64,000 bases of DNA, taken from the NCBI RefSeq assembly GCF_017676365.1, contig NZ_JADKMA010000013.1:1-64000 (forward strand). The letters run 5' to 3'. Within the stretch, counting starts at the first letter, position 1. Each line of letters begins with the position of its first letter. The translations under genes were made by a program, and so were the position numbers. Of this stretch, positions 1-64,000 are shown in pieces. A model generated the notes under the pieces. That model was not told where the DNA came from. It was given only the letters and a program-made list of their open reading frames with translations, and did no database searches. Source of the stretch: Streptomyces oryzae (lineage in GTDB: Bacteria; Actinomycetota; Actinomycetes; Streptomycetales; Streptomycetaceae).

Positions 1-22
1 GGGTCACATTCTCATGTGACCC
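1..22. terminator. Perfect hairpin downstream of rbpA
   Basis: An 8-bp perfect inverted repeat (GGGTCACA, 6-nt loop, TGTGACCC) opens the window, about 64 nt beyond the rbpA stop on the minus strand. It has no U-tract, which is usual for Streptomyces terminators. It could serve both strands if a convergent gene lies just outside the window. It could also be an operator of a gene that is not visible. Confidence 0.5.
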
Positions 23-85
23 CGGGCCCTCTCGCCGCACTGCTCGGTACGCCGCCCCGCTCGGGGACTCAGGCGCTCAGTTGAT

Positions 86-475
86 TCAGGCGGACTTGCG
101 CTTGCTGCCGCTGTTGTCGTCGCGGGGGTGCACCGCGAGGTTCATGGTGCCGGAGCGCAGTACGGCGAGCCGCTCGGCGAGGACTTCCTCGAGCTCCTCG
201 CGGGTACGCCGCTCCATCAGCATGTCCCAGTGCGTGCGCGCGGGCTTGCCCTTTTTCTCCTCCGGACCCTCGCCGTCCACCAGGAGCGCCTGTGCACCGC
301 ACACCTTGCACTCCCACTCGGATGGAATTTCGGCCTCTACCGAGAACGGCATCTCGAAACGATGGCCGTTCTGGCATGCGTACTCCACGGCCTGGCGCGG
401 GGCCAGGTCGATGCCGCGGTCGGTCTCGTAGCTGGTCACCACGAGTCGCGTGCCGCGAAGAGCTCGCTCACTCAT
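86..475 (-). CDS. rbpA: RNA polymerase-binding protein RbpA
   Basis: This 129-residue protein matches actinobacterial RbpA, which binds RNA polymerase and group I/II sigma factors and stabilises promoter opening. Visible features are the conserved N-terminal stretch (SERALRGTRLV), a zinc-knuckle-like set C34, H38, C56 and C59, and a C-terminal helical sigma-interaction segment with basic tail (SGSKRKSA). The start is set by an ATG preceded by GGGAGG. A 10-residue upstream extension is open but lacks a ribosome site. The gene is monocistronic, with a hairpin downstream and a candidate sigma-R promoter upstream. RbpA of S. coelicolor is a known sigma-R target, so regulation by thiol-oxidative stress is likely. 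Confidence 0.96.
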   Translation of the reverse strand: MSERALRGTRLVVTSYETDRGIDLAPRQAVEYACQNGHRFEMPFSVEAEIPSEWECKVCGAQALLVDGEGPEEKKGKPARTHWDMLMERRTREELEEVLAERLAVLRSGTMNLAVHPRDDNSGSKRKSA

Positions 476-534
476 GAATTCGTGCCTCCCGGGCTGGTCG
501 CCCACAGGACAGGTGTCGCTGTCGTCGTCATCCG

Positions 535-565
535 GTCAACGTCCGGCCGCCGGTGAAGATTCCCG
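535..565 (-). promoter_or_regulatory. Candidate sigma-R promoter of rbpA
   Basis: On the minus strand GGGAAT (plus 565-560) is followed after 19 nt by GTTGAC (plus 540-535). This matches the sigma-R pattern GGAAT-N18/19-GTT. It would start transcription about 55-60 nt before the rbpA ATG. The 476-787 interval contains no gene, and besides this site I see only a loose GGTGAC/GTCACC repeat around 667-703. Confidence 0.6.
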
Positions 566-787
566 CAATCGGGAGATCGCCCACCGTCACGCACTTCCAA
601 CCGTGACCGGAAGGCTGCGCGCCGCTGCTCCTTCGTGCCGCCGCTTCGTTGATCTGCGGTACCCCCCGGTGACCGGTTTGTCACAACTGACAGAAGATGT
701 CACCCACTGTTCGCATCTCTTCGGCGTGCAGTAACGGTCCATCCCGGTGGGCCAAAGGCGTACACTACCGGGCCAGCACCCGCAGGT

Positions 788-2191
788 CTAAATCCGTTCT
801 GGTGCGACATTGCCCACGGCCGCTGCCGCACGCTGTACGGGTACCCGCAGCAGCAGCGCGAAACCGACCGCGAAGAAGATCACCAGCGACAGAATCGCAT
901 TCCGGTAGTCGCCCGTCAGCTGGTACGCCAGGCCGAACACCAGCGGCCCCAGCCAGCTGGTCCCGCGGTCGCTGATCTCGTACAGCGCGAAGTACTCCGC
1001 CTCCTTGCCGGCCGGCACCAGATGCGAGAAGAGCGAGCGGGACAGCGCCTGGGTGCCGCCCAGCACCAGGCCGATGCCCACCGCCAGCGCGTAGAACCAG
1101 AAGGGGTTCTCGCGCGGCAGGAAGTACCCGGCGCCCACTGTCGCCGTCCACGCCACCAGAGAGCCGAGGATCGTCCGCTTGGCGCCGTAGCGGGCCGCGA
1201 GCCTGCCCAGCAGCAGGGCGCCCACCACGGCCAGGATCTGCACCAGCAGGATCGCCCCGATCAGCGTCGTCTGGTCCAGGCCCAGCCCTTCGGAGCCGAA
1301 GACCGACGCCTGGGTGATCACAGTCTGGATGCCGTCGTTGTAGAGCAGGTACGCCAGCAGGAACAGCAGCGTGAGCGGATAGCGGCGCAACTGGCGCAAC
1401 GTTCCCGCCAGCTGGCGGAACCCTTGGCCGAACGCGGCCCGCCCGGTCCCGTCCGGGATGTGCGCCGCCGGACGCTCCCGCAGCCGCAGCAGCGGGACGA
1501 CGGTGAAGACCGCCCACCACAGCCCTGCCGAGGCCAGACAGATGCGTACGGCTGTCGACTCGGTGACGCCCAGTGCGTCGTGCCCCAGGAACAGCCCCAG
1601 GTTCGCCACCAGCACCAGTGCGCCCGAGCCGTAGCCGAAGGCCCAGCCGCGTGAGGAGACCGCGTCGCGCTCCTCGGGCGGGGCAATCTGCGGCAGGAAG
1701 GCGTGGTAGAGCACGATGGAGACGGCGAAGCTGACGTTCGCCACCACCAGCAGCACACCGCCCAGCAGATAGCGGTCGCCGTCCAGGAAGAACATCCCTG
1801 TCGTCGCCCCGGCCCCCAGGTAGGCGGCGGTGCCCAGCAGCGGCTTCTTGCGTCCCGTACGGTCGGCGAACGCCGCGGCCAGCGGCATCACCAGCACCGA
1901 CAGCAGCACGGAGGCCGAGACGGCGTACGGGAAGAACGAGCCGGCCCGCACCGGAACGCCCAGTGGGTGTACGTAGCCGTCCGCGTCGGCGGCGGCCTTG
2001 GTGACCTCGGTCAGATACGGGCCGAGGAAGACGGTGAGCACACTGGTGGAGAAGACGGAGTTCGCCCAGTCGTAGAAATACCAGCCGCGCTGCTCACGGC
2101 GGCGCTCCCGTATCCCCGCCAACTCTCCTGAATCAGCGCCCTCTTCCGGCGCCTGTGGTGCATCCGGCGCATCAGGTGCGGCCGTTCCCAT
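788..2191 (-). CDS. MFS transporter, UMF1/Atg22-like
   Basis: This 467-residue integral membrane protein belongs to the major facilitator superfamily. The N-terminal motif GWYFYDWANSVFSTSV is typical of the UMF1/Atg22-like (vacuole effluxer-like) branch. About 12 hydrophobic segments follow, with an ADRTGRKK motif-A-like loop after the second. The first 35 residues are acidic and alanine/proline-rich and likely cytoplasmic. The start is the ATG preceded by GGGGAGG; the open frame extends further upstream without a convincing ribosome site. The substrate cannot be read from sequence. It ends just upstream of the rbpA promoter region and diverges from the hydrolase gene at 2416. Confidence 0.88.
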   Translation of the reverse strand: MGTAAPDAPDAPQAPEEGADSGELAGIRERRREQRGWYFYDWANSVFSTSVLTVFLGPYLTEVTKAAADADGYVHPLGVPVRAGSFFPYAVSASVLLSVLVMPLAAAFADRTGRKKPLLGTAAYLGAGATTGMFFLDGDRYLLGGVLLVVANVSFAVSIVLYHAFLPQIAPPEERDAVSSRGWAFGYGSGALVLVANLGLFLGHDALGVTESTAVRICLASAGLWWAVFTVVPLLRLRERPAAHIPDGTGRAAFGQGFRQLAGTLRQLRRYPLTLLFLLAYLLYNDGIQTVITQASVFGSEGLGLDQTTLIGAILLVQILAVVGALLLGRLAARYGAKRTILGSLVAWTATVGAGYFLPRENPFWFYALAVGIGLVLGGTQALSRSLFSHLVPAGKEAEYFALYEISDRGTSWLGPLVFGLAYQLTGDYRNAILSLVIFFAVGFALLLRVPVQRAAAAVGNVAPERI

Positions 2192-2415
2192 CCCCGTTCC
2201 TCCCCGTTGGACTTCCCCTGCCGTCCGGCGCCGGCGGCCTCCCGTCAATCCCGGAACCCGAACGGTCTTCTCCCGGAACTCGAACGGTCTTCGAAACCGG
2301 TGCCGGGAGACTACAGCCCGGCTGCCGCGGCCCGGAAAGTCACGCGCAATCCGCTCTGCGGCCTGACATCCTGGCCCCGCCCCCGAGCCGCAGGAAAGCA
2401 AGGAGCCGACGCACC

Positions 2416-3252
2416 GTGCCCGCAGCACACGATCAACCCGCCGGTCACGGCGCGGAGTTGGCCGAGCGCTACGCCGGCGTCGGCGGACTGCGCCTCGCCT
2501 ACCTTGACTCCGGAGGGCCGGGGCCCGTTCTGCTCGCCCTGCACGGCCACTTCGGGCGGGGCCGGATCTGGGCGCCGCTGGCCGGCGCGCTGGCGGGCCG
2601 CTACCGCGTCATCGCGCCCGACCAGCGTGCGCACGGGCGCTCCGACCGCGCGGCGGAGTTCTCGCCCGAGGCGTACGCGCACGACGCCGTGGCCCTGCTG
2701 GACGCGCTCGGCATCGAAACCGCCGCCGTACTGGGCCACTCCATGGGCGGTGCCGTCGCCTTCGTGCTGGCGGCGCGGTCACCGGCGCGGGTCGGTGCGC
2801 TGATCGTCGCCGATATGACCGTGCTCAACCAGGAGCCCGAGGCGCATCCGGTGCTCGACTGCTCGTCCTGGCCGCGCCGCGCCCCCACCAGGGAGGCGCT
2901 CGGCGCCGCGATCGAGGCGCACGGCATACCGGACGCGGGCTACTTCCTGCAGAGCGCGGCGCAGTTCGAGGACGGCTGGGGCCTGCTGTTCGACACCGGT
3001 GACATGCTGGCGTCGCAGCACGCCTTCGCGGGCGACCTGAGCGCCCACTGGCGCGCCTCCGGCGGGCCCGCGCTGCTGCTGCGCGCCGAGCACAGCTTCA
3101 TGCTCTCGGCGCACCTGGCGCAGCGGATGGTGGCCGAGCGCCCGAACACCGAACTGGTCACCTTCCCCGGCTGCGGACACTGGCTGTACGAGGACGACCC
3201 GGACGGCTTCGCCCGTGCTGTCGGCGGCTTCCTGGACCGGACGCTCGGCTGA
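2416..3252 (+). CDS. Alpha/beta hydrolase
   Basis: A 278-residue alpha/beta-hydrolase-fold enzyme. It shows the oxyanion HG motif (HGHFGRG, about 43-49), the PDQRAHGRSD strand-turn, the nucleophile elbow GHSMGG with Ser109 and a catalytic His at about 255 in CGHWLYED. The GTG start is chosen for an AGGAG 10 nt upstream; the frame is open back into the divergent MFS gene, but that part is out-of-frame shadow. No signal peptide is evident, so it is probably cytosolic. The substrate is unknown (esterase, lactonase or similar). Confidence 0.86.
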   Translation: MPAAHDQPAGHGAELAERYAGVGGLRLAYLDSGGPGPVLLALHGHFGRGRIWAPLAGALAGRYRVIAPDQRAHGRSDRAAEFSPEAYAHDAVALLDALGIETAAVLGHSMGGAVAFVLAARSPARVGALIVADMTVLNQEPEAHPVLDCSSWPRRAPTREALGAAIEAHGIPDAGYFLQSAAQFEDGWGLLFDTGDMLASQHAFAGDLSAHWRASGGPALLLRAEHSFMLSAHLAQRMVAERPNTELVTFPGCGHWLYEDDPDGFARAVGGFLDRTLG

Positions 3253-3271
3253 AGCGCGGCCTCCGGGCGCG

Positions 3272-4075
3272 TTACTCCGGGGGCCAGGCGCCGTGCGCGG
3301 CGAACACGTCGCGCAGCATCTCCAGCCGGTCGGTCATGATGCCGTCCACGCCCAGCTCCAGCAGCGCGGCGGCGCGATCCGGGTCGTTCACCGTCCACAC
3401 GTGCACCCGCAGCCCCCGAGCGTGTGCGGCAGCTATGAAGGCGCGGTCCACCACGCGGAGCCTGCCGTGCCGTTCGGGTACCTGTGCGCACCCCGCTCCC
3501 GCGGGCAGCCGCCACGGCAGCCGGTAGGAGCGCATCCGCAGGGCGAGCACCCCGCCGGTGCCCAGCGAGGTCAGCAGCCGGGGGCCGGCCAGGGCGCGCG
3601 CCCTGGCCACCCGCGCCTCGGCGAAGGAGCCCACGCACACCCGGTCCCAGGCCGATTCGCGCTCCAGCAGTTCCAGCAGCGGGACGAGCGCGCTCTCGGT
3701 CTTCACGTCGATGTTCCAGCGCACGCCCGGAAAGGCACGCAGCAGGTCGGCGAAGAGCGGTACAGGCTCGCGGCCGCCGACGCGCGCCCGGCTCACCTCG
3801 GCCCAGCTGAGCGCGGCGATGGGGCCGCTGCCGTCGGTTGTGCGGTCCAAAGTGGCGTCGTGGAAGGCCACCAGCGCGCCGTCCGCCGTGGTGTGCACGT
3901 CGGTCTCCAGATACCGGTAACCGAGTCCGACGGCGCGGGCGAAGGCCGCATGGGTGTTCTCCAGCCCCGAGGCCGTGCCGCCCCGGTGCGCGAAGGCCAG
4001 CGGCACGGTGGAGGCCAGGAACGGATGGCCGGCGGTGGGGGAGGGGCGGCCCTGGGGCGTGCGTACGTTCGTCAC
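3272..4075 (-). CDS. Glycerophosphodiester phosphodiesterase
   Basis: A 267-residue GDPD-family enzyme, predicted to cleave glycerophosphodiesters to sn-glycerol-3-phosphate and an alcohol. Active-site signatures are HRGG (H30, R31), the metal ligands E57 and D59 in ETDVH, and the second histidine in FHD (H72). The C-terminal VWTVNDPD and GVDGIMTD motifs are typical. The start is GTG with only a weak GGGGCAG ribosome site. No signal sequence is seen, so a cytosolic enzyme is expected, unlike secreted GlpQ. It converges with the hydrolase 19 nt away. Confidence 0.93.
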   Translation of the reverse strand: MTNVRTPQGRPSPTAGHPFLASTVPLAFAHRGGTASGLENTHAAFARAVGLGYRYLETDVHTTADGALVAFHDATLDRTTDGSGPIAALSWAEVSRARVGGREPVPLFADLLRAFPGVRWNIDVKTESALVPLLELLERESAWDRVCVGSFAEARVARARALAGPRLLTSLGTGGVLALRMRSYRLPWRLPAGAGCAQVPERHGRLRVVDRAFIAAAHARGLRVHVWTVNDPDRAAALLELGVDGIMTDRLEMLRDVFAAHGAWPPE

Positions 4076-4129
4076 TGCGGCAGTATCGCTGCCCCGTGCA
4101 CCGGTTCACCCTCGCGGTCGCGTGGCCCC

Positions 4130-4202
4130 GGATCGCCGGGCCGTGCCGCAGGATCGCCGGGCCGCCGGGCCGCAGGGGCCGGGTGGCCGGATCGCAGGGC
4201 CG
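4130..4202. repeat. Short GC-rich repeats GGATCGCCGGGCCG
   Basis: Three copies of a 14-bp unit (4130-4143, 4151-4164 and 4189-4202, the last with one change), plus a weaker fourth near 4212, occupy the gap between the yczE-like gene and the phosphodiesterase. They could form alternative hairpins and act as the terminator of the yczE-like gene. Confidence 0.6.
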
Positions 4203-4266
4203 CCGGGTGGCTGTATCGCCGCAAGGGCCACCGCACAGCCCATCCGGTCACCGCCTCGCCCCCGGG

Positions 4267-4947
4267 TCACTGCCGCAGTGTCGTGTTCCCCGTCCGGCCG
4301 TCGCCCCGCGCCACCACACGTGAGCCCTCGCCCGCCTCGGTGCTGCCCGGCAGTGCGAAGAGGCGGAGGAAGAACTGGGCGAGGGGGCCGATGGCCAGCG
4401 CGTACAGCACGGTGCCGACACCGGCCGAGCCGCCCAGCAGGATGCCGGTGATCAGGACGACGACCTCGATCCCCGTCCGCACCAGCCGGATCGAACGGCC
4501 CGTGACCCGGTGCAGCCCGGTCATCAGCCCGTCGCGGGGGCCGGGGCCGAAGCGGGCCGAGATGTAGAGCCCCGTCGCCGCGCCGTTCAGCAGCACCCCG
4601 CCGAGCAGCAGCGGTACGCGGTAGGCCAGCGAGTCCACCGGGGGCAGCAGCCACAGCGTCGCGTCCATGGACAGGCCCACCAGGAAGACGTTGGAGACGG
4701 TGCCCAGGCCGGGACGCTCGCGCATCGGCCACCACAGCAGCAGCACCACGGCACCGACGATGATCGAAACCGTGCCGATGGACAGCCCGGTGTGCTCGGA
4801 GACTCCCTGGTGGAAGACGTCCCAGGGGTCCAGCCCCAGCCCCGCACGCACCATCAGCGCCGCGCTCGCTCCGTACAGCAGCAGTCCTACGTACAGCTGG
4901 GCGAGCCGCCGGACGAGATGCCTGCCAGAACCCCTCGATATGGACAA
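4267..4947 (-). CDS. yczE: YczE/YitT-type integral membrane protein
   Basis: About 226 residues with roughly five transmembrane segments. The loops GLGLDPWDVFHQGVSEHTG and GPGPRDGLMTGLHRVTG are characteristic of the YczE family. The protein is divergent from a MocR regulator, an arrangement known for YczE/YczR pairs, so it is probably that regulator's target. I prefer a TTG start because AGAAGGGG lies 7 nt upstream; an ATG 69 bp further out lacks a ribosome site and would overlap the shared operator. The transported substrate is unknown. The C-terminal 30 residues are polar and cytoplasmic. Confidence 0.85.
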   Translation of the reverse strand: MSISRGSGRHLVRRLAQLYVGLLLYGASAALMVRAGLGLDPWDVFHQGVSEHTGLSIGTVSIIVGAVVLLLWWPMRERPGLGTVSNVFLVGLSMDATLWLLPPVDSLAYRVPLLLGGVLLNGAATGLYISARFGPGPRDGLMTGLHRVTGRSIRLVRTGIEVVVLITGILLGGSAGVGTVLYALAIGPLAQFFLRLFALPGSTEAGEGSRVVARGDGRTGNTTLRQ

Positions 4948-5045
4948 CGACCTACCCCTTCTCGTGCCAATGGACTGTCTCGTGGCACCCTGTGGCATGG
5001 AAGCAGGCCATTTCAACGGCCAATCCAGGAGAGGTGGACCGGATC
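4948..5045. promoter_or_regulatory. Divergent promoter/operator of yczE and the MocR gene
   Basis: The 98-bp gap has an inverted repeat GTGCCA (4964-4969) / TGGCAC (4983-4988) flanking TGGACTGTCT, with a further TGGCAT half-site just downstream. MocR regulators usually bind direct or inverted repeats in such divergent gaps. This is the likely binding site, but the exact half-sites are a guess. Confidence 0.4.
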
Positions 5046-6680
5046 ATGGCGCACTGGAACTCCGCCGTGGGGGCCGCTCAGCTCGCGCGGCTCCTCGGCT
5101 CGCAGCACAGCGTGCGGCGGCAGGGCGCGGGGACGGCACGGGAGAGCGCAACCGTGGCAGGCGTGGCAAGCGCGGTCGGCACTGCCGAAGCGCCGGTCAG
5201 CGGCGTGGGCGGCAACGGCACGGCGCAGGCCGCCAGGAAGGTGCCCGCGTATCGCTCACTGGCCGAGGGTCTGCGGCTGCTGGTACTGGAGGGCCGGATC
5301 CCCGTCGCGACCCGGCTGCCCGCCGAGCGGGAGCTGGCCGCTGCCCTGTCGGTGAGCCGCACCACGGTGGCCGCCGCCTTCGAGTCGCTGCGCTCCGACG
5401 GATTCCTGGAGTCCCGCCGCGGCTCCGGCAGCTGGACCACCGTACCGGCGGGCCAGCCGCTGCCCAGCCGTGGCATCCTCCCCCTCCCGCCCGAGAACGA
5501 GGGCACCGTCATCGATCTGGGCTGCGCCGCGCTGCCCGCTCAGCCGCTGTTGAACGAGGCGTTCCAGAGCGCGCTGGCAGCCCTCCCGCCCTACGCGCAC
5601 ACCCACGGCGACTACCCGGCGGGCCTGCCCGTGCTCCGGGAGGCGCTCGCCGACCGCTACACCGCGCTCGGCGTCCCCACCATGCCGCAGCAGATCATGG
5701 TCACCACCGGTGCGCTGGGCGGCGTCGGTGCCCTGGCGCGGATGCTGGTGCCGCGCGGCGAGCGGATCGCCGTCGAACACCCCTCCTACGCGAACGTCCT
5801 GCAGCTGCTGCGCGAGACGGGCGGCCGGCTCGTTCCCGTCCCGATGGCGGACCACCTCGCCGGCTGGGACCTGCCCGCCTGGCACCGCACCCTGCGCGAG
5901 TCCGCGCCCCGGCTCGGGTATGTCGTCGCCGACTTCCACAACCCGACCGGCGCGCTCGCCGACGCCGAGCAGCGCCGCGAACTGGTCGCGGCGGCGCGCG
6001 CCTCGGGGACGGTGCTGGTCGCCGACGAGACCATGGCCGATCTGCCGCTGGGCCCGCCCGGCGCCACCGGGACGCCGAGCACCGGCTCTCCGGGGCTGGA
6101 GATGCCGCCGCCGATGGCCTCCTTCGATCCGGGCGGTTCGGCCGTTATCACTGTCGGCTCGGTCAGCAAGTCGGTCTGGGCCGGGATGCGGATCGGCTGG
6201 ATCAGGGCGGCGCCCGAGATCATCCGGAGCCTCACGGTGGCCCGCGCCCACGTCGACCTGGGCAGCCCTGTGCTCGAACAGCTCGCCGTCGCCGAGCTGT
6301 TCAACGGGAAGGGCTGGGAGCAGGCCGTCACCGAGCGCCGTGCCAGGGCGCGGGAGAACCGCGAGGCGCTCACGGCGGCGGTCCGCGACCACCTGCCCGA
6401 CTGGGAGTTCGACGTCCCGCACGGCGGCCTCACCCTGTGGGTACGCACCGGAGGACTCTCCGGGTCCCGGATCGCGGAGGCCGGCGAACGGCTCGGCGTG
6501 CGGGTGCCCTCCGGGCCGCGGTTCGGGGTGGACGGTGCCTTCGAGGGGTTCGTACGGCTCCCGTTCACCATCGGCGAGCCGCTGGCACGGGAGGCGGCAT
6601 CGCGGCTGGCGGCCGCGGCCGACCTGGTGCGGTCCGGGGCGCCCACCCCCTCCGACGTGCCGCGCTCCTACGTGGCCTGA
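5046..6680 (+). CDS. MocR-family regulator (GntR HTH + aminotransferase-like domain)
   Basis: A 544-residue MocR-type regulator. Residues about 68-132 form the GntR winged helix (LPAERELAAALSVSRTTV). A class-I aminotransferase-like domain of about 390 residues follows, with the PLP lysine in SVSK (K375) and the FHNPTG loop. The expected DEXY-like motif reads DETMADLPL, common in actinobacterial members. The start is an ATG behind GGAGAGG. An unusual low-complexity stretch (residues 21-66) separates an N-terminal helix from the HTH. It is divergent from yczE, so it is likely YczR-like and senses PLP or an amine/amino acid to control yczE. It overlaps the convergent ATPase gene by 13 bp at its stop. 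Confidence 0.92.
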   Translation: MAHWNSAVGAAQLARLLGSQHSVRRQGAGTARESATVAGVASAVGTAEAPVSGVGGNGTAQAARKVPAYRSLAEGLRLLVLEGRIPVATRLPAERELAAALSVSRTTVAAAFESLRSDGFLESRRGSGSWTTVPAGQPLPSRGILPLPPENEGTVIDLGCAALPAQPLLNEAFQSALAALPPYAHTHGDYPAGLPVLREALADRYTALGVPTMPQQIMVTTGALGGVGALARMLVPRGERIAVEHPSYANVLQLLRETGGRLVPVPMADHLAGWDLPAWHRTLRESAPRLGYVVADFHNPTGALADAEQRRELVAAARASGTVLVADETMADLPLGPPGATGTPSTGSPGLEMPPPMASFDPGGSAVITVGSVSKSVWAGMRIGWIRAAPEIIRSLTVARAHVDLGSPVLEQLAVAELFNGKGWEQAVTERRARARENREALTAAVRDHLPDWEFDVPHGGLTLWVRTGGLSGSRIAEAGERLGVRVPSGPRFGVDGAFEGFVRLPFTIGEPLAREAASRLAAAADLVRSGAPTPSDVPRSYVA

Positions 6681-8257
6681 CCGGCGGGCGGCGCCGGAAC
6701 CGGGACGTCCGCCGTTCCTGGGGACGGCGTGGGCGCGGGGGCGTGCGCGGGGGCGCGCACCGGCTCGGGCAGCAGCTCGCGGACGGCGCTCCGCTCGGCC
6801 TCGCCCGCCGTCTCGTCCAGCGGATCCGGGGTGGCGGGCACCTGCAGGCGCAGCACGGGTCCGTCGCCGAGCCGTGCGAAACCGCGGCCCGGGGGCACGC
6901 CGGGCGCCGGGCCGGTCTGCGGTGCCTCGCCCAGCACGGCGCCCGCCTGCTCGGGAGGGACGGCCCCCAGCACCACCCGGGCCCTGGTGTGTGCGAGCAC
7001 CGCTTCCGCCAGTTCCCCGGCGCCGTCGAACTGCTCGGCCACCGCCACGGTCACCCCGGCGGCCCGGCCGTGCCGCAGCGGGAACCGCAGCAGTTCCTGC
7101 GGATCGGCGCAGCCCTCGGCCCGCGCGAGACAGCTGAGCGCTGCGGGCCGGTCCACCAGTACCCACAGCGGCCGGCGTACGTCGTCCGGGAGGCCCTCGC
7201 CGCGCTGCCTGGCCCGGCTCGCCTCCAGCAGCCGTCGCTCCGTCTCCCGCGCCGCCCACTCCAGTGCGGCCAGCGCGCCCGGCAGCGTCGACTCCACGCC
7301 GAGCACCCCGCATCGGGCGGCGAAGGACGCGAACTCGCCGCCTCCGTCGCCGTCCACGATCAGCACCTCGCCGTGGCACAGCGCCTGGAGGGCGAGCGAG
7401 CGCAGCAGCGAACTGGTGCCCGAGCCCGGAGTGCCGACGGCCAGCAGATGGTGCTCGGTGGAGCGGGACCCGGTACGCCACATCACCGGCGGTACATCGC
7501 GCGACGCTGCCTCACCGGTGAAGCGGACGGGCACCGTGCGGTGGACCTCGCAGCCGTCCGTGAAGCCGAGCAGTGTCTCTCCGGGCCCGGTCAGGAAGGG
7601 CTGGGCGTGGATGCCGGTGGGCAGCGGCTCCAGCGCCGTCATCTCCAGCAGATTGCACTCCTCGTCCCAGCAGAACCGGTACTCGCGCCCGCGGCCGGTC
7701 TTGGCGGCCAGCAGCTGCTCGACCCGCAGCCGCTCGGCGAGTTCGCCGTCGCGGAAGGAGGCCGGATAGCGCAGCAGCAGCTCGCTGATCCGCCCGTCCC
7801 GGAAGCCGAACTCCTCGAAGGCGCGTTCCCACCGGCCGTCGTACGCGTACAGCGGCTCGGGGCGCGGGTCGCCGTCCAGCGCGAAGCACGGCACCAGCGC
7901 CTCGTAGAGCGCTTGCAGGCGCGCCCGTTCCACTTCCGTCGGGCCCGTCCGCAGGGCGAGCCGCCCGGCCGTGTGCTGCCTCCCGTACCAGGCGGTGACG
8001 CCCAGTGTGCCGAGCACCGCGAGGGGCGGGCCGTAGGGCAGCAGCCACAGCAGCACCCCGCAGGCTCCGACGGCGAACAGCGTGGGACCCCGCCGTTCCC
8101 TGGGCGTACGCGTCCACCAGGCCATCCCCCTCCCGGCCAGACAGCGCGCACCCTTGCCGAGCACGAGCAGCGGATGCAGTACGTCGAGCAAGGTCTCGGT
8201 CCCGGCCCGCGCGGCTTTCCGCGCGTTCCACCGCGACGGCATCGGCCACCGCCCCAC
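6668..8257 (-). CDS. FtsK/SpoIIIE-like membrane ATPase with lysine-less P-loop
   Basis: A 529-residue protein with a hydrophobic hairpin at about 57-90 and an FtsK/SpoIIIE-like nucleotide-binding domain from about 270. The P-loop equivalent reads GTPGSGTS (275-282), with Thr where Walker A lysine should be. A Walker B-like strand EVLIVDGD follows at about 297-304. The C-terminus is proline/alanine-rich. The start is GTG behind GGGAGGAG. A 64-residue membrane protein lies immediately upstream on the same strand, an arrangement reminiscent of Tra/Spd genes of actinomycete conjugative elements, but no other element genes are present. It may be a chromosomal relative with weak or altered ATPase activity. 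Confidence 0.75.
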   Translation of the reverse strand: MGRWPMPSRWNARKAARAGTETLLDVLHPLLVLGKGARCLAGRGMAWWTRTPRERRGPTLFAVGACGVLLWLLPYGPPLAVLGTLGVTAWYGRQHTAGRLALRTGPTEVERARLQALYEALVPCFALDGDPRPEPLYAYDGRWERAFEEFGFRDGRISELLLRYPASFRDGELAERLRVEQLLAAKTGRGREYRFCWDEECNLLEMTALEPLPTGIHAQPFLTGPGETLLGFTDGCEVHRTVPVRFTGEAASRDVPPVMWRTGSRSTEHHLLAVGTPGSGTSSLLRSLALQALCHGEVLIVDGDGGGEFASFAARCGVLGVESTLPGALAALEWAARETERRLLEASRARQRGEGLPDDVRRPLWVLVDRPAALSCLARAEGCADPQELLRFPLRHGRAAGVTVAVAEQFDGAGELAEAVLAHTRARVVLGAVPPEQAGAVLGEAPQTGPAPGVPPGRGFARLGDGPVLRLQVPATPDPLDETAGEAERSAVRELLPEPVRAPAHAPAPTPSPGTADVPVPAPPAGQAT

Positions 8258-8332
8258 GCCCAGCTCCTCCCGGCCCGCTGACTGCTGACTGCTGCCCGGC
8301 CTGTCGGCCCGCTCGTTACCCGCGGGGCGCGG

Positions 8333-8527
8333 CTAGAGCTTGAGCCCGCCGAGCAGGCTCGCCAGGCTCTCGCCTCCCGCCTTGATGCTGGGTGCCATGG
8401 CGGTGCCCGCCAGGTAGAAGCCGAAGAGGGCGCACACCAGCGCGTGGGAGACCTTGAGGTTGTCCTTGCGGAAGAAGAGGAAGACGATCAAGCCCAGCAG
8501 TACGACGCCCGAGATCGAGAGAATCAC
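8333..8527 (-). CDS. Small two-helix membrane protein
   Basis: A 64-residue protein with two predicted membrane helices (residues about 3-20 and 28-45) separated by the basic loop FRKDNLKVS. GTG start with AGGAG 6 nt upstream. It precedes the FtsK-like ATPase gene by 75 nt on the same strand and is probably co-transcribed. The size and composition resemble small Spd-like proteins, but no function can be assigned. Confidence 0.72.
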   Translation of the reverse strand: MILSISGVVLLGLIVFLFFRKDNLKVSHALVCALFGFYLAGTAMAPSIKAGGESLASLLGGLKL

Positions 8528-8719
8528 CAGTCACTCCTGATGTAGGGGACGGTCACCATGAGTTTCACCAGCTTCACAGATCGGACGGATCGTATGAAAC
8601 TGGCATCTGGGTGATTCCTCGGCTAACGCCCCTGAACGGGTCGTGTCGCTGTCGCGCTCCGGGTGGAAGCCCCACCTCGAACCGCCGCAGGCAGCCCGCC
8701 GCCGAGGAAAGGCCCGCTC

Positions 8720-10012
8720 ATGAACGCCAAGGACCCCATGACCGTTGCCGCGGACGCGGTGCTGGCCGGGCTTGCGGGCATCCGCGACAGCCTCGAATCC
8801 CTCTACAAGGACCTCCACCAGCACCCCGAACTCGGCTTCCAGGAGCGGCGCACCGCAGGCCATGTCGCCCAGGCACTCAACGAGTGGGACTACGAGGTGA
8901 CAGAGGAGGTCGGCGGGACGGGGGTCGTCGGCGTGCTGCACAACGGTGACGGGCCCACCGTGCTGCTCCGCGCCGACATGGACGCGCTGCCCGTACGCGA
9001 GGAGACCGAGCTGCCCTACGCGTCGGCCGAGACCGGCACCGACGCGGACGGTGTCGAGCACCCGGTGATGCACGCCTGCGGCCATGACGTCCATGTCACC
9101 TGTCTGTTGGGTGCCGCGCGGCTGATGGCGGCGGAGACCGACTCCTGGCGGGGCACCCTCGTCGTGCTGTTCCAGCCGAACGAGGAGAACGGCTCCGGCG
9201 CCCGTGCCATGGTCGACGACGGGCTCGCCCGGCGGATCCCGCGTCCGGACGTGGCGCTGGGTCAGCACGTGCTGCCGGCTCCCGCGGGAACGCTGCTGAC
9301 CCGCTCGGGCGTCATGATGGCGGCCTCCGACAGCCTGCGGGTCACCTTCCACGGGCGCGGTGGGCACGGCTCCATGCCGGAACGGACCCTGGATCCGGTG
9401 GTGCTGGCCGCGGCGACCGTCGTACGGCTGCAGACGGTCGTGGCCCGGGAGACCGCGGCGACCACCCCCGCAGTGGTGACCGTCGGAGCGATCCACGCGG
9501 GCAGCAAGCCGAACATCATCCCTGACACCGCCGAGATCCAGCTCAACATCCGCGCCTTCGACGAGGAGACCCGCTCCCGGGTGCTGGCCGCGGTCCGCCG
9601 GATCGTCGCAGCGGAGTGCGCCGCCTCCGGAGCCGACAGCGAACCGGAGTTCGAGACGCTCAGCGAGTTCGCGGTGACCGAGAACGATCCGGACGCCACC
9701 GACCGGGTCGCGGCCGCCTTCGCCGCCTACTTCGGCCAGGACCAGGCGCGCACCACGCAACCCGTCCCGGCCAGCGAGGACTTCGGCGAGCTGCCCGTCG
9801 GGCTCGGCTGTCCCAGCACCTACTGGGGCCTGGGCGGCACCGATCCGGACACCTACCGGAAGGCCGAGCGGGCCGGCACCGTGCACCGGGACATCCCCGG
9901 CAACCACAGTCCGCGCTTCGCCCCGGTGCTCCAGCCCACCCTGGACACCGGTGTACGCGCCCTGGTCACCGCCTCGCTCGCCTGGCTGGCCCCGCGCCCG
10001 AAGGGTGAGTGA
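8720..10012 (+). CDS. M20-family amidohydrolase
   Basis: A 430-residue M20D-type metallopeptidase/amidohydrolase (the IAA-amino-acid hydrolase or hippurate hydrolase group). Metal-ligand motifs are visible: MHACGHDVH (C120, H122, H124), FQPNEENG (E155/E156) and, near the C-terminus, a His in IPGNHSPRF. The dimerisation domain begins near GHGSMPE. ATG start with GAGGAAAGG upstream. Predicted to hydrolyse an N-acyl amino acid or related amide; the substrate is unknown. Its leader contains the repeat AGTTTCA (8561-8567) / TGAAACT (8595-8601). Confidence 0.93.
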   Translation: MNAKDPMTVAADAVLAGLAGIRDSLESLYKDLHQHPELGFQERRTAGHVAQALNEWDYEVTEEVGGTGVVGVLHNGDGPTVLLRADMDALPVREETELPYASAETGTDADGVEHPVMHACGHDVHVTCLLGAARLMAAETDSWRGTLVVLFQPNEENGSGARAMVDDGLARRIPRPDVALGQHVLPAPAGTLLTRSGVMMAASDSLRVTFHGRGGHGSMPERTLDPVVLAAATVVRLQTVVARETAATTPAVVTVGAIHAGSKPNIIPDTAEIQLNIRAFDEETRSRVLAAVRRIVAAECAASGADSEPEFETLSEFAVTENDPDATDRVAAAFAAYFGQDQARTTQPVPASEDFGELPVGLGCPSTYWGLGGTDPDTYRKAERAGTVHRDIPGNHSPRFAPVLQPTLDTGVRALVTASLAWLAPRPKGE

Positions 10013-10055
10013 CGGGGCGGACGCGACCCGGCCGGGTCCGGCCATTCCCTTGTTG

Positions 10056-10069
10056 TGAAACACGTTCTA
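10056..10069. promoter_or_regulatory. KstR-like operator upstream of the acyl-CoA dehydrogenase
   Basis: TGAAACACGTTCTA fits the KstR motif TnnAACnnGTTnnA at every fixed position and lies 45 nt before the start codon. KstR is the TetR repressor of sterol catabolism in mycobacteria and rhodococci. No kstR gene is in this window. Confidence 0.6.
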
Positions 10070-10114
10070 CCCTGGCGCCGCCAGCGGGCACACCGTCGTG
10101 GAGCGGAGGGGACC

Positions 10115-11305
10115 GTGTACCTCGAATACACCGCCGAACAGCAGGAGCTGCGCACGGAGTTGCGGGAGTACTTCGCCCGGCTCGTACCCGAGGACGCGCG
10201 CACCGGGTACGCCGAACCCGCGGCGCAGAAGCGGTTCTACCGCGAGACCATAAGGCAACTCGGCCGGGACGGATGGCTCGGTGTGGGATGGCCGCGCGAG
10301 TACGGCGGGCGCGGGATGAGCGCCGTCGAGCAGTTCATCTTCTTCGACGAGGCCGCGCAGGCGGGCGTGCCGCTGCCGCTGATGGCACTGAACACCGTCG
10401 GGCCCACCCTCATGCGCTTCGGGACGGCGGAGCAGAAGGAGTACTTCCTGCCCCGCATCCTCTCCGGCGAACTGGACTTCGCCATCGGCTACAGCGAGCC
10501 GGACGCGGGCACCGATCTGGCCTCCCTCGCCACCCGCGCCGTCCGCGAGGGAGACACCGAGACCGGCCACTACACCGTCAACGGGCAGAAGATCTGGACC
10601 ACCAACGGGGACACCGCCGACTGGGTCTGGCTCGCGGTGCGCACCGACCCGGACGCCAAGCCGCACAAGGGCATCACGCTGCTGCTCGTACCGACCAGCG
10701 ACCCCGGCTACTCGTGCACCCTCATCACCACCCTCGCCTCCCACGACACCACGGCCGGCTACTACGAGAACGTGCGCGTGCCCGCGACCCGCAGGGTCGG
10801 TGCGGAGAACGACGGCTGGCGGCTGATCACCACGCAGCTCAACCACGAACGGGTCACGCTCGCCGCGCACGGCACGATGGCCATCCGCGCCCTGGAGGAC
10901 ACCAGGAAATGGGCGCGGCAGACCAAGCTGTCCGACGGGCGGCGCGTCATCGACCTGGACTGGGTCCGCACCCGGCTGGCCCGCGCGTACGCCAGGCTGG
11001 ACGCCATGAAGCTGCTCAACTGGCAGATGGTCGACGCCCTCGACAAGGGCACGCTGACCCCGCACGACGCCTCCGCGGTCAAGGTCTACGGCAGCGAGGC
11101 ACGCCGCGACGCCTTCGCCTGGCTGATGGAGGTGGTCGGCGCCGCCGGCCCGCTCAAGGAGGGTTCGGCGGGCGCGGTGCTGAGCGGCGAGCTGGAGCGC
11201 GGTTACCGCAGCGCCGTCATCTTCACCTTCGGCGGCGGCAACAACGAGATCCAGCGCGAGATCATCTCCTGGCTCGGCCTGGGCATGCCGCGCGTACGGC
11301 GCTAG
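10115..11305 (+). CDS. Acyl-CoA dehydrogenase
   Basis: A 396-residue FAD-dependent acyl-CoA dehydrogenase. The N-terminal helical domain, the FAD-binding central motif IGYSEPDAGTDLASL and NGQKIWTT, and the C-terminal FGGGNNEIQREIISWLGLGMP are all present at full length. GTG start behind GGAGG. It catalyses alpha,beta-desaturation of an acyl-CoA. The C-terminal signature resembles FadE proteins used for sterol side chains and branched substrates. A KstR-like operator just upstream suggests co-regulation with the fadD19/echA19 cluster 11 kb away. Confidence 0.93.
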   Translation: MYLEYTAEQQELRTELREYFARLVPEDARTGYAEPAAQKRFYRETIRQLGRDGWLGVGWPREYGGRGMSAVEQFIFFDEAAQAGVPLPLMALNTVGPTLMRFGTAEQKEYFLPRILSGELDFAIGYSEPDAGTDLASLATRAVREGDTETGHYTVNGQKIWTTNGDTADWVWLAVRTDPDAKPHKGITLLLVPTSDPGYSCTLITTLASHDTTAGYYENVRVPATRRVGAENDGWRLITTQLNHERVTLAAHGTMAIRALEDTRKWARQTKLSDGRRVIDLDWVRTRLARAYARLDAMKLLNWQMVDALDKGTLTPHDASAVKVYGSEARRDAFAWLMEVVGAAGPLKEGSAGAVLSGELERGYRSAVIFTFGGGNNEIQREIISWLGLGMPRVRR

Positions 11306-11378
11306 GACGGCACTCCGCGGCAGTGCCCTGCCAGGCTCGGTCGATCGGAGCGGGCCCTTGGCGCAGGGCGGCCTGCGG

Positions 11379-12209
11379 TCAGCCCAGTTGGAGCAGGTTC
11401 AGGCGGTAGTCCCGTACCTGGGGGAGATCTTGCTGCTTCATGGCGGCGATCATCTCCTGGTGACGGGGTGGCAGGGCGTCGTGCACCTCCGCCGGCATGG
11501 TGGTGAAGATGTGCGAGGCGAGCAGGCGGTTGCCCGGCCGCCACTCCTCCAGCAGCTTCGGGTCCGGGCAGTTCCAGCGGAGCCGGGCCGACACCTTGCT
11601 GAGGGCGTCGTGGCTGTCCTGGGTGTCGACCATGCCGGGGCCCGTGGTGTCGAGGGCGAGCAGTGCGCCGGGGAAGCGCTCCGCGAGCATGTCGAGAGCG
11701 CGCCGGACACCGTCCTCGGGCAGAAAGCCGAGCACTGCTTCCGCAGCGAGGAAGTAGGGGCCGCCCTGGGCCTGCGGGGCGGCCGTCCAGTCGGCGTCCA
11801 GCACCGAAGCGGCGAGCATGCGACGGCGCGCGGAGTCGGTCACGAAGGTGCGGCGCAGCTCGATGACGTCGGGCAGGTCGAGTTCGAACCAGTGGGCGCG
11901 CCCGTTGTCGACGCGCTCGTAGCGGGTGTTGAGTCCGGCACCGATCTCCACGATCGTCCCGCCGGGGTGCTCGGCCAGGAAGGCGCGTACCCAGTGGTCG
12001 AAGAGGTTCGTCCGCAGCACGGCGCCGGTCAGACTCGGCCCGCCGTCGAAGCGTGAGAAGTCGTAGTCGATCGCCTCCACCATGGCCTCGGCGGCCGGGT
12101 CGCGCAGCACCGCTTCGCCCTCGGGCTTACGGCTCTCCACGGCGCGGCCGTAGAGGGGTATCAGCAGCGTCTCTTGGGTGGCGCCCAGATGTACGGCTTG
12201 TCGGGTCAT
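11379..12209 (-). CDS. TcmP-like SAM-dependent methyltransferase
   Basis: A 276-residue member of the leucine carboxyl methyltransferase/TcmP family. Motif I is VEIGAGLNTR (87-96), with the acidic post-I FELDLPDV at about 109-115. TcmP itself methylates a polyketide carboxyl group, but no polyketide genes are nearby, so the substrate is open. ATG start. An AT-rich candidate metalloregulator site lies 56-70 nt upstream. The gene is on the same strand as the upstream BNR-repeat gene but is separated by 148 bp. Confidence 0.88.
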   Translation of the reverse strand: MTRQAVHLGATQETLLIPLYGRAVESRKPEGEAVLRDPAAEAMVEAIDYDFSRFDGGPSLTGAVLRTNLFDHWVRAFLAEHPGGTIVEIGAGLNTRYERVDNGRAHWFELDLPDVIELRRTFVTDSARRRMLAASVLDADWTAAPQAQGGPYFLAAEAVLGFLPEDGVRRALDMLAERFPGALLALDTTGPGMVDTQDSHDALSKVSARLRWNCPDPKLLEEWRPGNRLLASHIFTTMPAEVHDALPPRHQEMIAAMKQQDLPQVRDYRLNLLQLG

Positions 12210-12264
12210 GGCTCCGGCGTCCTCTCTGTGGGTGGCGAGGGGCTGGTGGAAGCCTAAGCTTTAT

Positions 12265-12279
12265 TGATTGTCGTTTTCA
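12265..12279. promoter_or_regulatory. AT-rich Zur/Fur-like candidate site
   Basis: TGATTGTCGTTTTCA lies in a conspicuously AT-rich pocket before the TcmP-like gene. Its reverse complement, TGAAAACGACAATCA, shares 11 of 15 positions with a Zur-type consensus TGAAAATGATTTTCA as I remember it. Only the outer TGA/TCA arms are symmetric, so this is weak. Confidence 0.3.
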
Positions 12280-12357
12280 TTAGTTCGGCCGATCGAGAGT
12301 CCGGCCGACTAGGAGAGAGAGCCGGGCGCTCCTCCTTCGCTTGCGGATCGGCGCCCG

Positions 12358-13572
12358 TCAGGGGAAGCGGGACCAGGAGCGGCCGCCGTCGTGGGAGAGC
12401 CACAGGCCCTCGCCTTCGACGAGGTTGTAGCTGTTTGCGGCGTCGACGATGCCGTACAGCGTGTTGCCCCGCGCGAAGATCCGATGGAGGTGCGGAGTTG
12501 GCCGGGTGACTTTGTGGAACGAGCGGTTCTCAGGGCTGTCCGCGAGCAGTGGCGGGGTGGTGGTTTTGCGGTTGCTGTACGTCGGGCCGTCTTCGTCGTA
12601 CGGGACGAGAAGAACTCGGCCGTCGCCGAGAACCTGGACGTCGACCTCTTTGCCCGGCGTCGCGAGGGTGCCCAGCGGTGCTCGGGCCGAGTTGCGCAGG
12701 GTCCGCCAGCTCTTGCCGTTGTCCACCGACAGGAAAAGGCCCGCGAACCTCCTCTTGTCCTCGCCGGTCACTTCCCTCCCGAGCCGCTTCTCCAACACGA
12801 CGGCCACGGTGCCGCCGCGGGCATCCAGGTCCCCTCCCCGGAGCTCTCCCGGGAGGCTTCGGGTTTCCCGGTGGCCGTGCCCCCGGCGGGTCACCCATGA
12901 CAACCGGGTATCCGGGGCCGTCGTCTGCGGATACCCCCAGATGGTGCCCTGGCCGTCCATCTCGGATGCGGAGAAGTCCGGTTCAGCGATCCGGCGTATG
13001 CCCTTGGCGGGCGCCAGGGTGAGGTTCGAGCGGCGGAACAGCATGACCTGGTCCGGCCGGTCGAGCAGCACATCACCACGCCGGTGTTCGAGGGGCTTCT
13101 TCGACCGTGTCAGGTGCCGTTTTCCTGCCGGCCCCAGGAAGAACGGGCCCGCGAAATCGTCGCTCTCGTGGAGAAAGCCGCCCTCCACGGTGATGAACGA
13201 ACTGCTGCCGTCGCAGCTGCCCGGTGCCTCCCATTGGTCCGTGTGGTAGGCCGCCTCGGCCCGGACCTTCCCCTTGCGGTCGTACAGGCGCCATGCGCCG
13301 GCGGCGTAGCCTTCGTCGTCGTCCACTTCGGTGACGCAGTAACTGAGCAGTGTCGAGCCGTCCTTGCCACGGTTGACGTCCATCGGTGCCCCGGCGACAT
13401 CGATGACGTCCTGGGCACTCGGCGTCTTGTCGTCGAGGACCTGCCGGTGTCTCTTCTGCCGGTCGGCGTCGCTCTCGGGCCAGGGCACCAGGGCCTGGAT
13501 GGCCGGGGCCACGGCCACGAGGGCGCCGAGCACGATCGCGACGGCGAGGAGCCTCCGGCGGAGACCATTCAT
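12358..13572 (-). CDS. Membrane-anchored/secreted BNR (Asp-box) repeat protein
   Basis: About 404 residues. A basic N-terminus and hydrophobic helix (residues about 6-27, ending APAIQA) form a signal anchor or signal peptide. The rest is extracytoplasmic, with at least two Asp-box signatures, SVDNGKSWRTL and SHDGGRSWSRF, the latter at the extreme C-terminus. Asp-box repeats mark beta-propellers such as sialidases and photosystem-assembly factors. No sialidase catalytic set is evident, so a binding or structural propeller is more likely. The start is uncertain by a few codons (GTG at 13584 also possible). Confidence 0.7.
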   Translation of the reverse strand: MNGLRRRLLAVAIVLGALVAVAPAIQALVPWPESDADRQKRHRQVLDDKTPSAQDVIDVAGAPMDVNRGKDGSTLLSYCVTEVDDDEGYAAGAWRLYDRKGKVRAEAAYHTDQWEAPGSCDGSSSFITVEGGFLHESDDFAGPFFLGPAGKRHLTRSKKPLEHRRGDVLLDRPDQVMLFRRSNLTLAPAKGIRRIAEPDFSASEMDGQGTIWGYPQTTAPDTRLSWVTRRGHGHRETRSLPGELRGGDLDARGGTVAVVLEKRLGREVTGEDKRRFAGLFLSVDNGKSWRTLRNSARAPLGTLATPGKEVDVQVLGDGRVLLVPYDEDGPTYSNRKTTTPPLLADSPENRSFHKVTRPTPHLHRIFARGNTLYGIVDAANSYNLVEGEGLWLSHDGGRSWSRFP

Positions 13573-13695
13573 CTGCGGGACCACCCTGGGAACGGCTGCG
13601 GGACGGACGGCCGATGGTCACATCGGCCGGCTGTCTCCGGCAGCCCGTGTGACACGAGTGTGACTGCGGGGCGTCCGCTTCGGAACCCGAGGGCG

Positions 13696-14019
13696 TCACA
13701 CATCGGGGTGGTCGGGCACGGGCGAGGTCGCGACGGCGTCGTCGAGAATCCGTTCCCGCGCCGACACGACCATCTTGTTGACCTCGGTGGCCAGCCGGAG
13801 GATCTCGCCGGGCCCCTCCGTCTCGAAAGCCCGCTCCGCGGACTCGTCGAGAAAGGTGATCGCCTTCCCCATCAGCCGGTGCGCTTCGGGCGTCGTGGGA
13901 AGGGCATCAGCCTTGATCAGGTTGAGCATTGTCTCCAGCGCCTCCGCCAAGTTGCGGAGGGCCTGATGCAGTTCGGTCTCGTCGGTCTCGTCGGTCGCAT
14001 CGGACTCAGCAGGGCTCAT
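13696..14019 (-). CDS. Hypothetical helical protein
   Basis: About 107 residues, acidic at the start (SPAESDATDETDETE) and then mostly helical with a heptad-like pattern. I do not recognise a domain. The most likely start is ATG at 14019, with an alternative ATG at 14031; neither has a strong ribosome site. It is divergent from the kinase gene. Confidence 0.55.
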   Translation of the reverse strand: MSPAESDATDETDETELHQALRNLAEALETMLNLIKADALPTTPEAHRLMGKAITFLDESAERAFETEGPGEILRLATEVNKMVVSARERILDDAVATSPVPDHPDV

Positions 14020-14402
14020 GCGGCCAACCATCCAGGACCGCGCACGCACCCGCCACGACACCGGCCACCGCACGAGCGCCCCACCGCCCTCGTCAGCCGG
14101 CCCCGACGCGGCCTGTCCGCCTTCCGCAATCCCACCCGAACGAGTGTGGACCGCGCTTGTCCGGGTTCGGAGAGCGTCAGCCACCGCAGGCCCAGCGCAT
14201 CCGGGCCGCCCACTTCCGGCCTCGGTACCCCCGCACCGGAACACAGACCCGCAGAAATCCCTACCCCCTCACCTGTAACACACTGAACCCGTCAAACGCG
14301 TACACCTCGGCACCAGTTGGCATACACATGAGGGAAAGAGGCAGCCATACTGGGCAGACAGGGGAGGGACGAAAGCGGCAACGACGGGGGCGAGAAGCAG
14401 GG
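14020..14402. other. Gene-free divergent gap
   Basis: A 383-bp gap between a minus-strand hypothetical gene and the kinase. No convincing coding region is seen. The most AT-rich part (about 14268-14340, just before the kinase) is where a promoter is expected, but no clear -35/-10 pair stands out. Confidence 0.4.
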
Positions 14403-16109
14403 ATGGCGCAGAGCACCCTGATCCATGGCCGGTACCGGCTGCTCGATCTTGTGGGGCGCGGCGGCATGGGCGAAGTGTGGCGGGCCCGCGACGAGTCGCT
14501 GGGCAGGAGAGTGGCCGTCAAATGCCTCAAGCCACCGGCCCGGCGCGACGACGAGGCGCTGCTGCGGGCCCTGCGCGAACGCTTCCGGCGCGAGGCGCGC
14601 GTAGCCGCCTCGCTCCAGCACCGGGGCGTGACGGTGGTGCACGACTTCGGCGAGGACAAGGGGCTGCTCTACCTGGTCATGGAGCTGCTGGAGGGGCGCA
14701 ACCTCAGCCAGCTGCTGGAGGAGAACAAGCGGCAGCCGCTCCCGGTGGCCGAGGTGGTGGACATCGGCGAACAGGTCGCGGCAGCACTGGCCTACACCCA
14801 CCACCAAGGCGTGGTGCACCGCGATCTGAAACCCGCCAATGTGATGCGGACCGAGGACGGCGCCGTCAAGATCTGCGACTTCGGCATCGCGCGGCTGGCC
14901 CACGACATCGGCTTCACCGCCAAGCTCTCCGGAACCGGCGTCGCCATGGGCACCCCTCACTACATGTCGCCCGAGCAGATCGCCGGCTCGGCCGTCGACC
15001 ACCGCAGCGACCTGTACTCCTTCGGGTGCGTTCTCTACGAGCTGGCCACCGGTGCGCCCCCGTTCGAGGGCGGCGACCCCTGGTCCGTGCTCGTCGGCCA
15101 CCGCGACACCCCTCCCGTACCGCCGCGTACGCACCGTGCCGAGCTGCCGCCCCCGCTGGAGGCCGCCGTGCTGCGGCTGCTGGCCAAGGATCCGGACGAA
15201 CGTCCAGCCGACGCCGCCGTGCTGGCGGACGAGTTCGCCGCGGCTCGGGCACAGCTGTCCGGCGCCGGTGCGGCACAGCGGGCCGGCGCGGCGGTGGGCC
15301 GGGGTGCCACCGCCGGGGCGGGCCTCGCGATGGGCCCGCACGCCGCGCCGCTGTGGATGCCGCCGTGGACGCACGGCATGGACGGCGGCCTGCCCGCGGG
15401 CGGCACCCTCGCACTGCGGACCCCGCCCGAGGGGCGCGCGGCAGGGCTGAGCGGTCTCACCGGGCGGTGGACCAGGGGTGCCGCCGCGGCCCCGGGCGAG
15501 CCGGCCGGGACTCCCGGGGAGCTGACCCATGTGGCTTCCCGGCACGCTCCGCCGCGTATACCGCACCAGTCGGCGCGGGCCATGCCGCCGGCCGACTCCG
15601 CAGGGCGCCCGGAGTCGCGGGAACGGCTCGGGGTCCTGGCGAGCCGGCACAACGCGGGGCTGCGGCTGGGCAGGCTCGGCCGCTGGCAGGAGGCGTACGA
15701 GGTGCACCGCGCGGTCGCCGCCGAACGCGAACGGCTGCTCGGTCCGTACCATCCGGACACCCTCGCCAGCCGCTATGAGACAGGAGCGGCGCTGGCCCGG
15801 CTCGGGCGGCACGCGGAGGCGCTGGAGAGCTATCTGCGCACCGCAGCAGGGCGGACCACCGTACTGGGCCCCGACCACCCCGACACGCTCGCGGTCCGTC
15901 ACGAACTCGGCCACGCGCTGGGGCGGCTCGGCCGCTGGGAGGAGGCGCTGGAGGTGCACCGGCAGGTGACCGCCGTCCGCGAACGCGCCCTGGGCTCCGC
16001 CGACCCCGCGACGGTGGCCAGCAGAAACGACGAGGCCCACTGCCTGGAGCGGCTGGGCCGCTCGGGGGAGGCCGCAGAGGTCTACCGCGAACTGTCCCGC
16101 GGGCGCTGA
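14403..16109 (+). CDS. Ser/Thr protein kinase with C-terminal TPR domain
   Basis: A 568-residue Hanks-type kinase. The glycine-rich loop is GRGGMGEV (18-25), the catalytic lysine is K40 in VAVK, the catalytic loop HRDLKPAN has D141, and DFG starts at 159; SPEQ and the following subdomains are intact, so it should be active. Instead of a transmembrane helix and PASTA domains it has a Gly/Ala/Pro-rich linker (about 285-405) and then three or four 42-residue TPR units of the kinesin-light-chain type (repeating HPDTLA and RLGRWEEALE). It is therefore probably cytosolic and scaffold-bound. ATG start at 14403; an in-frame ATG at 14328 is possible. Confidence 0.93.
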   Translation: MAQSTLIHGRYRLLDLVGRGGMGEVWRARDESLGRRVAVKCLKPPARRDDEALLRALRERFRREARVAASLQHRGVTVVHDFGEDKGLLYLVMELLEGRNLSQLLEENKRQPLPVAEVVDIGEQVAAALAYTHHQGVVHRDLKPANVMRTEDGAVKICDFGIARLAHDIGFTAKLSGTGVAMGTPHYMSPEQIAGSAVDHRSDLYSFGCVLYELATGAPPFEGGDPWSVLVGHRDTPPVPPRTHRAELPPPLEAAVLRLLAKDPDERPADAAVLADEFAAARAQLSGAGAAQRAGAAVGRGATAGAGLAMGPHAAPLWMPPWTHGMDGGLPAGGTLALRTPPEGRAAGLSGLTGRWTRGAAAAPGEPAGTPGELTHVASRHAPPRIPHQSARAMPPADSAGRPESRERLGVLASRHNAGLRLGRLGRWQEAYEVHRAVAAERERLLGPYHPDTLASRYETGAALARLGRHAEALESYLRTAAGRTTVLGPDHPDTLAVRHELGHALGRLGRWEEALEVHRQVTAVRERALGSADPATVASRNDEAHCLERLGRSGEAAEVYRELSRGR

Positions 16110-16175
16110 GAATCAGCCCCGGGAGTCCCGACGGAGCCGGCCTCGGCAGCCCGGCAGCCGGCCTCGCCGAATTAC

Positions 16176-16190
16176 CTGACGCTGCATCAG
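16176..16190. promoter_or_regulatory. Palindrome CTGACGC-T-GCATCAG
   Basis: A near-perfect 7-1-7 inverted repeat 45 nt before the nitronate monooxygenase start. The same core followed by AGAAA recurs at 23242-23258, where it is perfectly symmetric in its central 13 bp. It is a probable TetR-type operator. Confidence 0.6.
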
Positions 16191-16234
16191 AAAATGTCTT
16201 CCCTCCGCGGCGCCGCTGCGGCATCCTGCGGCGC

Positions 16235-17341
16235 ATGCAGACGGAGCTGAGCAGACAGCTGGGAGCAGAGCACGCCATCTTCGGCTTCACGCCCTTCCCC
16301 GCCGTCGCCGCGGCGCTCACCCGCGCGGGCGGCTTCGGGGTGCTCGGCGCCGTGCGCTACGGCGCCGCCGACGACCTCAAACGCGACCTCGACTGGCTGG
16401 AGGCGCACACCGACGGACTGCCGTACGGCCTCGATGTGGTGATGCCCGCGAAGAAGGTCGAGGGGGTCACCGAGGACGAGATCGAAGCGATGATCCCCGA
16501 GGAGCACCGGCAGTACGTGCGCGACATCCTCGCCGAGTACGACGTACCCCAGCTCCCGGAGGGCGAGCGGAGCGGCTGGCGGATCACCGGCTGGATGGAG
16601 AGCGTGGCCCGCAGCCAGCTGGATGTGGCCTTCGACTATCCCGTCAAACTCCTCGCCAACGCCCTGGGTTCGCCGCCGCCCGATGTGGTCGAACGCGCCC
16701 ACCAGCAGGGCATCCCGGTGGCAGCGCTCGCCGGGAGCCCCCGGCACGCGCGGCGGCACAAGGAGGCGGGCATCGACATCGTGGTGGCCCAGGGGTACGA
16801 GGCCGGCGGTCACACCGGGGAGATCGCCTCCATGGTGCTCACGCCCGAGGTGGTGCGCGCCGTAGACCCGCTGCCCGTGCTGTGCGCGGGCGGTATCGGC
16901 AGCGGCGAACAGCTCGCTGCCGCCCTGGCGTTGGGCGCGCAGGGTGCCTGGCTCGGCTCGGTGTGGCTGACCACGACCGAGGCCGACCTCGGCTCCCGCG
17001 CGCTGACCCGCAAACTGCTGGCGGCCGGGCCCGGCGACACGGTCCGCTCGCGCGCCCTCACCGGAAAGCCCGCGCGGCTGCTGCGTACCGCCTGGACGGA
17101 CGCCTGGGAGGCGGGGGAGGGGCGGCCCGGCACCCTGCCGATGCCGTTGCAGGGGCTGCTGGTGGCGGAGGCCAACTCGCGGATCCAGCGGCACGAGGTG
17201 GAGCCGCTGCTGGGCACTCCCGTGGGGCAGATCGTCGGCTCCATGACCAGCGAACGGTCCGTGCAGGCTGTCGTCGACGACCTCACCCGCGGCTTCGACC
17301 GCGCCCTCGCCCGCCTCAACGCGATCGCGGAACGTAGCTGA
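16235..17341 (+). CDS. Nitronate monooxygenase family protein
   Basis: A 368-residue FMN-dependent TIM-barrel enzyme of the 2-nitropropane dioxygenase/nitronate monooxygenase family. Diagnostic stretches are the flavin-site EAGGHTG, the phosphate-binding VLCAGGIGSG and ALGAQGAWLGSVWLTT. Members oxidise nitronates, but many are catabolic flavoenzymes of unknown substrate. It is followed 102 nt later by an acyl-CoA synthetase gene and preceded by a palindrome shared with the fadD19/echA19 promoter, so a role in acyl or sterol-type catabolism is plausible. Confidence 0.9.
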   Translation: MQTELSRQLGAEHAIFGFTPFPAVAAALTRAGGFGVLGAVRYGAADDLKRDLDWLEAHTDGLPYGLDVVMPAKKVEGVTEDEIEAMIPEEHRQYVRDILAEYDVPQLPEGERSGWRITGWMESVARSQLDVAFDYPVKLLANALGSPPPDVVERAHQQGIPVAALAGSPRHARRHKEAGIDIVVAQGYEAGGHTGEIASMVLTPEVVRAVDPLPVLCAGGIGSGEQLAAALALGAQGAWLGSVWLTTTEADLGSRALTRKLLAAGPGDTVRSRALTGKPARLLRTAWTDAWEAGEGRPGTLPMPLQGLLVAEANSRIQRHEVEPLLGTPVGQIVGSMTSERSVQAVVDDLTRGFDRALARLNAIAERS

Positions 17342-17383
17342 GGGGCGGCGGTGCTGAAGGGCGGCGGCGCTGCGGCGCTTCCG

Positions 17384-17428
17384 CCGGACTCCACTCCACC
17401 GGCAAGTTCCTCCGGACTCCACTCCACC
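17384..17428 (+). repeat. Direct repeat in acyl-CoA synthetase leader
   Basis: The 17-bp CCGGACTCCACTCCACC occurs at 17384-17400 and again at 17412-17428, just before the AAAGGAG ribosome site. It looks like a recent local duplication. Confidence 0.75.
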
Positions 17429-17443
17429 CGAAAGGAGAGCAAG

Positions 17444-18997
17444 GTGGACGCACCCAACGGCTTCTGGGCACAGGCCCAGCAGGATCCCGGGCGTACGGTC
17501 CTTGTCGCGCCGGACGGCGAGGAGTGGTCGGCGGCCAGGCTGCACGCGGAGTGCAACAAGCTCACGCACGCCCTCCGCGCCGCCGGCCTGACAGCGGGCG
17601 ACGCGTTCGCGACAGTGCTGCCCAACGGCCCGGAGTTCATCGCCGCCTACCTCGCCGCCGCGCAGTCCGGCCTCTACCTGGTCCCGGTCAACCACCACCT
17701 GGTCGGCCCGGAGATCGCCTGGATACTCTCCGACTCCGGCGCGAAGATCCTCCTGGCCCACTCCCGCTTCGCGGACACCGCGCGGGCTGCCGCCGACGAG
17801 GCGGAGCTGCCACCGGCCCGGCGCTACTGCCTGGGGGAGATCGACGGCTTCCGCCCGTACGCGGAGTTGCTGCACGGCCAGTCGGGCGAGCCCCCGGCCG
17901 AGCGGGACCGCACCAGCGGCTGGGTCATGAACTACACGTCCGGCACCACCGGCCGCCCCCGCGGCATCCGGCGGCCCCTCACCGGCAGGCGTCCTGAGGA
18001 GATGCCACTCGGCGGCTTTCTCGGCATCTTCGGCATCCGGCCGTTCGACGACAACGTCCATCTGGTCTGTTCGCCGCTCTACCACACCGCCGTGCTCCAG
18101 TTCGCCGCCGCCGCGCTGCACATCGGGCACCAGCTGGTGGTGATGGACAAGTGGGACCCGGAGGAGATGCTGCGGCTGATCGACCTCCACCGCTGTACGC
18201 ACACACATATGGTGCCGACGCAGTTCCACCGGCTGCTGGCGCTGCCCGCCACGACGCGGGCCCGCTACGACGTCTCCTCCATGCGGCACGCCATCCACGG
18301 CGCCGCGCCCTGCCCCGACCATGTGAAGCGGGCGATGATCGAGTGGTGGGGCAGCTGTGTGGAGGAGTACTACGCCGCGAGCGAGGGCGGGGGAGCGTTC
18401 GCGACGGCCGAGGACTGGCTGAAGAAGCCGGGCACGGTCGGCAAGGCGTGGCCGATCAGCGAGCTGGCCGTCTTCGACGACGACGGCAACCGGCTCGGCG
18501 CGGGTGAGCTGGGCACTGTCTACATGAAGATGAGCACCGGCGGTTTCTCGTACCACAAGGACGAGGGGAAAACCCGCAAGAACCGGATCGGGGACTTCTT
18601 CACCGTCGGTGACCTGGGGTATCTGGACGAGGACGGCTATCTCTTCCTGCGCGACCGGAAGATCGACATGATCATCTCCGGTGGGGTGAACATCTATCCC
18701 GCCGAGATAGAAGCCGCCCTGCTCACCCACCCGGCGGTGGCGGACGCCGCAGCCTTCGGTGTGCCGCACGACGACTGGGGCGAGGAGGTCAAGGCCGTTG
18801 TCGAGCCCGCCCCGGACCACCGCCCGGGGCCGGAACTGGCCGCGGAGATCCTGGCCCACTGTGCGGGCCGACTCGCGGGCTACAAATGCCCCAAAACGGT
18901 GGATTTCACCGAGGAAATGCCGCGTGACCCCAACGGCAAGCTCTACAAGCGCAGACTGCGGGCACCGTACTGGGAGGAACGGGAACGACCGCAGTGA
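17444..18997 (+). CDS. Acyl-CoA synthetase (FadD-like)
   Basis: A 517-residue ANL-superfamily acyl-AMP/CoA ligase. The P-loop YTSGTTGRPRG is at about 164-174, the GD hinge region (VGDLGYLDEDGY) follows FFT, and the catalytic lysine is in PNGK (about 498). GTG start with AAAGGAG upstream; the 31-residue upstream extension is low-complexity and contains the direct repeat. It probably forms an operon with the nitronate monooxygenase. The substrate is a fatty or sterol-derived acid, not resolved. A hairpin terminator follows. Confidence 0.92.
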   Translation: MDAPNGFWAQAQQDPGRTVLVAPDGEEWSAARLHAECNKLTHALRAAGLTAGDAFATVLPNGPEFIAAYLAAAQSGLYLVPVNHHLVGPEIAWILSDSGAKILLAHSRFADTARAAADEAELPPARRYCLGEIDGFRPYAELLHGQSGEPPAERDRTSGWVMNYTSGTTGRPRGIRRPLTGRRPEEMPLGGFLGIFGIRPFDDNVHLVCSPLYHTAVLQFAAAALHIGHQLVVMDKWDPEEMLRLIDLHRCTHTHMVPTQFHRLLALPATTRARYDVSSMRHAIHGAAPCPDHVKRAMIEWWGSCVEEYYAASEGGGAFATAEDWLKKPGTVGKAWPISELAVFDDDGNRLGAGELGTVYMKMSTGGFSYHKDEGKTRKNRIGDFFTVGDLGYLDEDGYLFLRDRKIDMIISGGVNIYPAEIEAALLTHPAVADAAAFGVPHDDWGEEVKAVVEPAPDHRPGPELAAEILAHCAGRLAGYKCPKTVDFTEEMPRDPNGKLYKRRLRAPYWEERERPQ

Positions 18998-19016
18998 CGG
19001 GGGTCACCCGGTGAGA

Positions 19017-19034
19017 CCGGACGGGCACGTCCGG
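19017..19034 (+). terminator. Hairpin after acyl-CoA synthetase
   Basis: A perfect 7-bp stem, CCGGACG, with GGCA loop and CGTCCGG, 20 nt past the stop codon and followed by a short GAGCTTT tail. Confidence 0.55.
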
Positions 19035-19163
19035 GAGCTTTGCCCAAACCAGACCTGGTGGCCACTTTTCCCCCCCCTTCCTGGCGCGGTCATGATGATC
19101 AAGCGGCGTCGTGGGGGCCGCCCACGGCGGCGCCGTCATACGCACCAACGTCAGGAGGACCCC

Positions 19164-20618
19164 ATGGCCGGGCTCTGGAGCGGCGAGGGCGTACTGCGCC
19201 GCAAACCCATCGAGCACATCGAAGAGACCGAGGGCGGCACCGGACCGCAGCTCTCCCGCACCCTCGGTCTGCGGCACCTGACCGCGATCGGCGTCGGCGG
19301 CATCATCGGGGCGGGGATCTTCAGCCTCGCGGGCACGGTCGCCAACGGCAAGGCAGGCCCCGCCGTGCTGATCTCGTTCCTCGTCGCCGGGCTGGCCAGC
19401 GCCTGCGCGGCGCTCTCCTACGCCGAGTTCGCCGGGCTCATCCCGAAGGCGGGCTCCGCCTACACCTACGGCTACGCCGTCCTCGGCGAGCTCGGCGGCT
19501 GGTTCATCGGCTGGGACCTGCTGCTGGAGTACACCGCCATCGTCGCGGTGGTGGCCATCGGCATCTCCGGCTACTTCTCCTTCCTGCTGGGCGAGACGGG
19601 CATCGAACTGCCCGCCTGGATGCTGGGCGCGCCCGGCACCGGGGACGGGCACCGCGTCGACCTGTTCGCGGCCGTGCTGTGTCTGCTGATCGCCTATCTG
19701 CTCACCCGGGGCATCAAGAACGCCGCGCGCTTCGAGCTGATCGTCGTCGGCCTCAAGGTCCTGGTCGTGCTGCTGGTGATCGGCGTCGGCGTCTTCCACG
19801 TCAAGACCGGCAACTGGCACCCGTTCTTCCCGTTCGGCATCTCGGGAGCCTTCACCGGTGCCGCCACGGTCTTCTTCGCCGTCTTCGGCTACGACGCGAT
19901 GAGCACGGCGGCCGAGGAGTCCGTGGACGCCCAGAAGCACATGCCCAAGGCGATCATCTACTCCCTGGCCATCTCGATGGTCCTGTATGTGGCCGCCTCG
20001 CTGGTGCTGACCGGCATGCAGAACTACAAGGACATCGACCCCGACAGCGGGTTCTCCACCGCGTTCAAGTCCGTCGGGCTCGGCGGTATCGCCGATGTCA
20101 TCGCTGTCGGCGCCATCATCGGCATCCTCACCGTGATGTTCACCTTCATGCTCGGCGTCACCCGGGTCTGGTTCTCGATGAGCCGGGACGGGCTGCTGCC
20201 CAAGTGGTTCGCCAAGACCGACCCCGTCCACCATGTGCCCGTCCGCGTCACCTGGATCGTGGGCGTCGTCTCCGCCGTCATCGCGGGGCTGCTGCCCATC
20301 CAGGAAGCGGCCGAGCTGACGAACATCGGCATCCTGCTGGCGTTCGTCGTGGTCTGCGTCGCGGTCATCGTCCTGCGCTACCGGCGGCCCGATCTGCCGC
20401 GCACCTTCAAGGTCCCCGGCATGCCGGTCACCCCGGCGCTCGGCGTCGTCTTCTCGATCTGGCTGACCACCTACCTCGCGTGGCAGACCTGGCTGCGCTT
20501 CGCCGTGTGGTTCGTCGTCGGCCTGGCCGTGTACTTCAGCTACTCCTACCGCAGCTCCGAGCTGGCCAGGCGGCCCGGCGACACCCTCCCGCCCTCCTTC
20601 GGGAAGCGGGACCCCTAG
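19164..20618 (+). CDS. APC-superfamily amino acid permease
   Basis: A 484-residue permease with about 12 transmembrane segments, closest in pattern to the cationic amino acid transporter (CAT/YfnA) branch. Features are the N-terminal HIEETEG leader, the unwound first helix GVGGIIGAGIFSLAG, AGLIPKAGSAYTY and the conserved FGYDAMSTAAEESVDAQKHMP. ATG start behind AGGAGGA. The 166-bp upstream gap has a poly-C tract near 19070. The downstream hydrolase begins 18 nt after its stop, so they are likely co-transcribed. Confidence 0.93.
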   Translation: MAGLWSGEGVLRRKPIEHIEETEGGTGPQLSRTLGLRHLTAIGVGGIIGAGIFSLAGTVANGKAGPAVLISFLVAGLASACAALSYAEFAGLIPKAGSAYTYGYAVLGELGGWFIGWDLLLEYTAIVAVVAIGISGYFSFLLGETGIELPAWMLGAPGTGDGHRVDLFAAVLCLLIAYLLTRGIKNAARFELIVVGLKVLVVLLVIGVGVFHVKTGNWHPFFPFGISGAFTGAATVFFAVFGYDAMSTAAEESVDAQKHMPKAIIYSLAISMVLYVAASLVLTGMQNYKDIDPDSGFSTAFKSVGLGGIADVIAVGAIIGILTVMFTFMLGVTRVWFSMSRDGLLPKWFAKTDPVHHVPVRVTWIVGVVSAVIAGLLPIQEAAELTNIGILLAFVVVCVAVIVLRYRRPDLPRTFKVPGMPVTPALGVVFSIWLTTYLAWQTWLRFAVWFVVGLAVYFSYSYRSSELARRPGDTLPPSFGKRDP

Positions 20619-20636
20619 CGGGGTACGGTCCCCCGT

Positions 20637-21341
20637 ATGAGCGAAAACGGAACGCAGACGGTTCGTACGGGCGGCATCCGGCTCAGCTATCGCTCCTGGG
20701 GCGCCGAGGAGGGAGTTCCCGTCGTCCTGCTGCACTGCCTCGGTGAGGACGGCGAGGACTGGCGCGGCCCCCTCATCTCGGCGCTCGCCGGCACGCATCC
20801 CGTATACGCCCTCGACCTGCGGGGCCACGGCGAGAGCGACTGGCCGGGCAGCTACGGCATGGACGACTTCGTCGCCGATCTGCGGGGATTCCTGGACGAA
20901 CTCGGCATCGGCAAGGCGATCCTCGTCGGCCACTCCTTCGGCTCCGTCGTCGCCTACCTGTTCGCGCAGGAGCACCCGCAGCGGGTGGAGCGTCTGGTGC
21001 TGGAGGAGACGGGAGCCATGCGGCCGGTGCGTCCGCCGCAGGAGGTGCCGGAACCGCCGCCGGGCACCCCGCTCTTCGACTGGGAGGTCAAGGCCCAGTG
21101 GACCCGGCAGCGCAATGACCCCGACCCGCGGTGGTGGGACCGGCTCCAGGACATCACGGCCCCCACCCTGCTGGTCGGCGGCGGCGACCGCAGCCACCTC
21201 CCCCAGGAGGACCTGGAGCTGATGGCCGAGCGGATGCCCCAAGCGCGCGTCATCACCATCGACGGCGCGGGGCATCTGGTGCACGAGGCCCGCCCCATGG
21301 AGTTCACCAGGGCGGTCCTGGACTTCCTCACGGAGAGCTGA
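20637..21341 (+). CDS. Alpha/beta hydrolase
   Basis: A compact 234-residue alpha/beta hydrolase. DLRGHGESDWPG precedes the nucleophile elbow GHSFGS (Ser100); a late Asp in GGGDRSHL and His213 in GAGHLVHE complete the triad. Short, with little or no cap domain. ATG start 18 nt after the permease stop. It converges with fadD19 33 bp away. Substrate unknown. Confidence 0.87.
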   Translation: MSENGTQTVRTGGIRLSYRSWGAEEGVPVVLLHCLGEDGEDWRGPLISALAGTHPVYALDLRGHGESDWPGSYGMDDFVADLRGFLDELGIGKAILVGHSFGSVVAYLFAQEHPQRVERLVLEETGAMRPVRPPQEVPEPPPGTPLFDWEVKAQWTRQRNDPDPRWWDRLQDITAPTLLVGGGDRSHLPQEDLELMAERMPQARVITIDGAGHLVHEARPMEFTRAVLDFLTES

Positions 21342-21374
21342 GGGCGCGAGGGGAGCCGGGGGAGGCGCGCTGCC

Positions 21375-23024
21375 TCACCCCGCCCTCTCGGCCAAGGTCC
21401 GGCGGGCCCAGCGGTAGTCGGCCTTGCCGCTGGGCGACCGCTGGATGTGCTCCGTCAGTACGACGGTGCGCGGCACCTTGTACCCCGCGAGCCGGGTGCG
21501 GGCGTGGTCCCGCACCCCCTCGGCGGTCAACGGCGGTGCCCCGTGGCGCGGTTGGACGACGGCAGCGACGCGGTGGCCCCACTTCTCGTCGGGGACGCCC
21601 GCGACGAGCGCGTCGTAGATGTCGGGGTGGGACTTGAGGGCTTCCTCGACCTCTTCAGGAAAGACCTTCTCGCCACCGGTGTTGATGCACTGCGAGCCCC
21701 GGCCCAGCACGGTGACGACGCCCTCCGCGTCCACGGTGGCCATGTCGCCGAGCAGCACCCAGCGGGCGCCGTCGGCCTCGAAGAACGTCTCGGCGCTCTT
21801 GGCCGGGTCGTTGTAGTAGCCGAGGGGTACGTGCCCGCGCAGCGCCAGGCGGCCGACCTCGCCGGGCGGCACCGGCCGGTGGGTGGCCGGATCGACCACG
21901 GCCGTACCGTCGTTGACGGTGATCCGGAAGCCCTTCGCCGGTCCTGAGTCGGCCGTCGCCGTGCCGTTGAACCCGGACTCCGAGGAGCCGAAGTTGTTGA
22001 TGAGCGTGGCGTGCGGCACCAGTCCGGCGAACTGCTCCCGCACCGTCTCGGAGAGGACAGCGCCCGAGCTGGAGACCGCGAGCAGCGACGAGCAGTCGGT
22101 GCCGCGCAGCGGACCGGCGAGCGCGTCCACCAGCGGGCGCAGCATCGCGTCGCCCACCAGCGAGACCGCTGTGACCTTCTCGTGTTCGATGGTGCGCAGC
22201 ACCTCCTCGGGCACGAACTTGCGGTGCAGCACCACCTTCTGGCCGTAGTTGAACCCGATGAAGAGGGTCAGCGTCGAGGTGCCGTGCATCAGCGGGGGAG
22301 TGGGGAAGAACACCAGCCCCGCACCGCCGGCCGCGACGCGCTCGGCCAGCTCCTCGGGCCGGGCGACGGGCTCACCGGTGGGAGCGCCGCCGCCGAGCCC
22401 GGAGAAGAACAGGTCCTCGGACCGCCACATCACTCCTTTGGGCATTCCGGTGGTGCCGCCGGTGTAGATCAGGAACAGATCGTCGGGCGAGCGCGGGCCG
22501 AAGTCGCGGTCCGACGGCTGGGCCGCCTCCGCCTCGGCGAACTCGGCGACGCCGACGGGGGCCACGGTGAGCGCGATGTCCGGCCCGTACTGCCTCTCCC
22601 GCGGCCGGCCGCCCACCCGCACGAGGTGGCGCAGCTTCGGGGCGAGCGGCGCCGCGGCAGCCACCCGCGCCGTGAACTCGCCGTCGAAGACGAGCGCGGT
22701 CAGATCGGCGTCCCGGTACAGATGGACCAGCTCGTCCGCCACATAGCGGTAGTTGACGTTCACGGGGACGGCACGGATCTTCAGGCAGGCGAGCAGGGCC
22801 TGTACGTACTCGACGCCGTTGTACAGATGCAGTCCGACATGGTCGCCCGGGCCGACGCCGGCGTAGGTGAGGTGGTGCGCGAAGCGGTTGGCCGCGCGGT
22901 CCAGCTCGGCGTAGGTCAGCCTGCGTTCGGCGCCGGTACCGGGGTGGTCCAGATGGACCAGTGCTTCGCGGTCAGGGACGGTGTCGACGATCGACTCGAA
23001 CAGATCGGCAAGGTTGTACTCCAC
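21375..23024 (-). CDS. fadD19: FadD19-like sterol/acyl-CoA synthetase
   Basis: A 549-residue ANL ligase whose sequence follows mycobacterial FadD19 closely: the N-terminal YNLADLFESIVD, YTGGTTGMPKGVMWR, PPLMHG, LGRGSQCINTGGEKV and the end KRSP-like RSPSGKADYRWA. FadD19 activates C26 sterol side-chain acids and is needed for C24-branched sterols in mycobacteria and rhodococci. The GTG start (23024) is chosen because GGAGGAG lies just before it; an ATG five codons upstream overlaps that site. It is divergent from echA19 across a gap carrying two palindromic operators. The function comes from family resemblance plus gene order. Confidence 0.88.
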   Translation of the reverse strand: MEYNLADLFESIVDTVPDREALVHLDHPGTGAERRLTYAELDRAANRFAHHLTYAGVGPGDHVGLHLYNGVEYVQALLACLKIRAVPVNVNYRYVADELVHLYRDADLTALVFDGEFTARVAAAAPLAPKLRHLVRVGGRPRERQYGPDIALTVAPVGVAEFAEAEAAQPSDRDFGPRSPDDLFLIYTGGTTGMPKGVMWRSEDLFFSGLGGGAPTGEPVARPEELAERVAAGGAGLVFFPTPPLMHGTSTLTLFIGFNYGQKVVLHRKFVPEEVLRTIEHEKVTAVSLVGDAMLRPLVDALAGPLRGTDCSSLLAVSSSGAVLSETVREQFAGLVPHATLINNFGSSESGFNGTATADSGPAKGFRITVNDGTAVVDPATHRPVPPGEVGRLALRGHVPLGYYNDPAKSAETFFEADGARWVLLGDMATVDAEGVVTVLGRGSQCINTGGEKVFPEEVEEALKSHPDIYDALVAGVPDEKWGHRVAAVVQPRHGAPPLTAEGVRDHARTRLAGYKVPRTVVLTEHIQRSPSGKADYRWARRTLAERAG

Positions 23025-23050
23025 GGCGCGCTCCTCCATACCCGGCCCGG

Positions 23051-23170
23051 CGTGCTCGTTCGTGTACGTGCTCGTCCGCGTGCGCCCCCGTGGCTGTCGC
23101 GATGCGCCCCCGTGCGTGCCCCGCCCCCGTGCGTATCCCGCACTCGCGCGTCCCCCGCCCGTGCGTGCCC
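23051..23170. repeat. Degenerate GTGCG/CCCCCGTGCGT repeats
   Basis: The fadD19-proximal part of the 308-bp divergent gap is built from imperfect repeats of GCCCCCGTGCGT and CGTGCTCGT. It is non-coding and lies in the fadD19 leader or promoter. Its origin is probably replication slippage. Confidence 0.6.
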
Positions 23171-23241
23171 AGCAGCGGTGTCGTCCGGCGTCATCAGAGC
23201 ACCGGCGCGCGAAGACGGGAAGGGCTTCCGCACCAGAAATA

Positions 23242-23254
23242 TGACGCTGCGTCA
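23242..23254. promoter_or_regulatory. Perfect palindrome TGACGC-T-GCGTCA in the fadD19/echA19 gap
   Basis: A 6-1-6 perfect inverted repeat followed by GAAA. The same sequence with one change occurs at 16177-16189 before the nitronate monooxygenase. It is a likely operator for a TetR-type regulator not encoded here. Confidence 0.65.
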
Positions 23255-23283
23255 GAAACCTCTTGAACTCCGCGCGGCATTAC

Positions 23284-23297
23284 TGCAACCTGTTCCA
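23284..23297. promoter_or_regulatory. KstR-like operator in the fadD19/echA19 gap
   Basis: TGCAACCTGTTCCA matches TnnAACnnGTTnnA at every fixed position. It lies 35 nt before echA19 and 30 nt from the TGACGC palindrome. It is the second full match in the window, and both precede beta-oxidation genes. Confidence 0.65.
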
Positions 23298-23332
23298 GGT
23301 CCTGAGGCGGCCCGCAGACGGGAGGATCCGCG

Positions 23333-24133
23333 ATGGGCGGCACCGAACATCTGACCGTGGAGCGCGTGGGTGCCACCCTCGTGCTCACCCTGAACCGTCC
23401 CGAAGCCAGGAACGCCCTCTCGCTGCCGCTGCTCGTCGGCCTGTACGACGGCTGGCTGGCGGCCGACGCGGACGACGCGATCCGCTCCGTCGTCCTCACC
23501 GGCGCGGGCGGCACCTTCTGCGCCGGCATGGACCTGAAGTCCCTCGCCGGTGACGGCATGACCGGCGAGCACTACCGCGAGCGGCTGCGCGAGGACCCGG
23601 ACCTGCACTGGAAGGCGATGCTGCGGCACCATCGCCCGCGCAAGCCCGTCGTCGCGGCCGTCGAGGGCCACTGCGTGGCGGGCGGCACCGAGATGCTCCA
23701 GGGCACGGACATCCGCGTCGCAGGCCAGAGCGCCGTCTTCGGACTCTACGAAGTGCGCCGCGGACTGTTCCCCATCGGCGGCTCGACGGTACGGCTGCCG
23801 CGGCAGATCCCGCGTACGCACGCGCTGGAGATGCTGCTGACCGGGCGCCCGTACAGCGCCGAGGAGGCAGCACGCATCGGGCTGATCGGGCGCGTCGTAC
23901 CCGACGGCACGGCGCTGGAGGCGGCCCTGGAGATCGCGGAACGCGTCAACGCCTGCGGCCCGTTGGCGGTCGAGGCGGTGAAGGCTTCCGTCTACGAGAC
24001 GGCCGCCATGCCCGAACCTGACGCGCTGGCCGCGGAGTTGGAGCGCGGCTGGCCCGTCTTCGACACGGCGGACGCCAAGGAGGGCGCCCGTGCGTTCGCG
24101 GAGAAGCGAGAGCCCCGGTTCCGCCGCGCGTGA
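23333..24133 (+). CDS. echA19: Enoyl-CoA hydratase (EchA19-like)
   Basis: A 266-residue crotonase-fold hydratase. The oxyanion-hole strand is CAGMDLK; both catalytic glutamates expected of a hydratase are present, one in GHCVAGGTEM and one in LYEVRRG. The C-terminal EGARAFAEKREPRF is typical of EchA enzymes. It would hydrate an enoyl-CoA of a sterol side chain by analogy with EchA19. First gene of a four-gene operon (echA19, DUF35, thiolase, thiolase) with stop/start overlaps. ATG start just after GAGGATCCGCG. Confidence 0.92.
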   Translation: MGGTEHLTVERVGATLVLTLNRPEARNALSLPLLVGLYDGWLAADADDAIRSVVLTGAGGTFCAGMDLKSLAGDGMTGEHYRERLREDPDLHWKAMLRHHRPRKPVVAAVEGHCVAGGTEMLQGTDIRVAGQSAVFGLYEVRRGLFPIGGSTVRLPRQIPRTHALEMLLTGRPYSAEEAARIGLIGRVVPDGTALEAALEIAERVNACGPLAVEAVKASVYETAAMPEPDALAAELERGWPVFDTADAKEGARAFAEKREPRFRRA

Positions 24134-24180
24134 GAACGCCCGCCCGTCGCCCCCTGCCAGAGACGGAGAGGTACCCACCC

Positions 24181-25146
24181 TTGAATGCGGCCCCGGCACA
24201 GAAAGTGCTCAGCGCACCCCTCGTCGTCGAGTTCCCCTTCACCCGCTCCCTCGGCCCTGTCCAGAGCGCCTTCCTCACCGGCCTGCGCGAACGCACGGTC
24301 CTCGGTGTCATGGCATCGGACGGCCGCGTCCTCGTACCGCCCACCGAGTACGACCCCGTCACCGCAGAGGAGATCCGCGACCTGGTGGAGGTGGGCAGCA
24401 CCGGCACCGTCACCACCTGGTCGTGGAACGCCGCCCCGCGCAGAGGGCAGCCGCTGCGGCGCCCCTTCGCCTGGGTGCTGGTCCGCCTCGACGGCGCCGA
24501 CACCGCCCTGCTGCACGCGCTGGACGCGCCGGAGGGGCCCGCATCGGTCCGCACTGGCATGCGCGTGGGCATCCGCTGGTCCGAGCAGCGCAGCGGCGCC
24601 ATCACGGACATCGCCTGCTTCGAGCCCGTCGGCACCAGCGCACCCACCCACCGCGCCGAGCCGCACACCGGCGCGTTCGCCGACCCGGTCACCGGCATCG
24701 TCGCCGAGGCCCGCCTCGACTACACCTACACGCCGGGGCGCGCCCAGACCCGCTACCTCGACGCGCTGGCCGGCCATCGCACGCTCGGCGAGCGCTGTCC
24801 GCGCTGCCGCAAGGTGTACGTCCCGCCCCGCGGCGCCTGCCCCACCTGCGGAGTGCCGACCGGCGAGCAGGTCGAGGTCGGCCCGCGCGGGACGGTCACC
24901 ACGTTCTGCGTCGTCAACATCAAGGCCAAAGGGCTCGACATCGAGGTGCCGTACGTCTACGCGCACATCGCCCTCGACGGCGCCGGGCTCGCACTGCACG
25001 GACGTATCGCCGGCATCCCCTACGACCAGGTGCGTATGGGCCTGCGCGTCGAGCCCGTCTGGACCGAGGGCGGACGCCATCCGGACCACTACCGGCCAAC
25101 CGGCGAGCCCGACGCCGACTACGAGACGTACAAGGAGCTGCTGTGA
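24181..25146 (+). CDS. DUF35 OB-fold protein (two-domain)
   Basis: About 321 residues with two DUF35/OB-fold halves joined by a rubredoxin-like zinc ribbon (C206, C209, C220, C223 in CPRC..CPTC). DUF35 proteins are obligate partners of thiolase-like retro-aldolases and acyl-CoA ligases in sterol degradation, where they deliver CoA-thioesters (the ChsH2-Ltp2 example). It sits directly before two thiolase genes, matching mycobacterial Rv3521. I chose a TTG start with GGAGAGG 10 nt upstream; a GTG at 24130 overlapping the echA19 stop (GTGA) would add 17 residues but lacks a ribosome site. Confidence 0.85.
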   Translation: MNAAPAQKVLSAPLVVEFPFTRSLGPVQSAFLTGLRERTVLGVMASDGRVLVPPTEYDPVTAEEIRDLVEVGSTGTVTTWSWNAAPRRGQPLRRPFAWVLVRLDGADTALLHALDAPEGPASVRTGMRVGIRWSEQRSGAITDIACFEPVGTSAPTHRAEPHTGAFADPVTGIVAEARLDYTYTPGRAQTRYLDALAGHRTLGERCPRCRKVYVPPRGACPTCGVPTGEQVEVGPRGTVTTFCVVNIKAKGLDIEVPYVYAHIALDGAGLALHGRIAGIPYDQVRMGLRVEPVWTEGGRHPDHYRPTGEPDADYETYKELL

Positions 25147-26285
25147 CGAGCCGAGCGGGGCACAGCCGGGCGGGGTACCGCGAGGAGGGCCGCAGAGACG
25201 TCGCCGTGGTGGCCTTCGCGCAGACGGCGCACGTACGCGCGGCCGACAGCCTCTCCGAGGTCGAGATGCTGCTGCCGGTGCTGCGCGAAGTCCTCGACGG
25301 AACGGGGCTGTCGGCGGGGGAGATCGACTTCACCTGCTCCGGCTCCTGCGACTATCTGGCCGGCCGACCGTTCTCCTTCACCATGGCGCTGGACGGAGTG
25401 GGTGCCTGGCCGCCGATCTCCGAGTCGCATGTGGAGATGGACGGTGCCTGGGCGCTCTACGAGGCATGGGTCAAGATCCTCACCGGCGAGGCCGAGACCG
25501 CGCTCGTCTACTCCTACGGCAAGTCCTCAGCGGGCGATCTGCCCGAGGTCCTCACCCGGCAGCTCGACCCGTACTACGTCGCGCCGCTGTGGCCCGACTC
25601 CCCCTCGCTGGCCGCACTTCAGGCCCGCGCCCTGATCGACGCGGGCGAGACCGACGAACGGGAGCTGGCCGGGATCGCGGCGCGCAGCAGGAACGCCGCA
25701 CAGGACAACCCGTATGCACAACTGGCCGGCTCGCCCGCCGCCGGCACCCTGCTGGAGGACGACTATCTCGCGCAGCCCCTGCGGCTGCACGACGTTCCGC
25801 CCGTCACCGACGGCGCCGCCGCCGTGCTGCTCGCCGCGGGGGACACAGCTCGTCGGCTGAGCCGGCGCCCCGCGTGGATCAGCGGCATGGACCACCGGAT
25901 CGACCCGCATGGCCTGGGCGTACGCGACCTCACCGACTCGCCCTCCACCCGGCTGGCCGCCGAACGTGCCGGACTGTTCGCTCCGGGGGCACCACCACCG
26001 GACGTCGCCGAACTGCACGCCCCGTTCACCTCCCAGGAAGTCGTCCTGCGCAAGGCCCTGCGGCTCGGCGAGGACACCGTCGTCAACCCCTCGGGCGGCC
26101 CACTGGCGGCCAACCCCGTCATGGCGGCCGGGCTCATCCGGATCGGCGAAGCAGCAGCGCGCGTCTCCCGCGGCGAGGCCCGCCGCGCGGTCGCGCACGC
26201 CACCTCGGGGCCATGCCTCCAGCAGAACCTCGTCGCGGTCCTGGAGGCGGACGGTGGCGAAGACGAAGGAGGAGGGCAGGCATGA
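25143..26285 (+). CDS. Thiolase-like protein (Ltp4-like)
   Basis: About 380 residues, thiolase superfamily, lipid-transfer-protein branch. Visible are the FAQTAHVR start strand, the segment FTCSGSCDYLAGRP where the nucleophile region would be, GAAAVLLA and the C-terminal NPSGGPLAANPVMAAG with a His in AHATSGPCLQQNLV. The usual thiolase nucleophile motif is poorly conserved, as in retro-aldolase members. GTG start overlaps the DUF35 stop by 4 nt and has AAGGAG 5 nt upstream, so the pair is translationally coupled. Position between DUF35 and the Ltp3-like gene fits Ltp4 of mycobacteria. Confidence 0.85.
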   Translation: MTSRAGHSRAGYREEGRRDVAVVAFAQTAHVRAADSLSEVEMLLPVLREVLDGTGLSAGEIDFTCSGSCDYLAGRPFSFTMALDGVGAWPPISESHVEMDGAWALYEAWVKILTGEAETALVYSYGKSSAGDLPEVLTRQLDPYYVAPLWPDSPSLAALQARALIDAGETDERELAGIAARSRNAAQDNPYAQLAGSPAAGTLLEDDYLAQPLRLHDVPPVTDGAAAVLLAAGDTARRLSRRPAWISGMDHRIDPHGLGVRDLTDSPSTRLAAERAGLFAPGAPPPDVAELHAPFTSQEVVLRKALRLGEDTVVNPSGGPLAANPVMAAGLIRIGEAAARVSRGEARRAVAHATSGPCLQQNLVAVLEADGGEDEGGGQA

Positions 26286-27451
26286 GCGGCAAAGAGCCCG
26301 TCGGCGTCATCGGAATCGGTCAGACCAAGCACGTCTCGGCACGCCGCGACGTCTCCTTGGCGGGCCTGGTAAGGGAAGCGGCGCTGCGGGCGCTGGAGGA
26401 CGCCGAGTTGGGCTGGGCCGACATCGACGCCGTAGTGATCGGGAAAGCCCCCGACTTCTTCGAGGGCGTCATGATGCCCGAGCTCTATCTGGCCGACGCG
26501 CTCGGCGCGGCAGGCAAGCCCATGCTGCGGGTGCACACCGCCGGGTCCGTCGGCGGCAGTACCGCGCTGGTCGCCGCCAATCTGGTCGCGGCCCGTGTGC
26601 ACCGCACCGTGCTGACCCTCGCGTTCGAGAAGCAGTCCGAGTCCAACGCGATGTGGGGGCTGTCGCTGCCCGTACCGTTCCAGCAGCCGCTGCTGGCGGG
26701 CGCAGGCGGATTTTTCGCGCCGTACGTCCGCGCCTACCTGCACCGCACCTCGGCTCCCGGCCACATCGGCGCACTCGTCGCCTACAAGGACCGCCGCAAC
26801 GCCCTGAAGAACCCGTACGCGCACCTCCACGAGGAGGACATCACCCTGGAGAAGGTCCGCTCCTCGCCGATGCTGTGGGACCCCATCCGCTACTCGGAGA
26901 CCTGCCCCTCCTCCGACGGGGCGTGCGCCATGGTGCTGACCGACCGCGCGGGGGCGGCGCGCGCCCCGCGGCCGCCCGCCTGGGTGCACGGCGGAGCCAT
27001 GCGCAGCGAACCCACCCTCTTCGCCGGCAAGGACGCCGTCTCACCGCGCGCGGGCAGCGACTGCGCCGCCGACGTCTACCGCCAGGCGGGCATCACGGAG
27101 CCGCGCCGGGAGATCGACGCCGTGGAGATGTATGTGCCCTTCTCCTGGTACGAGCCGATGTGGCTGGAGAACCTCGGCTTCGCCAAGGAGGGCGAGGGCT
27201 GGAAGATGACCGAGTCCGGCGCGACCGAGCTCGACGGCGATCTGCCCGTCAACCCTTCCGGCGGCGTACTGTCCACCAACCCCATCGGGGCCTCCGGCAT
27301 GATCCGCTTCGCCGAGGCAGCGCTCCAAGTGCGGGGTGCGGCAGGCGCACACCAGGTGCCGGGGGCGCGCAGAGCGCTCGGGCACGCCTACGGGGGCGGC
27401 TCGCAGTTCTTCGCGATGTGGCTGGTCGCCGCCGAGCCGCCCGTCTCCTAG
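26282..27451 (+). CDS. ltp3: Thiolase-like protein (Ltp3-like)
   Basis: A 389-residue protein of the SCP2/LTP thiolase branch, strikingly like mycobacterial Ltp3. It has GIGQTKHVSARRDVS, GKAPDFFEGVMMPEL, HTAGSVGGSTALVAA, EKQSESNAMWGLS, ETCPSSDGACAMV and the C-terminal NPSGGVLSTNPIGASG and GHAYGGGSQFF. Ltp3 and Ltp4 are required for C24-branched sterol side-chain removal, probably as a DUF35-dependent aldolase. ATG start overlaps the previous stop by 4 nt. Last gene of the echA19 operon. Confidence 0.9.
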   Translation: MSGKEPVGVIGIGQTKHVSARRDVSLAGLVREAALRALEDAELGWADIDAVVIGKAPDFFEGVMMPELYLADALGAAGKPMLRVHTAGSVGGSTALVAANLVAARVHRTVLTLAFEKQSESNAMWGLSLPVPFQQPLLAGAGGFFAPYVRAYLHRTSAPGHIGALVAYKDRRNALKNPYAHLHEEDITLEKVRSSPMLWDPIRYSETCPSSDGACAMVLTDRAGAARAPRPPAWVHGGAMRSEPTLFAGKDAVSPRAGSDCAADVYRQAGITEPRREIDAVEMYVPFSWYEPMWLENLGFAKEGEGWKMTESGATELDGDLPVNPSGGVLSTNPIGASGMIRFAEAALQVRGAAGAHQVPGARRALGHAYGGGSQFFAMWLVAAEPPVS

Positions 27452-27566
27452 CCGTCGGAGCCCCTCGTTCCGCCCGTGCGTTTTCCCCGTGCCGCGCCCT
27501 GTCCGAGCGGCCCGGGCCGTGGTTAGGGTGGCGGCCGGGACGACGATGACCGGGAGGAGTACCAGC

Positions 27567-27785
27567 GTGGCCGACAGCACCATCGGGCAGCCAGAACTAG
27601 ACCTCAGCCGGGCACAGTGGCAGTCGAGCAGCCGGGGCACCGGCGATGTCGAGATCGCTTTCGTGGAAGGGTTCGTGGCGATGCGGCACGGCCGCCAGCC
27701 CGACAAGCCCGCGCTCATCTTCGATCCGGGGGAGTGGCGCGCCTTCGTACGCGGGGCGCGCGAAGGCGAATTCGACCTGACGTAG
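27567..27785 (+). CDS. DUF397 domain protein
   Basis: A 72-residue DUF397 protein (LSRAQWQSSSRGTGDVEIAF and the C-terminal FDPGEWRAFVRGAREGEFD). DUF397 proteins usually sit next to an XRE/DUF5753 regulator whose activity they modulate; none is adjacent here, so this is an orphan copy. GTG start with GGGAGGAG 8 nt upstream. An ATG seven codons upstream is out of position for that ribosome site. Confidence 0.85.
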   Translation: MADSTIGQPELDLSRAQWQSSSRGTGDVEIAFVEGFVAMRHGRQPDKPALIFDPGEWRAFVRGAREGEFDLT

Positions 27786-27995
27786 TGCGCCCTGCCCGGC
27801 GCCACGCGCAACGCGCCCGCCTGCCCTCCCGTCTCCTGGTTTCCTGCTTTGCGGCTTTGCGGCTTTTCTGCCTTCCCGCCTACTCACCGCCTCCGCGGGC
27901 GTAAGCTCTGCGCATCTGCCCGGAGCGAGCACGGGGAGAACGGCGGAGCGAAGCGGGGGAACGGCGGAAACGGCGAGGACCGAGAGGCTGCGACA

Positions 27996-30080
27996 GTGGC
28001 GCTGCTGGAGCGGGAGGCCGAACTCGCCGCTGTCGAGCGCGGCGTTGACCAGCTGTGCGACAGCGGCAGGCCCGGCGCGTGCCCAACGGACGCCGTGGTG
28101 CCGTCGAGGGACTTCGGTGTACCGGCAACCGATTCCGGCACGCCCGCAGCGGGCTTCGGTGCGCCCGTAACGGACGCAGGCCCTCCGCGGACGCGGACCG
28201 GCGGCCTCCTCGCCTTCACCGGCCCGGCCGGTATCGGCAAGACCACGCTCCTGCGCGAGACCGCGGCGCGCGTCGCCGCGCGCTCGGGCACCGTCCTGTA
28301 CGCGTGCGGAGGCGAACAGGAGCAGGAGGTCGGCTTCCATGTCGTCCGCCGCCTGCTGCGACCGCTGCTGCCCGCCCTTGACGAACGTGAACTCCGCGCC
28401 GAGCTCGGCAGTTGGTACGACCTCGCCGCGCCCGCAGCGGGCCTCCCGGCACCAGGCGGCGCCGTGGTGCCGCACCCGCACGGTGTACGGGCGGCCCTGG
28501 ACCGGCTGTTCGCCCACCTCGCGGTGCGCCATGCACCGCTCGCCGTCCTCGTCGACGACGTCCACTGGGCCGATCCCGCCTCCCTCGGCTGGCTGGCCGG
28601 GTTCGCGTCGCTCGCCCCGCGGCTGCCGCTGCTGTGTGTGCTCGGCTACGACCCGCGGGAACTGCGCCCGGACGCTGCGGGCTTCCGCGCTGCCGTTGAC
28701 GGCCCGGCCCGACTGCCTTTCCCGCTGGCCGAGTTGAGCACCGAGGCGGTGGGCGAGCTCGTCGGGGAGTTCTTCGCCGAAGCCGAAGCCGAAGCCGGCC
28801 CCGGCTCTGACGCCCACGCGGCCGCCGACGAAGCCGACGCCGCTTTCACCGAGGAGTGCCGGAAGCTCACCGGCGGCAACCCCCGCGCCATGACCGAGCT
28901 GCTGCACCGGGCACACGAGGCCGGACTGAAGCCGCACCGGGACAGCCGTGCCCGGCTCGCCGAACTCGGCCCCGCGGCACCCGCGGCTGACGTCCTCCAC
29001 CGGCTGGAGAACCTCGGCCCGGACTGCGTACGGCTCTGCTGGGCCGTCGCCGTGCTCGGCGCCGACGCCACACTTCCGTTCGCCGCCCGGGTCGCCGGCC
29101 TCCGCGGGGAAGCGGCCCGCTCGGCGGCGGACCGGCTGCGCGGCGCGCGGATCCTGGAGGGGGAGCCCGGCGGTGCGGACGCGCCGGTGCGCTTCACCCA
29201 CCCCTCCCTCGCGGGCGAGGTCTACCGCGCCATCCCGGCCAGCATCCGCACGGCCCTGCACGGCCAGACGGCCGCGGCCCTCGCCGCTGACCGGAGCACC
29301 CGCGGCTCCGCCGTCCGTCACCTGCTGGAGGTCCACCCCGACGGCGACCCCGCACTCGTCGGCGAGCTGCGCCGGGCCGCGCACGCGTACACGGCTGCGG
29401 GGGCACCCGATGCCGCGTACCGCTGCCTGGGCCGTGCTCTGCGGGAGCCGCCCGCACCGGGTGACCGGCCCGCTGTGCTGTACGAGCTGGCCGCCGCTGC
29501 CTTCCGGTCCGACGCCCCGGCGGCAGCCGTCCACCCGCTGCGCGCCGCCCTCGCGGAGCCCGCCTGCGAGGGGGAGCCGCGCGTGCGGGCGGTCCGCCTC
29601 CTGGTACGGGCGCTGGGCCGCACCGGGCACCCCGGGGAGGCCCTGCGCACCCTCGAATCGGAGGTACGGCGAGCGCGTGCCCCCGCCGAGCGGGACGCGC
29701 TGCGCGCCGAGCTGAGCCTGTGGCGGGCGCTGCACTCGGTGGACGGTGGCGGGGCCGGCGACGAGGACCCATCCCTCCCCGCCCTGCGCGCCTGGCATGC
29801 CCTGCGGCGCGGCGAACCGGCCGCAACGGTGCTGCGCCACGCCGAGGAAGCCGTCGCCGGTCTGTCCTGGACGGACGACCCCTGGGGCTGCGAGGTCCCG
29901 GCTCTCGTCGCCCGCACGTTCGTCCACTGCGGCCACCTCGAACGGGCCGAGGAGCTGTTACGGGAGGGGATCGCGGCCTGCGAGCGCGCGGGACTGCACA
30001 GCGACCGTTACCTGGGCCTGGCCCGCGCCCTGCTGCCGGAACGACCGGGAGAGCCGGGGAAGCGGGCGGTCCCGCGGTAA
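27996..30080 (+). CDS. LAL-like AAA ATPase lacking a LuxR HTH
   Basis: A 694-residue protein starting like a LAL (large LuxR) regulator: LLEREAEL, P-loop GPAGIGKT (76-83), Walker B VLVDDVHWAD (D187, D188), then a long helical TPR-like region. It stops without the C-terminal LuxR helix-turn-helix of the 900-residue family, and no HTH is encoded in the 48 bp before the next gene. A low-complexity insert with internal repeats (about 23-70) splits the region before the P-loop. It is either a natural ATPase-only paralogue or a decayed regulator. GTG start behind GAGAGG. Confidence 0.82.
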   Translation: MALLEREAELAAVERGVDQLCDSGRPGACPTDAVVPSRDFGVPATDSGTPAAGFGAPVTDAGPPRTRTGGLLAFTGPAGIGKTTLLRETAARVAARSGTVLYACGGEQEQEVGFHVVRRLLRPLLPALDERELRAELGSWYDLAAPAAGLPAPGGAVVPHPHGVRAALDRLFAHLAVRHAPLAVLVDDVHWADPASLGWLAGFASLAPRLPLLCVLGYDPRELRPDAAGFRAAVDGPARLPFPLAELSTEAVGELVGEFFAEAEAEAGPGSDAHAAADEADAAFTEECRKLTGGNPRAMTELLHRAHEAGLKPHRDSRARLAELGPAAPAADVLHRLENLGPDCVRLCWAVAVLGADATLPFAARVAGLRGEAARSAADRLRGARILEGEPGGADAPVRFTHPSLAGEVYRAIPASIRTALHGQTAAALAADRSTRGSAVRHLLEVHPDGDPALVGELRRAAHAYTAAGAPDAAYRCLGRALREPPAPGDRPAVLYELAAAAFRSDAPAAAVHPLRAALAEPACEGEPRVRAVRLLVRALGRTGHPGEALRTLESEVRRARAPAERDALRAELSLWRALHSVDGGGAGDEDPSLPALRAWHALRRGEPAATVLRHAEEAVAGLSWTDDPWGCEVPALVARTFVHCGHLERAEELLREGIAACERAGLHSDRYLGLARALLPERPGEPGKRAVPR

Positions 30081-30128
30081 CCGGGCACTGACTGGGGGCG
30101 ATCACCGGCGGCCACGTACTATTGCGGC

Positions 30129-30626
30129 ATGTCGTTCCTCCGCCGCCGCAGCGCCGCCGTGCCCGCAGGCCCGGACTTCGATGTCCTGGCCATGGACCCG
30201 TCCGACTGGCCGGGGAATCTCGGCGCCGGGCTGCTGCCCGCGCCGGACGGGAGCTGCCAGGGCGTCTTCCTGCGCTATGACCTGTTCGGCGGACGCGGCC
30301 CCGCGATGATCATCGGCAATCTCCCGGAGGGCTCCCCGGCGCGGGAGGTCGCCGAGGGAGAGGTGCCGTTCGAGGTGGCACAGCTGCTCTCCGCGCTGGA
30401 GAACGACGAGCACGTCGAGGTCGTCGGCACCGAGGACGACCCGGTGATGCACGAGGACAACCTGCTGATCGTGCGCCGTATCAAGCTGTCCGAAGACCGG
30501 ATCTCCTGCGTCCAGTTCGACCGCAGCGACGGTGTGCTGGTCACCATCGCGAGCTGGGACCGGCCCATCACCAACGACCTGTACGCGCTCCTCAAGCCGC
30601 TGCCGGCCGAGATGTTCCAGCAGTGA
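30129..30626 (+). CDS. Conserved hypothetical protein
   Basis: A 165-residue soluble alpha/beta protein beginning MSFLRRRS. It is acidic overall with a central segment LENDEHVEVVGTEDDPVMHEDNLLIVRR. I do not recognise the fold or a catalytic motif. It is a single gene ended by a strong bidirectional terminator. Confidence 0.8.
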   Translation: MSFLRRRSAAVPAGPDFDVLAMDPSDWPGNLGAGLLPAPDGSCQGVFLRYDLFGGRGPAMIIGNLPEGSPAREVAEGEVPFEVAQLLSALENDEHVEVVGTEDDPVMHEDNLLIVRRIKLSEDRISCVQFDRSDGVLVTIASWDRPITNDLYALLKPLPAEMFQQ

Positions 30627-30665
30627 TCAACGGCATCCCGGTGCCGTGAGGGACAAGTTCCGTGC

Positions 30666-30696
30666 GGGCGGTCGGCATATCCACTGCCGACCGCCC
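30666..30696. terminator. Strong bidirectional terminator
   Basis: A perfect 12-bp stem GGGCGGTCGGCA, loop TATCCAC, TGCCGACCGCCC, between convergent genes ending at 30626 and 30705. Confidence 0.88.
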
Positions 30697-30704
30697 TCAC
30701 GCGC

Positions 30705-32771
30705 TCAGCGGAGCACGCGCACGTCCTCCGCCTTCACGAACGCCACCCGATGCCCGAGCTGGATCTGGTAGTACCGCTCCTTCCCCCGAACGACCTGGAA
30801 CTTCTCCGCGTCGGGGTCGTAGGTGACGGCGTACAGATACTCGCCCGGTGTCTGCAGGCCCGCCACATAGCGCTGCCCGGCGGTGACCTTGTACGGCAGC
30901 GGTGAGAGCGACTGCACCGGCACGTCCTTGGGGTAGGCGGACTCCTCCGGATACGCGCGCCCGTAGACCGGGATCTCGTCACGCCCCGAGCGGGGAGTGA
31001 TCACGGTGCCCTTGCCGGGAACGGCCGTCGGCCGGGCGGAGGGATTGTGGAACCACGCCTTCTGGCCGAGGTACCAGATCGCCGTCCAGTCGCCCTTCCG
31101 GTCCGCGACCGCGTACTTCTGGCCGGTGGTCGCCCGGGCACCGGTGTCGTTCACGCCCGTGGTCGAGGGCGAGCCGTCGGGCCGCAGCCCGACGTCCTCG
31201 ACCAGCGGCGCTGAGGCGTCCGGCGCCTGGTACAGCCGTACGGCTGAAGAGCCGTGCGCGGGGCAGGGCTTGTCAGCGGACTCGCACCCGGTGTACACCG
31301 GCTTGTTCTTCTCGTAGCCGGGCCGGATCGTCACCACGCCCGACCCGTGCGCCGCCTCCGGGGCGAAGGACTTGCCCATCAGCGTGAAGTAGTGCTGCCA
31401 GTCCCAGTAAGGGCCGGGGTCGGTGTGCATGCCCCTGATGCTGGAGGCCGTGGGCCCCGGCACATTGTCGTGGCCCAGGATGTGCTGCCGGTCCAGCGGG
31501 ATGTCGTACCGCTCGGCGAGGTACTTCACCAGCCGCGCCGAACTGCGGTACATCGCCTCCGTGTACCAGGCGTCCGGGTCGGTCAGGAAGCCCTCGTGCT
31601 CCAGGCCGACCGACTTGGAGTTGACGTACCAGTTGCCCGCGTGCCAGGCGGCGTCCTTGTTGCGCACGTGCTGCGCCACATGTCCGTCGGACGACCGGAG
31701 CGTGTAGTTCCACGACACGTACTTGGGGTTCTTCACCAGATCGAGCGTCGTCTCGTACGTCCCCTCGGTGTCGTGGACGACGATGTAGTCGATCTTCTGC
31801 GACTGGGGGCGCCGCGCCTTGTCGTGGTTGCCGTAGTCCTCCTCGCCGTTCTCGTCGGTCCACTTCTCGTACGGCGCCGGATACCACTCGCAGTCCACCG
31901 TCCGCGGGCACTCGGCTCCACCGTCGGCGGGGCGGGTCCGCTCGGAGGTCCGCGGACTGCGCAGCGCCGGGGTGGCGCCGAGGGTGACCGTCTCGCCGGT
32001 GTCGGTGGTGCGCCGCTCGCCGGTGCGCAGTACGCCGAAGACGTCGTCGGCGAACGCGGTGGCGCTCGGGCTGTCCTGGCCGCCGCCGGGGAACGCGGCC
32101 ACAGCCTCGTACCAGTCGGCGGGGTCTGCGCTCAGCGGGTGCCCCAGCCGCCGCTGAGCGTCCGCCAGCAGGGCGGCGCCGCCCTGCACGTTCGCCTCCG
32201 TCGAGGAGCGCAGCCGGGCGGCGGGGAGCCCGGTCAGCTGCGCGGCGCGCTTCAGCGTCCGCAGCCGGGCCGGCGGCTTCCCGGTCGGCTTGGGCGCTGC
32301 GGCCTCCTGGGCGACGCGGGCCGGACGCGCGCTGTCGCCCCTGGCGTCCTGTCCACCGGCGTGCCCCTGCTGCCGGGAGGAGGCCAGTGCGGTGCGGGCG
32401 TCTGTCAGGTGCATCGGGCCGTAGCCGCCGGAGACGCTGGGTGCCCCCTGGTGCGCGTCCCAGCGCGACTGGAGGTACGAGACGCCGAGCAGCACCTTCT
32501 CCGGCACGTGGTAGCGGTCGGCGGCAGCCGAGAACTGCTGCTGGAGCGCGTCGCGGCCGACCTGGTCCGCTGTCGCCTGCGTACTTGCCGCGAGCAGCGG
32601 AACGACAAGAGCCGCTGCCGCCGCACCGACCGCAGCACAGCGGACGGAACGCCGGGCGGTCCGCGCGGTGCTGCGTCTGTCGCCGCCTCTGCGGCCACGT
32701 GGGTGGTCACGTCTGTCGCTGCGGCCGTCGTCGGACGGGGTGCTGTCGGGGTCACGGAAGGGTCGTGGCAA
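30705..32771 (-). CDS. Secreted N-acetylmuramoyl-L-alanine amidase
   Basis: A 688-residue exported protein. A long, very basic N-terminus precedes a hydrophobic export signal (about 44-68, ending STQATA). The mid-protein Amidase_2 zinc domain has the ligand histidines in VVHDTEG and AWHAGNW and the C-terminal metal site ILGHDNVPG. A helical lysozyme/transglycosylase-like region precedes it, and SH3-like segments rich in Trp and Tyr follow it. It would cleave the amide bond between MurNAc and the stem peptide during wall turnover. The start is TTG with GAGGAGG 5 nt upstream. Confidence 0.88.
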   Translation of the reverse strand: MPRPFRDPDSTPSDDGRSDRRDHPRGRRGGDRRSTARTARRSVRCAAVGAAAAALVVPLLAASTQATADQVGRDALQQQFSAAADRYHVPEKVLLGVSYLQSRWDAHQGAPSVSGGYGPMHLTDARTALASSRQQGHAGGQDARGDSARPARVAQEAAAPKPTGKPPARLRTLKRAAQLTGLPAARLRSSTEANVQGGAALLADAQRRLGHPLSADPADWYEAVAAFPGGGQDSPSATAFADDVFGVLRTGERRTTDTGETVTLGATPALRSPRTSERTRPADGGAECPRTVDCEWYPAPYEKWTDENGEEDYGNHDKARRPQSQKIDYIVVHDTEGTYETTLDLVKNPKYVSWNYTLRSSDGHVAQHVRNKDAAWHAGNWYVNSKSVGLEHEGFLTDPDAWYTEAMYRSSARLVKYLAERYDIPLDRQHILGHDNVPGPTASSIRGMHTDPGPYWDWQHYFTLMGKSFAPEAAHGSGVVTIRPGYEKNKPVYTGCESADKPCPAHGSSAVRLYQAPDASAPLVEDVGLRPDGSPSTTGVNDTGARATTGQKYAVADRKGDWTAIWYLGQKAWFHNPSARPTAVPGKGTVITPRSGRDEIPVYGRAYPEESAYPKDVPVQSLSPLPYKVTAGQRYVAGLQTPGEYLYAVTYDPDAEKFQVVRGKERYYQIQLGHRVAFVKAEDVRVLR

Positions 32772-32939
32772 TGCCGCCTCCTCGGACTGGGCGCCGTGGG
32801 GTCACGTGCGCGAGCAGTCCTCAGACGTACCCACTGGCCGACGATCCGTCAATCATTCCGCGCGGTGGGCACTTTCCCGGGTGAGCGCCCGGCGCAACAG
32901 CGCACGTCGCCCTGGTCGCACCGGGTGGCGGGCACCCGT

Positions 32940-32967
32940 GGCGTCACCGGTGCAGACCGGTGACGCC
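32940..32967 (-). terminator. Terminator of the APH-like gene
   Basis: A perfect 12-bp stem (GGCGTCACCGGT / ACCGGTGACGCC) with a 4-nt GCAG loop, about 36 nt after the stop of the minus-strand phosphotransferase. Confidence 0.8.
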
Positions 32968-33002
32968 GCCGATGACGAACCCGATCGGGTGAGCGGTCCG
33001 GT

Positions 33003-34205
33003 TCACCGGGTGCCGACTGCCGCGCGTACCGCCTTTCGCGCAGTCGCACAGTCGTCGTGCAGCCTGCGCAGCAGCAGCCGCTGCTCCTCGCCGGTCGGCA
33101 TGCCCCCGGCCCGCACCGCGGCGGCGGCCTCCGCCACCACCTGCGGCGACGACTCCCGCATGGTGCGCTGCACCGCCATCTCGTAGGTGCGGATCTCCCG
33201 GGTGAGGATCAGCATCAGGTTCACCAGGAAGGCGTCCCGCGCGGCGGGCCCGGCCGCCTGTGCGAGCTGGCTGATCTGACGGCGCGCCAGCGGAGCGTCC
33301 CCCAGCACCGCCCACAGCGACGCCAGGTCGTACCCGGGCAGATACCAGCCCACGTGCTCCCAGTCGACGAGCGAGGGGCCTGTCGGGCCCAGCATGACGT
33401 TGGTCAGCAGGGCGTCCCCGTGGCAGAACTGCCAGGACACACCGCGCCGGCCACGGGGGCGGCCGGCCTGCACCAGCCCGTGCAGCAGCTTCTGCAGGTC
33501 GCCCAGGTCGCGGTCGGTGAGCAGCCCCTGCTCGTGGAAGCGGTTCAGCCGCGCCGGATAGTCCAGGGGCCGCTGGAACATCGCAGACGGCGGTTCCCAC
33601 TCGTTGAGCCGCCGGAAGCAGCCGATCACCGCCCGCAGATCCGCGCGGGCCGGTGCCTCGAACGGATGCCGCTGCGCCGCCGCCACCCTGCCGGGCACCC
33701 GCTCGATCACCAGCGTGCAGGTGTCCGGGTCGGCCGCGATCAGCCGCGGGGTGCGCACGGGCGGACGGTGCCGGACGAAGGCCCGGTAGGCCGCTATTTC
33801 GCGCTCGAAGCGCTCGGCCCAGGCGGGGGAGTGGTCCAGCAGGCACTTGGCGATCACGGTGTTGCGGCCGGCCGTGCCTGCCAGCAGCACCGAGCGTCCC
33901 CGCCTGCGGAGCAGCTGGACTGGAGTGAACTCCGGGCAGATCCGGTGGATCGAGGCGATGGCGGCACGGAGCTGCGCGCCTTGCGGGCCGGACAAGTCCA
34001 GCCTCCCGCTGACGGGTTGGGACACGGTGCTGGGCGCGCGGAAGTCCTTGCGGGCGCCGGTGTGCGGGCCGGGCGGGCCTGGCACGCGCGCTGGACCGCG
34101 CGACGGATCGGGAGCCAGCACTGCCGCTCCCCTTCCGTACGGCTGCGGCGCGGGGGCCGCACGCGGCCGGCGCGGCACGGACACGGGGGATGGTGCTGAA
34201 TACAT
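33003..34205 (-). CDS. Aminoglycoside phosphotransferase-family protein
   Basis: A 400-residue APH/choline-kinase-fold protein. The Brenner motif appears as [12 protein letters not shown], followed by the metal-binding LVDWEHVG; both are intact. The N-terminal 60 residues are basic, Pro/Arg-rich and probably disordered. Such chromosomal APH-like proteins phosphorylate small molecules or are of unknown substrate, so resistance should not be assumed. ATG start; it is divergent from the NsdA-like regulator. Confidence 0.85.
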
Positions 34206-34451
34206 GAGCGCGCGGGATCCCTTCGTGTGCCGACGGTTTACCGCGCCTCCCCGGTTGCCCGCCCGGACCGAGCACCCTGGGGAATGCGGGCCGGACAGAG
34301 CGACCGGGGTGGCGCGTTCCTACAGGACACCGGCGCCCGGGTGGCCCACCATCTGGCGGACCCTGGCGAACCCTGGCGAATGCTCTCGGGACCGCCGTAC
34401 CGGGTCGTACGGAGGCTACTGTCAACACAGCCGAGAACCTGGGGGCTTGAC

Positions 34452-36023
34452 GTGACAAAGGGACCCAACGCACGCCTCGCGGACCTCTTCGCCCTCGCCG
34501 GCTGGTCGAAGGGCGAGCTCGCCCGGCTGGTCAACCGGCACGCGGCGGCCATGGGGTACGCGCAACTGGCGACGGACACCTCGAGGGTGCGGCGTTGGAT
34601 CGATACGGGGGAGACTCCGCGTGACCCGGTGCCCAAAGTGCTGGCGTCCCTGTTCACCGAGCGACTCGGCCGTGTCGTGACCATCGAGGACCTCGGGTTC
34701 ACCAGACCGGGACAGACAGCTGCGGGGGAGCCCGTCGAAGGGTTGCCCCTGCCGTCCGGGCAGGTCGCCGCGGTCCTCACCGAATTCACGGGAATGGACC
34801 TCATGCTCAACCGACGCGGCTTGGTGGGCGCGGGCGCCGCGCTCACCGCAGGATCGGCACTCACCAGTGCCATGCACAACTGGCTCAGCGCGGACCCGGC
34901 CGGGTCCGCGGCGCAGCGTGCCACAGAAGCGGCCGGCGCCGTCCCGGCCGGCCACCCGTCCTACGACCGTTACGAAGCGGCCCCGGTGGGGCTTCAGGAG
35001 ATCGAGGCGCTGGAGCACTCCGTGGAGGTCTTCCGCGCCTGGGACGCCGCACGGGGTGGCGGACTCCAGCGCAAGGCCGTGGTGGGCCAGCTGAACGAGG
35101 TGGGGGGGATGCTCTCCTACCACCACCCCGAAAATCTGCAACGCCGCCTGTGGGGTGTCGCCGCCAACCTCGCGGTGCTCGCGGGGTGGATGTCGCACGA
35201 CGTGGGTCTGGAGCCCACGGCCCAGAAGTACTTCATCATCGCCGCGCACGCCGCACGCGAGGGCGGCGACCGGCCACGTGCGGGTGAAGCCCTCTCCCGC
35301 GCCGCCCGGCAGATGGTGCATCTGGGCCGCCCCGACGACGCCCTCGACCTGGTGCAGCTCGCCCAGTCGGGCTCCGGCGAGGAGGCGCTGCCGCGCACCC
35401 GCGCCATGTTCAGCACCATCGAGGCGTGGGCGCAGGCGTCCATGGGCCGGGGTCAGGAGATGCGCCGCACCCTGGGCCGGGCCGAAGAGCTGTTCGCCTC
35501 GGACAAGGGCGATGTCGCGCCGCCGAGTTGGATGCAGATGTTCGACGAGGCGGACCTGCACGGGATGGAGGCGCTGGCCTTCCGTACGCTCGCCGACCAC
35601 GAGCCCGTCGCGGCGCGGACCGCCGAGCACCACGCCAAACGCGCGCTGGCGCTCCGCGAGGAGGGCAGGCAGCGCTCCCAGATCTTCGACTACATCTCGA
35701 TGGCCTCGGCCTGCTTCATCTCCGACGACCCGGAACAGGCCGACCGCTACGCCCGGCTCGCCCTGCTGTCCATCAACGAGAACTCCTCGCACCGCACCTG
35801 GGACCGGCTGCGGGAGATGTACCGGCTCACCGGCAAATACGCCAAGTACGGAAAGATCGAGGAACTCCGCGCCGAGATCCAGGAAGCCCTGCCCCGGGCA
35901 CCGAAGCCCTCCAGGGGCGGCCCGGGACTCAAGGACGCCGACGAGCTGAAGCGGGCACCCGGCGACATCCGGGACATCCGCGGCGCGCGGGGCTCCAAAG
36001 GGGCGAGGGCGAGGTCCGTATGA
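34452..36023 (+). CDS. NsdA-like regulator
   Basis: A 523-residue protein with an N-terminal XRE-like segment (GWSKGELARLVNRHA, DTSRVRRWIDTGETPRDPVPKVLASLFTERLG) that matches the NsdA/NsdB group of negative regulators of Streptomyces sporulation and antibiotic production. A hydrophobic stretch RRGLVGAGAALTAGSAL follows at about 120-140, then a long helical TPR-like C-terminus ending in a basic tail. GTG start behind a GGGGGC tract. It probably acts as a developmental or secondary-metabolism regulator, but targets cannot be inferred here. Confidence 0.82.
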   Translation: MTKGPNARLADLFALAGWSKGELARLVNRHAAAMGYAQLATDTSRVRRWIDTGETPRDPVPKVLASLFTERLGRVVTIEDLGFTRPGQTAAGEPVEGLPLPSGQVAAVLTEFTGMDLMLNRRGLVGAGAALTAGSALTSAMHNWLSADPAGSAAQRATEAAGAVPAGHPSYDRYEAAPVGLQEIEALEHSVEVFRAWDAARGGGLQRKAVVGQLNEVGGMLSYHHPENLQRRLWGVAANLAVLAGWMSHDVGLEPTAQKYFIIAAHAAREGGDRPRAGEALSRAARQMVHLGRPDDALDLVQLAQSGSGEEALPRTRAMFSTIEAWAQASMGRGQEMRRTLGRAEELFASDKGDVAPPSWMQMFDEADLHGMEALAFRTLADHEPVAARTAEHHAKRALALREEGRQRSQIFDYISMASACFISDDPEQADRYARLALLSINENSSHRTWDRLREMYRLTGKYAKYGKIEELRAEIQEALPRAPKPSRGGPGLKDADELKRAPGDIRDIRGARGSKGARARSV

Positions 36024-36134
36024 GGCCCGGCTGAGGCAGCAGCTGGATGGAGTGAGCCGGAAGGGCCCGAAGGCCCGCTCCGGCTCACCGTCTTTCCGGG
36101 CCCCTCGTCGGGGGCCTGGTCACAGGGAGACCGG

Positions 36135-37724
36135 TCACCGGGTCACGCGGGCGACCAGGACGCAGGCGTCGTCCTCGCGCTCCCGGTCGGCGAACTCCTC
36201 GGCGACGGTTCGGACGCACTCCTGTGCGGAGTCGGCGCCGCACAGCCGAGGGGCCAGGCCCAGCAGGCGGGCGCTGCCCGCGTGGAGCGCCGGCTGGTGG
36301 GGCGTGCCCTGTCCGGGGCTGCGGCCCGTGGCCGTTCCCGGTGGCGCGTGCGGTGCGTCGTCGGGCGCCAGACCATCGGTGTGCAGCACCAACAGGTCAC
36401 CGGGCTCCAGTTGCTCGGTGCGCTGCCCATACGTCGCTCCGGAGGTGACGCCCAACAGCACACCCTCCGGGCGCCGCAGCACCCTGCCGGCGCCGCCCCG
36501 GAAGAGCAGTGGCGGCGGGTGGCCCGCCTGTGCCCAGGTGAGGGTGCACGAGCGTGGTTCGTAGCGGCAGCAGAGCGCGCTGCCGAGGGAAGGCTGCGGC
36601 GAGGAGTCGAGCAGCTGGTTCAGATGTCCCATCAGCGCGCCGGGCTCCACACCTGCCAGCGCCATGCCCCGGACGGCGCCGAGCAGCATGGCCATGCCGG
36701 AGGTCGCGGTGACACCGTGCCCGGTCAGATCGCCGGCCGTCAGCAGCGTGGCTCCGCCCGGGAGTTCCATCGCGTCGTACCAGTCGCCGCCGATCAGTGC
36801 GCTGGACGCGGACGGCAGATAGTGCGCCGCCAGATCCAGCGCACCGGTCGTCCGCTCGTCGCCGTGCGGGAACCGGAGCGAGCCGCGCCAGGGCGGCAGC
36901 ACGGCCTCCTGGAGCTCGACAGCCAGCCGGCGTTCGGTCTGTGCGAGGTGCCGTTCGCGCTGCAGCGTGTCCCGTGTCTCGCGCACCGCGTGTTCACTGC
37001 GCCGCAGTTCGCTGACGTCCCGCAGCACGGCCCACATCGAGGCGGTGCCCCCCTCGTCGTCGAGCACCGGCTCGCCGACCATGTGGACGGTGCGCAGCGC
37101 GCCGTCGGGCCGTACCAGACGGAACTCCCGGTCGATCGCCCTGCCGTCCACCAGGCAGTCGGTGAACGCGGTCGCGAGCGCGCTCTGGTCCTCGGGGACG
37201 ACCCAGGAGGGCAGCTCGTCCAGGGAGAGGGGGCCGTCCTGCTCGGTCCTGCCGAAGATCCGGTACAGCTCCGGTGACCAGGAGACCGCGTCCGTCAGCA
37301 GGTTCCACTCGGCGCTGCCGACCCGGCCCACCAGCTCGGAGGCGGGTCGGTGGCCGGGCGCCGCCGCAGGGCCGTAGGCAGCGCCGGACGCCTCGTCCGC
37401 CGTGCTATCGGGCGGCTGGTCGGCGGACGGCCAGGACCGGGGGGCCTGCGGGGGCATGCCCTCGCGTAATTGGTCGAGCTGGCTGCCCAGGTCGTCGAGT
37501 TGGTGCACGGCCAGTTCGCACAGCGCGCGCTGCCACCGCGTGCGCGGGTCCGCACCGGAGACCCCCGGGTCCGGTTCGAACGTTTCCCTCGCGCTTCCTC
37601 CCGCGCCCCGACGTACCGCGTCGAGGCCGCCGCGCAGGGTGCGCGCCTGGCTGATCAACGCGTCCAGAGTGCCGCGGTCCGGCGGCTGCGGTGCTGAGTG
37701 GTCCGCATGGAGGTGGGAAGCCAT
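36135..37724 (-). CDS. PAS-domain PP2C (SpoIIE-type) phosphatase
   Basis: A 529-residue signalling phosphatase. A helical N-terminus and a linker are followed by a PAS domain (about 140-250, SWSPELYRIFGR ... FRLVRPDGALRTVHMVGEP), a short coiled coil, and a SpoIIE/PP2C domain from about 300 with the metal-site motifs GGDWYDAM, DLTGHG and HTDGL. It probably dephosphorylates an anti-sigma-factor antagonist in response to a cytosolic cue. ATG start with GGAG 6 nt upstream. It is divergent from the HEAT-repeat gene. Confidence 0.9.
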   Translation of the reverse strand: MASHLHADHSAPQPPDRGTLDALISQARTLRGGLDAVRRGAGGSARETFEPDPGVSGADPRTRWQRALCELAVHQLDDLGSQLDQLREGMPPQAPRSWPSADQPPDSTADEASGAAYGPAAAPGHRPASELVGRVGSAEWNLLTDAVSWSPELYRIFGRTEQDGPLSLDELPSWVVPEDQSALATAFTDCLVDGRAIDREFRLVRPDGALRTVHMVGEPVLDDEGGTASMWAVLRDVSELRRSEHAVRETRDTLQRERHLAQTERRLAVELQEAVLPPWRGSLRFPHGDERTTGALDLAAHYLPSASSALIGGDWYDAMELPGGATLLTAGDLTGHGVTATSGMAMLLGAVRGMALAGVEPGALMGHLNQLLDSSPQPSLGSALCCRYEPRSCTLTWAQAGHPPPLLFRGGAGRVLRRPEGVLLGVTSGATYGQRTEQLEPGDLLVLHTDGLAPDDAPHAPPGTATGRSPGQGTPHQPALHAGSARLLGLAPRLCGADSAQECVRTVAEEFADREREDDACVLVARVTR

Positions 37725-38048
37725 GGAGAACTCCGATACGGGGGAGAGTCGGTTACGACTGTGGCACAGCCCGCGACTGCCCGTAAGGGATTCGGCCACA
37801 CTCGATGCGGTGGTGCTGCTGTCATATGTCGGTACGGGCGGTCGCTTCTGTCGATACGGGTAGACGGCATACGTCCCCGGGGGACCGCCGGGTCGGCGGA
37901 ATGTTTGGTTCCGGGTAGGCTCCAGCTCTTGACCGGGCACTCGCTCCGCAAGGTAAAACGCAGGAGTAGAACCGCGGTCACCGGCAAGAATGCCGGGCAA
38001 CGGAAATCCCGTTGCCAGCCGAATACCCCGCACCGGATGCTGACTCTT
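37725..38048. promoter_or_regulatory. Divergent promoter region with leader hairpin
   Basis: A 324-bp gap. For the rightward gene a housekeeping-like pair TTGACC (37929-37934) and TAAAAC (37954-37959), spacer 19, can be proposed. A perfect 8-bp hairpin GGCAACGG / CCGTTGCC (37996-38003, 38009-38016) sits 32 nt before the HEAT-protein start. Three GATACGGG-like words near 37735, 37823 and 37852 are possible regulator half-sites. Confidence 0.4.
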
Positions 38049-39527
38049 ATGTTCGTCGATTCCGTCGATTCAGACATAGCGCCCAGTGGCACGCTGCTCG
38101 GCCTCCTCCAGAGGGGCCGCGGCGACGGGACGCTGCACGCCCTCGCGGCGCCGCGCTCCGAAGCGCTCGCCGCGCTTCGGCAGTGCGTCCTGCACGACCC
38201 CAGGCGCGACTGGCAGGTCGAACACCGCTCCCTGTACTACGCGCGTCTGCACAGGGAGCTGGACGCCGGTCCCGACGACATCGCCGCACACCTCTTCGAC
38301 CCCGCCGACCTGCTGTGCACCCCCGAGGAGGCCGAGGTCCGCACCGGGCTGGCGCTCTCCGTCCTGGGGCACCTCGCCTCCTACGCGGCGGCGCAGGGCG
38401 ACAGCTGGCGGGAGAACGCTCCGCTGCGGCTGCTGCGCCGCTATGCCACCACCGGCACCAACTGGCAGTGGGCCCTGGACGAGCTCGCCGTCCGCGACGA
38501 CGACGCCGGGCTGCGCCCGCTGGGCCCCGCCATCCTGGCCCGCTTCCCCAGAACCCCCGAGGGCGACGCCGAGCTGGCCGAAGCCGCGCGGGACGCCTTC
38601 GAGCCCCGCCCCTGGCGGCTGTGGGCGGAGGATTCCACCCACCCCGAGCAGGCCGACCGGCTGCGGCGGGTCCAGGAGTGCCGCTCCTTCGACCGATGGC
38701 AACGCCAGCTGCGGACCCCGGGCCCGCGCCCCGGGTGGAGCGTGCGCGAGATCCTCGAATGGGCGCAGGACGGGTACGAGCAGCACCCGCGCCAGCACCG
38801 CGAGGCGCCCGCCGCCCGCTGCCTGGCCGCCGTCGCCGGGCCCGAGGACCGGCCGCTGCTGCTGGCCGCCGCACGCGGCCCGCAGGAGGCCGCGCGGGCC
38901 GCGGCCCTGCGGCACCTCGCCGACCACGACGACGCCGACGTGCTGGACCTCATCGAGGAGGCCGCCGCCGATCCGGCCGAGACCGTCGGCCGCGCCGCCC
39001 TCTCCGCCTTCGCCCGTATGCGGTCCCTGACCGCGCTGGAGCGGGCCAGGCGCTGGGCGGCGGCCCCCGAGGGCGCCCTGCCGCCCGGGCTGGCCGCTGT
39101 CGCCGCCGAGATGCTCGCCTGCCGGGGCGGCGAGCAGGACGCCGACGCCGTGCTCGCGGCCCTGCGCCGCACCATCCGCCTGGAGGGCCCCGACAGTGCC
39201 GCACTGTGGCCGCTCGTGGACGGCGCCGGGCGGCTGTCCATCAGCTGCGCCGCGCCCGTGCTCCGGCACATCTACCGCGAGACCGCCTCCTCCCAGCTCA
39301 GAGGCCGCACCGCGCGCTCGCTCGCCGCCACCGATCCGTCCTTCCCCGCCGGGTTCGCCATCGAGTGCCTGTGGGACTGCGAGGAGTCCACCCGCCAGGT
39401 CGCCGCGGAGTGCGCCGCGACCGGTGACGCCCGCGTGGTGGAGCGCCTTCGGCGGCTCGCCGCCGATCCCGCGGAGGAGGCGGGAGTCCAGACCGCGGTT
39501 CGCGGGCGGCTCGCCCCGCCCGCTTAG
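38049..39527 (+). CDS. HEAT-repeat protein
   Basis: About 492 residues, nearly all helical, with repeated alpha-alpha hairpins (for example [27 protein letters not shown] and [13 protein letters not shown]), consistent with HEAT/PBS-lyase-like repeats. No enzyme motif is seen, so it is probably a protein-binding scaffold. The start is ambiguous: ATG at 38049 (MFVDSVDSD) is preferred, another lies at 38037, and neither has a clear ribosome site. Confidence 0.83.
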
Positions 39528-39618
39528 GCTTCCGGCCTGGCGGCTTGCCCGGGCGATTCTGCTTCGGCTTTCCGCCTGTGCGGGTGCGCCGTTGCGGCGG
39601 ATATGGGTCGGGCCCACC

Positions 39619-42600
39619 ATGGGTGGGGTGGGTGGTCGTTGGGAGTTCTGGGTCGACCGGGGCGGGACGTTCACCGATGTGGTCGGGCGGCGGCCGGACG
39701 GCACGCTCGTCAGTGAGAAGGTGCTCTCCCACGATCCGGGGCGGCCCGGCCGGGACGCCGCGGTCGCCGGAATCCGCAGACTGCTGGAGCTGCCGCCCGA
39801 GGCCCCCGTACCGGCCGACCGGATCGATGCCGTCAAGATGGGCACCACCGTCGCCACCAACGCCCTCCTGGAGCGCAAGGGCGAGCCGACCGTCCTGTTC
39901 ACCACCCGCGGCTTCCGGGACGCCCTCACGATCGCGTACCAGAACCGGCCGCGCATCTTCGACCGGCACATCGTGCTGCCCGAGGCGCTGTACGACCGTG
40001 TCGTGGAACTCCCGGAGCGGACGGGAGTGGACGGCACCGTCCTACAGCCGCTCGACCGGGAGGCCGCGGCAGCCGAGCTCCAGGAGGCATACCGCGCGGG
40101 GTTCCGCAGCGCCGCCGTCGTCCTGCTGCACGCCTACCGGCACCCCGCGCACGAGCGCGAGGTCGCCCGGCTCGCCCGCGAGGCGGGGTTTGCGCAGGTG
40201 AGCTGCTCACACGAGGTCAGTCCGCTGATCAAGCTGGTCCCGCGTGGGGACACCACCGTCGTGGACGCCTATCTGTCGCCCGTGCTGCGCCGCTACGTCG
40301 AGGAGGTGGCCCGCGAACTGAGCGGGGTCCGGCTGATGTTCATGCAGTCCAACGGAGGGTTGCGCGAGGCCGGGCACTTCAGGGGCAAGGACGCGGTGCT
40401 CTCCGGACCGGCCGGCGGGGTCGTCGGGATGGCCCGCAGCTGCGCCGAGGTGGGGCACGAGCGGGTCATCGGGTTCGACATGGGTGGTACGTCCACCGAT
40501 GTCTCGCACTATGCGGGCGCGCTGGAGCGGGTGTTCGGCACGCAGGTGGCCGGGGTGCGGATGCGGGCTCCCATGATGGACATCCACACCGTGGCGGCGG
40601 GCGGCGGTTCGGTGCTGCACTTCGACGGCGCCCGCTTCCGGGTGGGCCCGGACTCGGCGGGCGCGGTCCCGGGGCCCGCCTGCTACCGGCGCGGCGGCCC
40701 GCTGACGGTCACCGATGCCAACGTGATGCTGGGCCGGGTACAGCCCGCGCACTTCCCCGCCGTCTTCGGCCCCCGAGGTGACCAGCCGCTGGACACGGAG
40801 GCGGTCCGGGCGGGCTTCACGCGGATCGCCGAGGAGACCGGCGACGGGCGCACCGCCGAGCAGGTCGCGGCCGGGTTCCTGGAGATCGCCGTGCTCAACA
40901 TGGCGAACGCCGTCAAGAAGATCTCCGTACAGCGCGGCCACGACGTGACCCGTTACGCGCTGGCGAGCTTCGGCGGCGCCGGCGGGCAGCACGCCTGCGC
41001 GGTCGCCGACGAGCTGGGTGTCGGCACCGTGGTCGTACCCCCGCTCGCCGGTGTGCTGTCCGCGTACGGGATCGGCGTGGCCGACGCCACCGCGCTGCGG
41101 GAACAGTCCGTCGAGGGTGAGCTGACCGAGGAACGGCTGGCCGGGGTACGCGAGTTGTGCGCCCGGCTGGAGCGGCGGACCCGCGAGGAGTTGCGGGCCG
41201 ACGGCATCCCCGACGCGGCGATCGGCACGGCCGCCAGGCTTCAGCTGCGGTACGCCGGGACGGATGCCGTGCTGACGGTGCCGCTGGGCGGTGCGGCCCG
41301 GATGGCGGAGGATTTCGCGGCCGAGCACCGGGCGCGCTACGGCTTCACCATGGACAAGCCGCTGGTGATCGCCACAGCCGTGGCCGAGGCGACCGGCACC
41401 GCCGGCCCCGTGACCGCACACCCGGTCACTCCGGAACCGGGCGAGGGCAGCCCGGAACCCCACGACGTGGTGCAGATGTTCACGGGCGGGAGGTGGTGGG
41501 AAACGCCGCTGTACCGGCGCGCTGAGCTGCGGCCGGGGCAGCTCGTGACCGGTCCGGCCGTCGTCGTGGAGCCGGACGCCACCACGGTGGTGGACCAGGG
41601 CTGGGCAGCCGCGGCAGATCCGCACGGACATCTGGTGCTGACCCGGGTGCGGGCACGGGAGGCGGCGCCCGCTGTCGGCACCGAGGCCGATCCGGTGCGG
41701 CTGGAGGTCTTCAACAACCTCTTCATGGCGATCGCCGAGCAGATGGGCGTCCGGCTGGAGAAGACGGCGCACTCCGTCAACATCAAGGAGCGCCTCGACT
41801 TCTCCTGTGCGCTCTTCGACCCCGAGGGCAACCTCATCGCCAACGCACCGCACATCCCCGTGCACCTGGGCTCGATGGGCGACTCCATCAAGGAGGTACT
41901 GCGGCGCACCGCCGGGCAGCTGCGCCCGGGCGACGTCTACGCGGTCAACGACCCGTACCACGGCGGCACCCACCTGCCGGACATCACCGTGGTGACGCCG
42001 GTTTTCGGCCAGGGAGGCGACGGCGCGGTGCGGGACCGGCTGCTGTTTCTGGTCGCCTCACGCGGCCACCATGCCGAGATCGGCGGGCTGACCCCCGGTT
42101 CGATGCCCGCCTTCAGCCGCACTGTCGAGGAGGAGGGCGTGCTGTTCGACGCGTGGCTGCTGGTGCGCGACGGGCGGCTGCGCGAGGAGGAGACCCGCGC
42201 CCTGCTCACCGGAGCCCGTCATCCCTCGCGCGATCCGGACACCAACCTGGCCGACCTGCGCGCCCAGATCGCCGCCAACGAGAAGGGCATCGCGGAGCTG
42301 CGCAAGATGACCGAGCAGTTCGGCCTCGATGTCGTACAGGCTTATATGCGGCACGTGCGGGACAACGCCGAGGAGTCCGTACGCCGTCTCATCACCCGGC
42401 TGAGCGACGGCAGTTGCGCCTACGAGACCGACAGTGGGGCCGTCATCCGGCTGGCCGTCACGGTGGACCGCGCCAACCGCACTGCAGTGCTCGATTTCAC
42501 CGGGACGTCGCCGCAGCGGGACGACAACCTCAACGCGCCGAGCTCCGTGGTGACGGCAGCGGTGCTGTACGTCTTCCGGACACTGGTGGCCGACGACATC

Positions 42601-43287
42601 CCTCTGAACAGCGGCTGTCTGACGCCGCTGGAGGTACGCATCCCGGAGGGCTCGATGCTGTCGCCCGTGTACCCCGCCGCAACGGTCGCGGGCAATGTGG
42701 AGACGTCACAGGCGGTCACCGGCGCGCTCTACGCGGCACTCGGCGTGCAGGCCGAGGGCTCGGGCACGATGAACAACGTCACGTTCGGCAACAACCGCGT
42801 CCAGTACTACGAGACGGTTGCCAGCGGCTCCGGGGCCGGCGACGGCTTCGACGGCGCCGACGCGGTGCAGACCCATATGACCAACTCGCGGCTGACCGAC
42901 CCCGAAGTGCTGGAGTTCCGCTACCCGGTGCGGGTGGAGGACTTCCATGTGCGCCGCGGCAGCGGGGGAGCGGGCCGCTGGCGGGGCGGGGACGGGGTGG
43001 TGCGGCGGCTGCGGTTCCTGGAGCCGGTCACAATCGCGCTGTTGACGGGACACCGGCGTATCGCCCCCTACGGCATGGCGGGCGGCCACTCCGGCGCGCT
43101 GGGCGCCAATGTGGTGGAGCGCGCGGACGGCACGCGTACGGAGCTGGCCGGACGTGACGTGGCCGAACTCGGCGCCGGTGATGCCCTCGTGCTGTACACC
43201 CCGGGCGGTGGCGGCTACGGCACCCCGCCGTCGGTATCGCCATCGGCATCGCCACCGTCGCCGCCGCCACCGTCAACGGATCGTTGA
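39619..43287 (+). CDS. 5-oxoprolinase (fused HyuA-HyuB)
   Basis: A 1,222-residue fusion. The N-terminal HyuA/OplahA part (about 1-680) carries the actin-like ATP sites [11 protein letters not shown] and [12 protein letters not shown] (D287). The C-terminal HyuB part (about 690-1205) carries [31 protein letters not shown] and [10 protein letters not shown]. The full-length fusion matches ATP-hydrolysing 5-oxoprolinase, which opens pyroglutamate to glutamate, although hydantoinase-type specificity cannot be excluded. The C-terminus is a Ser/Pro-rich tail. A GntR/FCD regulator follows 54 bp downstream. Confidence 0.92.
43273..43287. promoter_or_regulatory. Palindrome TCAACG-gat-CGTTGA before the GntR gene
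   Basis: A perfect 6-3-6 inverted repeat overlapping the stop codon of the oxoprolinase gene and 55 nt before the regulator start. It is a candidate autoregulatory operator. Confidence 0.4.
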
Positions 43288-43341
43288 ACGATTCTGCGAT
43301 CCCGTGTTGTCCCGTTTCGGAAACTGGGGTTGACTTCGGTC

Positions 43342-44040
43342 ATGAGCGACAACGTGCTGGACGAACTCGGCGACGACCGGAAGCTGTTGGGGCGTACCAG
43401 CACGGCGGAGCGGGTCGCGGGCATCCTGCGCACCCGGATCATCGAGGGCGGTTTCCAGCCGGGCATGCGGCTGGCGGAGGAGGGGATCGGCAACGCGCTG
43501 GGCATCTCCCGCAATACCCTGCGCGAGGCGTTCCGGCTGCTCACCCACGAGCGGCTGCTGGTGCACGAGCTCAACCGCGGTATGTTCGTCCGCAAGCTCA
43601 CCGTCGAGGACCTGGAGGACCTCTACCGCGTCCGCCGCCTGGTCGAGTGCGCCACCCTGCATCAGCTGGCGGCGCCGCCCTACCCGGCGGCGGCCATGTC
43701 GGCCATGGAGTCGGCGGTGGCCGCGGGGCGGCGGGCGGCGGCCGAACAGCGCTGGCGCGACCTGGGAACGGCCAACATGCACTTCCATCAGGGACTGGTC
43801 GAGCTGGCCGAAAGTCCGCGCACCGACGAGATGATGCGCGGGGTGCTGGCCGAACTCCGGCTCGTCTTCCAGGTGATGGAGAACCCCCGCCGGTTCCACG
43901 AGCCGTATCTGCCGCGCAACGAGGAGATCCTGGACGCCCTCCGCCGCGGCGACGCCTCAGGTGCCGAGCGGCTGCTTGCCGTCTACCTCGACGACTCCCG
44001 GCGCCAGCTCGCCGAGGAGTACGCGCGCCAGCTAAGCTGA
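43342..44040 (+). CDS. GntR-family regulator (FCD)
   Basis: A 232-residue FadR-subfamily repressor. The winged helix spans about 24-85 (AERVAGILRTRIIEGGFQPGMRLAEE ... GISRNTLREAFRLL), and the FCD ligand domain begins near LYRVRRLVE with an acid/His metal-site pattern. It directly follows the 5-oxoprolinase gene and likely controls it in response to an organic acid. ATG start; the ribosome site is a weak GGGGTTGA. Confidence 0.92.
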   Translation: MSDNVLDELGDDRKLLGRTSTAERVAGILRTRIIEGGFQPGMRLAEEGIGNALGISRNTLREAFRLLTHERLLVHELNRGMFVRKLTVEDLEDLYRVRRLVECATLHQLAAPPYPAAAMSAMESAVAAGRRAAAEQRWRDLGTANMHFHQGLVELAESPRTDEMMRGVLAELRLVFQVMENPRRFHEPYLPRNEEILDALRRGDASGAERLLAVYLDDSRRQLAEEYARQLS

Positions 44041-44048
44041 CGGGTCGG

Positions 44049-44090
44049 CCGGGGAACGCCGGGGAACGAGCCGGGAACCGCCCGGGAACC
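44049..44090. repeat. Four-copy CCGGG(G)AAC repeat before the SMC-like operon
   Basis: CCGGGGAAC at 44049 and 44059, then CCGGGAACC at 44071 and 44082, spaced 10-12 bp. They lie between the GntR gene and an inverted repeat TGACAA/TTGTCA (44101-44106, 44124-44129) just upstream of the SMC-like operon. The array could be a multi-site regulator target. Confidence 0.65.
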
Positions 44091-44144
44091 GTCCGGACCG
44101 TGACAACCGTGCCGTTTCGGATCTTGTCAGTGTGACCGCTTAAT

Positions 44145-45692
44145 GTGTCCGTCGTGACTGAGAGCGCCACCACGACGAGCAGCCCGGCGAGGACAGGTGT
44201 GTCCGTGCCCTCTCCTGCCCCGGGACCGGCGGCCGACGAGGGCCTGGCCCGCCGACTGCGCGCGCTCGCCTGCACGGCGCCGCTGCACGACCTGGACACC
44301 CGCAAGGCCAACCTCGCCGGGGAGTACAGCACCTATGAGATGGCCGAGCTGGCGCTGGCCGCCATCGACCTGGTCACGCTCCAGATGGACTTCGACACCG
44401 GTGCCGACCACGACCAGATCGTCGCCAAGCTGCTGCCCCGCGTCGCGGCCCAGGCTCCCGCACGCGATGCCGCCGAGCACGAACGGGTGGCCCGCTGGGT
44501 CCTGGAGAACATGATCAACGTGGGCAGCGTGGACCGCGGCTTCCGCGCCGTCTACGGCACCTTCGGGCCCGACGGCAGCTACGTACGGCGGGACTACGAC
44601 TTCAAGCTCATCGAGGAGGTGCCGGGCCCCGGCGGCAGCGTCTATCTGCGCACCACGGACGAGGCGGTCAACGTCCTGGTCGGCGCGCTCGACACGGACG
44701 TCACCAGCGCCCAGATCGCCGCCGAGGTCAAGCTGGAGGTCCTCATCAGCCGCGGCCGGCTCGCCGACGCGCAGCTCGCCGCCGAACAGGCCCGCTACCG
44801 CACGGTCCAGTACGCGGAGACGCTGCGCCGCACCCTGGAGGCCACCCGGCGGGACGTCCGTGCCGTCGACTGGCTCAGCGCCGTCCCGGACATGATCAAC
44901 GAAGCGCTCGACCACGTCGCCGACCGCTACCGCCACGAGAACGCCATCCTCACCAACATCCGCAAGGCGCGCGACGAGGCTGCTTCCGAACGGGGCCCCG
45001 ACCACAAGCGGCGCGCCGCCGAGCTGGTCGACATCGTCAAGGACTGCATCCGCCGCCACACCCAGCTCCAGTCCCGGCTGCTGGAGGCCGGACCGCTCTT
45101 CCGCGCTGAACAGGACCGGCAGTCCTTCGCACCGCCCGCGGCCCGCGCCGGGCTCGACCTGTACGGCCAGCTCCTCGCGCCGGTACTGCCACTGCCGCTC
45201 GAGCAGGCCGCGCGGGTGACCGACGCCTTCTTCGCGCGGGGCACCGGGCTGCGGACGCCGGGCGCCCTACGGCTGGGCGACCTCACGGACATGCTGCTGA
45301 CACCACCCGCGCCCCGGGAGCACCTGGGCGCCGAGATGCCCGAGCCCGATCTGGTCGCCACGCCGGACGACAGCCGCTTCAGCGAGGAGCAGCTCGCCGT
45401 CGCCATGGAGCTGCTGGAGCTGCCGCCCGACGCGCCGCGCCGCCTCTCAGGCCTGCTGGCCGAAGCCCGGCGCCGCGACCCGGACCTGCCGTACCTCATC
45501 GCCCTGCTGGCCGTGCACGCCGCCAGTCCACCGGTCGGCACGGCGTATCGCCAGGGAGAGGAGCGGCTGTTGTTCGCCGTGGACGACGGCACCCCCTTGG
45601 ACGACGAGGAGTTCGGCGGTGCCGACCTGATCGTGGGCACGGCACTGCTGGACGCGGCCGGGATGGCCGCGGACCGAACGGAGGCCGCATGA
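44145..45692 (+). CDS. Putative kleisin-like subunit (MukF/JetA-like)
   Basis: A 515-residue soluble protein, first of three co-directional genes ending in a giant SMC-like ATPase. The N-terminal third (about 35-150) looks like a winged-helix region (YSTYEMAELALAAIDLV ... RWVLENMINVG), the middle (about 175-320) is long helical, and the C-terminal third is another small helical/winged domain ending acidic. This order (WHD, helical neck, WHD) is what a MukF/JetA kleisin would have. The assignment rests on architecture and context, not on a recognised motif. GTG start with no clear ribosome site (44154 GTG is an alternative). Confidence 0.62.
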   Translation: MSVVTESATTTSSPARTGVSVPSPAPGPAADEGLARRLRALACTAPLHDLDTRKANLAGEYSTYEMAELALAAIDLVTLQMDFDTGADHDQIVAKLLPRVAAQAPARDAAEHERVARWVLENMINVGSVDRGFRAVYGTFGPDGSYVRRDYDFKLIEEVPGPGGSVYLRTTDEAVNVLVGALDTDVTSAQIAAEVKLEVLISRGRLADAQLAAEQARYRTVQYAETLRRTLEATRRDVRAVDWLSAVPDMINEALDHVADRYRHENAILTNIRKARDEAASERGPDHKRRAAELVDIVKDCIRRHTQLQSRLLEAGPLFRAEQDRQSFAPPAARAGLDLYGQLLAPVLPLPLEQAARVTDAFFARGTGLRTPGALRLGDLTDMLLTPPAPREHLGAEMPEPDLVATPDDSRFSEEQLAVAMELLELPPDAPRRLSGLLAEARRRDPDLPYLIALLAVHAASPPVGTAYRQGEERLLFAVDDGTPLDDEEFGGADLIVGTALLDAAGMAADRTEAA

Positions 45693-45707
45693 ACCGGACG
45701 AGCGACC

Positions 45708-46601
45708 ATGACTGACTTCGCACCGGAGCCCGACCCGGACGACGGGTTCGGCAACGAGAGCTCCGCACCCTCCGCACCACAGGTGACCCCAGCGGACGCG
45801 GCCGACGCTGCCCGTCTCGTCTCGTTCGGACTGCACCCGAAGCTGGCGCCCGCCAGGGACGCCGAGTACACCGAACTGCTGCGCCGCTACCGCGAGGAGC
45901 CCGCCTTCGCGCGGCTGGCCGACGCGGTGGCCACCGGCCTCGGCCTCGTCGTGCTCGAGGTCTCCACCCGTACGGGCATGGCACTGGCCGCCGCCGAGGA
46001 CTCCGTCTTCGCGGTCCGCATGGGCGACTACGCAAGGCGGGCCGGCGCCGACTCCACGGACCGCTTTCTGCACGGCCTGGCCCATCTGGCCTGCGCAGCC
46101 ATGGCCTTCCCCCGCCCCGAGGACCTGGCCGACGACGGCTACATCGGCCGTATCACCGTCAACGGCGTGGACTCCTTCGTCCGCCAGGCGTGCCGCAAGC
46201 TGGAGGAGCGGGCCGAGGCCGCGGGCGAGAACACCGACCCGGCCACCGAAGCGCCGGGCCTGGAGGCCGCCTGGCGGGTCTACGCACGGCGCAGCTCCAC
46301 CGGCGCCACCAAGGACGCCCGCAGGCTCGCCGGCTCCACCACCGGCATCATCGCCAAGGCCGTCGCCTTCCTCGCCGACTCCGGATTCCTCCAGCGCACC
46401 GGGGACGAAGCGGGCGGCACCTACCGCACCACAGCCCGCTATCAGTTGCAGGTCCGCGACATGGCGGGCAGCGCCGCCATGGCCGAGCTGCTGGAGCTGG
46501 GCGTCGTCCCGGTTTCGGACGGCACGGCCAGCCTGCTGCCGCCGCCGGACGGCGACGACCTGGAGCCGGCGCCGGACGCCGGACTGCCCTTCCACTCCTG
46601 A
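45708..46601 (+). CDS. Putative MukE/JetB-like subunit
   Basis: A 297-residue acidic-tailed protein, starting 15 nt after the previous gene. The centre contains two winged-helix-like segments (about 50-150 and 180-250, for example YARRSSTGATKDARRLAGSTTGIIAKAVAFLADSGFLQR). Small tandem-winged-helix proteins in this position are the MukE/MksE/JetB (kite) partners of SMC-kleisin complexes. The role is inferred from size, fold pattern and operon position. Confidence 0.58.
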   Translation: MTDFAPEPDPDDGFGNESSAPSAPQVTPADAADAARLVSFGLHPKLAPARDAEYTELLRRYREEPAFARLADAVATGLGLVVLEVSTRTGMALAAAEDSVFAVRMGDYARRAGADSTDRFLHGLAHLACAAMAFPRPEDLADDGYIGRITVNGVDSFVRQACRKLEERAEAAGENTDPATEAPGLEAAWRVYARRSSTGATKDARRLAGSTTGIIAKAVAFLADSGFLQRTGDEAGGTYRTTARYQLQVRDMAGSAAMAELLELGVVPVSDGTASLLPPPDGDDLEPAPDAGLPFHS

Positions 46602-46694
46602 CCGACCCCGTCCCGATCCCGCCGATCCGCACCGCCGGCACCCGCCGGCTTCCACCACCGATCTCCGCCGATCTTCAACGAGAGCCCCGCCGCC

Positions 46695-49600
46695 ATGTAC
46701 GAGCTGTCCCGGATCCGCCTCTACTCCATCGGGCCCGCCGGTGCGCGCTATGCCGACACCGTGCTGGACCTGCGCGGAGTCGGCGAGCCCGTGCCCAGCC
46801 CGGCGCCCGCGCAGGCGGACTTCTTCGAGGAGGAGCCGCAGGGCCCGCCCCGCCGCCCGGCGCCCGCCGGCGTGCTCTTCCTGGAGAACGGCGGCGGCAA
46901 GTCGGTACTGCTCAAGCTGATCTTCTCCGTGATGCTGCCAGGGCACCGCAACACCCTGGGCGGCGCCAGCTCGGGTGTGCTCCGCAAGTTCCTGCTCGCG
47001 GACGACTGCGGCCATGTCGCCCTGGAATGGCAGCACACCAGGACGGGCGAGACGATCGTCGTCGGCAAGGTCAGCGAGTGGCGGGGCCGCCAGGTCTCCG
47101 GCGACCCGCGCAAGTTCGCCGAGGCGTGGTATTCCTTCCGGCCGGGCCCCGGCCTGTCCCTGGACTCCCTCCCCGTCGCCGAGTCGGCGGCGCTGCGGCC
47201 CAGGGCCGAGGGCACGTCCTCGGCGCGCGGCCGACGGCGCACCATGAAGGGCTTCCGTGACGTACTGACCGAGACGGGCAAGGCGTATCCCAACCTGGAC
47301 GTCGCCTGGGAGGAGATCCACGAGCGCTGGAACGAACATCTGACCACGCTCGGCCTGGACCCCGAACTCTTCCGCTACCAGCGGGAGATGAACGCCGACG
47401 AAGGCGAGGCGGCGGGCCTGTTCGCGGTCAAGAACGACTCGGACTTCACCGACCTGCTGCTGCGCGCCGTCACCGACACCCGGGACACCGACGGCCTCGC
47501 CGACCTCGTGCACGGCTTCGCGCACAAGCTCGGCCGCCGCGCCGAGCTGACCGCCGAGCGCGACTTCACCGCGGGCTCCCTCGACCATCTGCACCGCATC
47601 ACCGAGGCCGCCGAGGCGCGCGCCCGGGCCCGGGAGATCCACGCCGGAGCCGAGCGCCGCACCCGCCACCTCGCCCACCGGCTGACCGCGCGGGGCACCC
47701 AGGAGCGCGGACGCGCCGCCGAGCTGGCCGAACAGCTGGAGCAGGCACGGGAGTCGGTCACCGCGGCCGAGGAGGCCCGCACCCGCGCCTCCCGCATCGC
47801 CGCAGAACTGGCCTACCGGCACGCCTCGCTGGCGCTGGCCGCAGCAGAGAAATCCGCTGCGGCGCAGAAGCGCGAACTGAGCGAGGCCCGCACGCTGCAC
47901 TCCGCCTGGCAGGCCGCCGAGACCGTGCTCGCGCACCGTACGGCCGCCGACCGCTCGGCCCGCGTCGCCGCCGCCATCCGCGAGGCCGAGCGCGACGCGG
48001 CCCCCGCGCTGGCCGCGCGCGCCCAGGCGGCAACCGCGCTGGTACGCGCCCTCAACGTCGCAGCCGAGGACAGCGAACGTATCGCCGGTGAACAGGAAGA
48101 GCGCTCCGCCGCCCTCCAGACCGAGAGCGAGAGCGCCCACCGGGACGCCACGGCAGCCGCCACCGAGGCACAGCGCGCCCGCAGCGAGACCGAGCACCTG
48201 CGCCAGCGCCTCACCGAGGTGGAGCAGGAGATGGAGCAGGCCGTACGCGCGGGCTGGCTGGACGACAGCGGCCCGGACGCCGACCCGGCCCGCGCCGCGC
48301 TGGCCGCAAGCGACGCCGAGAAGAGCGCTGTCGCCGCCTTCGAGTCCGCCCGCGACGCGGCAGCCCGCAGCGCCGAGCGGGCCCGCGAGCTGGCCGGCCG
48401 CCACGCGAGCGCGGAGCTCGCCGCAGCGCGCGCCGCGGACGCCGCCGAGGCCGCGGAGGGCGCGTACACAGGCGAGCGCGCCACTGCGGAAGCGCTCGGC
48501 GCCGAGGAACGCCTGGCCGAACTGCTCGGGCTGCCCGCCGGCCCCGCTCCCCGGAGCGCCGACGCGGGCCAGGCTGCACAGGCACGGGCGACGCTCCCCG
48601 GCCAGCGCAACGCGGGCGGCCCTTCCGATGCACGGGACTCCGGCGCGGAGGCCACCGCCGATCCGGGCCGGCGCACCGGTGCCGTACCGGGCCAGGGCGG
48701 CGCCCCGGAGGCCGGGGCCGGGTCCGGCGCGGGCTCCGCTCCCCGTACGGACTCGGGCGGTACGGCCGCCGACCGTCCAGCAGGCGACCGTACGCGCCCC
48801 GACCGGGCAGCCGCCTTGCCACAAGGCCCGCTCACCGCCGAGGAGTTGGACCGCAACGCCGAGGCGCTCCAGGAACTGCTGGACGAGGGCGTGGCCGCCG
48901 CAGAGCGGCAGCTGTTCGAGCTGCGTACGGCCGCAGCGGACGACTCCCGGATGCTGGGCGCGCTCGGCGACGGGGGGCTGCTCCCGCCGGGCCCCGATGT
49001 GACCGCCACCGTGGAGTATCTGGGCGAGCACGGTGTGCCCGCGCTGCCCGGCTGGCGCTACCTCGCCCAGGCCGTGGACCCGGCCGACCACGCTGCCGTC
49101 CTCGCGGCGCGGCCCGAGCTGGTCGACGGCGTCATCATCACCGACCCCGACAGCCACGCGCGCGCCCGCGAGGTGCTGGCGGGCGCGGCGCTGCTGCCCC
49201 GTTCGGCCGTCGCCGTCGGTACGTCAGCCGCGCTGCTGGCCCCGGCGCCCGCGCCGGACAGCGGCGGCGGTTCCGCCGGCTCCGAGGTCTTCCTCGTACC
49301 GCCGAACCCAGCGATGCACGACGAACACGCGGCCGACGACGAGCGCCGCCAACTGCGCGAGCGCGCAGCGGCCCGCGACGAGGAGATCCGGGCGCTGGCG
49401 GCCCGGCTTTCCGCCGACCGGGCGCTGGCGGCGCGCCTCGCCTCGTGGCGCAGCGGCTGCCCCGAAGGCCGGCTGGACGAGCTCGCCGAGGCGGCGGCGC
49501 AGGCCCGCGAGGCCGCCCAGGCGGCACAGCAGCAGCTCGCCGAGGTCCGCGAGGCGCGCGCCGAGGCCGATGAACAGGCCGCCGAGACCGCCAGGGTCAG

Positions 49601-51749
49601 GGACGAGCGTCAGGAAGCGGCCCAGCGCGCCCGCCGCAGCGCCGACGCGCTCGCTGGGCTCGCCTTCCGGCTGCGGCAGCGCGCCACATGGCAGGGGCGG
49701 CTGCGCGAGCTGGCCGACGACGTCGCCACAGCGCAGGAGCGGGCCGAACAGTGCCTGGAGCGGGCACGTTCGGCCGACGAGGACCGGCGCGCGGCCCAGC
49801 GCGCGGCCGACGACGCACACCGCACGGCCCGCACCCTGCGCGCCGAACGCGCCGAGATCGCGGGCGTACAGGACGACCCCGAAGACCCGGCGGAGGCGGC
49901 GGAGGCGGCCAACGGCGATCCGGCGGCCCCGACCCCTGGCGACAGGCGCGACACGCAGCCCGAGCGCACCGCCTCGCTGCCCGACCTGCGCGAGGCGTAC
50001 CGTTCGGCGTCCCAGCTGTACGAGAAGGTCGGCGTCGGTGCCGACCTGCGCGCCGAACAGGCCCGCGCCGAGGGCGACGAGTCGGCGGCCAAGGCGGCGC
50101 TCGACCGGCTCAGCAACAAGGTGCGCACCCGCGCTGCCCAGCTGCTGGAAGGCCCAGACGGCGCCGACGGCCCCTCCAGGCAGGCCGCGGCAGCCCGCGC
50201 CGAAGCCCTGGTCCAGCGGCTGGAGGCCCGCAACTCCGACGCCAGCGAACAGCTCGGCAGGCTCCGCGGCGAGGCCGAGCGGCTGGCACCCGGCGACGGC
50301 GACCACCACACCGAACTCCCGGACGAACTGGTCCCCGCCGACGCCGCGCAGGCCCAGACCCTGCTGCGGACCGCCAACGCCGAACTGGCGGCACGCGGCG
50401 ACGAACTGGAAGCGGCACGTGCGGCGCACACCGCGCTCCAGCGCTCACACGCCGCCGCCGAGGAAGCCGCGAGCGGCTTCGACGAGACCGCGGCCACGCT
50501 CCGCGACCTGCTCCGCGACCCCGCGGCGCACGTGCCGGGGGAGCAGGACGGCGAGGAGTCCCCCGAGCCGTACGCGGGCAGCCCGGCCGAGGCCCGGCAG
50601 GCGGCGGCCGAGGCACGGCGCTCACTGCGCGGCTGCGCCGCCGATCTGAGCGCCGCCGAGCAGTCCGTGCGTGAGGCGTGCGACGTCCTCGTACGGCACG
50701 CCAACTCCAGCCGCTACGAGCAGGTCCGCACCCCCGCACGGCAGCAGGTGCGCGAGCTGCCGGCCTCCGCGCTGCCCGACCACGCGGCTGCCTGGGCGGC
50801 GGCGTTCGCGCCCCGGCTGCGCGTGCTGACGGACGAGCTGGCCCAGTTGGAGCGCAACCGGGACAGCATCGTGGACCGGCTGCGCGGGCTGGTGGAGTCC
50901 TCGCTGACGACGCTGCGTTCGGCGCAGCGGCTCTCCCGGCTGCCGGAGGGGCTGGGGGAGTGGTCGGGTCAGGAGTTCCTGCGTATCCGCTTCGACGATC
51001 CCGACCAGGCCACCCTCACCGAGCGGTTGGGGGAGGTCATCGACGAGGCCACCCGCGCGGCCGTCCGCAAGAACTCCGATCTGCGCCGCGACGGAATGAC
51101 GCTGCTGCTGCGCGGGGTGCACGCCGCGCTCCAGCCGCGCGGCGTCTCCGTGGAGATCCTCAAGCCGGACGCCGTGCTGCGTGCCGAGCGGGTGCCGGTC
51201 GGACAGATGGGCGACGTCTTCTCCGGCGGCCAGCTGCTGACCGCGGCCATCGCCCTGTACTGCACGATGGCGGCGCTGCGCAGCAACGACCGGGGCCACG
51301 ACAAGCACCGGCACGCCGGCACCCTCTTCCTGGACAACCCCATCGGCCGGGCCAACGCCACCTATCTGCTGGAGCTCCAGCGGGCCGTGGCCGACGCACT
51401 GGGCGTCCAGCTCCTCTACACCACCGGCCTGTTCGACACCACGGCCCTGGCGGAGTTCCCGCTGGTGATCCGGCTGCGCAACGACGCGGACCTGCGGGCC
51501 GGGCTGAAGTACATCAGCGTGGAGGAGCATCTGCGGCCCGGCCTGCCCCAGCCGGAGGACGGGGACGGCGAGGCCGCCGTGCACGGGGAGATCACCGCGA
51601 CACGGATGTTCCGCCGCCCCGAGCAGAATCCGCCCGGGACGCACGGCGAGCCGGGGGCGCAGCAGCCGGAGCCGGATGCCCGGCCGGACGTTCCCGCCCC
51701 TCATCCGCCGGGTGACGCGCCGGACGCGGCACACTCGCCGCGCTCCTGA
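46695..51749 (+). CDS. SMC-like ATPase (MukB/JetC-like)
   Basis: A 1,684-residue split-head ABC ATPase with long coiled coils. Walker A is LENGGGKS (63-70). Alanine/glutamate-rich coiled coils run about 270-590 and 880-1440. Between them lie a disordered Gly/Pro/Ala insert (about 615-710) and a globular hinge-like segment (about 740-870, including GVIITDPDSHARAREVL). The ABC signature FSGGQ is at 1509-1513 and Walker B at 1543-1547 (TLFLD). The residue after Walker B Asp is Asn1548, not the usual catalytic Glu. The tail is low-complexity and overlaps a convergent gene. Predicted to form a DNA-loading complex with the two preceding gene products. Confidence 0.8.
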   Translation: MYELSRIRLYSIGPAGARYADTVLDLRGVGEPVPSPAPAQADFFEEEPQGPPRRPAPAGVLFLENGGGKSVLLKLIFSVMLPGHRNTLGGASSGVLRKFLLADDCGHVALEWQHTRTGETIVVGKVSEWRGRQVSGDPRKFAEAWYSFRPGPGLSLDSLPVAESAALRPRAEGTSSARGRRRTMKGFRDVLTETGKAYPNLDVAWEEIHERWNEHLTTLGLDPELFRYQREMNADEGEAAGLFAVKNDSDFTDLLLRAVTDTRDTDGLADLVHGFAHKLGRRAELTAERDFTAGSLDHLHRITEAAEARARAREIHAGAERRTRHLAHRLTARGTQERGRAAELAEQLEQARESVTAAEEARTRASRIAAELAYRHASLALAAAEKSAAAQKRELSEARTLHSAWQAAETVLAHRTAADRSARVAAAIREAERDAAPALAARAQAATALVRALNVAAEDSERIAGEQEERSAALQTESESAHRDATAAATEAQRARSETEHLRQRLTEVEQEMEQAVRAGWLDDSGPDADPARAALAASDAEKSAVAAFESARDAAARSAERARELAGRHASAELAAARAADAAEAAEGAYTGERATAEALGAEERLAELLGLPAGPAPRSADAGQAAQARATLPGQRNAGGPSDARDSGAEATADPGRRTGAVPGQGGAPEAGAGSGAGSAPRTDSGGTAADRPAGDRTRPDRAAALPQGPLTAEELDRNAEALQELLDEGVAAAERQLFELRTAAADDSRMLGALGDGGLLPPGPDVTATVEYLGEHGVPALPGWRYLAQAVDPADHAAVLAARPELVDGVIITDPDSHARAREVLAGAALLPRSAVAVGTSAALLAPAPAPDSGGGSAGSEVFLVPPNPAMHDEHAADDERRQLRERAAARDEEIRALAARLSADRALAARLASWRSGCPEGRLDELAEAAAQAREAAQAAQQQLAEVREARAEADEQAAETARVRDERQEAAQRARRSADALAGLAFRLRQRATWQGRLRELADDVATAQERAEQCLERARSADEDRRAAQRAADDAHRTARTLRAERAEIAGVQDDPEDPAEAAEAANGDPAAPTPGDRRDTQPERTASLPDLREAYRSASQLYEKVGVGADLRAEQARAEGDESAAKAALDRLSNKVRTRAAQLLEGPDGADGPSRQAAAARAEALVQRLEARNSDASEQLGRLRGEAERLAPGDGDHHTELPDELVPADAAQAQTLLRTANAELAARGDELEAARAAHTALQRSHAAAEEAASGFDETAATLRDLLRDPAAHVPGEQDGEESPEPYAGSPAEARQAAAEARRSLRGCAADLSAAEQSVREACDVLVRHANSSRYEQVRTPARQQVRELPASALPDHAAAWAAAFAPRLRVLTDELAQLERNRDSIVDRLRGLVESSLTTLRSAQRLSRLPEGLGEWSGQEFLRIRFDDPDQATLTERLGEVIDEATRAAVRKNSDLRRDGMTLLLRGVHAALQPRGVSVEILKPDAVLRAERVPVGQMGDVFSGGQLLTAAIALYCTMAALRSNDRGHDKHRHAGTLFLDNPIGRANATYLLELQRAVADALGVQLLYTTGLFDTTALAEFPLVIRLRNDADLRAGLKYISVEEHLRPGLPQPEDGDGEAAVHGEITATRMFRRPEQNPPGTHGEPGAQQPEPDARPDVPAPHPPGDAPDAAHSPRS

Positions 51750-52119
51750 CGTCGTGCGCGGCGCCCGGTGCGGGGGTGCCCGGTGCCGCGCCGCCCGGTG
51801 CCGGGGCACCCTGCTCCGCACCGGCGCCCGCCTGCCGGCGCCGCCCGGCCGCAGCGCGCCGTCTGGCCACGCTGCTGGGTTCCGAGACGACGCCGTGCCG
51901 CTGCACCCACACCTGCCGGGTGATCCATACGTCCAGCACCGCCCACGTCGCCACGACCGTGCTCCCGATGGTGGCCAGCACCATCGGGAACGCCAGCCAG
52001 ACGGCGGCCAGCGAGCAGAAGAACGCGACCATGAGCTGCACCAGCGTCAGTGCCGCGATGATCACCGCCCGTACTGCCGCAGCCCGCACCGGGTCCGGCA
52101 GCCGGGGCTTCGCATACAT
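51592..52119 (-). CDS. Small two-helix membrane protein with disordered tail
   Basis: About 175 residues. A basic start (MYAKPRLPDPVRAAAVRA) leads into two adjacent membrane helices (about 16-38 and 42-62), then an Ala/Pro/Arg-rich tail. The last 158 bp overlap the 3' end of the SMC-like gene antisense, and both overlapping tails are low-complexity. Start ATG with GGGGGAG 8 nt upstream; a GTG three codons earlier is also possible. No function can be assigned. Confidence 0.62.
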   Translation of the reverse strand: MYAKPRLPDPVRAAAVRAVIIAALTLVQLMVAFFCSLAAVWLAFPMVLATIGSTVVATWAVLDVWITRQVWVQRHGVVSEPSSVARRRAAAGRRRQAGAGAEQGAPAPGGAAPGTPAPGAAHDVRSAASVPRPARHPADEGRERPAGHPAPAAAPPARRASRADSARGGGTSVSR

Positions 52120-52354
52120 CTTTTTCACTCCCCCTTCACTACCCCCGATCCTCCCACGGTTCCGTAAGCGTGCGCTGTGCCACAGACTTCGAACCTGCGG
52201 CAGGGCATCGACGGACAACTCAGGATGAGGCACCCTGGACTGCCTGTTCGGACGCTCATACGGACCTACGAGTTGCCGGCGCGTCAGTAGTAAGCTCACG
52301 CCGTTTGCTGTCGGTACAACGCCCCTGTGCGCTGGGGAAGACGTAGGGGAGGCC

Positions 52355-55249
52355 ATGCGCTTTCGCGGGAAGTCCATCCGCCGGAAGATCGTGGTACTGC
52401 TGCTGGTGCCGCTGGTCTCCCTGCTGTCCATCTGGGGCTTCGCGACCTACATCACGGCTGCCGAGGCGAACAGTCTGCTGCGGCTGGACGAGATCACCCA
52501 CAAGATCGGCAACCCGACCGAGGACGCCGTACGGGCCATCCAGCGCGAACGCCGCCAGATCATGGTCCACGTCGCCGACCCCGGCAACAGCCAGGAGAAG
52601 AGGCTCCTGCAGCAGGTTCAGGGCACGACGGACCGGAAGATCTCCGTCGTCCGCCGCAACGCGTCCGACAGCGGCCTCCGTTCCGATCTGGGCCCCGAAT
52701 CCAAGGCCCGGCTGGGCGACTTCCTGGAGGCGCTGGACGGGCTGAAGAGCCTGCGGTCCCGCGTCGAGCACAACACCGTCACTCGCGGCGGCGTCTTCCA
52801 GGCGTACAACGAACTCATCGACCCCGCCTACGCGCTGGTCGACTCGCTCAGCGCCGTCGACGACGTCGATCTGGAGAAGCAGGGCCGCGCCCTGGTCGGC
52901 CTCTCCCGCGCCCGCGAGTACCTCTCCCGCGAGGACGCGCTGATGGCGGCCGCCTATGCGGCGGGCCAGTTCACCCGGGGCGACCAGCGCGCCCTCTCCG
53001 ACCGCGTCGCCGAGCGCAACATCGCCTACGAGAGCAACCTCCCCTCGCTGCCCGCCGAGGACCGGCAGCTGTTCGAGAACTACTGGAACGGCAGCGACGG
53101 CCGCACCCTGCGCAGTTACGAGGACGCCGTCATCGCCGCCGGGCCGCGCACCAGTGAGGGGCCGATCGACGAGGAGCGCTGGCACCTGGGCAACACCACG
53201 GTGCTCGACGACCTCCAGCGGATGGGCGAGCAGGCACGGAAGCGGTTCCAGAAGCGCGTCGACCCCGTCGCCACCCGGGTCCTCGTCCAGGCGGCGGCCG
53301 CCGGTGTGCTCGGCTTCCTCGCCGTACTGGCCTCTCTCGTCATCTCCATCCGCGTCGCCCGCAGCCTGGTCCGGGATCTGAACACCCTCCGCAAGGAGGC
53401 CAACGAGGCGGCGGGCCAACGGCTGCCCAGCGTGATGCGCCGTCTCGCGGCGGGTGACAAGGTGGACGTCGAGACCGAGTCCCCCAGCCTGGAGTACCCC
53501 GCCGACGAGATGGGCCAGGTCGGACAGGCCCTCAACACCTTGCAGCGGGCCGCGGTCGAAGCCGCCGTCAAACAGGCCGACATGCGGCGCGGCGTCTCCG
53601 AGGTCTTCGTCAACCTCGCCCGCCGCAACCAGGTGCTGCTGCACCGCCAGCTCACCCTCCTCGACGCCATGGAGCGCCGCACCGAGGACGCGGACGAACT
53701 CGCCGACCTCTTCAAACTCGACCACCTCACCACCCGCATGCGCCGCCACGCCGAGGGCCTGGTCATCCTCTCCGGGGCTGCGCCCTCCCGGCAGTGGCGC
53801 AAGCCCGTCCAGCTGATGGACGTCGTCCGGGCCGCCGTCGCCGAGGTGGAGGACTACGAGCGGATCGAGGTGCGCAGACTGCCCCGGCTCGCGGTGGACG
53901 GCAGCGCGGTCGCCGACCTGACCCATCTGATCGCCGAACTGCTTGAGAACGCCACGGTGTTCTCCCCGCCGCACACCGCCGTGCAGGTGCTGGGGGAGCG
54001 GGTGGCCAACGGCTTCACCCTGGAGATCCACGACCGCGGCCTCGGTATGACGGCCGACGCGATGCTGGATGCCAACCTGCGGCTGGCCGAGACGCCCGAG
54101 TTCGAGCTGTCCGACACCGACCGGCTCGGCCTGTTCGTGGTCTCCCGGCTCGCCCAGCGCCAGGGCGTACGGGTCTCGCTCCAGCCCTCGCCCTACGGCG
54201 GCACCACCGCTGTCGTCCTCATCCCCGGCACCGTACTGACCGAGACCTCCGGCCGCGACGAGGACCAGCGCGGACCGGGCGCTACCGCCATCGAAGCCGG
54301 GAAGTCCACCCACCCGCTGAACGGCCCCGTCGAGCTGGAGGCCCCCTTGGAGGAGGAGCCTCGCGCCTCCCGAAAGACCAGCGCCTCCCGTAAGACCGGC
54401 GCCCCCCGGGAGAGCCGTGGCGGACCCCGCAGGCGCCGGCCCGACACGGCACCTGCCTCGGCTGCCGGGGAGCAGCACCAGCAGACGCGGGACGAGGCCC
54501 CGCCCGCCGCCCGCGCGAACGCCCGCGCCGAGACCGCCGCCGGGCCCGGAACCGAACCCGGCACCGCTTCCGGAGCCCCATCGGGCGCGGGCACCGGGCC
54601 GGGTGACAGCGGCGGGTCCGGCACCGGGGGACCGGCGCCGCTGCCCCGCCGCCGTCCCGGCGCACCGGTGCTGGTCTCCGACAACGGGCGCACTGTCGAC
54701 CCGGACCGCCGTCCGACCGACGAGGGTGCGAGCGAGAGCGGCCGCGCGCCACTGCCCCGCCGCAAGCCCGGCACGAACGGCCGCACCGGACCGGGTTCCC
54801 GGCAGGACGCCGCCTCCCGGCCCGGGTCCGGCACCGCACCCGACGAGGGAGCAGCCGAGGACCGGCCCACCGCCGAGGCCCGGACCGAGGCCGAGGGCTC
54901 AGCGCGTACCGGGGGCTCCTCCGGGACCGCCGGGGAGGCCGAGCAGCCGTCGGCGCAGTCCGAGGCGGCCGGTGGCCGGGTCGGCGGCCTGCCGCGCCGC
55001 GTCCGCCAGGCCAGCCTCGCGCCGCAGCTCAAGGCGGACACGCCGACCGCCGACACCCCGATGCAGCAGGCGCGTACGGGCACCCAAGGATCCAGCTCGT
55101 CGGAGGTCGACGATCGCGACGCCGACGAAGTGCGCAGCAGAATGGCCTCCCTCCAGCGCGGCTGGGAACGCGGCAGACGCGAGAGCGAACCGCCGCAGGA
55201 CGCGGGGGAGTCAGCACCAGGAACAACACCGGGAGGGGACGGTCGATGA
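52355..55249 (+). CDS. cvnA: Conservon histidine kinase (CvnA)
   Basis: A 964-residue sensor kinase. It has a TM helix at about 13-35, an extracytoplasmic helical nitrate/nitrite-sensing (NIT)-like domain to about 305, a second TM at about 310-332, a HAMP-like segment, the conserved LFKLDHLTTRMRRHAEGLV dimerisation helix and an HATPase with N-box ELLENA (N532). No canonical H-box histidine motif is seen, which is usual for conservon kinases. A disordered 340-residue tail holds three LPRR motifs. ATG start with GGGGAGG upstream. First gene of the cvnABCD operon, overlapping cvnB by 4 nt. Confidence 0.93.
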   Translation: MRFRGKSIRRKIVVLLLVPLVSLLSIWGFATYITAAEANSLLRLDEITHKIGNPTEDAVRAIQRERRQIMVHVADPGNSQEKRLLQQVQGTTDRKISVVRRNASDSGLRSDLGPESKARLGDFLEALDGLKSLRSRVEHNTVTRGGVFQAYNELIDPAYALVDSLSAVDDVDLEKQGRALVGLSRAREYLSREDALMAAAYAAGQFTRGDQRALSDRVAERNIAYESNLPSLPAEDRQLFENYWNGSDGRTLRSYEDAVIAAGPRTSEGPIDEERWHLGNTTVLDDLQRMGEQARKRFQKRVDPVATRVLVQAAAAGVLGFLAVLASLVISIRVARSLVRDLNTLRKEANEAAGQRLPSVMRRLAAGDKVDVETESPSLEYPADEMGQVGQALNTLQRAAVEAAVKQADMRRGVSEVFVNLARRNQVLLHRQLTLLDAMERRTEDADELADLFKLDHLTTRMRRHAEGLVILSGAAPSRQWRKPVQLMDVVRAAVAEVEDYERIEVRRLPRLAVDGSAVADLTHLIAELLENATVFSPPHTAVQVLGERVANGFTLEIHDRGLGMTADAMLDANLRLAETPEFELSDTDRLGLFVVSRLAQRQGVRVSLQPSPYGGTTAVVLIPGTVLTETSGRDEDQRGPGATAIEAGKSTHPLNGPVELEAPLEEEPRASRKTSASRKTGAPRESRGGPRRRRPDTAPASAAGEQHQQTRDEAPPAARANARAETAAGPGTEPGTASGAPSGAGTGPGDSGGSGTGGPAPLPRRRPGAPVLVSDNGRTVDPDRRPTDEGASESGRAPLPRRKPGTNGRTGPGSRQDAASRPGSGTAPDEGAAEDRPTAEARTEAEGSARTGGSSGTAGEAEQPSAQSEAAGGRVGGLPRRVRQASLAPQLKADTPTADTPMQQARTGTQGSSSSEVDDRDADEVRSRMASLQRGWERGRRESEPPQDAGESAPGTTPGGDGR

Positions 55250-55692
55250 CCGCACCGAACGCCGCTTCGCACAACGCTGGAAGTGGTGAGCTCAACTGGC
55301 TCCTCGACGAGCTGGTCCAGCGCGTCGGCAGCATACGCAAGGCGCTCGTGCTCTCCGGGGACGGCCTCGCCAAGGGCGCCTCGGAGGGACTCACCCGGGA
55401 GGACAGCGAGCATCTGGCAGCCGTTGCCTCCGGGTTCCACAGCCTCGCCAAGGGAGTCGGCCGGCACTTCGCGGCCGGCGGCGTACGGCAGACCGTGATC
55501 GAGCTGGAGGAGGCGTTCCTCTTCGTCACGGCAGCAGGTGACGGCAGTTGCCTGGCCGTACTGGCCGACGCCGACGCCGATGTCGGCCAGGTTGCCTACG
55601 AGATGACGCTCCTGGTCAAGCGGGTCGGCGCGCATCTGGGCACCGCGCCGCGCAGCACGCCCGCCGACGGCGACCCCGCTGGAGCCAACTGA
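55246..55692 (+). CDS. cvnB: Conservon roadblock/LC7 protein (CvnB)
   Basis: A 148-residue roadblock/LC7-fold protein (LNWLLDELVQRVGSIRKALVLSGDGL ... RQTVIELEEAFLFVTAAGDGSCLAVLA). In conservons it associates with the kinase and with the CvnD GTPase and may act as its GTPase-activating partner. ATGA overlap with cvnA indicates translational coupling. Confidence 0.95.
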   Translation: MTAPNAASHNAGSGELNWLLDELVQRVGSIRKALVLSGDGLAKGASEGLTREDSEHLAAVASGFHSLAKGVGRHFAAGGVRQTVIELEEAFLFVTAAGDGSCLAVLADADADVGQVAYEMTLLVKRVGAHLGTAPRSTPADGDPAGAN

Positions 55693-55750
55693 CCGTACGA
55701 CCAGTGACCACAGGGCGACGGGACGAGGCAGCGAGAGGACGGGGCCGGCC

Positions 55751-56185
55751 ATGACGAACCGCTGGTTCGACGACGCAGGACCCGTGGTGCGCCCGTACGC
55801 GATGACCCGGGGCCGTACCCGCAGCAGCGCGAAGGACGCGCAGCTCGACCTCATCGCCCTCGTCATCGCCGACAGCCCGGACGCGGCGGAGCCGGACGAC
55901 GGATCCGCCGCGGCGGGCGACCTTCTTCCGGAGGAGGAGGACAAGCTCCTCGCCGACCACTCCTTCGTGCCCGAACACTTCGACATTCTCGCGCTCTGCC
56001 GCCGCTCCCCCCTCTCGGTGGCGGAGCTGGCGGCGGAACTCGACCTTCCCGTGGGGGTGGTACGCGTCCTGATCGGCGACCTGGTGGAGGCCGGACTGGT
56101 ACGCGTCACCCGCCCCGTCCCTCCGGCGGAGCTGCCGGACGAGAGCATCCTCAGAGAGGTGATCAATGGGCTTCGGGCGCTCTGA
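55751..56185 (+). CDS. cvnC: Conservon DUF742 protein (CvnC)
   Basis: A 144-residue DUF742 protein with a conserved start (WFDDAGPVVRPYAMTRGRT) and a winged-helix-like C-terminus (LSVAELAAELDLPVGVVRVLIGDLVEAGLVRV). It is 58 nt after cvnB and overlaps cvnD by 20 nt. Probably an adaptor within the conservon complex. Confidence 0.95.
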   Translation: MTNRWFDDAGPVVRPYAMTRGRTRSSAKDAQLDLIALVIADSPDAAEPDDGSAAAGDLLPEEEDKLLADHSFVPEHFDILALCRRSPLSVAELAAELDLPVGVVRVLIGDLVEAGLVRVTRPVPPAELPDESILREVINGLRAL

Positions 56186-56771
56186 GCGGGGCGGCAGGAC
56201 GGCCCCGGCCGAACCGGTCACGCTGAAGATCCTGGTGGCCGGGGGCTTCGGCGTCGGCAAGACCACACTGGTGGGCGCGGTCAGCGAGATCAAACCGCTG
56301 CGCACCGAGGAGCTGCTGACCGAGGCCAGCCGCCCCGTGGACAGCACCAGAGGGGTGGAGGCGAAGGCCACCACGACGGTCGCCATGGACTTCGGCCGCA
56401 TCACCATCAACGAAGCACTCGTGCTGTATCTGTTCGGCACGCCGGGCCAGGACCGGTTCTGGTTCCTGTGGGACGAGCTGGCCACCGGCGCGCTCGGCGC
56501 CGTGGTGCTGGCCGACACCCGGCGGCTGGAGAACAGCTTCGCGGCGATCGACTACTTCGAGCGCCGCAGCATCCCCTTCACGGTGGCCGTCAACTGCTTC
56601 GACGACGCCGAGCGGTACCCCGCCGAGACCGTGCGCGAAGCCCTCGATCTCGACGGGGCCGTGCCTGTGCTGCTGTGCGACGCGCGGCAGCGGGAGTCCG
56701 CGCGGGATGTGCTCATATCGGTGGTCGAGCACGCCATGCGGAGCGCTGCGCGGGCACCCGCCGACATGTGA
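56166..56771 (+). CDS. cvnD: Conservon Ras-like GTPase (CvnD)
   Basis: A 201-residue small GTPase of the MglA-like group. P-loop GGFGVGKT (26-33), switch-I TTTVAMDFG, G3 FGTPGQ (90-95) without the usual Asp, and base-specificity motif NCFD (143-146). It completes the cvnABCD set, a G-protein-coupled-like signalling unit of actinomycetes. Confidence 0.95.
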   Translation: MGFGRSERGGRTAPAEPVTLKILVAGGFGVGKTTLVGAVSEIKPLRTEELLTEASRPVDSTRGVEAKATTTVAMDFGRITINEALVLYLFGTPGQDRFWFLWDELATGALGAVVLADTRRLENSFAAIDYFERRSIPFTVAVNCFDDAERYPAETVREALDLDGAVPVLLCDARQRESARDVLISVVEHAMRSAARAPADM

Positions 56772-56824
56772 GGGGGCCCTGCGCCGCGCTCCGCCGGACT
56801 CTCGCGGTGCTCCCGGCTACGCCG

Positions 56825-58330
56825 CTACTCCGACTTCTCCCAGCCGAAGCTGCGCTCCACGGCCTTGTGCCAGTTGGCGAACTCGCGGTCGCGCTCCTCC
56901 GCGCTCATCGACGGCGTCCACTCCGCGTCCCGCTTCCAGTGGGCGCGCAGCTCGTCCAGCCCCGACCAGACGCCGGTCGCCAGACCTGCGGCGTAGGCGG
57001 CGCCCAGGCAGGTCGTCTCGGCCACCACGGGCCGGATCACCGGTACGCCGAGCACATCGGCCTGGTGCTGCATCAGCAGGCTGTTCGCCGTCATCCCGCC
57101 GTCCACCTTCAGCGTGGTGATCTCCACCCCGCTGTCCTGGTACATCGCGTCGACGACCTCGCGGGTCTGCCAGCTCGTCGCCTCCAGCACGGCCCGCGCC
57201 AGATGCGCCTTGGTCACATACCGGGTCAGCCCGGCGATGACCCCCCGCGCGTCCGAGCGCCAGTACGGAGCGAACAGGCCGGAGAACGCGGGCACGATAT
57301 AGGCGCCGCCGTTGTCCTCGACGCTGGCGGCCAGCGCTTCGATCTCCGAGGCGTCGTTGATGATGCCCAGCTGGTCGCGGAACCACTGCACCAGCGCCCC
57401 GGTGATGGCGATGGACCCCTCCAGGCAGTAGACGGGCGCCTCGTCGCCCAGCCGGTAGCCCACCGTCGTGACCAGCCCGTGCTTGCTGGGCACCGGACGG
57501 CCGCCGGTGTTCAGCAGCAGGAAGGAGCCGGTGCCGTAGGTGTTCTTGGCCTCGCCGACGCCGTAGCAGGTCTGCCCGAAGACGGCCGCCTGCTGGTCAC
57601 CGAGCGCCGAGGCCACCGGCACCCCCGCCAGCTGCCCGACAGCCGTGCCGTACACCTCCGAGGAGGACCTGATCTCCGGCAGCACGGCAGCGGGCACGTT
57701 CATCGCGTCCAGCACCGACTGGTCCCACTCCAGGGTCTCCAGGTTCATCAGCATGGTGCGGGAGGCGTTGGTGACGTCGGTGACGTGCCGGCCGCCGTCG
57801 GTGCCGCCGGTCAGGTTCCAGATCAGCCAGGAGTCCATGGTGCCGAACGCGATCTCGCCCCGCTCGGCGCGCTCCCGCAGCCCCGGCACGTTGTCCAGCA
57901 GCCAGGCGACCTTCGGCCCCGCGAAGTAGCTCGCCAGCGGCAGGCCGGTACGGTCACGGAAGCGGTCCTGGCCCACCTCGCCGCCCAGCTCGGTACAGAG
58001 CGCCGAGGTACGGGTGTCCTGCCAGACGATGGCGTTGTGCACCGGCTCACCCGTCGCGCGGTCCCACAGCACCGTCGTCTCGCGCTGGTTGGTGATTCCG
58101 ATGGCGCTGAGCTGGTCGGCGCGCAGGCCGGCCCGCTCCAACGCACCGCCGACCACGGCCTGGACCTTGGTCCAGATCTCGCTCGCGTCGTGCTCCACCC
58201 AGCCGGGTTTCGGAAAGATCTGGCGGTGCTCCTGCTGGTCGACGGCGACGATCCCGCCCTGCTGGTCGAAGACGATGCAGCGGCTGGAGGTGGTGCCCTG
58301 GTCGATGGCAGCGACGTACTTGTCCGTCAT
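56825..58330 (-). CDS. glpK: Glycerol kinase
   Basis: A 501-residue FGGY-family kinase with the canonical GlpK start [36 protein letters not shown] and [12 protein letters not shown]. It phosphorylates glycerol to sn-glycerol-3-phosphate. Full length and intact. ATG start with GAGGGG 10 nt upstream. No glpF or glpD is adjacent, so this may be a second, stand-alone copy. Confidence 0.96.
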
Positions 58331-58799
58331 GGTTTGACGACCCCTCGATAGGTGCGTTCGGACGTCACGATCAGAATGCGGCCTTGCGGAGCAGCACGCC
58401 GAAGCCCCGCCGAGCAGAGCCTTCAGGCCCCGCCGATCGGCGGCTCCACCCGGCTTCACGGCGGTGCCCGCGACGAGCGTGACGGCAGTGTTCAGCCCAG
58501 CTGAGAGGCAGTCAAGGCCGGGCGCACAACCGGGCCCTCGCGCGCCGTCTGCGACGCTCCCGTCGCGACTGTCACCGCCATGTCACCAGATCCTCACGCG
58601 CCCGTACGCAGCGATGATCTCGCGAACCGGCCCAAGGGGCCGGGCGTCCACACTCAACGAGAACGGCGGCACGGGACCGACGGGGGTGATCCCGAGCCGC
58701 CGTTTCTCATCTCCCGCTGCTCCGCACCCCGGTGGATCTTCGGCAGAACCCGGCCGATCCCTGGTGGAGACAGCGCGCCCCCTGGTAGAGGAGAGGGGC
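58331..58799. other. Divergent glpK/vanX gap with large leader hairpin
   Basis: A 469-bp gene-free gap. The right part holds a long inverted repeat (58659-58708) described separately. The left part should contain the glpK promoter, but I see no confident -35/-10 pair or regulator site. Confidence 0.5.
58659..58708 (+). promoter_or_regulatory. Long hairpin in the leader of the VanX-like gene
   Basis: GAGAACGGCGGC pairs with GCCGCCGTTTCTC (one bulged T), continued inside by CGGGA/TCCCG after an A-A mismatch: about 17 bp with a 13-nt loop, ending 91 nt before the start codon. It could be a terminator/attenuator or an mRNA leader structure. Confidence 0.55.
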
Positions 58800-59624
58800 A
58801 TGAGACGCATCCGCATCGCACCGCGCGCCCCGCTCGCCGCGGCAGCCGTCCTGCCGGCCCTCGCGCTCGCCCCCGCACCCGCTGCCGGGGCCGCGTCCGG
58901 GGAAGGCCACCAGCCCGAGGCGCCCGAGGAGTTCGTCGCCCTGCACGACGTGGCCCCGAGCATCCGGCAGGACATCCGCTACTTCACCGGGCACAACTTC
59001 GTCGGCGAGCCGATCGACGGCTACCGCCAGCCGATGTGCATCGTCACCAAGGACACCGCCAAGGCCCTCGCCGGGGCCCAGCGTTCCTTGCTCGGCCGCG
59101 GCTACACGCTCAAGGTCTACGACTGCTACCGCCCGCAGCGCGCCGTCGACCACTTCGTTCGCTGGGCCAAGGACCTGGACGACCAGAAGACGAAGCGCGA
59201 GTTCTACCCCCGCGTCGAGAAGAACCGGCTCTTCGAGGACGGCTACATCGCGGAGAAGTCAGGACACAGCCGCGGCAGCACCGTCGACATCACCGTCGTG
59301 AAACTGCCCGCCAAGCCCACCCGGCCCTACCACCCGGGCGAGCCGCTGGTGCCGTGCTACGCGCCCAAGGAGGAGCGGTTCCCCGACAACTCCGTGGACA
59401 CCGGCACCGGCTTCGACTGCTTCGACACCCTCGCCCACACCGACGACCCCCGCATCACGGGCGAACAGCGCGCCAACCGGGAGCTGTTGAAGAGCACACT
59501 GGAGCGCGAGGGCTTCACCAACCTGCCCGAGGAATGGTGGCACTTCACCCACAAGCCGGAGACCTTCCCCGACACCTACTTCGACTTCCCCGTCTCCCGC
59601 CACTCGCTTACCCCGAACCACTGA
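58800..59624 (+). CDS. Secreted D-alanyl-D-alanine dipeptidase (VanX-like)
   Basis: A 274-residue protein with a cleavable-looking signal sequence (APRAPLAAAAVLPALALAPAPAAGAA). The VanX/DdpX zinc enzyme motifs are intact: YRP (R111), SGHSRGSTVD with H156 and D163, and EWWH with E245 and H248. It would hydrolyse D-Ala-D-Ala outside the membrane, more likely for wall-peptide recycling than for VanX-type resistance, since no vanH/vanA genes are present. ATG start behind GAGGAGAGG. Confidence 0.92.
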   Translation: MRRIRIAPRAPLAAAAVLPALALAPAPAAGAASGEGHQPEAPEEFVALHDVAPSIRQDIRYFTGHNFVGEPIDGYRQPMCIVTKDTAKALAGAQRSLLGRGYTLKVYDCYRPQRAVDHFVRWAKDLDDQKTKREFYPRVEKNRLFEDGYIAEKSGHSRGSTVDITVVKLPAKPTRPYHPGEPLVPCYAPKEERFPDNSVDTGTGFDCFDTLAHTDDPRITGEQRANRELLKSTLEREGFTNLPEEWWHFTHKPETFPDTYFDFPVSRHSLTPNH

Positions 59625-59631
59625 CGCCACT

Positions 59632-59674
59632 GGCCACTGGAGCCACCGGGCAAGCGCATGTGGCTCCAGTGGCC
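59632..59674 (+). terminator. Perfect 15-bp hairpin terminator
   Basis: GGCCACTGGAGCCAC (59632-59646), 13-nt loop, GTGGCTCCAGTGGCC (59660-59674), 8 nt after the VanX-like stop. Confidence 0.85.
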
Positions 59675-59736
59675 CTGCCATTGGCGCTACGTTGTGGCAG
59701 CACGACCATCCACCCAGCCGAGCAGGGGAGCCAGCC

Positions 59737-60555
59737 ATGACGGACCGCGCCCAAGGGGCAGCACAGCCGCCCGCGACGGAGATCGACACCACGGTCCCGC
59801 ACTCCGCGCGCATCTGGAACTATCTCCTGGGCGGCAAGGACCACTACTCCGTCGACCGCGCAGCAGGCGACAGGATCTGCAAGACCTTCCCCGGTATGGT
59901 CGACATCACCCGCCACTCCCGCGCCTTCATCGGCCGCGTCGTACGCCATCTCGCGGCCGAGGCGGGCATCCGGCAGTTCCTCGACATCGGCACCGGCCTG
60001 CCCACCGTCGACAACACCCACGAGATAGCCCAGCGGGTGGCGCCCGAGTGCCGCATCGTCTACGTCGACAACGACCCCCTCGTCCTCGCCCACGCCCAGG
60101 CCCTGCTCACCAGCACCCCCGAGGGCGTGACCAGCTATCTGCACGCCGACGTACGCGACCCCGCGCGCATCCTCGCGGCAGCCTCCGAGACACTCGACCT
60201 CGACCAGCCCGTGGGACTGATGCTGATGGGCATCCTCGGACTGGTCAGCGACTACGACGAAGCGCGGGCCGTCACCCGCGAACTGCTGGACGCGCTGCCG
60301 CCCGGCAGCTATCTCGGCTACAACGACGGCAGCACGACCGACCCCGCCTACGTCGAAGCCATCCGCCGCTTCAACGCCAACAGCGGCGCCGTCCCCTACA
60401 CCCCGCGCACCCCCGAACAGATGGCGGGCTTCTTCGAGGGCCTGGAACTGCTGGACCCCGGCGTCGTCTCCTGCCCCCACTGGCGCCCCGAAGCCCTCCC
60501 GTTCGGCGAACCCCCTCAGGTCGCCGTCCACGGGGGAGTGGGCCGGAAGGGGTGA
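59737..60555 (+). CDS. DUF574 SAM-dependent methyltransferase
   Basis: A 272-residue member of the actinomycete DUF574/S-adenosyl methyltransferase family. Signatures are HSARIWNYLLGGKDHYSVDRAAGD near the N-terminus, FLDIGTGLPTVDNTHE as the SAM site, YVDNDPLVLAHA and MGILGLVSDYDEA. The substrate is unknown for most of the family. ATG start with AGGGGAG upstream. Confidence 0.94.
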   Translation: MTDRAQGAAQPPATEIDTTVPHSARIWNYLLGGKDHYSVDRAAGDRICKTFPGMVDITRHSRAFIGRVVRHLAAEAGIRQFLDIGTGLPTVDNTHEIAQRVAPECRIVYVDNDPLVLAHAQALLTSTPEGVTSYLHADVRDPARILAAASETLDLDQPVGLMLMGILGLVSDYDEARAVTRELLDALPPGSYLGYNDGSTTDPAYVEAIRRFNANSGAVPYTPRTPEQMAGFFEGLELLDPGVVSCPHWRPEALPFGEPPQVAVHGGVGRKG

Positions 60556-60560
60556 GCGCC

Positions 60561-60579
60561 CCTTGCCGGGTGCGCAAGG
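60561..60579. terminator. Short terminator between convergent genes
   Basis: CCTTGC, loop CGGGTGC, GCAAGG, in the 25-bp gap between convergent stops. Confidence 0.5.
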
Positions 60580-60580
60580 T

Positions 60581-63022
60581 CTAGTCGGCAACCACAGACC
60601 CGCCGCCAGACCCGCGCACCCGCACCCCGTACTCCACCGCCCCACCATCATCCCGCTCCGCAACCACAGCACCGTCCGCCGCACGGCGGACGGTGAACCT
60701 CTCCGCCACCGGCCGCTCCCACCCCTCACCCGGATCCGGAATCAGCAGCCCCTCCCCGGCACGCCCCGGCGCGGGCGGCCACACCTCCAGCTCCGTCCGC
60801 CCGCCAGGGCCCCGCACCGGCACCGCAGCACCCGCCCGCGCCAGCACCGGAATCCGCCCCAGCGGCGCCGCCACCCGCACCGCCGCCGGGCCCCGGTGCG
60901 CCCTCCCGGTGCCGGTGTCGTACCACAGGCCCGCCGGCAGCCGTACCGTGCGCGAGCGCACCCCCGGCTCCAGCACCGGCGCCACCAGCAGCGCATCGCC
61001 CAGCAGGAACGCGTCCTCGCAGTCCCGCAGCGCCCGGTCCCGCGGATGCTGCCACCACACCGGCCGCACATAGGGGGCACCCGTACGGTGCGCGAGCTGA
61101 GCCAGCGTCAACAGATACGGCTCCAGCCGCTCCCGCTCCGCCAGCGCCGCACGCGCGTGCTCCAGCACCTCCTCGCCGAACCCCCAGGGCACCCCGCGGC
61201 CGCCAGGCCCGGTGCGCGTACGGAAGAGCGGCAGATACGCGGCCAGCTGGAACCAGCGCAGATACAGCTCGGGCGACGGCCGAGCGGTGTCACCGCCCAC
61301 ATCGGGCCCCGCGTAGGGCACCCCGCACAACCCCAGGCCCAGCACCAGCGACAGTGTGGCCCGCAGCCCCGCCCAGCCGGTCTCCAACTCGGCCGCCCTC
61401 GCGCCGCCGTACCGATGGATCCCCGCCCACCCCGCACGGGCGAGCACGAAAGGGCGCTCCGAAGGCCGCAGCTCCCGCAGCCCCGCGAACCCGGCCTTCG
61501 CCATCGTCAGGGCGTACACGTTGTGGCCCTCACGGTGATCGCCGCCGCGCCCCTCCAGCGCGTGCCGCGCCGACAGCGGCAGCGTCCGGTCACCGAACGC
61601 GGCGGGCGAGACCGGCTCGTCCCCGGTGTGCCACACCCCGGCGAAGCCCTGCTCCAGCGGCTCCGCGTACAGCTCGCCCCACCACTTGCGCACCCGTCGG
61701 TCGGTGAAGTCGGGGAAGACCGCCTCCCGGCGGCGCGCACCTGCCCGCACGGTCCGCTCCCGTTCGTCCCGTACGAACAGCCCGGCAGCTGCGCCGCTGT
61801 CGAACACCGGGTCGCCCGCCTCGGCCCGCACCCCCGGCTCCACCACGGACACCAGCCGCACCCCGGCCTCCCGCAGCTCGGCCGCCGCCCGCCGCAGCCC
61901 CGGGAAGTGCGCCGCACCCACCGGGAAGCCGCCAGAGCGCCGACCGCGCGCCGCGTCCAGGTGCAGCGCGCCCAGCGGCAGCCCGCGCTCGCGGTGGCCG
62001 TCCACCAGCTCCCGCACCTCCCGCTCGCCACCGGCACCCCGCAGCAGGTGCTGGTGGCCCAGCGCCCAGCGCGGCGGAACGGCCGGGGCGCCGGTGAGCG
62101 CCGCCCAGCCGTGCAGCACCCGGGAGGGGGCGCCCGCCACCACCCAGTACCGCATCGGCCCGCCGTCCATCCGCACCTCGCACCGCGCCGGACGGTCGTG
62201 CGCCGAGCCCTGCCCCTCCGCGCCCTCCCGCACGGTCACCGAACCGTCCCAGGGGTTGTCGTGGAAGACCAGCAGCGTGCCCGCGTCCGCCACGCTCACC
62301 AGCACCGGCATGGTGACCGACAGCGGATCGGCGCCCGGAGCGCACGGCCCGGCGTCGGTGTTCCACAGCCGGTACCTCCCTGCCCGCAGCCGGGGCCCGG
62401 CAGCACGGCCGCCCAGCCCGAAGAACCGTGCGTCGCAGGGCAGTTCCGACCGCTGCATCCACCGCGGGCCGGCACCGGCCGCAATGCCGCCGGCCTCCTC
62501 GGCGCCGCTCGCCGCGGCCTCGCCGGCCTCCTGCTCGCCGGCCTCCAGCGCCACGCTCTCCCACCACCGGGGCGGCTGGTCGCGGCGCAGCAGCGCGCCG
62601 CCCGGGGTGCGCATCTCCACCGCACCGTGCCGGGAGACGATCACGAGCATCCGTTCGGAGACCACCCGCCAGCCGCCGTCCTTGTCCGGTTCGAGCCGCG
62701 CCCGCGGATCGGGCTCGGGACAGGCGCCCACCAGCGCGTACGAGGGCTCCGGCGCCGCGCCGTCCCACCCCAGGAACACCGCTCCGCCCACCGTCACCCG
62801 CACATCCAGCACCGACCGGGCGAAGGTCACCCTGCCGCCGCCGGGCCCCGGCTCGGCACCCGCCGCCTCACCCGGCGTACGGGCCCGCTCCGCCCGCTGC
62901 CGGGGCAGCCGGCGCGCGTCCGTCCGCTGTCCGCGCCACGCCGCGCGCAGCGCCCGCATCCTGGGCCACCTACCCCCTGCACCGACAACCGTCACCGACC
63001 GCACCTGGCCCCGCCCTTCCAT
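60581..63022 (-). CDS. GH31-fold protein, probably catalytically inactive
   Basis: An 813-residue protein with the GH31 alpha-glucosidase/xylosidase layout: N-terminal galactose-mutarotase-like beta domain, then the barrel (LSARHALEGRGGDHREGHNVYALTMAKAGFAGLREL, ARAGWAGIHRY, LGLCGVPYAGPDVGGD, ELYLRWFQLAAYLPLFRTRTG) and C-terminal beta domains. The catalytic positions are altered: the nucleophile motif WxDMNE reads WHTGDE (W464, with Thr466 at the Asp position), the acid/base WTGDN is missing, and the -1 subsite LDIDYM reads LDAARG. It may be a sugar-binding pseudoenzyme. Start ATG at 63022; GTG at 63004 is also possible. Confidence 0.85.
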   Translation of the reverse strand: MEGRGQVRSVTVVGAGGRWPRMRALRAAWRGQRTDARRLPRQRAERARTPGEAAGAEPGPGGGRVTFARSVLDVRVTVGGAVFLGWDGAAPEPSYALVGACPEPDPRARLEPDKDGGWRVVSERMLVIVSRHGAVEMRTPGGALLRRDQPPRWWESVALEAGEQEAGEAAASGAEEAGGIAAGAGPRWMQRSELPCDARFFGLGGRAAGPRLRAGRYRLWNTDAGPCAPGADPLSVTMPVLVSVADAGTLLVFHDNPWDGSVTVREGAEGQGSAHDRPARCEVRMDGGPMRYWVVAGAPSRVLHGWAALTGAPAVPPRWALGHQHLLRGAGGEREVRELVDGHRERGLPLGALHLDAARGRRSGGFPVGAAHFPGLRRAAAELREAGVRLVSVVEPGVRAEAGDPVFDSGAAAGLFVRDERERTVRAGARRREAVFPDFTDRRVRKWWGELYAEPLEQGFAGVWHTGDEPVSPAAFGDRTLPLSARHALEGRGGDHREGHNVYALTMAKAGFAGLRELRPSERPFVLARAGWAGIHRYGGARAAELETGWAGLRATLSLVLGLGLCGVPYAGPDVGGDTARPSPELYLRWFQLAAYLPLFRTRTGPGGRGVPWGFGEEVLEHARAALAERERLEPYLLTLAQLAHRTGAPYVRPVWWQHPRDRALRDCEDAFLLGDALLVAPVLEPGVRSRTVRLPAGLWYDTGTGRAHRGPAAVRVAAPLGRIPVLARAGAAVPVRGPGGRTELEVWPPAPGRAGEGLLIPDPGEGWERPVAERFTVRRAADGAVVAERDDGGAVEYGVRVRGSGGGSVVAD

Positions 63023-63222
63023 GCTGCTCAGCCTGCCATCGGCAACCGTCGGCGTCAGGGCTGTTCAGCGGCCGTTCACCCGCTGGTCACCGTCGCTTCT
63101 GGGGGTTACACACACTTCGCGTGGCCGCGCTGTGTGACGCCTGCCCTGGCACAACAGGTGATCACATGGCATCGTCCGGCCCGAAGGGACGCGACGACGT
63201 GTACAGGACGCAGGGAGCCGCC

Positions 63223-64000
63223 ATGACCGCAGCGCACAGCGACAGGACCGCCCGGACCTCACAGGTCTCGCAGCCCTCGCAGCCCGAGGCGCTCTGGCGG
63301 CCCGACCCCGGCGACTTCCCCTCGGCCCGCCTCACCCGGTTCCAGGAATGGGCGGCCGACCACCACGGCGCCCCGGCACCCGACCCGGCCGACCCCGTCG
63401 CCTCGTACGCCGCGCTGCACCGCTGGTCCACCGAGCACCTGGCCACCTTCTGGGGCGCGTTCGCCGAATGGGCCGGCATCCGGTTCAGCACCCCGTACGA
63501 GACCGTCCTCGCCGACGCGCGTATGCCGGGCGCCCGCTGGTTCCCCGGCGCCACCCTCAACTACGCCGAGCACGCCCTGCGTCCGGCTCAGGACCCCGCA
63601 CGCGCCGCCGGGCCCGCCCTGCTGCACGTCGACGAGACCCACCGGCCCACACCGGTCAGCTGGACCGAACTACGCTCCCAGGTCGCCTCCCTCGCCCAGG
63701 AACTGCGCCGCCTCGGCGTCCGTCCCGGCGACCGCGTCAGCGGCTATCTGCCCAACATCCCGCAGGCGGCCGTCGCCCTCCTGGCCACCGCCGCGGTCGG
63801 CGGCGTATGGACCTCCTGCGCACCCGACTTCGGCGCCCGCAGCGCCCTGGACCGCTTCCAGCAGGTCGAGCCCGTCGTGCTGTTCACCGTCGACGGCTAC
63901 CGCTACGGCGGCAAGGAACACGACCGCCGCGAGACCGTCGCCGAACTCCGCGCCGAACTGCCCACCCTCCGCGCCGTCGTCCACGTACCGCTGCTCGGCA
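63223..64000 (+). CDS. Acetoacetyl-CoA synthetase (5' part, cut by window end)
   Basis: The first 259 residues of an ANL-superfamily ligase. The N-terminal domain (LWRPDPGDF, TRFQEWAADHHG, WFPGATLNYAEHAL, PTPVSWTELRSQVA, GVWTSCAPDFGARSALDRF) is characteristic of acetoacetate-CoA ligase, which makes acetoacetyl-CoA from acetoacetate, ATP and CoA. ATG start with GGGAG upstream. The reading frame is still open at the window end. It is divergent from the GH31-like gene. Confidence 0.9.
   Translation, partial: MTAAHSDRTARTSQVSQPSQPEALWRPDPGDFPSARLTRFQEWAADHHGAPAPDPADPVASYAALHRWSTEHLATFWGAFAEWAGIRFSTPYETVLADARMPGARWFPGATLNYAEHALRPAQDPARAAGPALLHVDETHRPTPVSWTELRSQVASLAQELRRLGVRPGDRVSGYLPNIPQAAVALLATAAVGGVWTSCAPDFGARSALDRFQQVEPVVLFTVDGYRYGGKEHDRRETVAELRAELPTLRAVVHVPLLG

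What the first reader, a model, noticed from the sequence alone, without database searches (positions are those of the whole stretch)
21375..27451. Sterol side-chain module fadD19 | echA19-DUF35-ltp4-ltp3 in a Streptomyces-like genome
Gene content, divergent orientation and overlap pattern match mycobacterial Rv3515c, Rv3516 and Rv3521-Rv3523. FadD19, Ltp3 and Ltp4 act on C24-branched sterol side chains. Here the set is compact, without the P450 and intervening genes, suggesting a reduced pathway for phytosterol-like side chains or for another branched acid.
Basis: partly seen in the sequence, partly recalled or inferred. Interest (0 to 1): 0.65.

Follow-up and report, generated by a model that had tools for sequence, protein, structure and literature searches.

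The report
Streptomyces sterol side-chain gene module
These five genes are the Streptomyces version of a known gene set for removing branched plant-sterol side chains, and they seem to belong to a scattered, conserved sterol pathway that has its beginning and its end but lacks the known ring-opening steps in the middle.

Summary
fadD19 | echA19-DUF35-ltp4-ltp3 lies at 21375-27451; all five are mutual best hits of a mycobacterium-like set (44-65% identity). It is the normal Streptomyces form: same order in 19 of 19 other module-bearing congeners taken and 75 of 80 named loci. The published KstR operator TnnAACnnGTTnnA occurs exactly twice in 64 kb (0.03 expected), before echA19 and before a fadE26-like gene.

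'Reduced pathway' needs correcting. cyp125-fadA5, chsH2-chsH1-ltp2 and C/D-ring (HIP) genes lie elsewhere in the genome. At the thresholds used, Ltp4, FadA5 and Ltp2 are in the same 20 of 31 congeners and none of the other 11; IpdA too, but for one 31% match. Missing is A/B-ring opening: the own genome has no KshA, HsaC or MlaD/Mce match, no KstD at 1e-40 and no HsaD above cut-off. Strong KshA and HsaC occur in 1 of the 20.

So the genus keeps both ends of sterol catabolism without the known middle. How the gap is bridged, if at all, is open.

The parts
21375..23039 (-). FadD19-type acyl-CoA synthetase (554 aa), predicted to activate the C26 sterol acid
   Evidence: NF005863/PRK07798 713.7 bits vs cut-off 543; mutual best hit of G193 FadD19, 44% over 556 aa
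23284..23297 (.). KstR-operator-like palindrome TGCAACCTGTTCCA in the fadD19|echA19 divergent promoter
   Evidence: One of only two exact matches to TnnAACnnGTTnnA in 64 kb, 0.03 expected. Core AACnnGTT in 20 of 20 Streptomyces intergenic stretches, full consensus in 9 of 20; core in 71 of 75 named ones
23333..24133 (+). EchA19-type enoyl-CoA hydratase (266 aa)
   Evidence: NF005864 406.4 vs 316; EchA19 equivalog NF051848 370.3, below its cut-off of 400; mutual best hit 53%
24130..25146 (+). Double OB-fold DUF35 protein (338 aa) with zinc ribbon, predicted scaffold for Ltp3/Ltp4
   Evidence: PF01796 two stretches and PF12172; best PDB match ChsH2(DUF35) 6ok1_B, 3.4e-8; mutual best hit 45%
25143..26285 (+). 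Ltp4-type thiolase-fold protein, predicted aldol lyase subunit (380 aa; the start is uncertain, relatives begin about 17 residues later)
   Evidence: NF005924 560.6 vs 419; mutual best hit 56%; HAPF at the Ltp2 YDHF position; alignment of starts
26282..27451 (+). Ltp3-type thiolase-fold protein, predicted aldol lyase subunit (389 aa)
   Evidence: NF006180 701.9 vs 514; mutual best hit 65%; YVPF keeps the Tyr of the Ltp2 YDHF motif
10056..10069 (.). Second KstR-operator-like palindrome TGAAACACGTTCTA, before the fadE26-like gene
   Evidence: Exact match to TnnAACnnGTTnnA; the G193 fadE26 region carries TGTAACACGTTCTA (L226:4172)
10115..11305 (+). FadE26-like acyl-CoA dehydrogenase (396 aa); start uncertain, the longest open frame begins at 10055, which would take in the operator site
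   Evidence: Mutual best hit of G193 FadE26, 51-52% over 395 aa, FadE29 next at 49%; acyl-CoA dehydrogenase domains. Not a fixed neighbour: a close relative lies near the module in only 1 of 80 named stretches (L175) and in none of 19 others
16235..17341 (+). NMO-family flavoprotein, 54% identical to the gene directly after fadD19 in G193; possible but unproven pathway member
   Evidence: Mutual best hit 54% over 377 aa, distinct from IpdC; a relative of 40% or more in 10 held Streptomyces loci, but in none of the 19 stretches

Best explanation
This is a KstR-type module of Streptomyces for removing the C24 branch of plant and fungal sterol side chains. It is one of several unlinked loci of a conserved sterol gene set.

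Inferred action: the CYP125-like P450 encoded elsewhere oxidises C26 to the acid. FadD19 makes the CoA thioester. A FadE26-type dehydrogenase introduces the double bond. EchA19 or a partner hydrates it. Ltp3 and Ltp4, held by the double-OB DUF35 protein, cleave the C24 branch by a retro-aldol reaction. FadA5, ChsH2-ChsH1 and Ltp2, encoded elsewhere, complete removal to a 17-ketosteroid.

Module-bearing members of the genus also keep the C/D-ring (HIP) genes. Apart from 1 of 20 genomes they lack strong KshA and HsaC, steps between the two ends, so most strains should stop at AD or ADD from sterols, use HIP made by others, or use an unknown link.

Shown: gene content, gene order, co-occurrence, operator-like sites. 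Inferred: reactions, regulation by a KstR protein, stopping point.
For: Mutual best hits for 5 of 5 genes among held stretches and family models for 4 of 5. Same module in 19 of 19 other module-bearing genus members and 75 of 80 named loci. KstR consensus exactly twice in the window, both before pathway genes, 0.03 expected. Site with 10 or more of 12 palindrome bases at the fadA5|cyp125 promoter in 20 of 20 loci. Published KstR motifs lie at Rv3515c/Rv3516, Rv3503c/Rv3504 and Rv3545c/Rv3546 in M. tuberculosis (PMC1995591 passages). Own genome encodes FadA5 over the 'steroid 3-ketoacyl-CoA thiolase' cut-off (691.8 vs 515), a P450 closest to steroid C26-monooxygenase/CYP125 structures (2e-148), an Ltp2-type protein (652.5 vs 469) and FadD3 (775.4 vs 657). 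In 31 genus members, at the thresholds used: Ltp4 20, FadA5 the same 20, IpdA at 56-63% the same 20 (one of the other 11 has a 31% match), Ltp2 the same 20. KstD at 54-57% in 11 of 20 and 0 of 11, within a few kb of the module in G125 and G270. S. peucetius CYP125A13 hydroxylates cholesterol at C27 (PMC9728343 abstract and passages).
Against: EchA19 misses its equivalog cut-off, and FadD19 identity is only 44%. M. smegmatis echA19 is dispensable on both sterols tested (PMC6273163 abstract), so the hydratase step is uncertain. At 10 or more of 12 palindrome bases only 6 of 20 fadD19|echA19 promoters score, and only 9 of 20 match the full published consensus. No KstR protein of 40% or more was seen in the held loci; none was searched genome-wide. 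The best FadE27 relative held is 31%. No MlaD/Mce transporter. The igr and FadD3 loci show no KstR box above chance. Family f16 has Ltp4 relatives in 14 genomes without strong KshA and with FadA5 in only 3, so an Ltp4 alone does not prove sterol use. Co-occurrence was not corrected for phylogeny. No growth or metabolite data for this strain.
Confidence: 0.75

Rival explanations
1. A plainer account of the gap (compatible with the module being for sterols): a full 9,10-seco pathway was ancestral and its A/B-ring block was lost, leaving side-chain and HIP modules that now act separately (side-chain carbon from sterols, HIP from other microbes). No unknown enzyme is needed.
For: G125 carries KshB, KshA, HsaF, HsaG and HsaE within about 4 kb of the HIP gene EchA20, with HsaC and HsaD 2-3 kb beyond the end of that stretch; no other held Streptomyces locus has them at 40% or more. 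Transient release of steroid intermediates and possible cross-feeding are described for bile-acid degraders (PMC8399759 passages). A streptomycete growing on HIP accumulated MOODA (Hashimoto and Hayakawa 1977, as cited in PMC5380842).
Against: Both ends are kept together in 20 of 20 and missing together in 11 of 11, which suggests one continuous function rather than two independent ones; with an uncorrected phylogeny this is weak. G125 could also have gained the block.
Confidence: 0.5
2. The set acts on a non-sterol branched isoprenoid or terpenoid acid and only resembles the sterol module.
For: FadD19 identity of 44%, EchA19 below its equivalog cut-off, no Mce uptake domain and no KshA in the genome, and Ltp4 relatives in family f16 mostly without FadA5 or strong KshA.
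Against: Steroid-type partners: FadA5 over its steroid cut-off, CYP125-like P450, KstD over the 3-oxosteroid dehydrogenase cut-off in G016 (901.5 vs 788), KstD within the same stretch as the module in 5 of 80 named loci, and KstR-type sites.
Confidence: 0.12
3. The A/B-ring genes are present but missed, because this draft genome has 404 contigs or the orthologs are very divergent.
For: The own HIP cluster is split between contigs C8 and C389; C8 begins in EchA20, on the side where G125 has its A/B block.
Against: Seven module-bearing congeners listed with 1-3 contigs (G016, G050, G096, G152, G161, G238, G278) also lack a KshA match in the 240-bit range of true KshA; G016 has a 93-bit relative. 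The same model finds strong KshA in 26 of 26 f4 and 9 of 9 f22 module-bearing genomes, and the HsaC query finds 48% or more in all five KshA-bearing controls given, one of which is its own source.
Confidence: 0.08

Closest known systems
Mycobacterial/rhodococcal fadD19-echA19 ... Rv3521-ltp4-ltp3 set for C24-branched sterol side chains
   Same: Same five families, same divergent order, operator-like site in the same promoter (published motif)
   Different: Compact, no P450 or intervening genes; DUF35 zinc-ribbon cysteines kept here but lost in G193; no KshA or MlaD/Mce in the own genome; cyp125 on another contig
KstR regulon (TnnAACnnGTTnnA)
   Same: Consensus at the fadD19|echA19 and fadE26-like promoters of the window; palindrome at fadA5|cyp125 elsewhere
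   Different: Scattered over the chromosome; no KstR gene seen in held loci; igr-like operon without a box
9,10-seco cholesterol pathway of actinobacteria
   Same: Side-chain genes and a HIP/KstR2 cluster with the same gene content
   Different: Strong KshA and HsaC missing in 19 of 20 module-bearing congeners; KstD missing in 9 of 20; no MlaD/Mce and no HsaD above cut-off in the own genome (not tested in the others)
Ltp2-ChsH2(DUF35) steroid aldolase (6ok1) and the Sal-Shy(DUF35) aldolase (probably 9myr; that assignment is inferred from chain names)
   Same: Thiolase-fold subunit paired with DUF35; Ltp3 keeps the catalytic Tyr position (mechanism from PMC12329534 passages)
   Different: Ltp3 has YVPF and Ltp4 HAPF instead of YDHF; two different thiolase-fold proteins and a double-OB DUF35 protein. 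Ltp4 did not list 6ok1 or 9myr at 0.001

Membership tests
FadD19/EchA19/DUF35/Ltp4/Ltp3 C24-branched sterol side-chain module | All five families present in the conserved divergent order | tested here: met
FadD19/EchA19/DUF35/Ltp4/Ltp3 C24-branched sterol side-chain module | EchA19 equivalog model cut-off (not itself a defining feature of the set; echA19 is dispensable in M. smegmatis) | tested here: not met
   NF051848 370.3 bits vs 400; the broader equivalog NF005864 is met, 406.4 vs 316
FadD19/EchA19/DUF35/Ltp4/Ltp3 C24-branched sterol side-chain module | Required for sitosterol/campesterol side-chain removal | not testable with these tools
   Needs deletion and metabolite analysis
FadD19/EchA19/DUF35/Ltp4/Ltp3 C24-branched sterol side-chain module | Other side-chain genes (cyp125, fadA5, chsH, ltp2) in the same genome | tested here: met
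   C183, C262
KstR regulon | TnnAACnnGTTnnA at the promoter | tested here: met
   2 exact sites in 64 kb, both before pathway genes, 0.03 expected; full consensus in 9 of 20 orthologous promoters, core in 20 of 20
KstR regulon | KstR repressor gene in the genome | tested here: inconclusive
   No hit of 40% or more in held Streptomyces loci; whole genome not searched
9,10-seco sterol degradation pathway | KshA, HsaC, HsaD, KstD | tested here: not met
   Own genome: KshA 0 at 0.001, HsaC none at 1e-10, HsaD best 63.9 bits vs 400, KstD none at 1e-40. HsaA and HsaB not searched genome-wide
9,10-seco sterol degradation pathway | Mce4 uptake system | tested here: not met
   MlaD/Mce domain PF02470: 0 matches in the own genome; the model rings in 4 of 14 control genomes
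KstR2/HIP (C/D-ring) pathway | IpdA, IpdB, IpdC, EchA20, FadA6, FadE32, FadE33, FadD3, KstR2 | tested here: met
   All mutual best hits of the reference within the stretches held; FadD3 equivalog 775.4 vs 657

The most novel reading that the evidence does not exclude
Module-bearing Streptomyces, and a second family (f15, where 8 of 12 module-bearing genomes lack a KshA match), carry a continuous sterol pathway whose A/B rings are opened by enzymes unrelated to KshAB/HsaABCD, delivering HIP to the standard C/D-ring enzymes. A possible locus to look in is the conserved FadD3 | Ltp2b-DUF35-ECH region (all 20 module-bearing Streptomyces). Its Ltp2b also occurs in the three KshA-less f15 genomes tested and in none of the five KshA-bearing controls outside the genus, but G125 has both KshA and Ltp2b, and the region may equally serve HIP side-chain oxidation.
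Probability: 0.2. Interest if true: 0.85.

Novelty: new variant of a known kind. Interest (0 to 1): 0.6.

Why it matters
A published survey counted 55 of 57 Streptomyces genomes as lacking a steroid pathway (PMC4810484 passages); its key-enzyme phylogeny used KshA, HsaA, HsaC and HsaD. Here 20 of 31 sampled congeners keep tested markers of both ends of that pathway, with operator-like sites, and 19 of these 20 lack strong KshA and HsaC. If this holds in metabolism, a major soil genus would strip sterol side chains to androstane steroids without destroying the rings (the outcome that industrial mycobacterial strains are engineered for), or it hides an unknown ring-opening route. Both are testable with sitosterol and HIP feeding of laboratory strains.

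Tried and rejected
Rejected: 'a reduced, isolated module'. The rest of the side-chain set is on other contigs. Rejected: 'a recent acquisition peculiar to this strain'. The same order occurs in 19 of 19 congeners taken, with a conserved orphan gene beside it in 18 of 19 and amidase and APH-type genes in 12 of 19 each, within 20 kb stretches.

Considered and not supported: the C366 Ltp2-like region as a certain alternative ring-opening route. Its ligase passes the FadD3 (HIP-CoA ligase) equivalog, so ordinary HIP side-chain oxidation is at least as likely. An HsaB-like reductase in C366 (47%) appears in only two held Streptomyces loci at 40% or more. A TetR gene in C366 was tested as KstR and is not (36.6% over 41 aa).

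Led nowhere: KstR boxes at the igr and FadD3 loci (0 and 2 hits, 3.5 and 2.5 in shuffles). KstR2-like sites at the FadD3 locus exceed shuffles (17 vs 4) but are mostly one conserved site away from gene starts, so I do not count them. HsaD, IpdE2 and KshA family searches of the own genome found only relatives below cut-off or nothing. HsaA was tested only in held loci (0 at 40% or more).

'Streptomyces' for the own genus rests and on G230 sharing its contig length (306956) with the S. piniterrae record L147. 'Mycobacterium-like' for G193 and the names KstR, KstR2, HsaA-G, KshA/B, FadE26-34, FadA6, FadD17, Ipd, EchA20, ChsH and Hsd4B on its genes rest on my recall of the published gene order; homologs of FadA5, FadD3, EchA19 and KstD were supported by NCBIfam, ChsH2 by Pfam and KshA by PF19298. 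The KstR2 motif and the canonical thiolase Cys position are recalled. Mutual best hits were computed only among stretches held. The 20/11 split was not corrected for phylogeny. Co-occurrence thresholds differ by query (E 1e-60, 1e-140, 1e-10, 1e-60 for Ltp4, FadA5, IpdA, Ltp2).
Full report
WHAT IS THERE. The window carries fadD19 (21375-23039, -) divergent from echA19-DUF35-ltp4-ltp3 (23333-27451, +), the last four overlapping by 4 bases each with the starts as called. NCBIfam places four of five in the expected families above cut-off; the hydratase passes PRK07799 but not the EchA19 equivalog, and the DUF35 protein has no NCBIfam match. The DUF35 protein has two OB_ChsH2_C stretches and a zinc ribbon. 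Of the 80 nearest named loci, 76 carry a Streptomyces title, and the window is contig C44 of a 7.7 Mb draft in 404 contigs.

HOW ORDINARY IT IS. Among 296 genomes of the class, 82 have an Ltp4 over cut-off, including 20 of 31 of the own genus. In the 19 other module-bearing congeners the five genes stand in the same order with 71-92% identity; on the ltp3 side a 165-aa orphan protein recurs in 18, an amidase in 12 and an APH-type gene in 12 of the 19 (20 kb stretches). Of 80 named loci, 75 show the full order; five are partial. So the compact form is the normal Streptomyces form.

ORTHOLOGY. All five proteins are mutual best hits (44, 53, 45, 56, 65%), judged among stretches held, not whole genomes. 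The order in G193 is the same but with a P450 and other genes between. Two more window genes match that region: a fadE26-like dehydrogenase at 10115-11305 (51-52%; FadE29 close behind at 49%) and an NMO-family gene at 16235-17341 (54%) whose relative directly follows fadD19 in G193. Neither is a fixed neighbour: a close fadE26-like relative lies near the module in 1 of 80 named stretches and neither gene is in the other 19.

REGULATION. The published KstR motif is TnnAACnnGTTnnA, found in M. tuberculosis at Rv3515c/Rv3516, Rv3503c/Rv3504 and Rv3545c/Rv3546 among others (PMC1995591, passages). It occurs exactly twice in the 64 kb against 0.03 expected, and none of 100 shuffles had two. One site (23284-23297) ends 35 bases before echA19; the other (10056-10069) ends 45 bases before the likely fadE26-like start. 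With up to three mismatches to the full palindrome there are 12 sites (2.5 expected), 8 of them away from pathway genes, so only the strict motif is telling. The core AACnnGTT is in the fadD19|echA19 gap of 20 of 20 Streptomyces, but the full consensus in 9 of 20, and 10 or more of 12 palindrome bases in 6 of 20. At fadA5|cyp125 a site with at least 10 of 12 bases is in 20 of 20 loci (26 hits in 386 kb in all, 3 in shuffles). A KstR2-like site (motif recalled) is at the HIP locus in 18 of 21 stretches (21 hits, 1.5 in shuffles). The igr-like and FadD3 loci show no KstR box above chance.

THE REST OF THE PATHWAY. Elsewhere in the own genome: C183 encodes FadA5, over the 'steroid 3-ketoacyl-CoA thiolase' cut-off (691.8 vs 515), divergent from a P450 closest to steroid C26-monooxygenase/CYP125 structures (2e-148). 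C262 encodes ChsH2 (36%), ChsH1 (48%, by tblastn; my gene caller merged the two) and Ltp2 (65%). C8 and C389 encode EchA20, IpdA, IpdB, IpdC, FadA6, FadE32, FadE33 and KstR2. C366 encodes FadD3 (775.4 vs 657), a FadE30-like dehydrogenase (49%; three other Streptomyces have one of 64-68%) and a second Ltp2-like protein (46%).

CO-OCCURRENCE. In the 31 genus members, at the thresholds used, Ltp4 and FadA5 are in the same 20, IpdA at 56-63% in the same 20 (G178, without the module, has a 31% match), and Ltp2 in the same 20, two copies each (65-68% and 45-47%). The loci are unlinked (for example G050: 8.93, 6.69, 7.09 and 4.95 Mb on C1). In the 20 kb stretches taken, IpdA and IpdB are called in 20 of 20 genomes, KstR2, IpdC and EchA20 in 19, FadA6 in 18, FadE32 in 16 and FadE33 in 14, some ends being cut off; ChsH-type genes and Ltp2 in 20 of 20. 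I did not correct for phylogeny; a few losses could give this pattern. Across families, 26 of 26 (f4), 9 of 9 (f22) and 1 of 1 (f30) module-bearing genomes also have strong KshA and FadA5. In f15, FadA5 is in 12 of 12 but strong KshA in 4 of 12. In f16, Ltp4 is in 14, FadA5 in 3 and strong KshA in 0. f16 therefore does not follow the sterol pattern and may use its Ltp4 relatives otherwise.

THE GAP. Own genome: KshA 0, HsaC none at 1e-10, HsaD best 63.9 bits against a cut-off of 400, KstD none at 1e-40, MlaD/Mce 0. Of the 20 module-bearing congeners, strong KshA and an HsaC of 48% or more are in one, G125. Others have weaker relatives: G016 a 93-bit KshA-family match and a 42% HsaC match, G050, G086, G204 and G278 HsaC matches of 29-36%. 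The HsaC query finds 48% or more in all five KshA-bearing controls and nothing in three KshA-less f15 genomes. KstD (54-57%) is in 11 of 20 and 0 of 11; the G016 copy passes the 3-oxosteroid 1-dehydrogenase equivalog. It lies a few kb from the module in G125 and G270 and within the stretch in 5 of 80 named loci. In G125, KshB, KshA, HsaF, HsaG and HsaE lie within about 4 kb of EchA20, with HsaC and HsaD 2-3 kb beyond the end of that stretch; no other held Streptomyces locus has them at 40% or more. In the own genome that side of EchA20 is a contig end. Mce and HsaD were tested genome-wide only in the own genome.

MECHANISM. Ltp2 uses the Tyr of a YDHF motif as base and a second Tyr as acid; CtSal uses YDCY (PMC12329534, passages). 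At that position Ltp3 has YVPF and Ltp4 HAPF (YAPF in G193). By inspection neither keeps a Cys at the usual thiolase nucleophile position (recalled). This fits retro-aldol rather than thiolytic chemistry, but which subunit is catalytic is unknown. The Streptomyces DUF35 protein keeps the CxxC...CxxC ribbon that G193 has lost. FadD19 is needed for sitosterol but not cholesterol in M. smegmatis, and echA19 for neither (PMC6273163, abstract). Ltp3-Ltp4 as C24-branch aldol lyase is from a review (PMC6678751, passages); the primary paper on ltp3/ltp4 was seen only as a reference title.

LITERATURE. Among the titles and abstract beginnings listed by searches (several lists capped) I saw no paper describing this combination in Streptomyces. 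I read passages or abstracts, not whole papers, and most subscription journals are not held. PMC4810484 passages: 55 of 57 Streptomyces genomes lacked a steroid pathway. PMC5380842 passages: a streptomycete grown on HIP accumulated MOODA, reported in 1977. PMC9728343 abstract and passages: S. peucetius CYP125A13 hydroxylates cholesterol at C27.

VERDICT. The module is a regular member of a known kind. The interesting part is the context: both ends of sterol catabolism conserved together without the known A/B-ring steps. Loss of an A/B block with retained side-chain use and HIP scavenging is the plainer account; an unknown ring-opening route is possible but has no direct evidence.

Noticed in passing
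window 30129-30626 (+): 165-aa protein without a Pfam match that is 86-92% identical over nearly its full length near the module in 18 of 19 other Streptomyces stretches: a highly conserved orphan.
   Followed up: no
L272 and L232 (unnamed congener G125): The one sampled Streptomyces with KshB, KshA, HsaF, HsaG and HsaE near the HIP cluster, and HsaC, HsaD and an HsaB-like gene close by: a natural comparison for the gap in the others.
   Followed up: partly
L304-L322, own L009/L010 (contig C366): Conserved FadD3 | Ltp2-like-DUF35-ECH region, with F420H2-dependent quinone reductase, amidohydrolase, acyl-CoA dehydrogenase and luciferase-like monooxygenase genes in 16, 15, 12 and 10 of 21 stretches (domains from one representative each).
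   Followed up: partly
window 24130-25146 vs L083:10586-11617: Zinc-ribbon cysteines of the DUF35 protein are intact in the five Streptomyces sequences aligned but lost in the mycobacterium-like ortholog.
   Followed up: no
family f16 genomes: 14 genomes have an Ltp4-family protein over cut-off but no strong KshA and mostly no FadA5, so these Ltp4 relatives may have another role.
   Followed up: no
L208: A record titled Microtetraspora glauca NRRL B-3735 ranks among Streptomyces loci with Ltp4 at 74% identity; possibly a misnamed Streptomyces.
   Followed up: no
own contig C366 (L010:2797-4014): FMO-like flavin monooxygenase near DUF35 and thiolase genes; its family is not among those shared by 8 or more of the 21 stretches compared.
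   Followed up: no

Follow-up and report, generated by a model that had tools for sequence, protein, structure and literature searches.

A JetABC trio without JetD in Streptomyces oryzae, related to type III Wadjet and possibly retained as an additional chromosomal SMC complex

A window of 64,000 nucleotides of Streptomyces oryzae DNA (the whole stretch analysed) contains three consecutive genes that resemble the motor of a Wadjet plasmid-restriction system and raise the question of what such a motor does when its nuclease, JetD, is missing. The sequence-only reading of this stretch had described three same-strand genes encoding proteins of 515, 297 and 1,684 residues at 44145-51749 and had interpreted them as an orphan SMC-kleisin-kite complex of the MukBEF/Wadjet kind. 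Coordinates, lengths and strand were confirmed, and the interpretation is supported by PADLOC matches to JetA3 and JetC3, by JetB homology and by weak structural models resembling MukF and MukE. The features of the trio are as follows.

44145..45692, + strand: JetA-like kleisin, 515 aa (PADLOC JetA3, PDLC00567, 623 bits, E 9e-188)
45708..46601, + strand: JetB-like KITE protein (tandem winged-helix), 297 aa, with an acidic N-terminal extension (JetB homology, AF2 fold)
46695..51749, + strand: JetC-like SMC ATPase, 1684 aa (PADLOC JetC3, PDLC00588, 1396 bits, E ~0)
46872..46913, + strand: Walker A motif of JetC, ENGGGKS (VLFLENGGGKSVLL), from a motif scan; kept in JetD-less and JetD-linked copies
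48531..48836, + strand: low-complexity Gly/Ala/Pro-rich insert of JetC, ~100 aa, approximate extent, from a gap in the JetC3 profile match
51204..51245, + strand: ABC signature of JetC, FSGGQ (QMGDVFSGGQLLTA), from a motif scan
51324..51359, + strand: Walker B-like motif of JetC, FLDNPIG (LFLDNPIGRANA), from a motif scan

The genes are separated by only 15 bases (JetA-JetB) and 93 bases (JetB-JetC), and their GC3 of 0.91-0.92 is typical of coding sequence in the S. oryzae genome. Pfam and NCBIfam gave no useful name for any of the three proteins; PF09660, tried as a model for JetA, found no match even in control genomes and carries no weight. The ATPase motifs of JetC are intact and its head is split, with the Walker A motif near the N-terminus and the signature and Walker B-like motifs near the C-terminus. 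The Walker B-like motif has an asparagine at the position that carries the catalytic glutamate in many ABC ATPases, which makes ATP hydrolysis by JetC uncertain. Most JetD-linked type III copies have the same residue, so that it does not point to decay. The insert (residues ~613-714) splits the JetC3 match near profile position ~593, and the match resumes at 48837. The match is broken at this position in many of the core JetC copies, whereas it is continuous in JetD-linked copies.

JetB is 48-59% identical to JetB from JetD-bearing operons of related genomes. No PADLOC model matches JetB of the trio, nor JetB of a JetD-bearing operon. PADLOC 2.0.0 lacked a matching model for every type III JetB scanned (P0002, L033:3842-4675, L034:8532-9380), even beside JetA3, JetC3 and JetD3, and type III Wadjet operons may consequently be missed or misnamed by annotation pipelines.

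In Foldseek searches of 350,542 PDB chains, the two best hits for the AF2 model of JetA were MukF (3euh_B and 1t98_A; E ~0.03) and the three best for JetB were MukE (3euh_C, 3rpu_Y and 9gmb_E; E 0.03-0.07). These E values are weak and the models themselves are of low confidence (mean pLDDT of 54 for JetA and 66 for JetB), but each subunit separately finds its expected counterpart, which makes the kleisin and KITE assignments credible. Alignment with hhalign to the single sequences of Escherichia coli MukF and MukE gave no significant similarity (E of 0.13 and 0.43, respectively) and had low power (Neff about 2), while single-sequence and profile searches of PDB sequences returned nothing relevant for the trio proteins. 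The architecture suggested by these weak structure models, by JetA3 homology and, for JetC, by its motifs is that of a kleisin with winged-helix domains, a KITE protein and a split-head SMC ATPase, as in MukBEF/MksBEF, with dimerization of the KITE protein inferred. The reading of the first two proteins as kleisin and kite would have failed had they proved unrelated to those folds, and this did not happen.

Neither beside the trio nor anywhere in the S. oryzae genome was a JetD found with PF09983 (JetD_C) or PDLC00594 (JetD3), and none of the neighbours matches a defence model. The two models are able to detect JetD: PF09983 scores in a Corynebacterium glutamicum control and both match the JetD3 of a JetD-bearing Streptomycetaceae operon (L033). 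No JetD adjoins the trio in any of the 43 Streptomycetaceae and Frankiaceae loci examined. The earlier claim that no JetD lies next to the trio thus held and is extended to the whole genome, and a JetD conserved beside it in relatives, which would have counted against that claim, was not seen in these 43 loci. Among 150 Streptomycetaceae genomes, a recognized JetD of any type is present in only 22, and at least 126 have the core JetA and no recognized JetD. The trio meets the JetA, JetB and JetC criteria of type III Wadjet and fails the requirement for JetD in the operon. Since JetD is absent it is by definition not a Wadjet system; we infer that the trio is a derivative without JetD, expected to function in the manner of MksBEF.

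The neighbours of the trio in S. oryzae are as follows.

39196-43287: fused hydantoinase/oxoprolinase A-B gene, directly upstream with the GntR-like gene
43330-44040: GntR-like regulator, upstream of the trio (by sequence)
52355-56771: conservon (NIT-sensor histidine kinase, Roadblock, DUF742, GTPase), downstream of the trio

The GntR regulator and conservon named as neighbours by the sequence-only reading are both borne out, the former as a GntR-like protein judged by its sequence; Pfam, applied only to an ORF overlapping the GntR-like gene in another frame, found nothing there. The upstream pair recurs in only some Streptomyces and is unlinked to the trio elsewhere, and conservon-like genes lie downstream in about half of the Streptomycetaceae loci and not in the Frankia copies. 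Across the 43 JetD-less loci no fourth gene is common to Streptomycetaceae and Frankiaceae, only JetA, JetB and JetC being shared (leaving out a small frame on the opposite strand inside the trio and a single gene that recurs weakly).

The trio is a core, near-universal trait of the Streptomycetaceae. Across the 150 genomes (17 genera), JetA was matched in 148, JetB in 147 and JetC in 149. In one genome (G010, genus g10) the matching JetA belongs to a divergent copy linked to JetD (L091), and core JetA is thus present in 147/150 genomes and 16/17 genera; the only genome without all three genes (G075) is an assembly of 670 contigs. Matches to JetB and JetC were fragmented in Streptomyces sp. 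SCUT-3 (G012; L170/L039) and in G084, where frameshifts or assembly errors are suspected. Pairwise dN/dS values of 0.05-0.27 between core copies indicate purifying selection. A canonical SMC is also encoded in the S. oryzae genome. Beyond the Streptomycetaceae, a sample of 297 genomes from the class yielded JetA3 in Frankiaceae alone, where its distribution is patchy (19/35).

JetD-bearing relatives of the trio occur within the same family. Some Streptomycetaceae genomes carry a second JetABC, rare and divergent and mostly 30-60% identical to the core copy, with JetD directly following the second jetC in eight loci (L031, L033, L083-L085, L087, L088 and L090). A strong JetD3 match and a second JetA coincide in ten of the 13 genomes that have each (Fisher p 7e-11). 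No JetA-like genes were found in phage records. They are rare on plasmids, and the only close plasmid relative has an adjoining JetD: the linear plasmid of Rhodococcus pseudokoreensis (NZ_CP070616.1; L178) encodes a complete type III JetABCD with an annotated JetD and a JetA that is 54% identical to that of S. oryzae.

The JetD-less trio is nested among such operons. In the JetA tree, a branch supported at 91/88 separates all 43 JetD-less rows (28 from Streptomycetaceae, S. oryzae included, and 15 from Frankiaceae) from the JetD-linked operons; the JetC tree shows this split too, but is weakly supported there. Within the Streptomycetaceae the JetA tree largely tracks genera, as vertical descent would predict. 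Both trees lack a root; loss of JetD, as opposed to its gain, is inferred from the occurrence of JetD throughout the deeper type III branches. In JetD-less copies, JetB frequently carries a long, variable extension at its N-terminus, and JetD-linked JetB does not. The idea that a JetD-binding motif was lost from this end led to no conclusion, as the extension is also absent from some JetD-less copies, namely a Frankia copy (L108) and, according to the called gene starts, those of Pseudonocardiaceae.

A scan of named genomes revealed further JetABC loci without an adjoining JetD in Pseudonocardiaceae (Amycolatopsis, Haloechinothrix and Actinophytocola), and JetD_C was undetected in 14 of these 16 genomes, the other two giving borderline matches. 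Their copies lie apart from those of Streptomycetaceae and Frankiaceae, and a single grouping of all JetD-less rows was rejected by the AU test (p-AU 1e-4); the link to JetD has therefore been lost at least twice. In Haloechinothrix, JetABC has whiA on one side and gap-pgk on the other, with uvrC and rapZ upstream (H. aidingensis L168:7898-17468; also L155, L160 and L171), and gap also lies downstream of JetABC in Amycolatopsis orientalis (L162). The whiA/gap-pgk site is an ordinary housekeeping setting and not a defence island. The gene that this second JetD-less lineage adjoins, whiA, is a sporulation regulator. Linear chromosomes were considered as a reason for the trio and rejected, since Frankia and Amycolatopsis also have it.

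Taken together, the balance of evidence leans, without being decisive, towards the trio being a type III Wadjet motor without its nuclease that is retained as a further chromosomal SMC complex in addition to the canonical SMC. Such a complex would be ATP-driven and MukBEF-shaped, comprising a JetC dimer, the JetA kleisin and a JetB KITE dimer, and would have descended from type III Wadjet plasmid restriction through loss of JetD. Without JetD it would load on DNA and extrude or compact it without cutting, serving as a housekeeping chromosome organizer in Streptomycetaceae and roughly half of the Frankiaceae. That the proteins assemble, that ATP is hydrolysed, that loops are extruded and that the chromosome is the target are inferences, and no experiment supports them as yet. 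Type I JetABC works as a dimer of dimers that translocates DNA and, on small circular DNA, activates JetD; MksBEF of Pseudomonas aeruginosa, which is thought to have lost JetD, acts on the chromosome (PMC10586767). Against this explanation stand the low-confidence structure models, the lack of significance with hhalign, the patchiness in Frankiaceae, the weak agreement of the JetC tree on one origin of the JetD-less group and the asparagine in the Walker B-like motif. So does the position of the locus, which in Streptomycetaceae is mostly found within the outer fifth of the chromosome (18/23 complete or near-complete chromosomes, with sizes partly rounded; p 3e-4 versus uniform), in agreement with the published concentration of Streptomyces Wadjet and Lamassu defence systems towards chromosome ends (PMC10482375).

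This position is also one of two points in favour of the rival view that the trio is still an immune system, in which JetABC would detect circular DNA of foreign origin and bring in, in trans, some other nuclease not linked to the trio; the other is its ancestry in plasmid restriction. We consider this unlikely because defence systems do not typically occur in 147/150 genomes, evolve slowly and descend largely vertically, because no neighbouring gene is common to Streptomycetaceae and Frankiaceae and because at least 126/150 genomes have no recognized JetD, although an unknown nuclease encoded elsewhere is not excluded. It is similarly doubtful that the trio silences or compacts extrachromosomal DNA without cutting it, as has been proposed for Smc5/6 on viral DNA. 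In favour of such a role, a DNA-sensing motor is kept and the cutter is gone, and universal retention would be compatible with it, but direct evidence is lacking. Streptomyces keep circular plasmids stably, so that any silencing effect must be mild.

Least plausible of all is a Wadjet split across the genome, with JetD supplied in trans from another operon. Some JetD is indeed present in 22/150 genomes; however, S. oryzae and at least 126/150 others have none detectable by PF09983 or PDLC00594, and where JetD3 was examined it usually adjoins its own divergent JetC. JetD in trans is thus largely excluded, whereas an unlinked nuclease and non-cutting silencing remain possible. The sequence-only reading had left open chromosome organization, plasmid exclusion by another effector and recruitment of a nuclease in trans, and of these chromosome organization now fits best, by inference. 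A survey of the kind it had proposed for Streptomyces, on trio co-conservation and JetD presence but across Streptomycetaceae, gave the 147/150 (core JetA) and 22/150 (any JetD) reported above. The assignment to type III specifically, the status of the trio as a family core trait, the rare JetD-bearing sisters and the loss of the JetD link at least twice go beyond that reading.

A bolder form of the preferred reading, that the trio is an unrecognized, near-universal second condensin derived from disarmed plasmid restriction and that Wadjet III was domesticated at least twice in Actinomycetota, seems to us as likely to be wrong as right. If true, it would provide recent, testable replicas of the origin proposed for MukBEF and MksBEF, which reviews propose to be Wadjet derivatives minus the JetD nuclease (PMC10586767). 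That proposed event is ancient, whereas here armed and disarmed forms coexist in one family; because they do so in Streptomycetaceae, and because loss was apparently repeated, the step from immunity to chromosome maintenance becomes directly testable. Work on Streptomyces chromosome biology, so far centred on SMC, may have missed a second complex of this type. No paper describing the JetD-less trio was found in the literature searched, which left most subscription journals out of scope.

Among the closest known systems, type III Wadjet has homologous JetA, JetB and JetC in the same order and similar Walker A, signature and Walker B-like motifs. The trio differs from it in lacking JetD both next to the locus and elsewhere in the genome, in being near-universal and slowly evolving rather than rare and divergent, and in usually having a longer JetB N-terminus and an insert in JetC. 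MksBEF of Pseudomonas, a JetD-less relative of type I Wadjet, is likewise a three-gene kleisin-KITE-SMC system without a nuclease; the trio derives instead from type III within Actinomycetota and would therefore represent an independent event. With E. coli MukBEF the trio shares the gene order MukF-MukE-MukB, and the solved structures that come nearest to JetA and JetB are those of MukF and MukE; it differs in lacking significant sequence similarity to MukF and MukE and in residing in a host that also has a canonical SMC.
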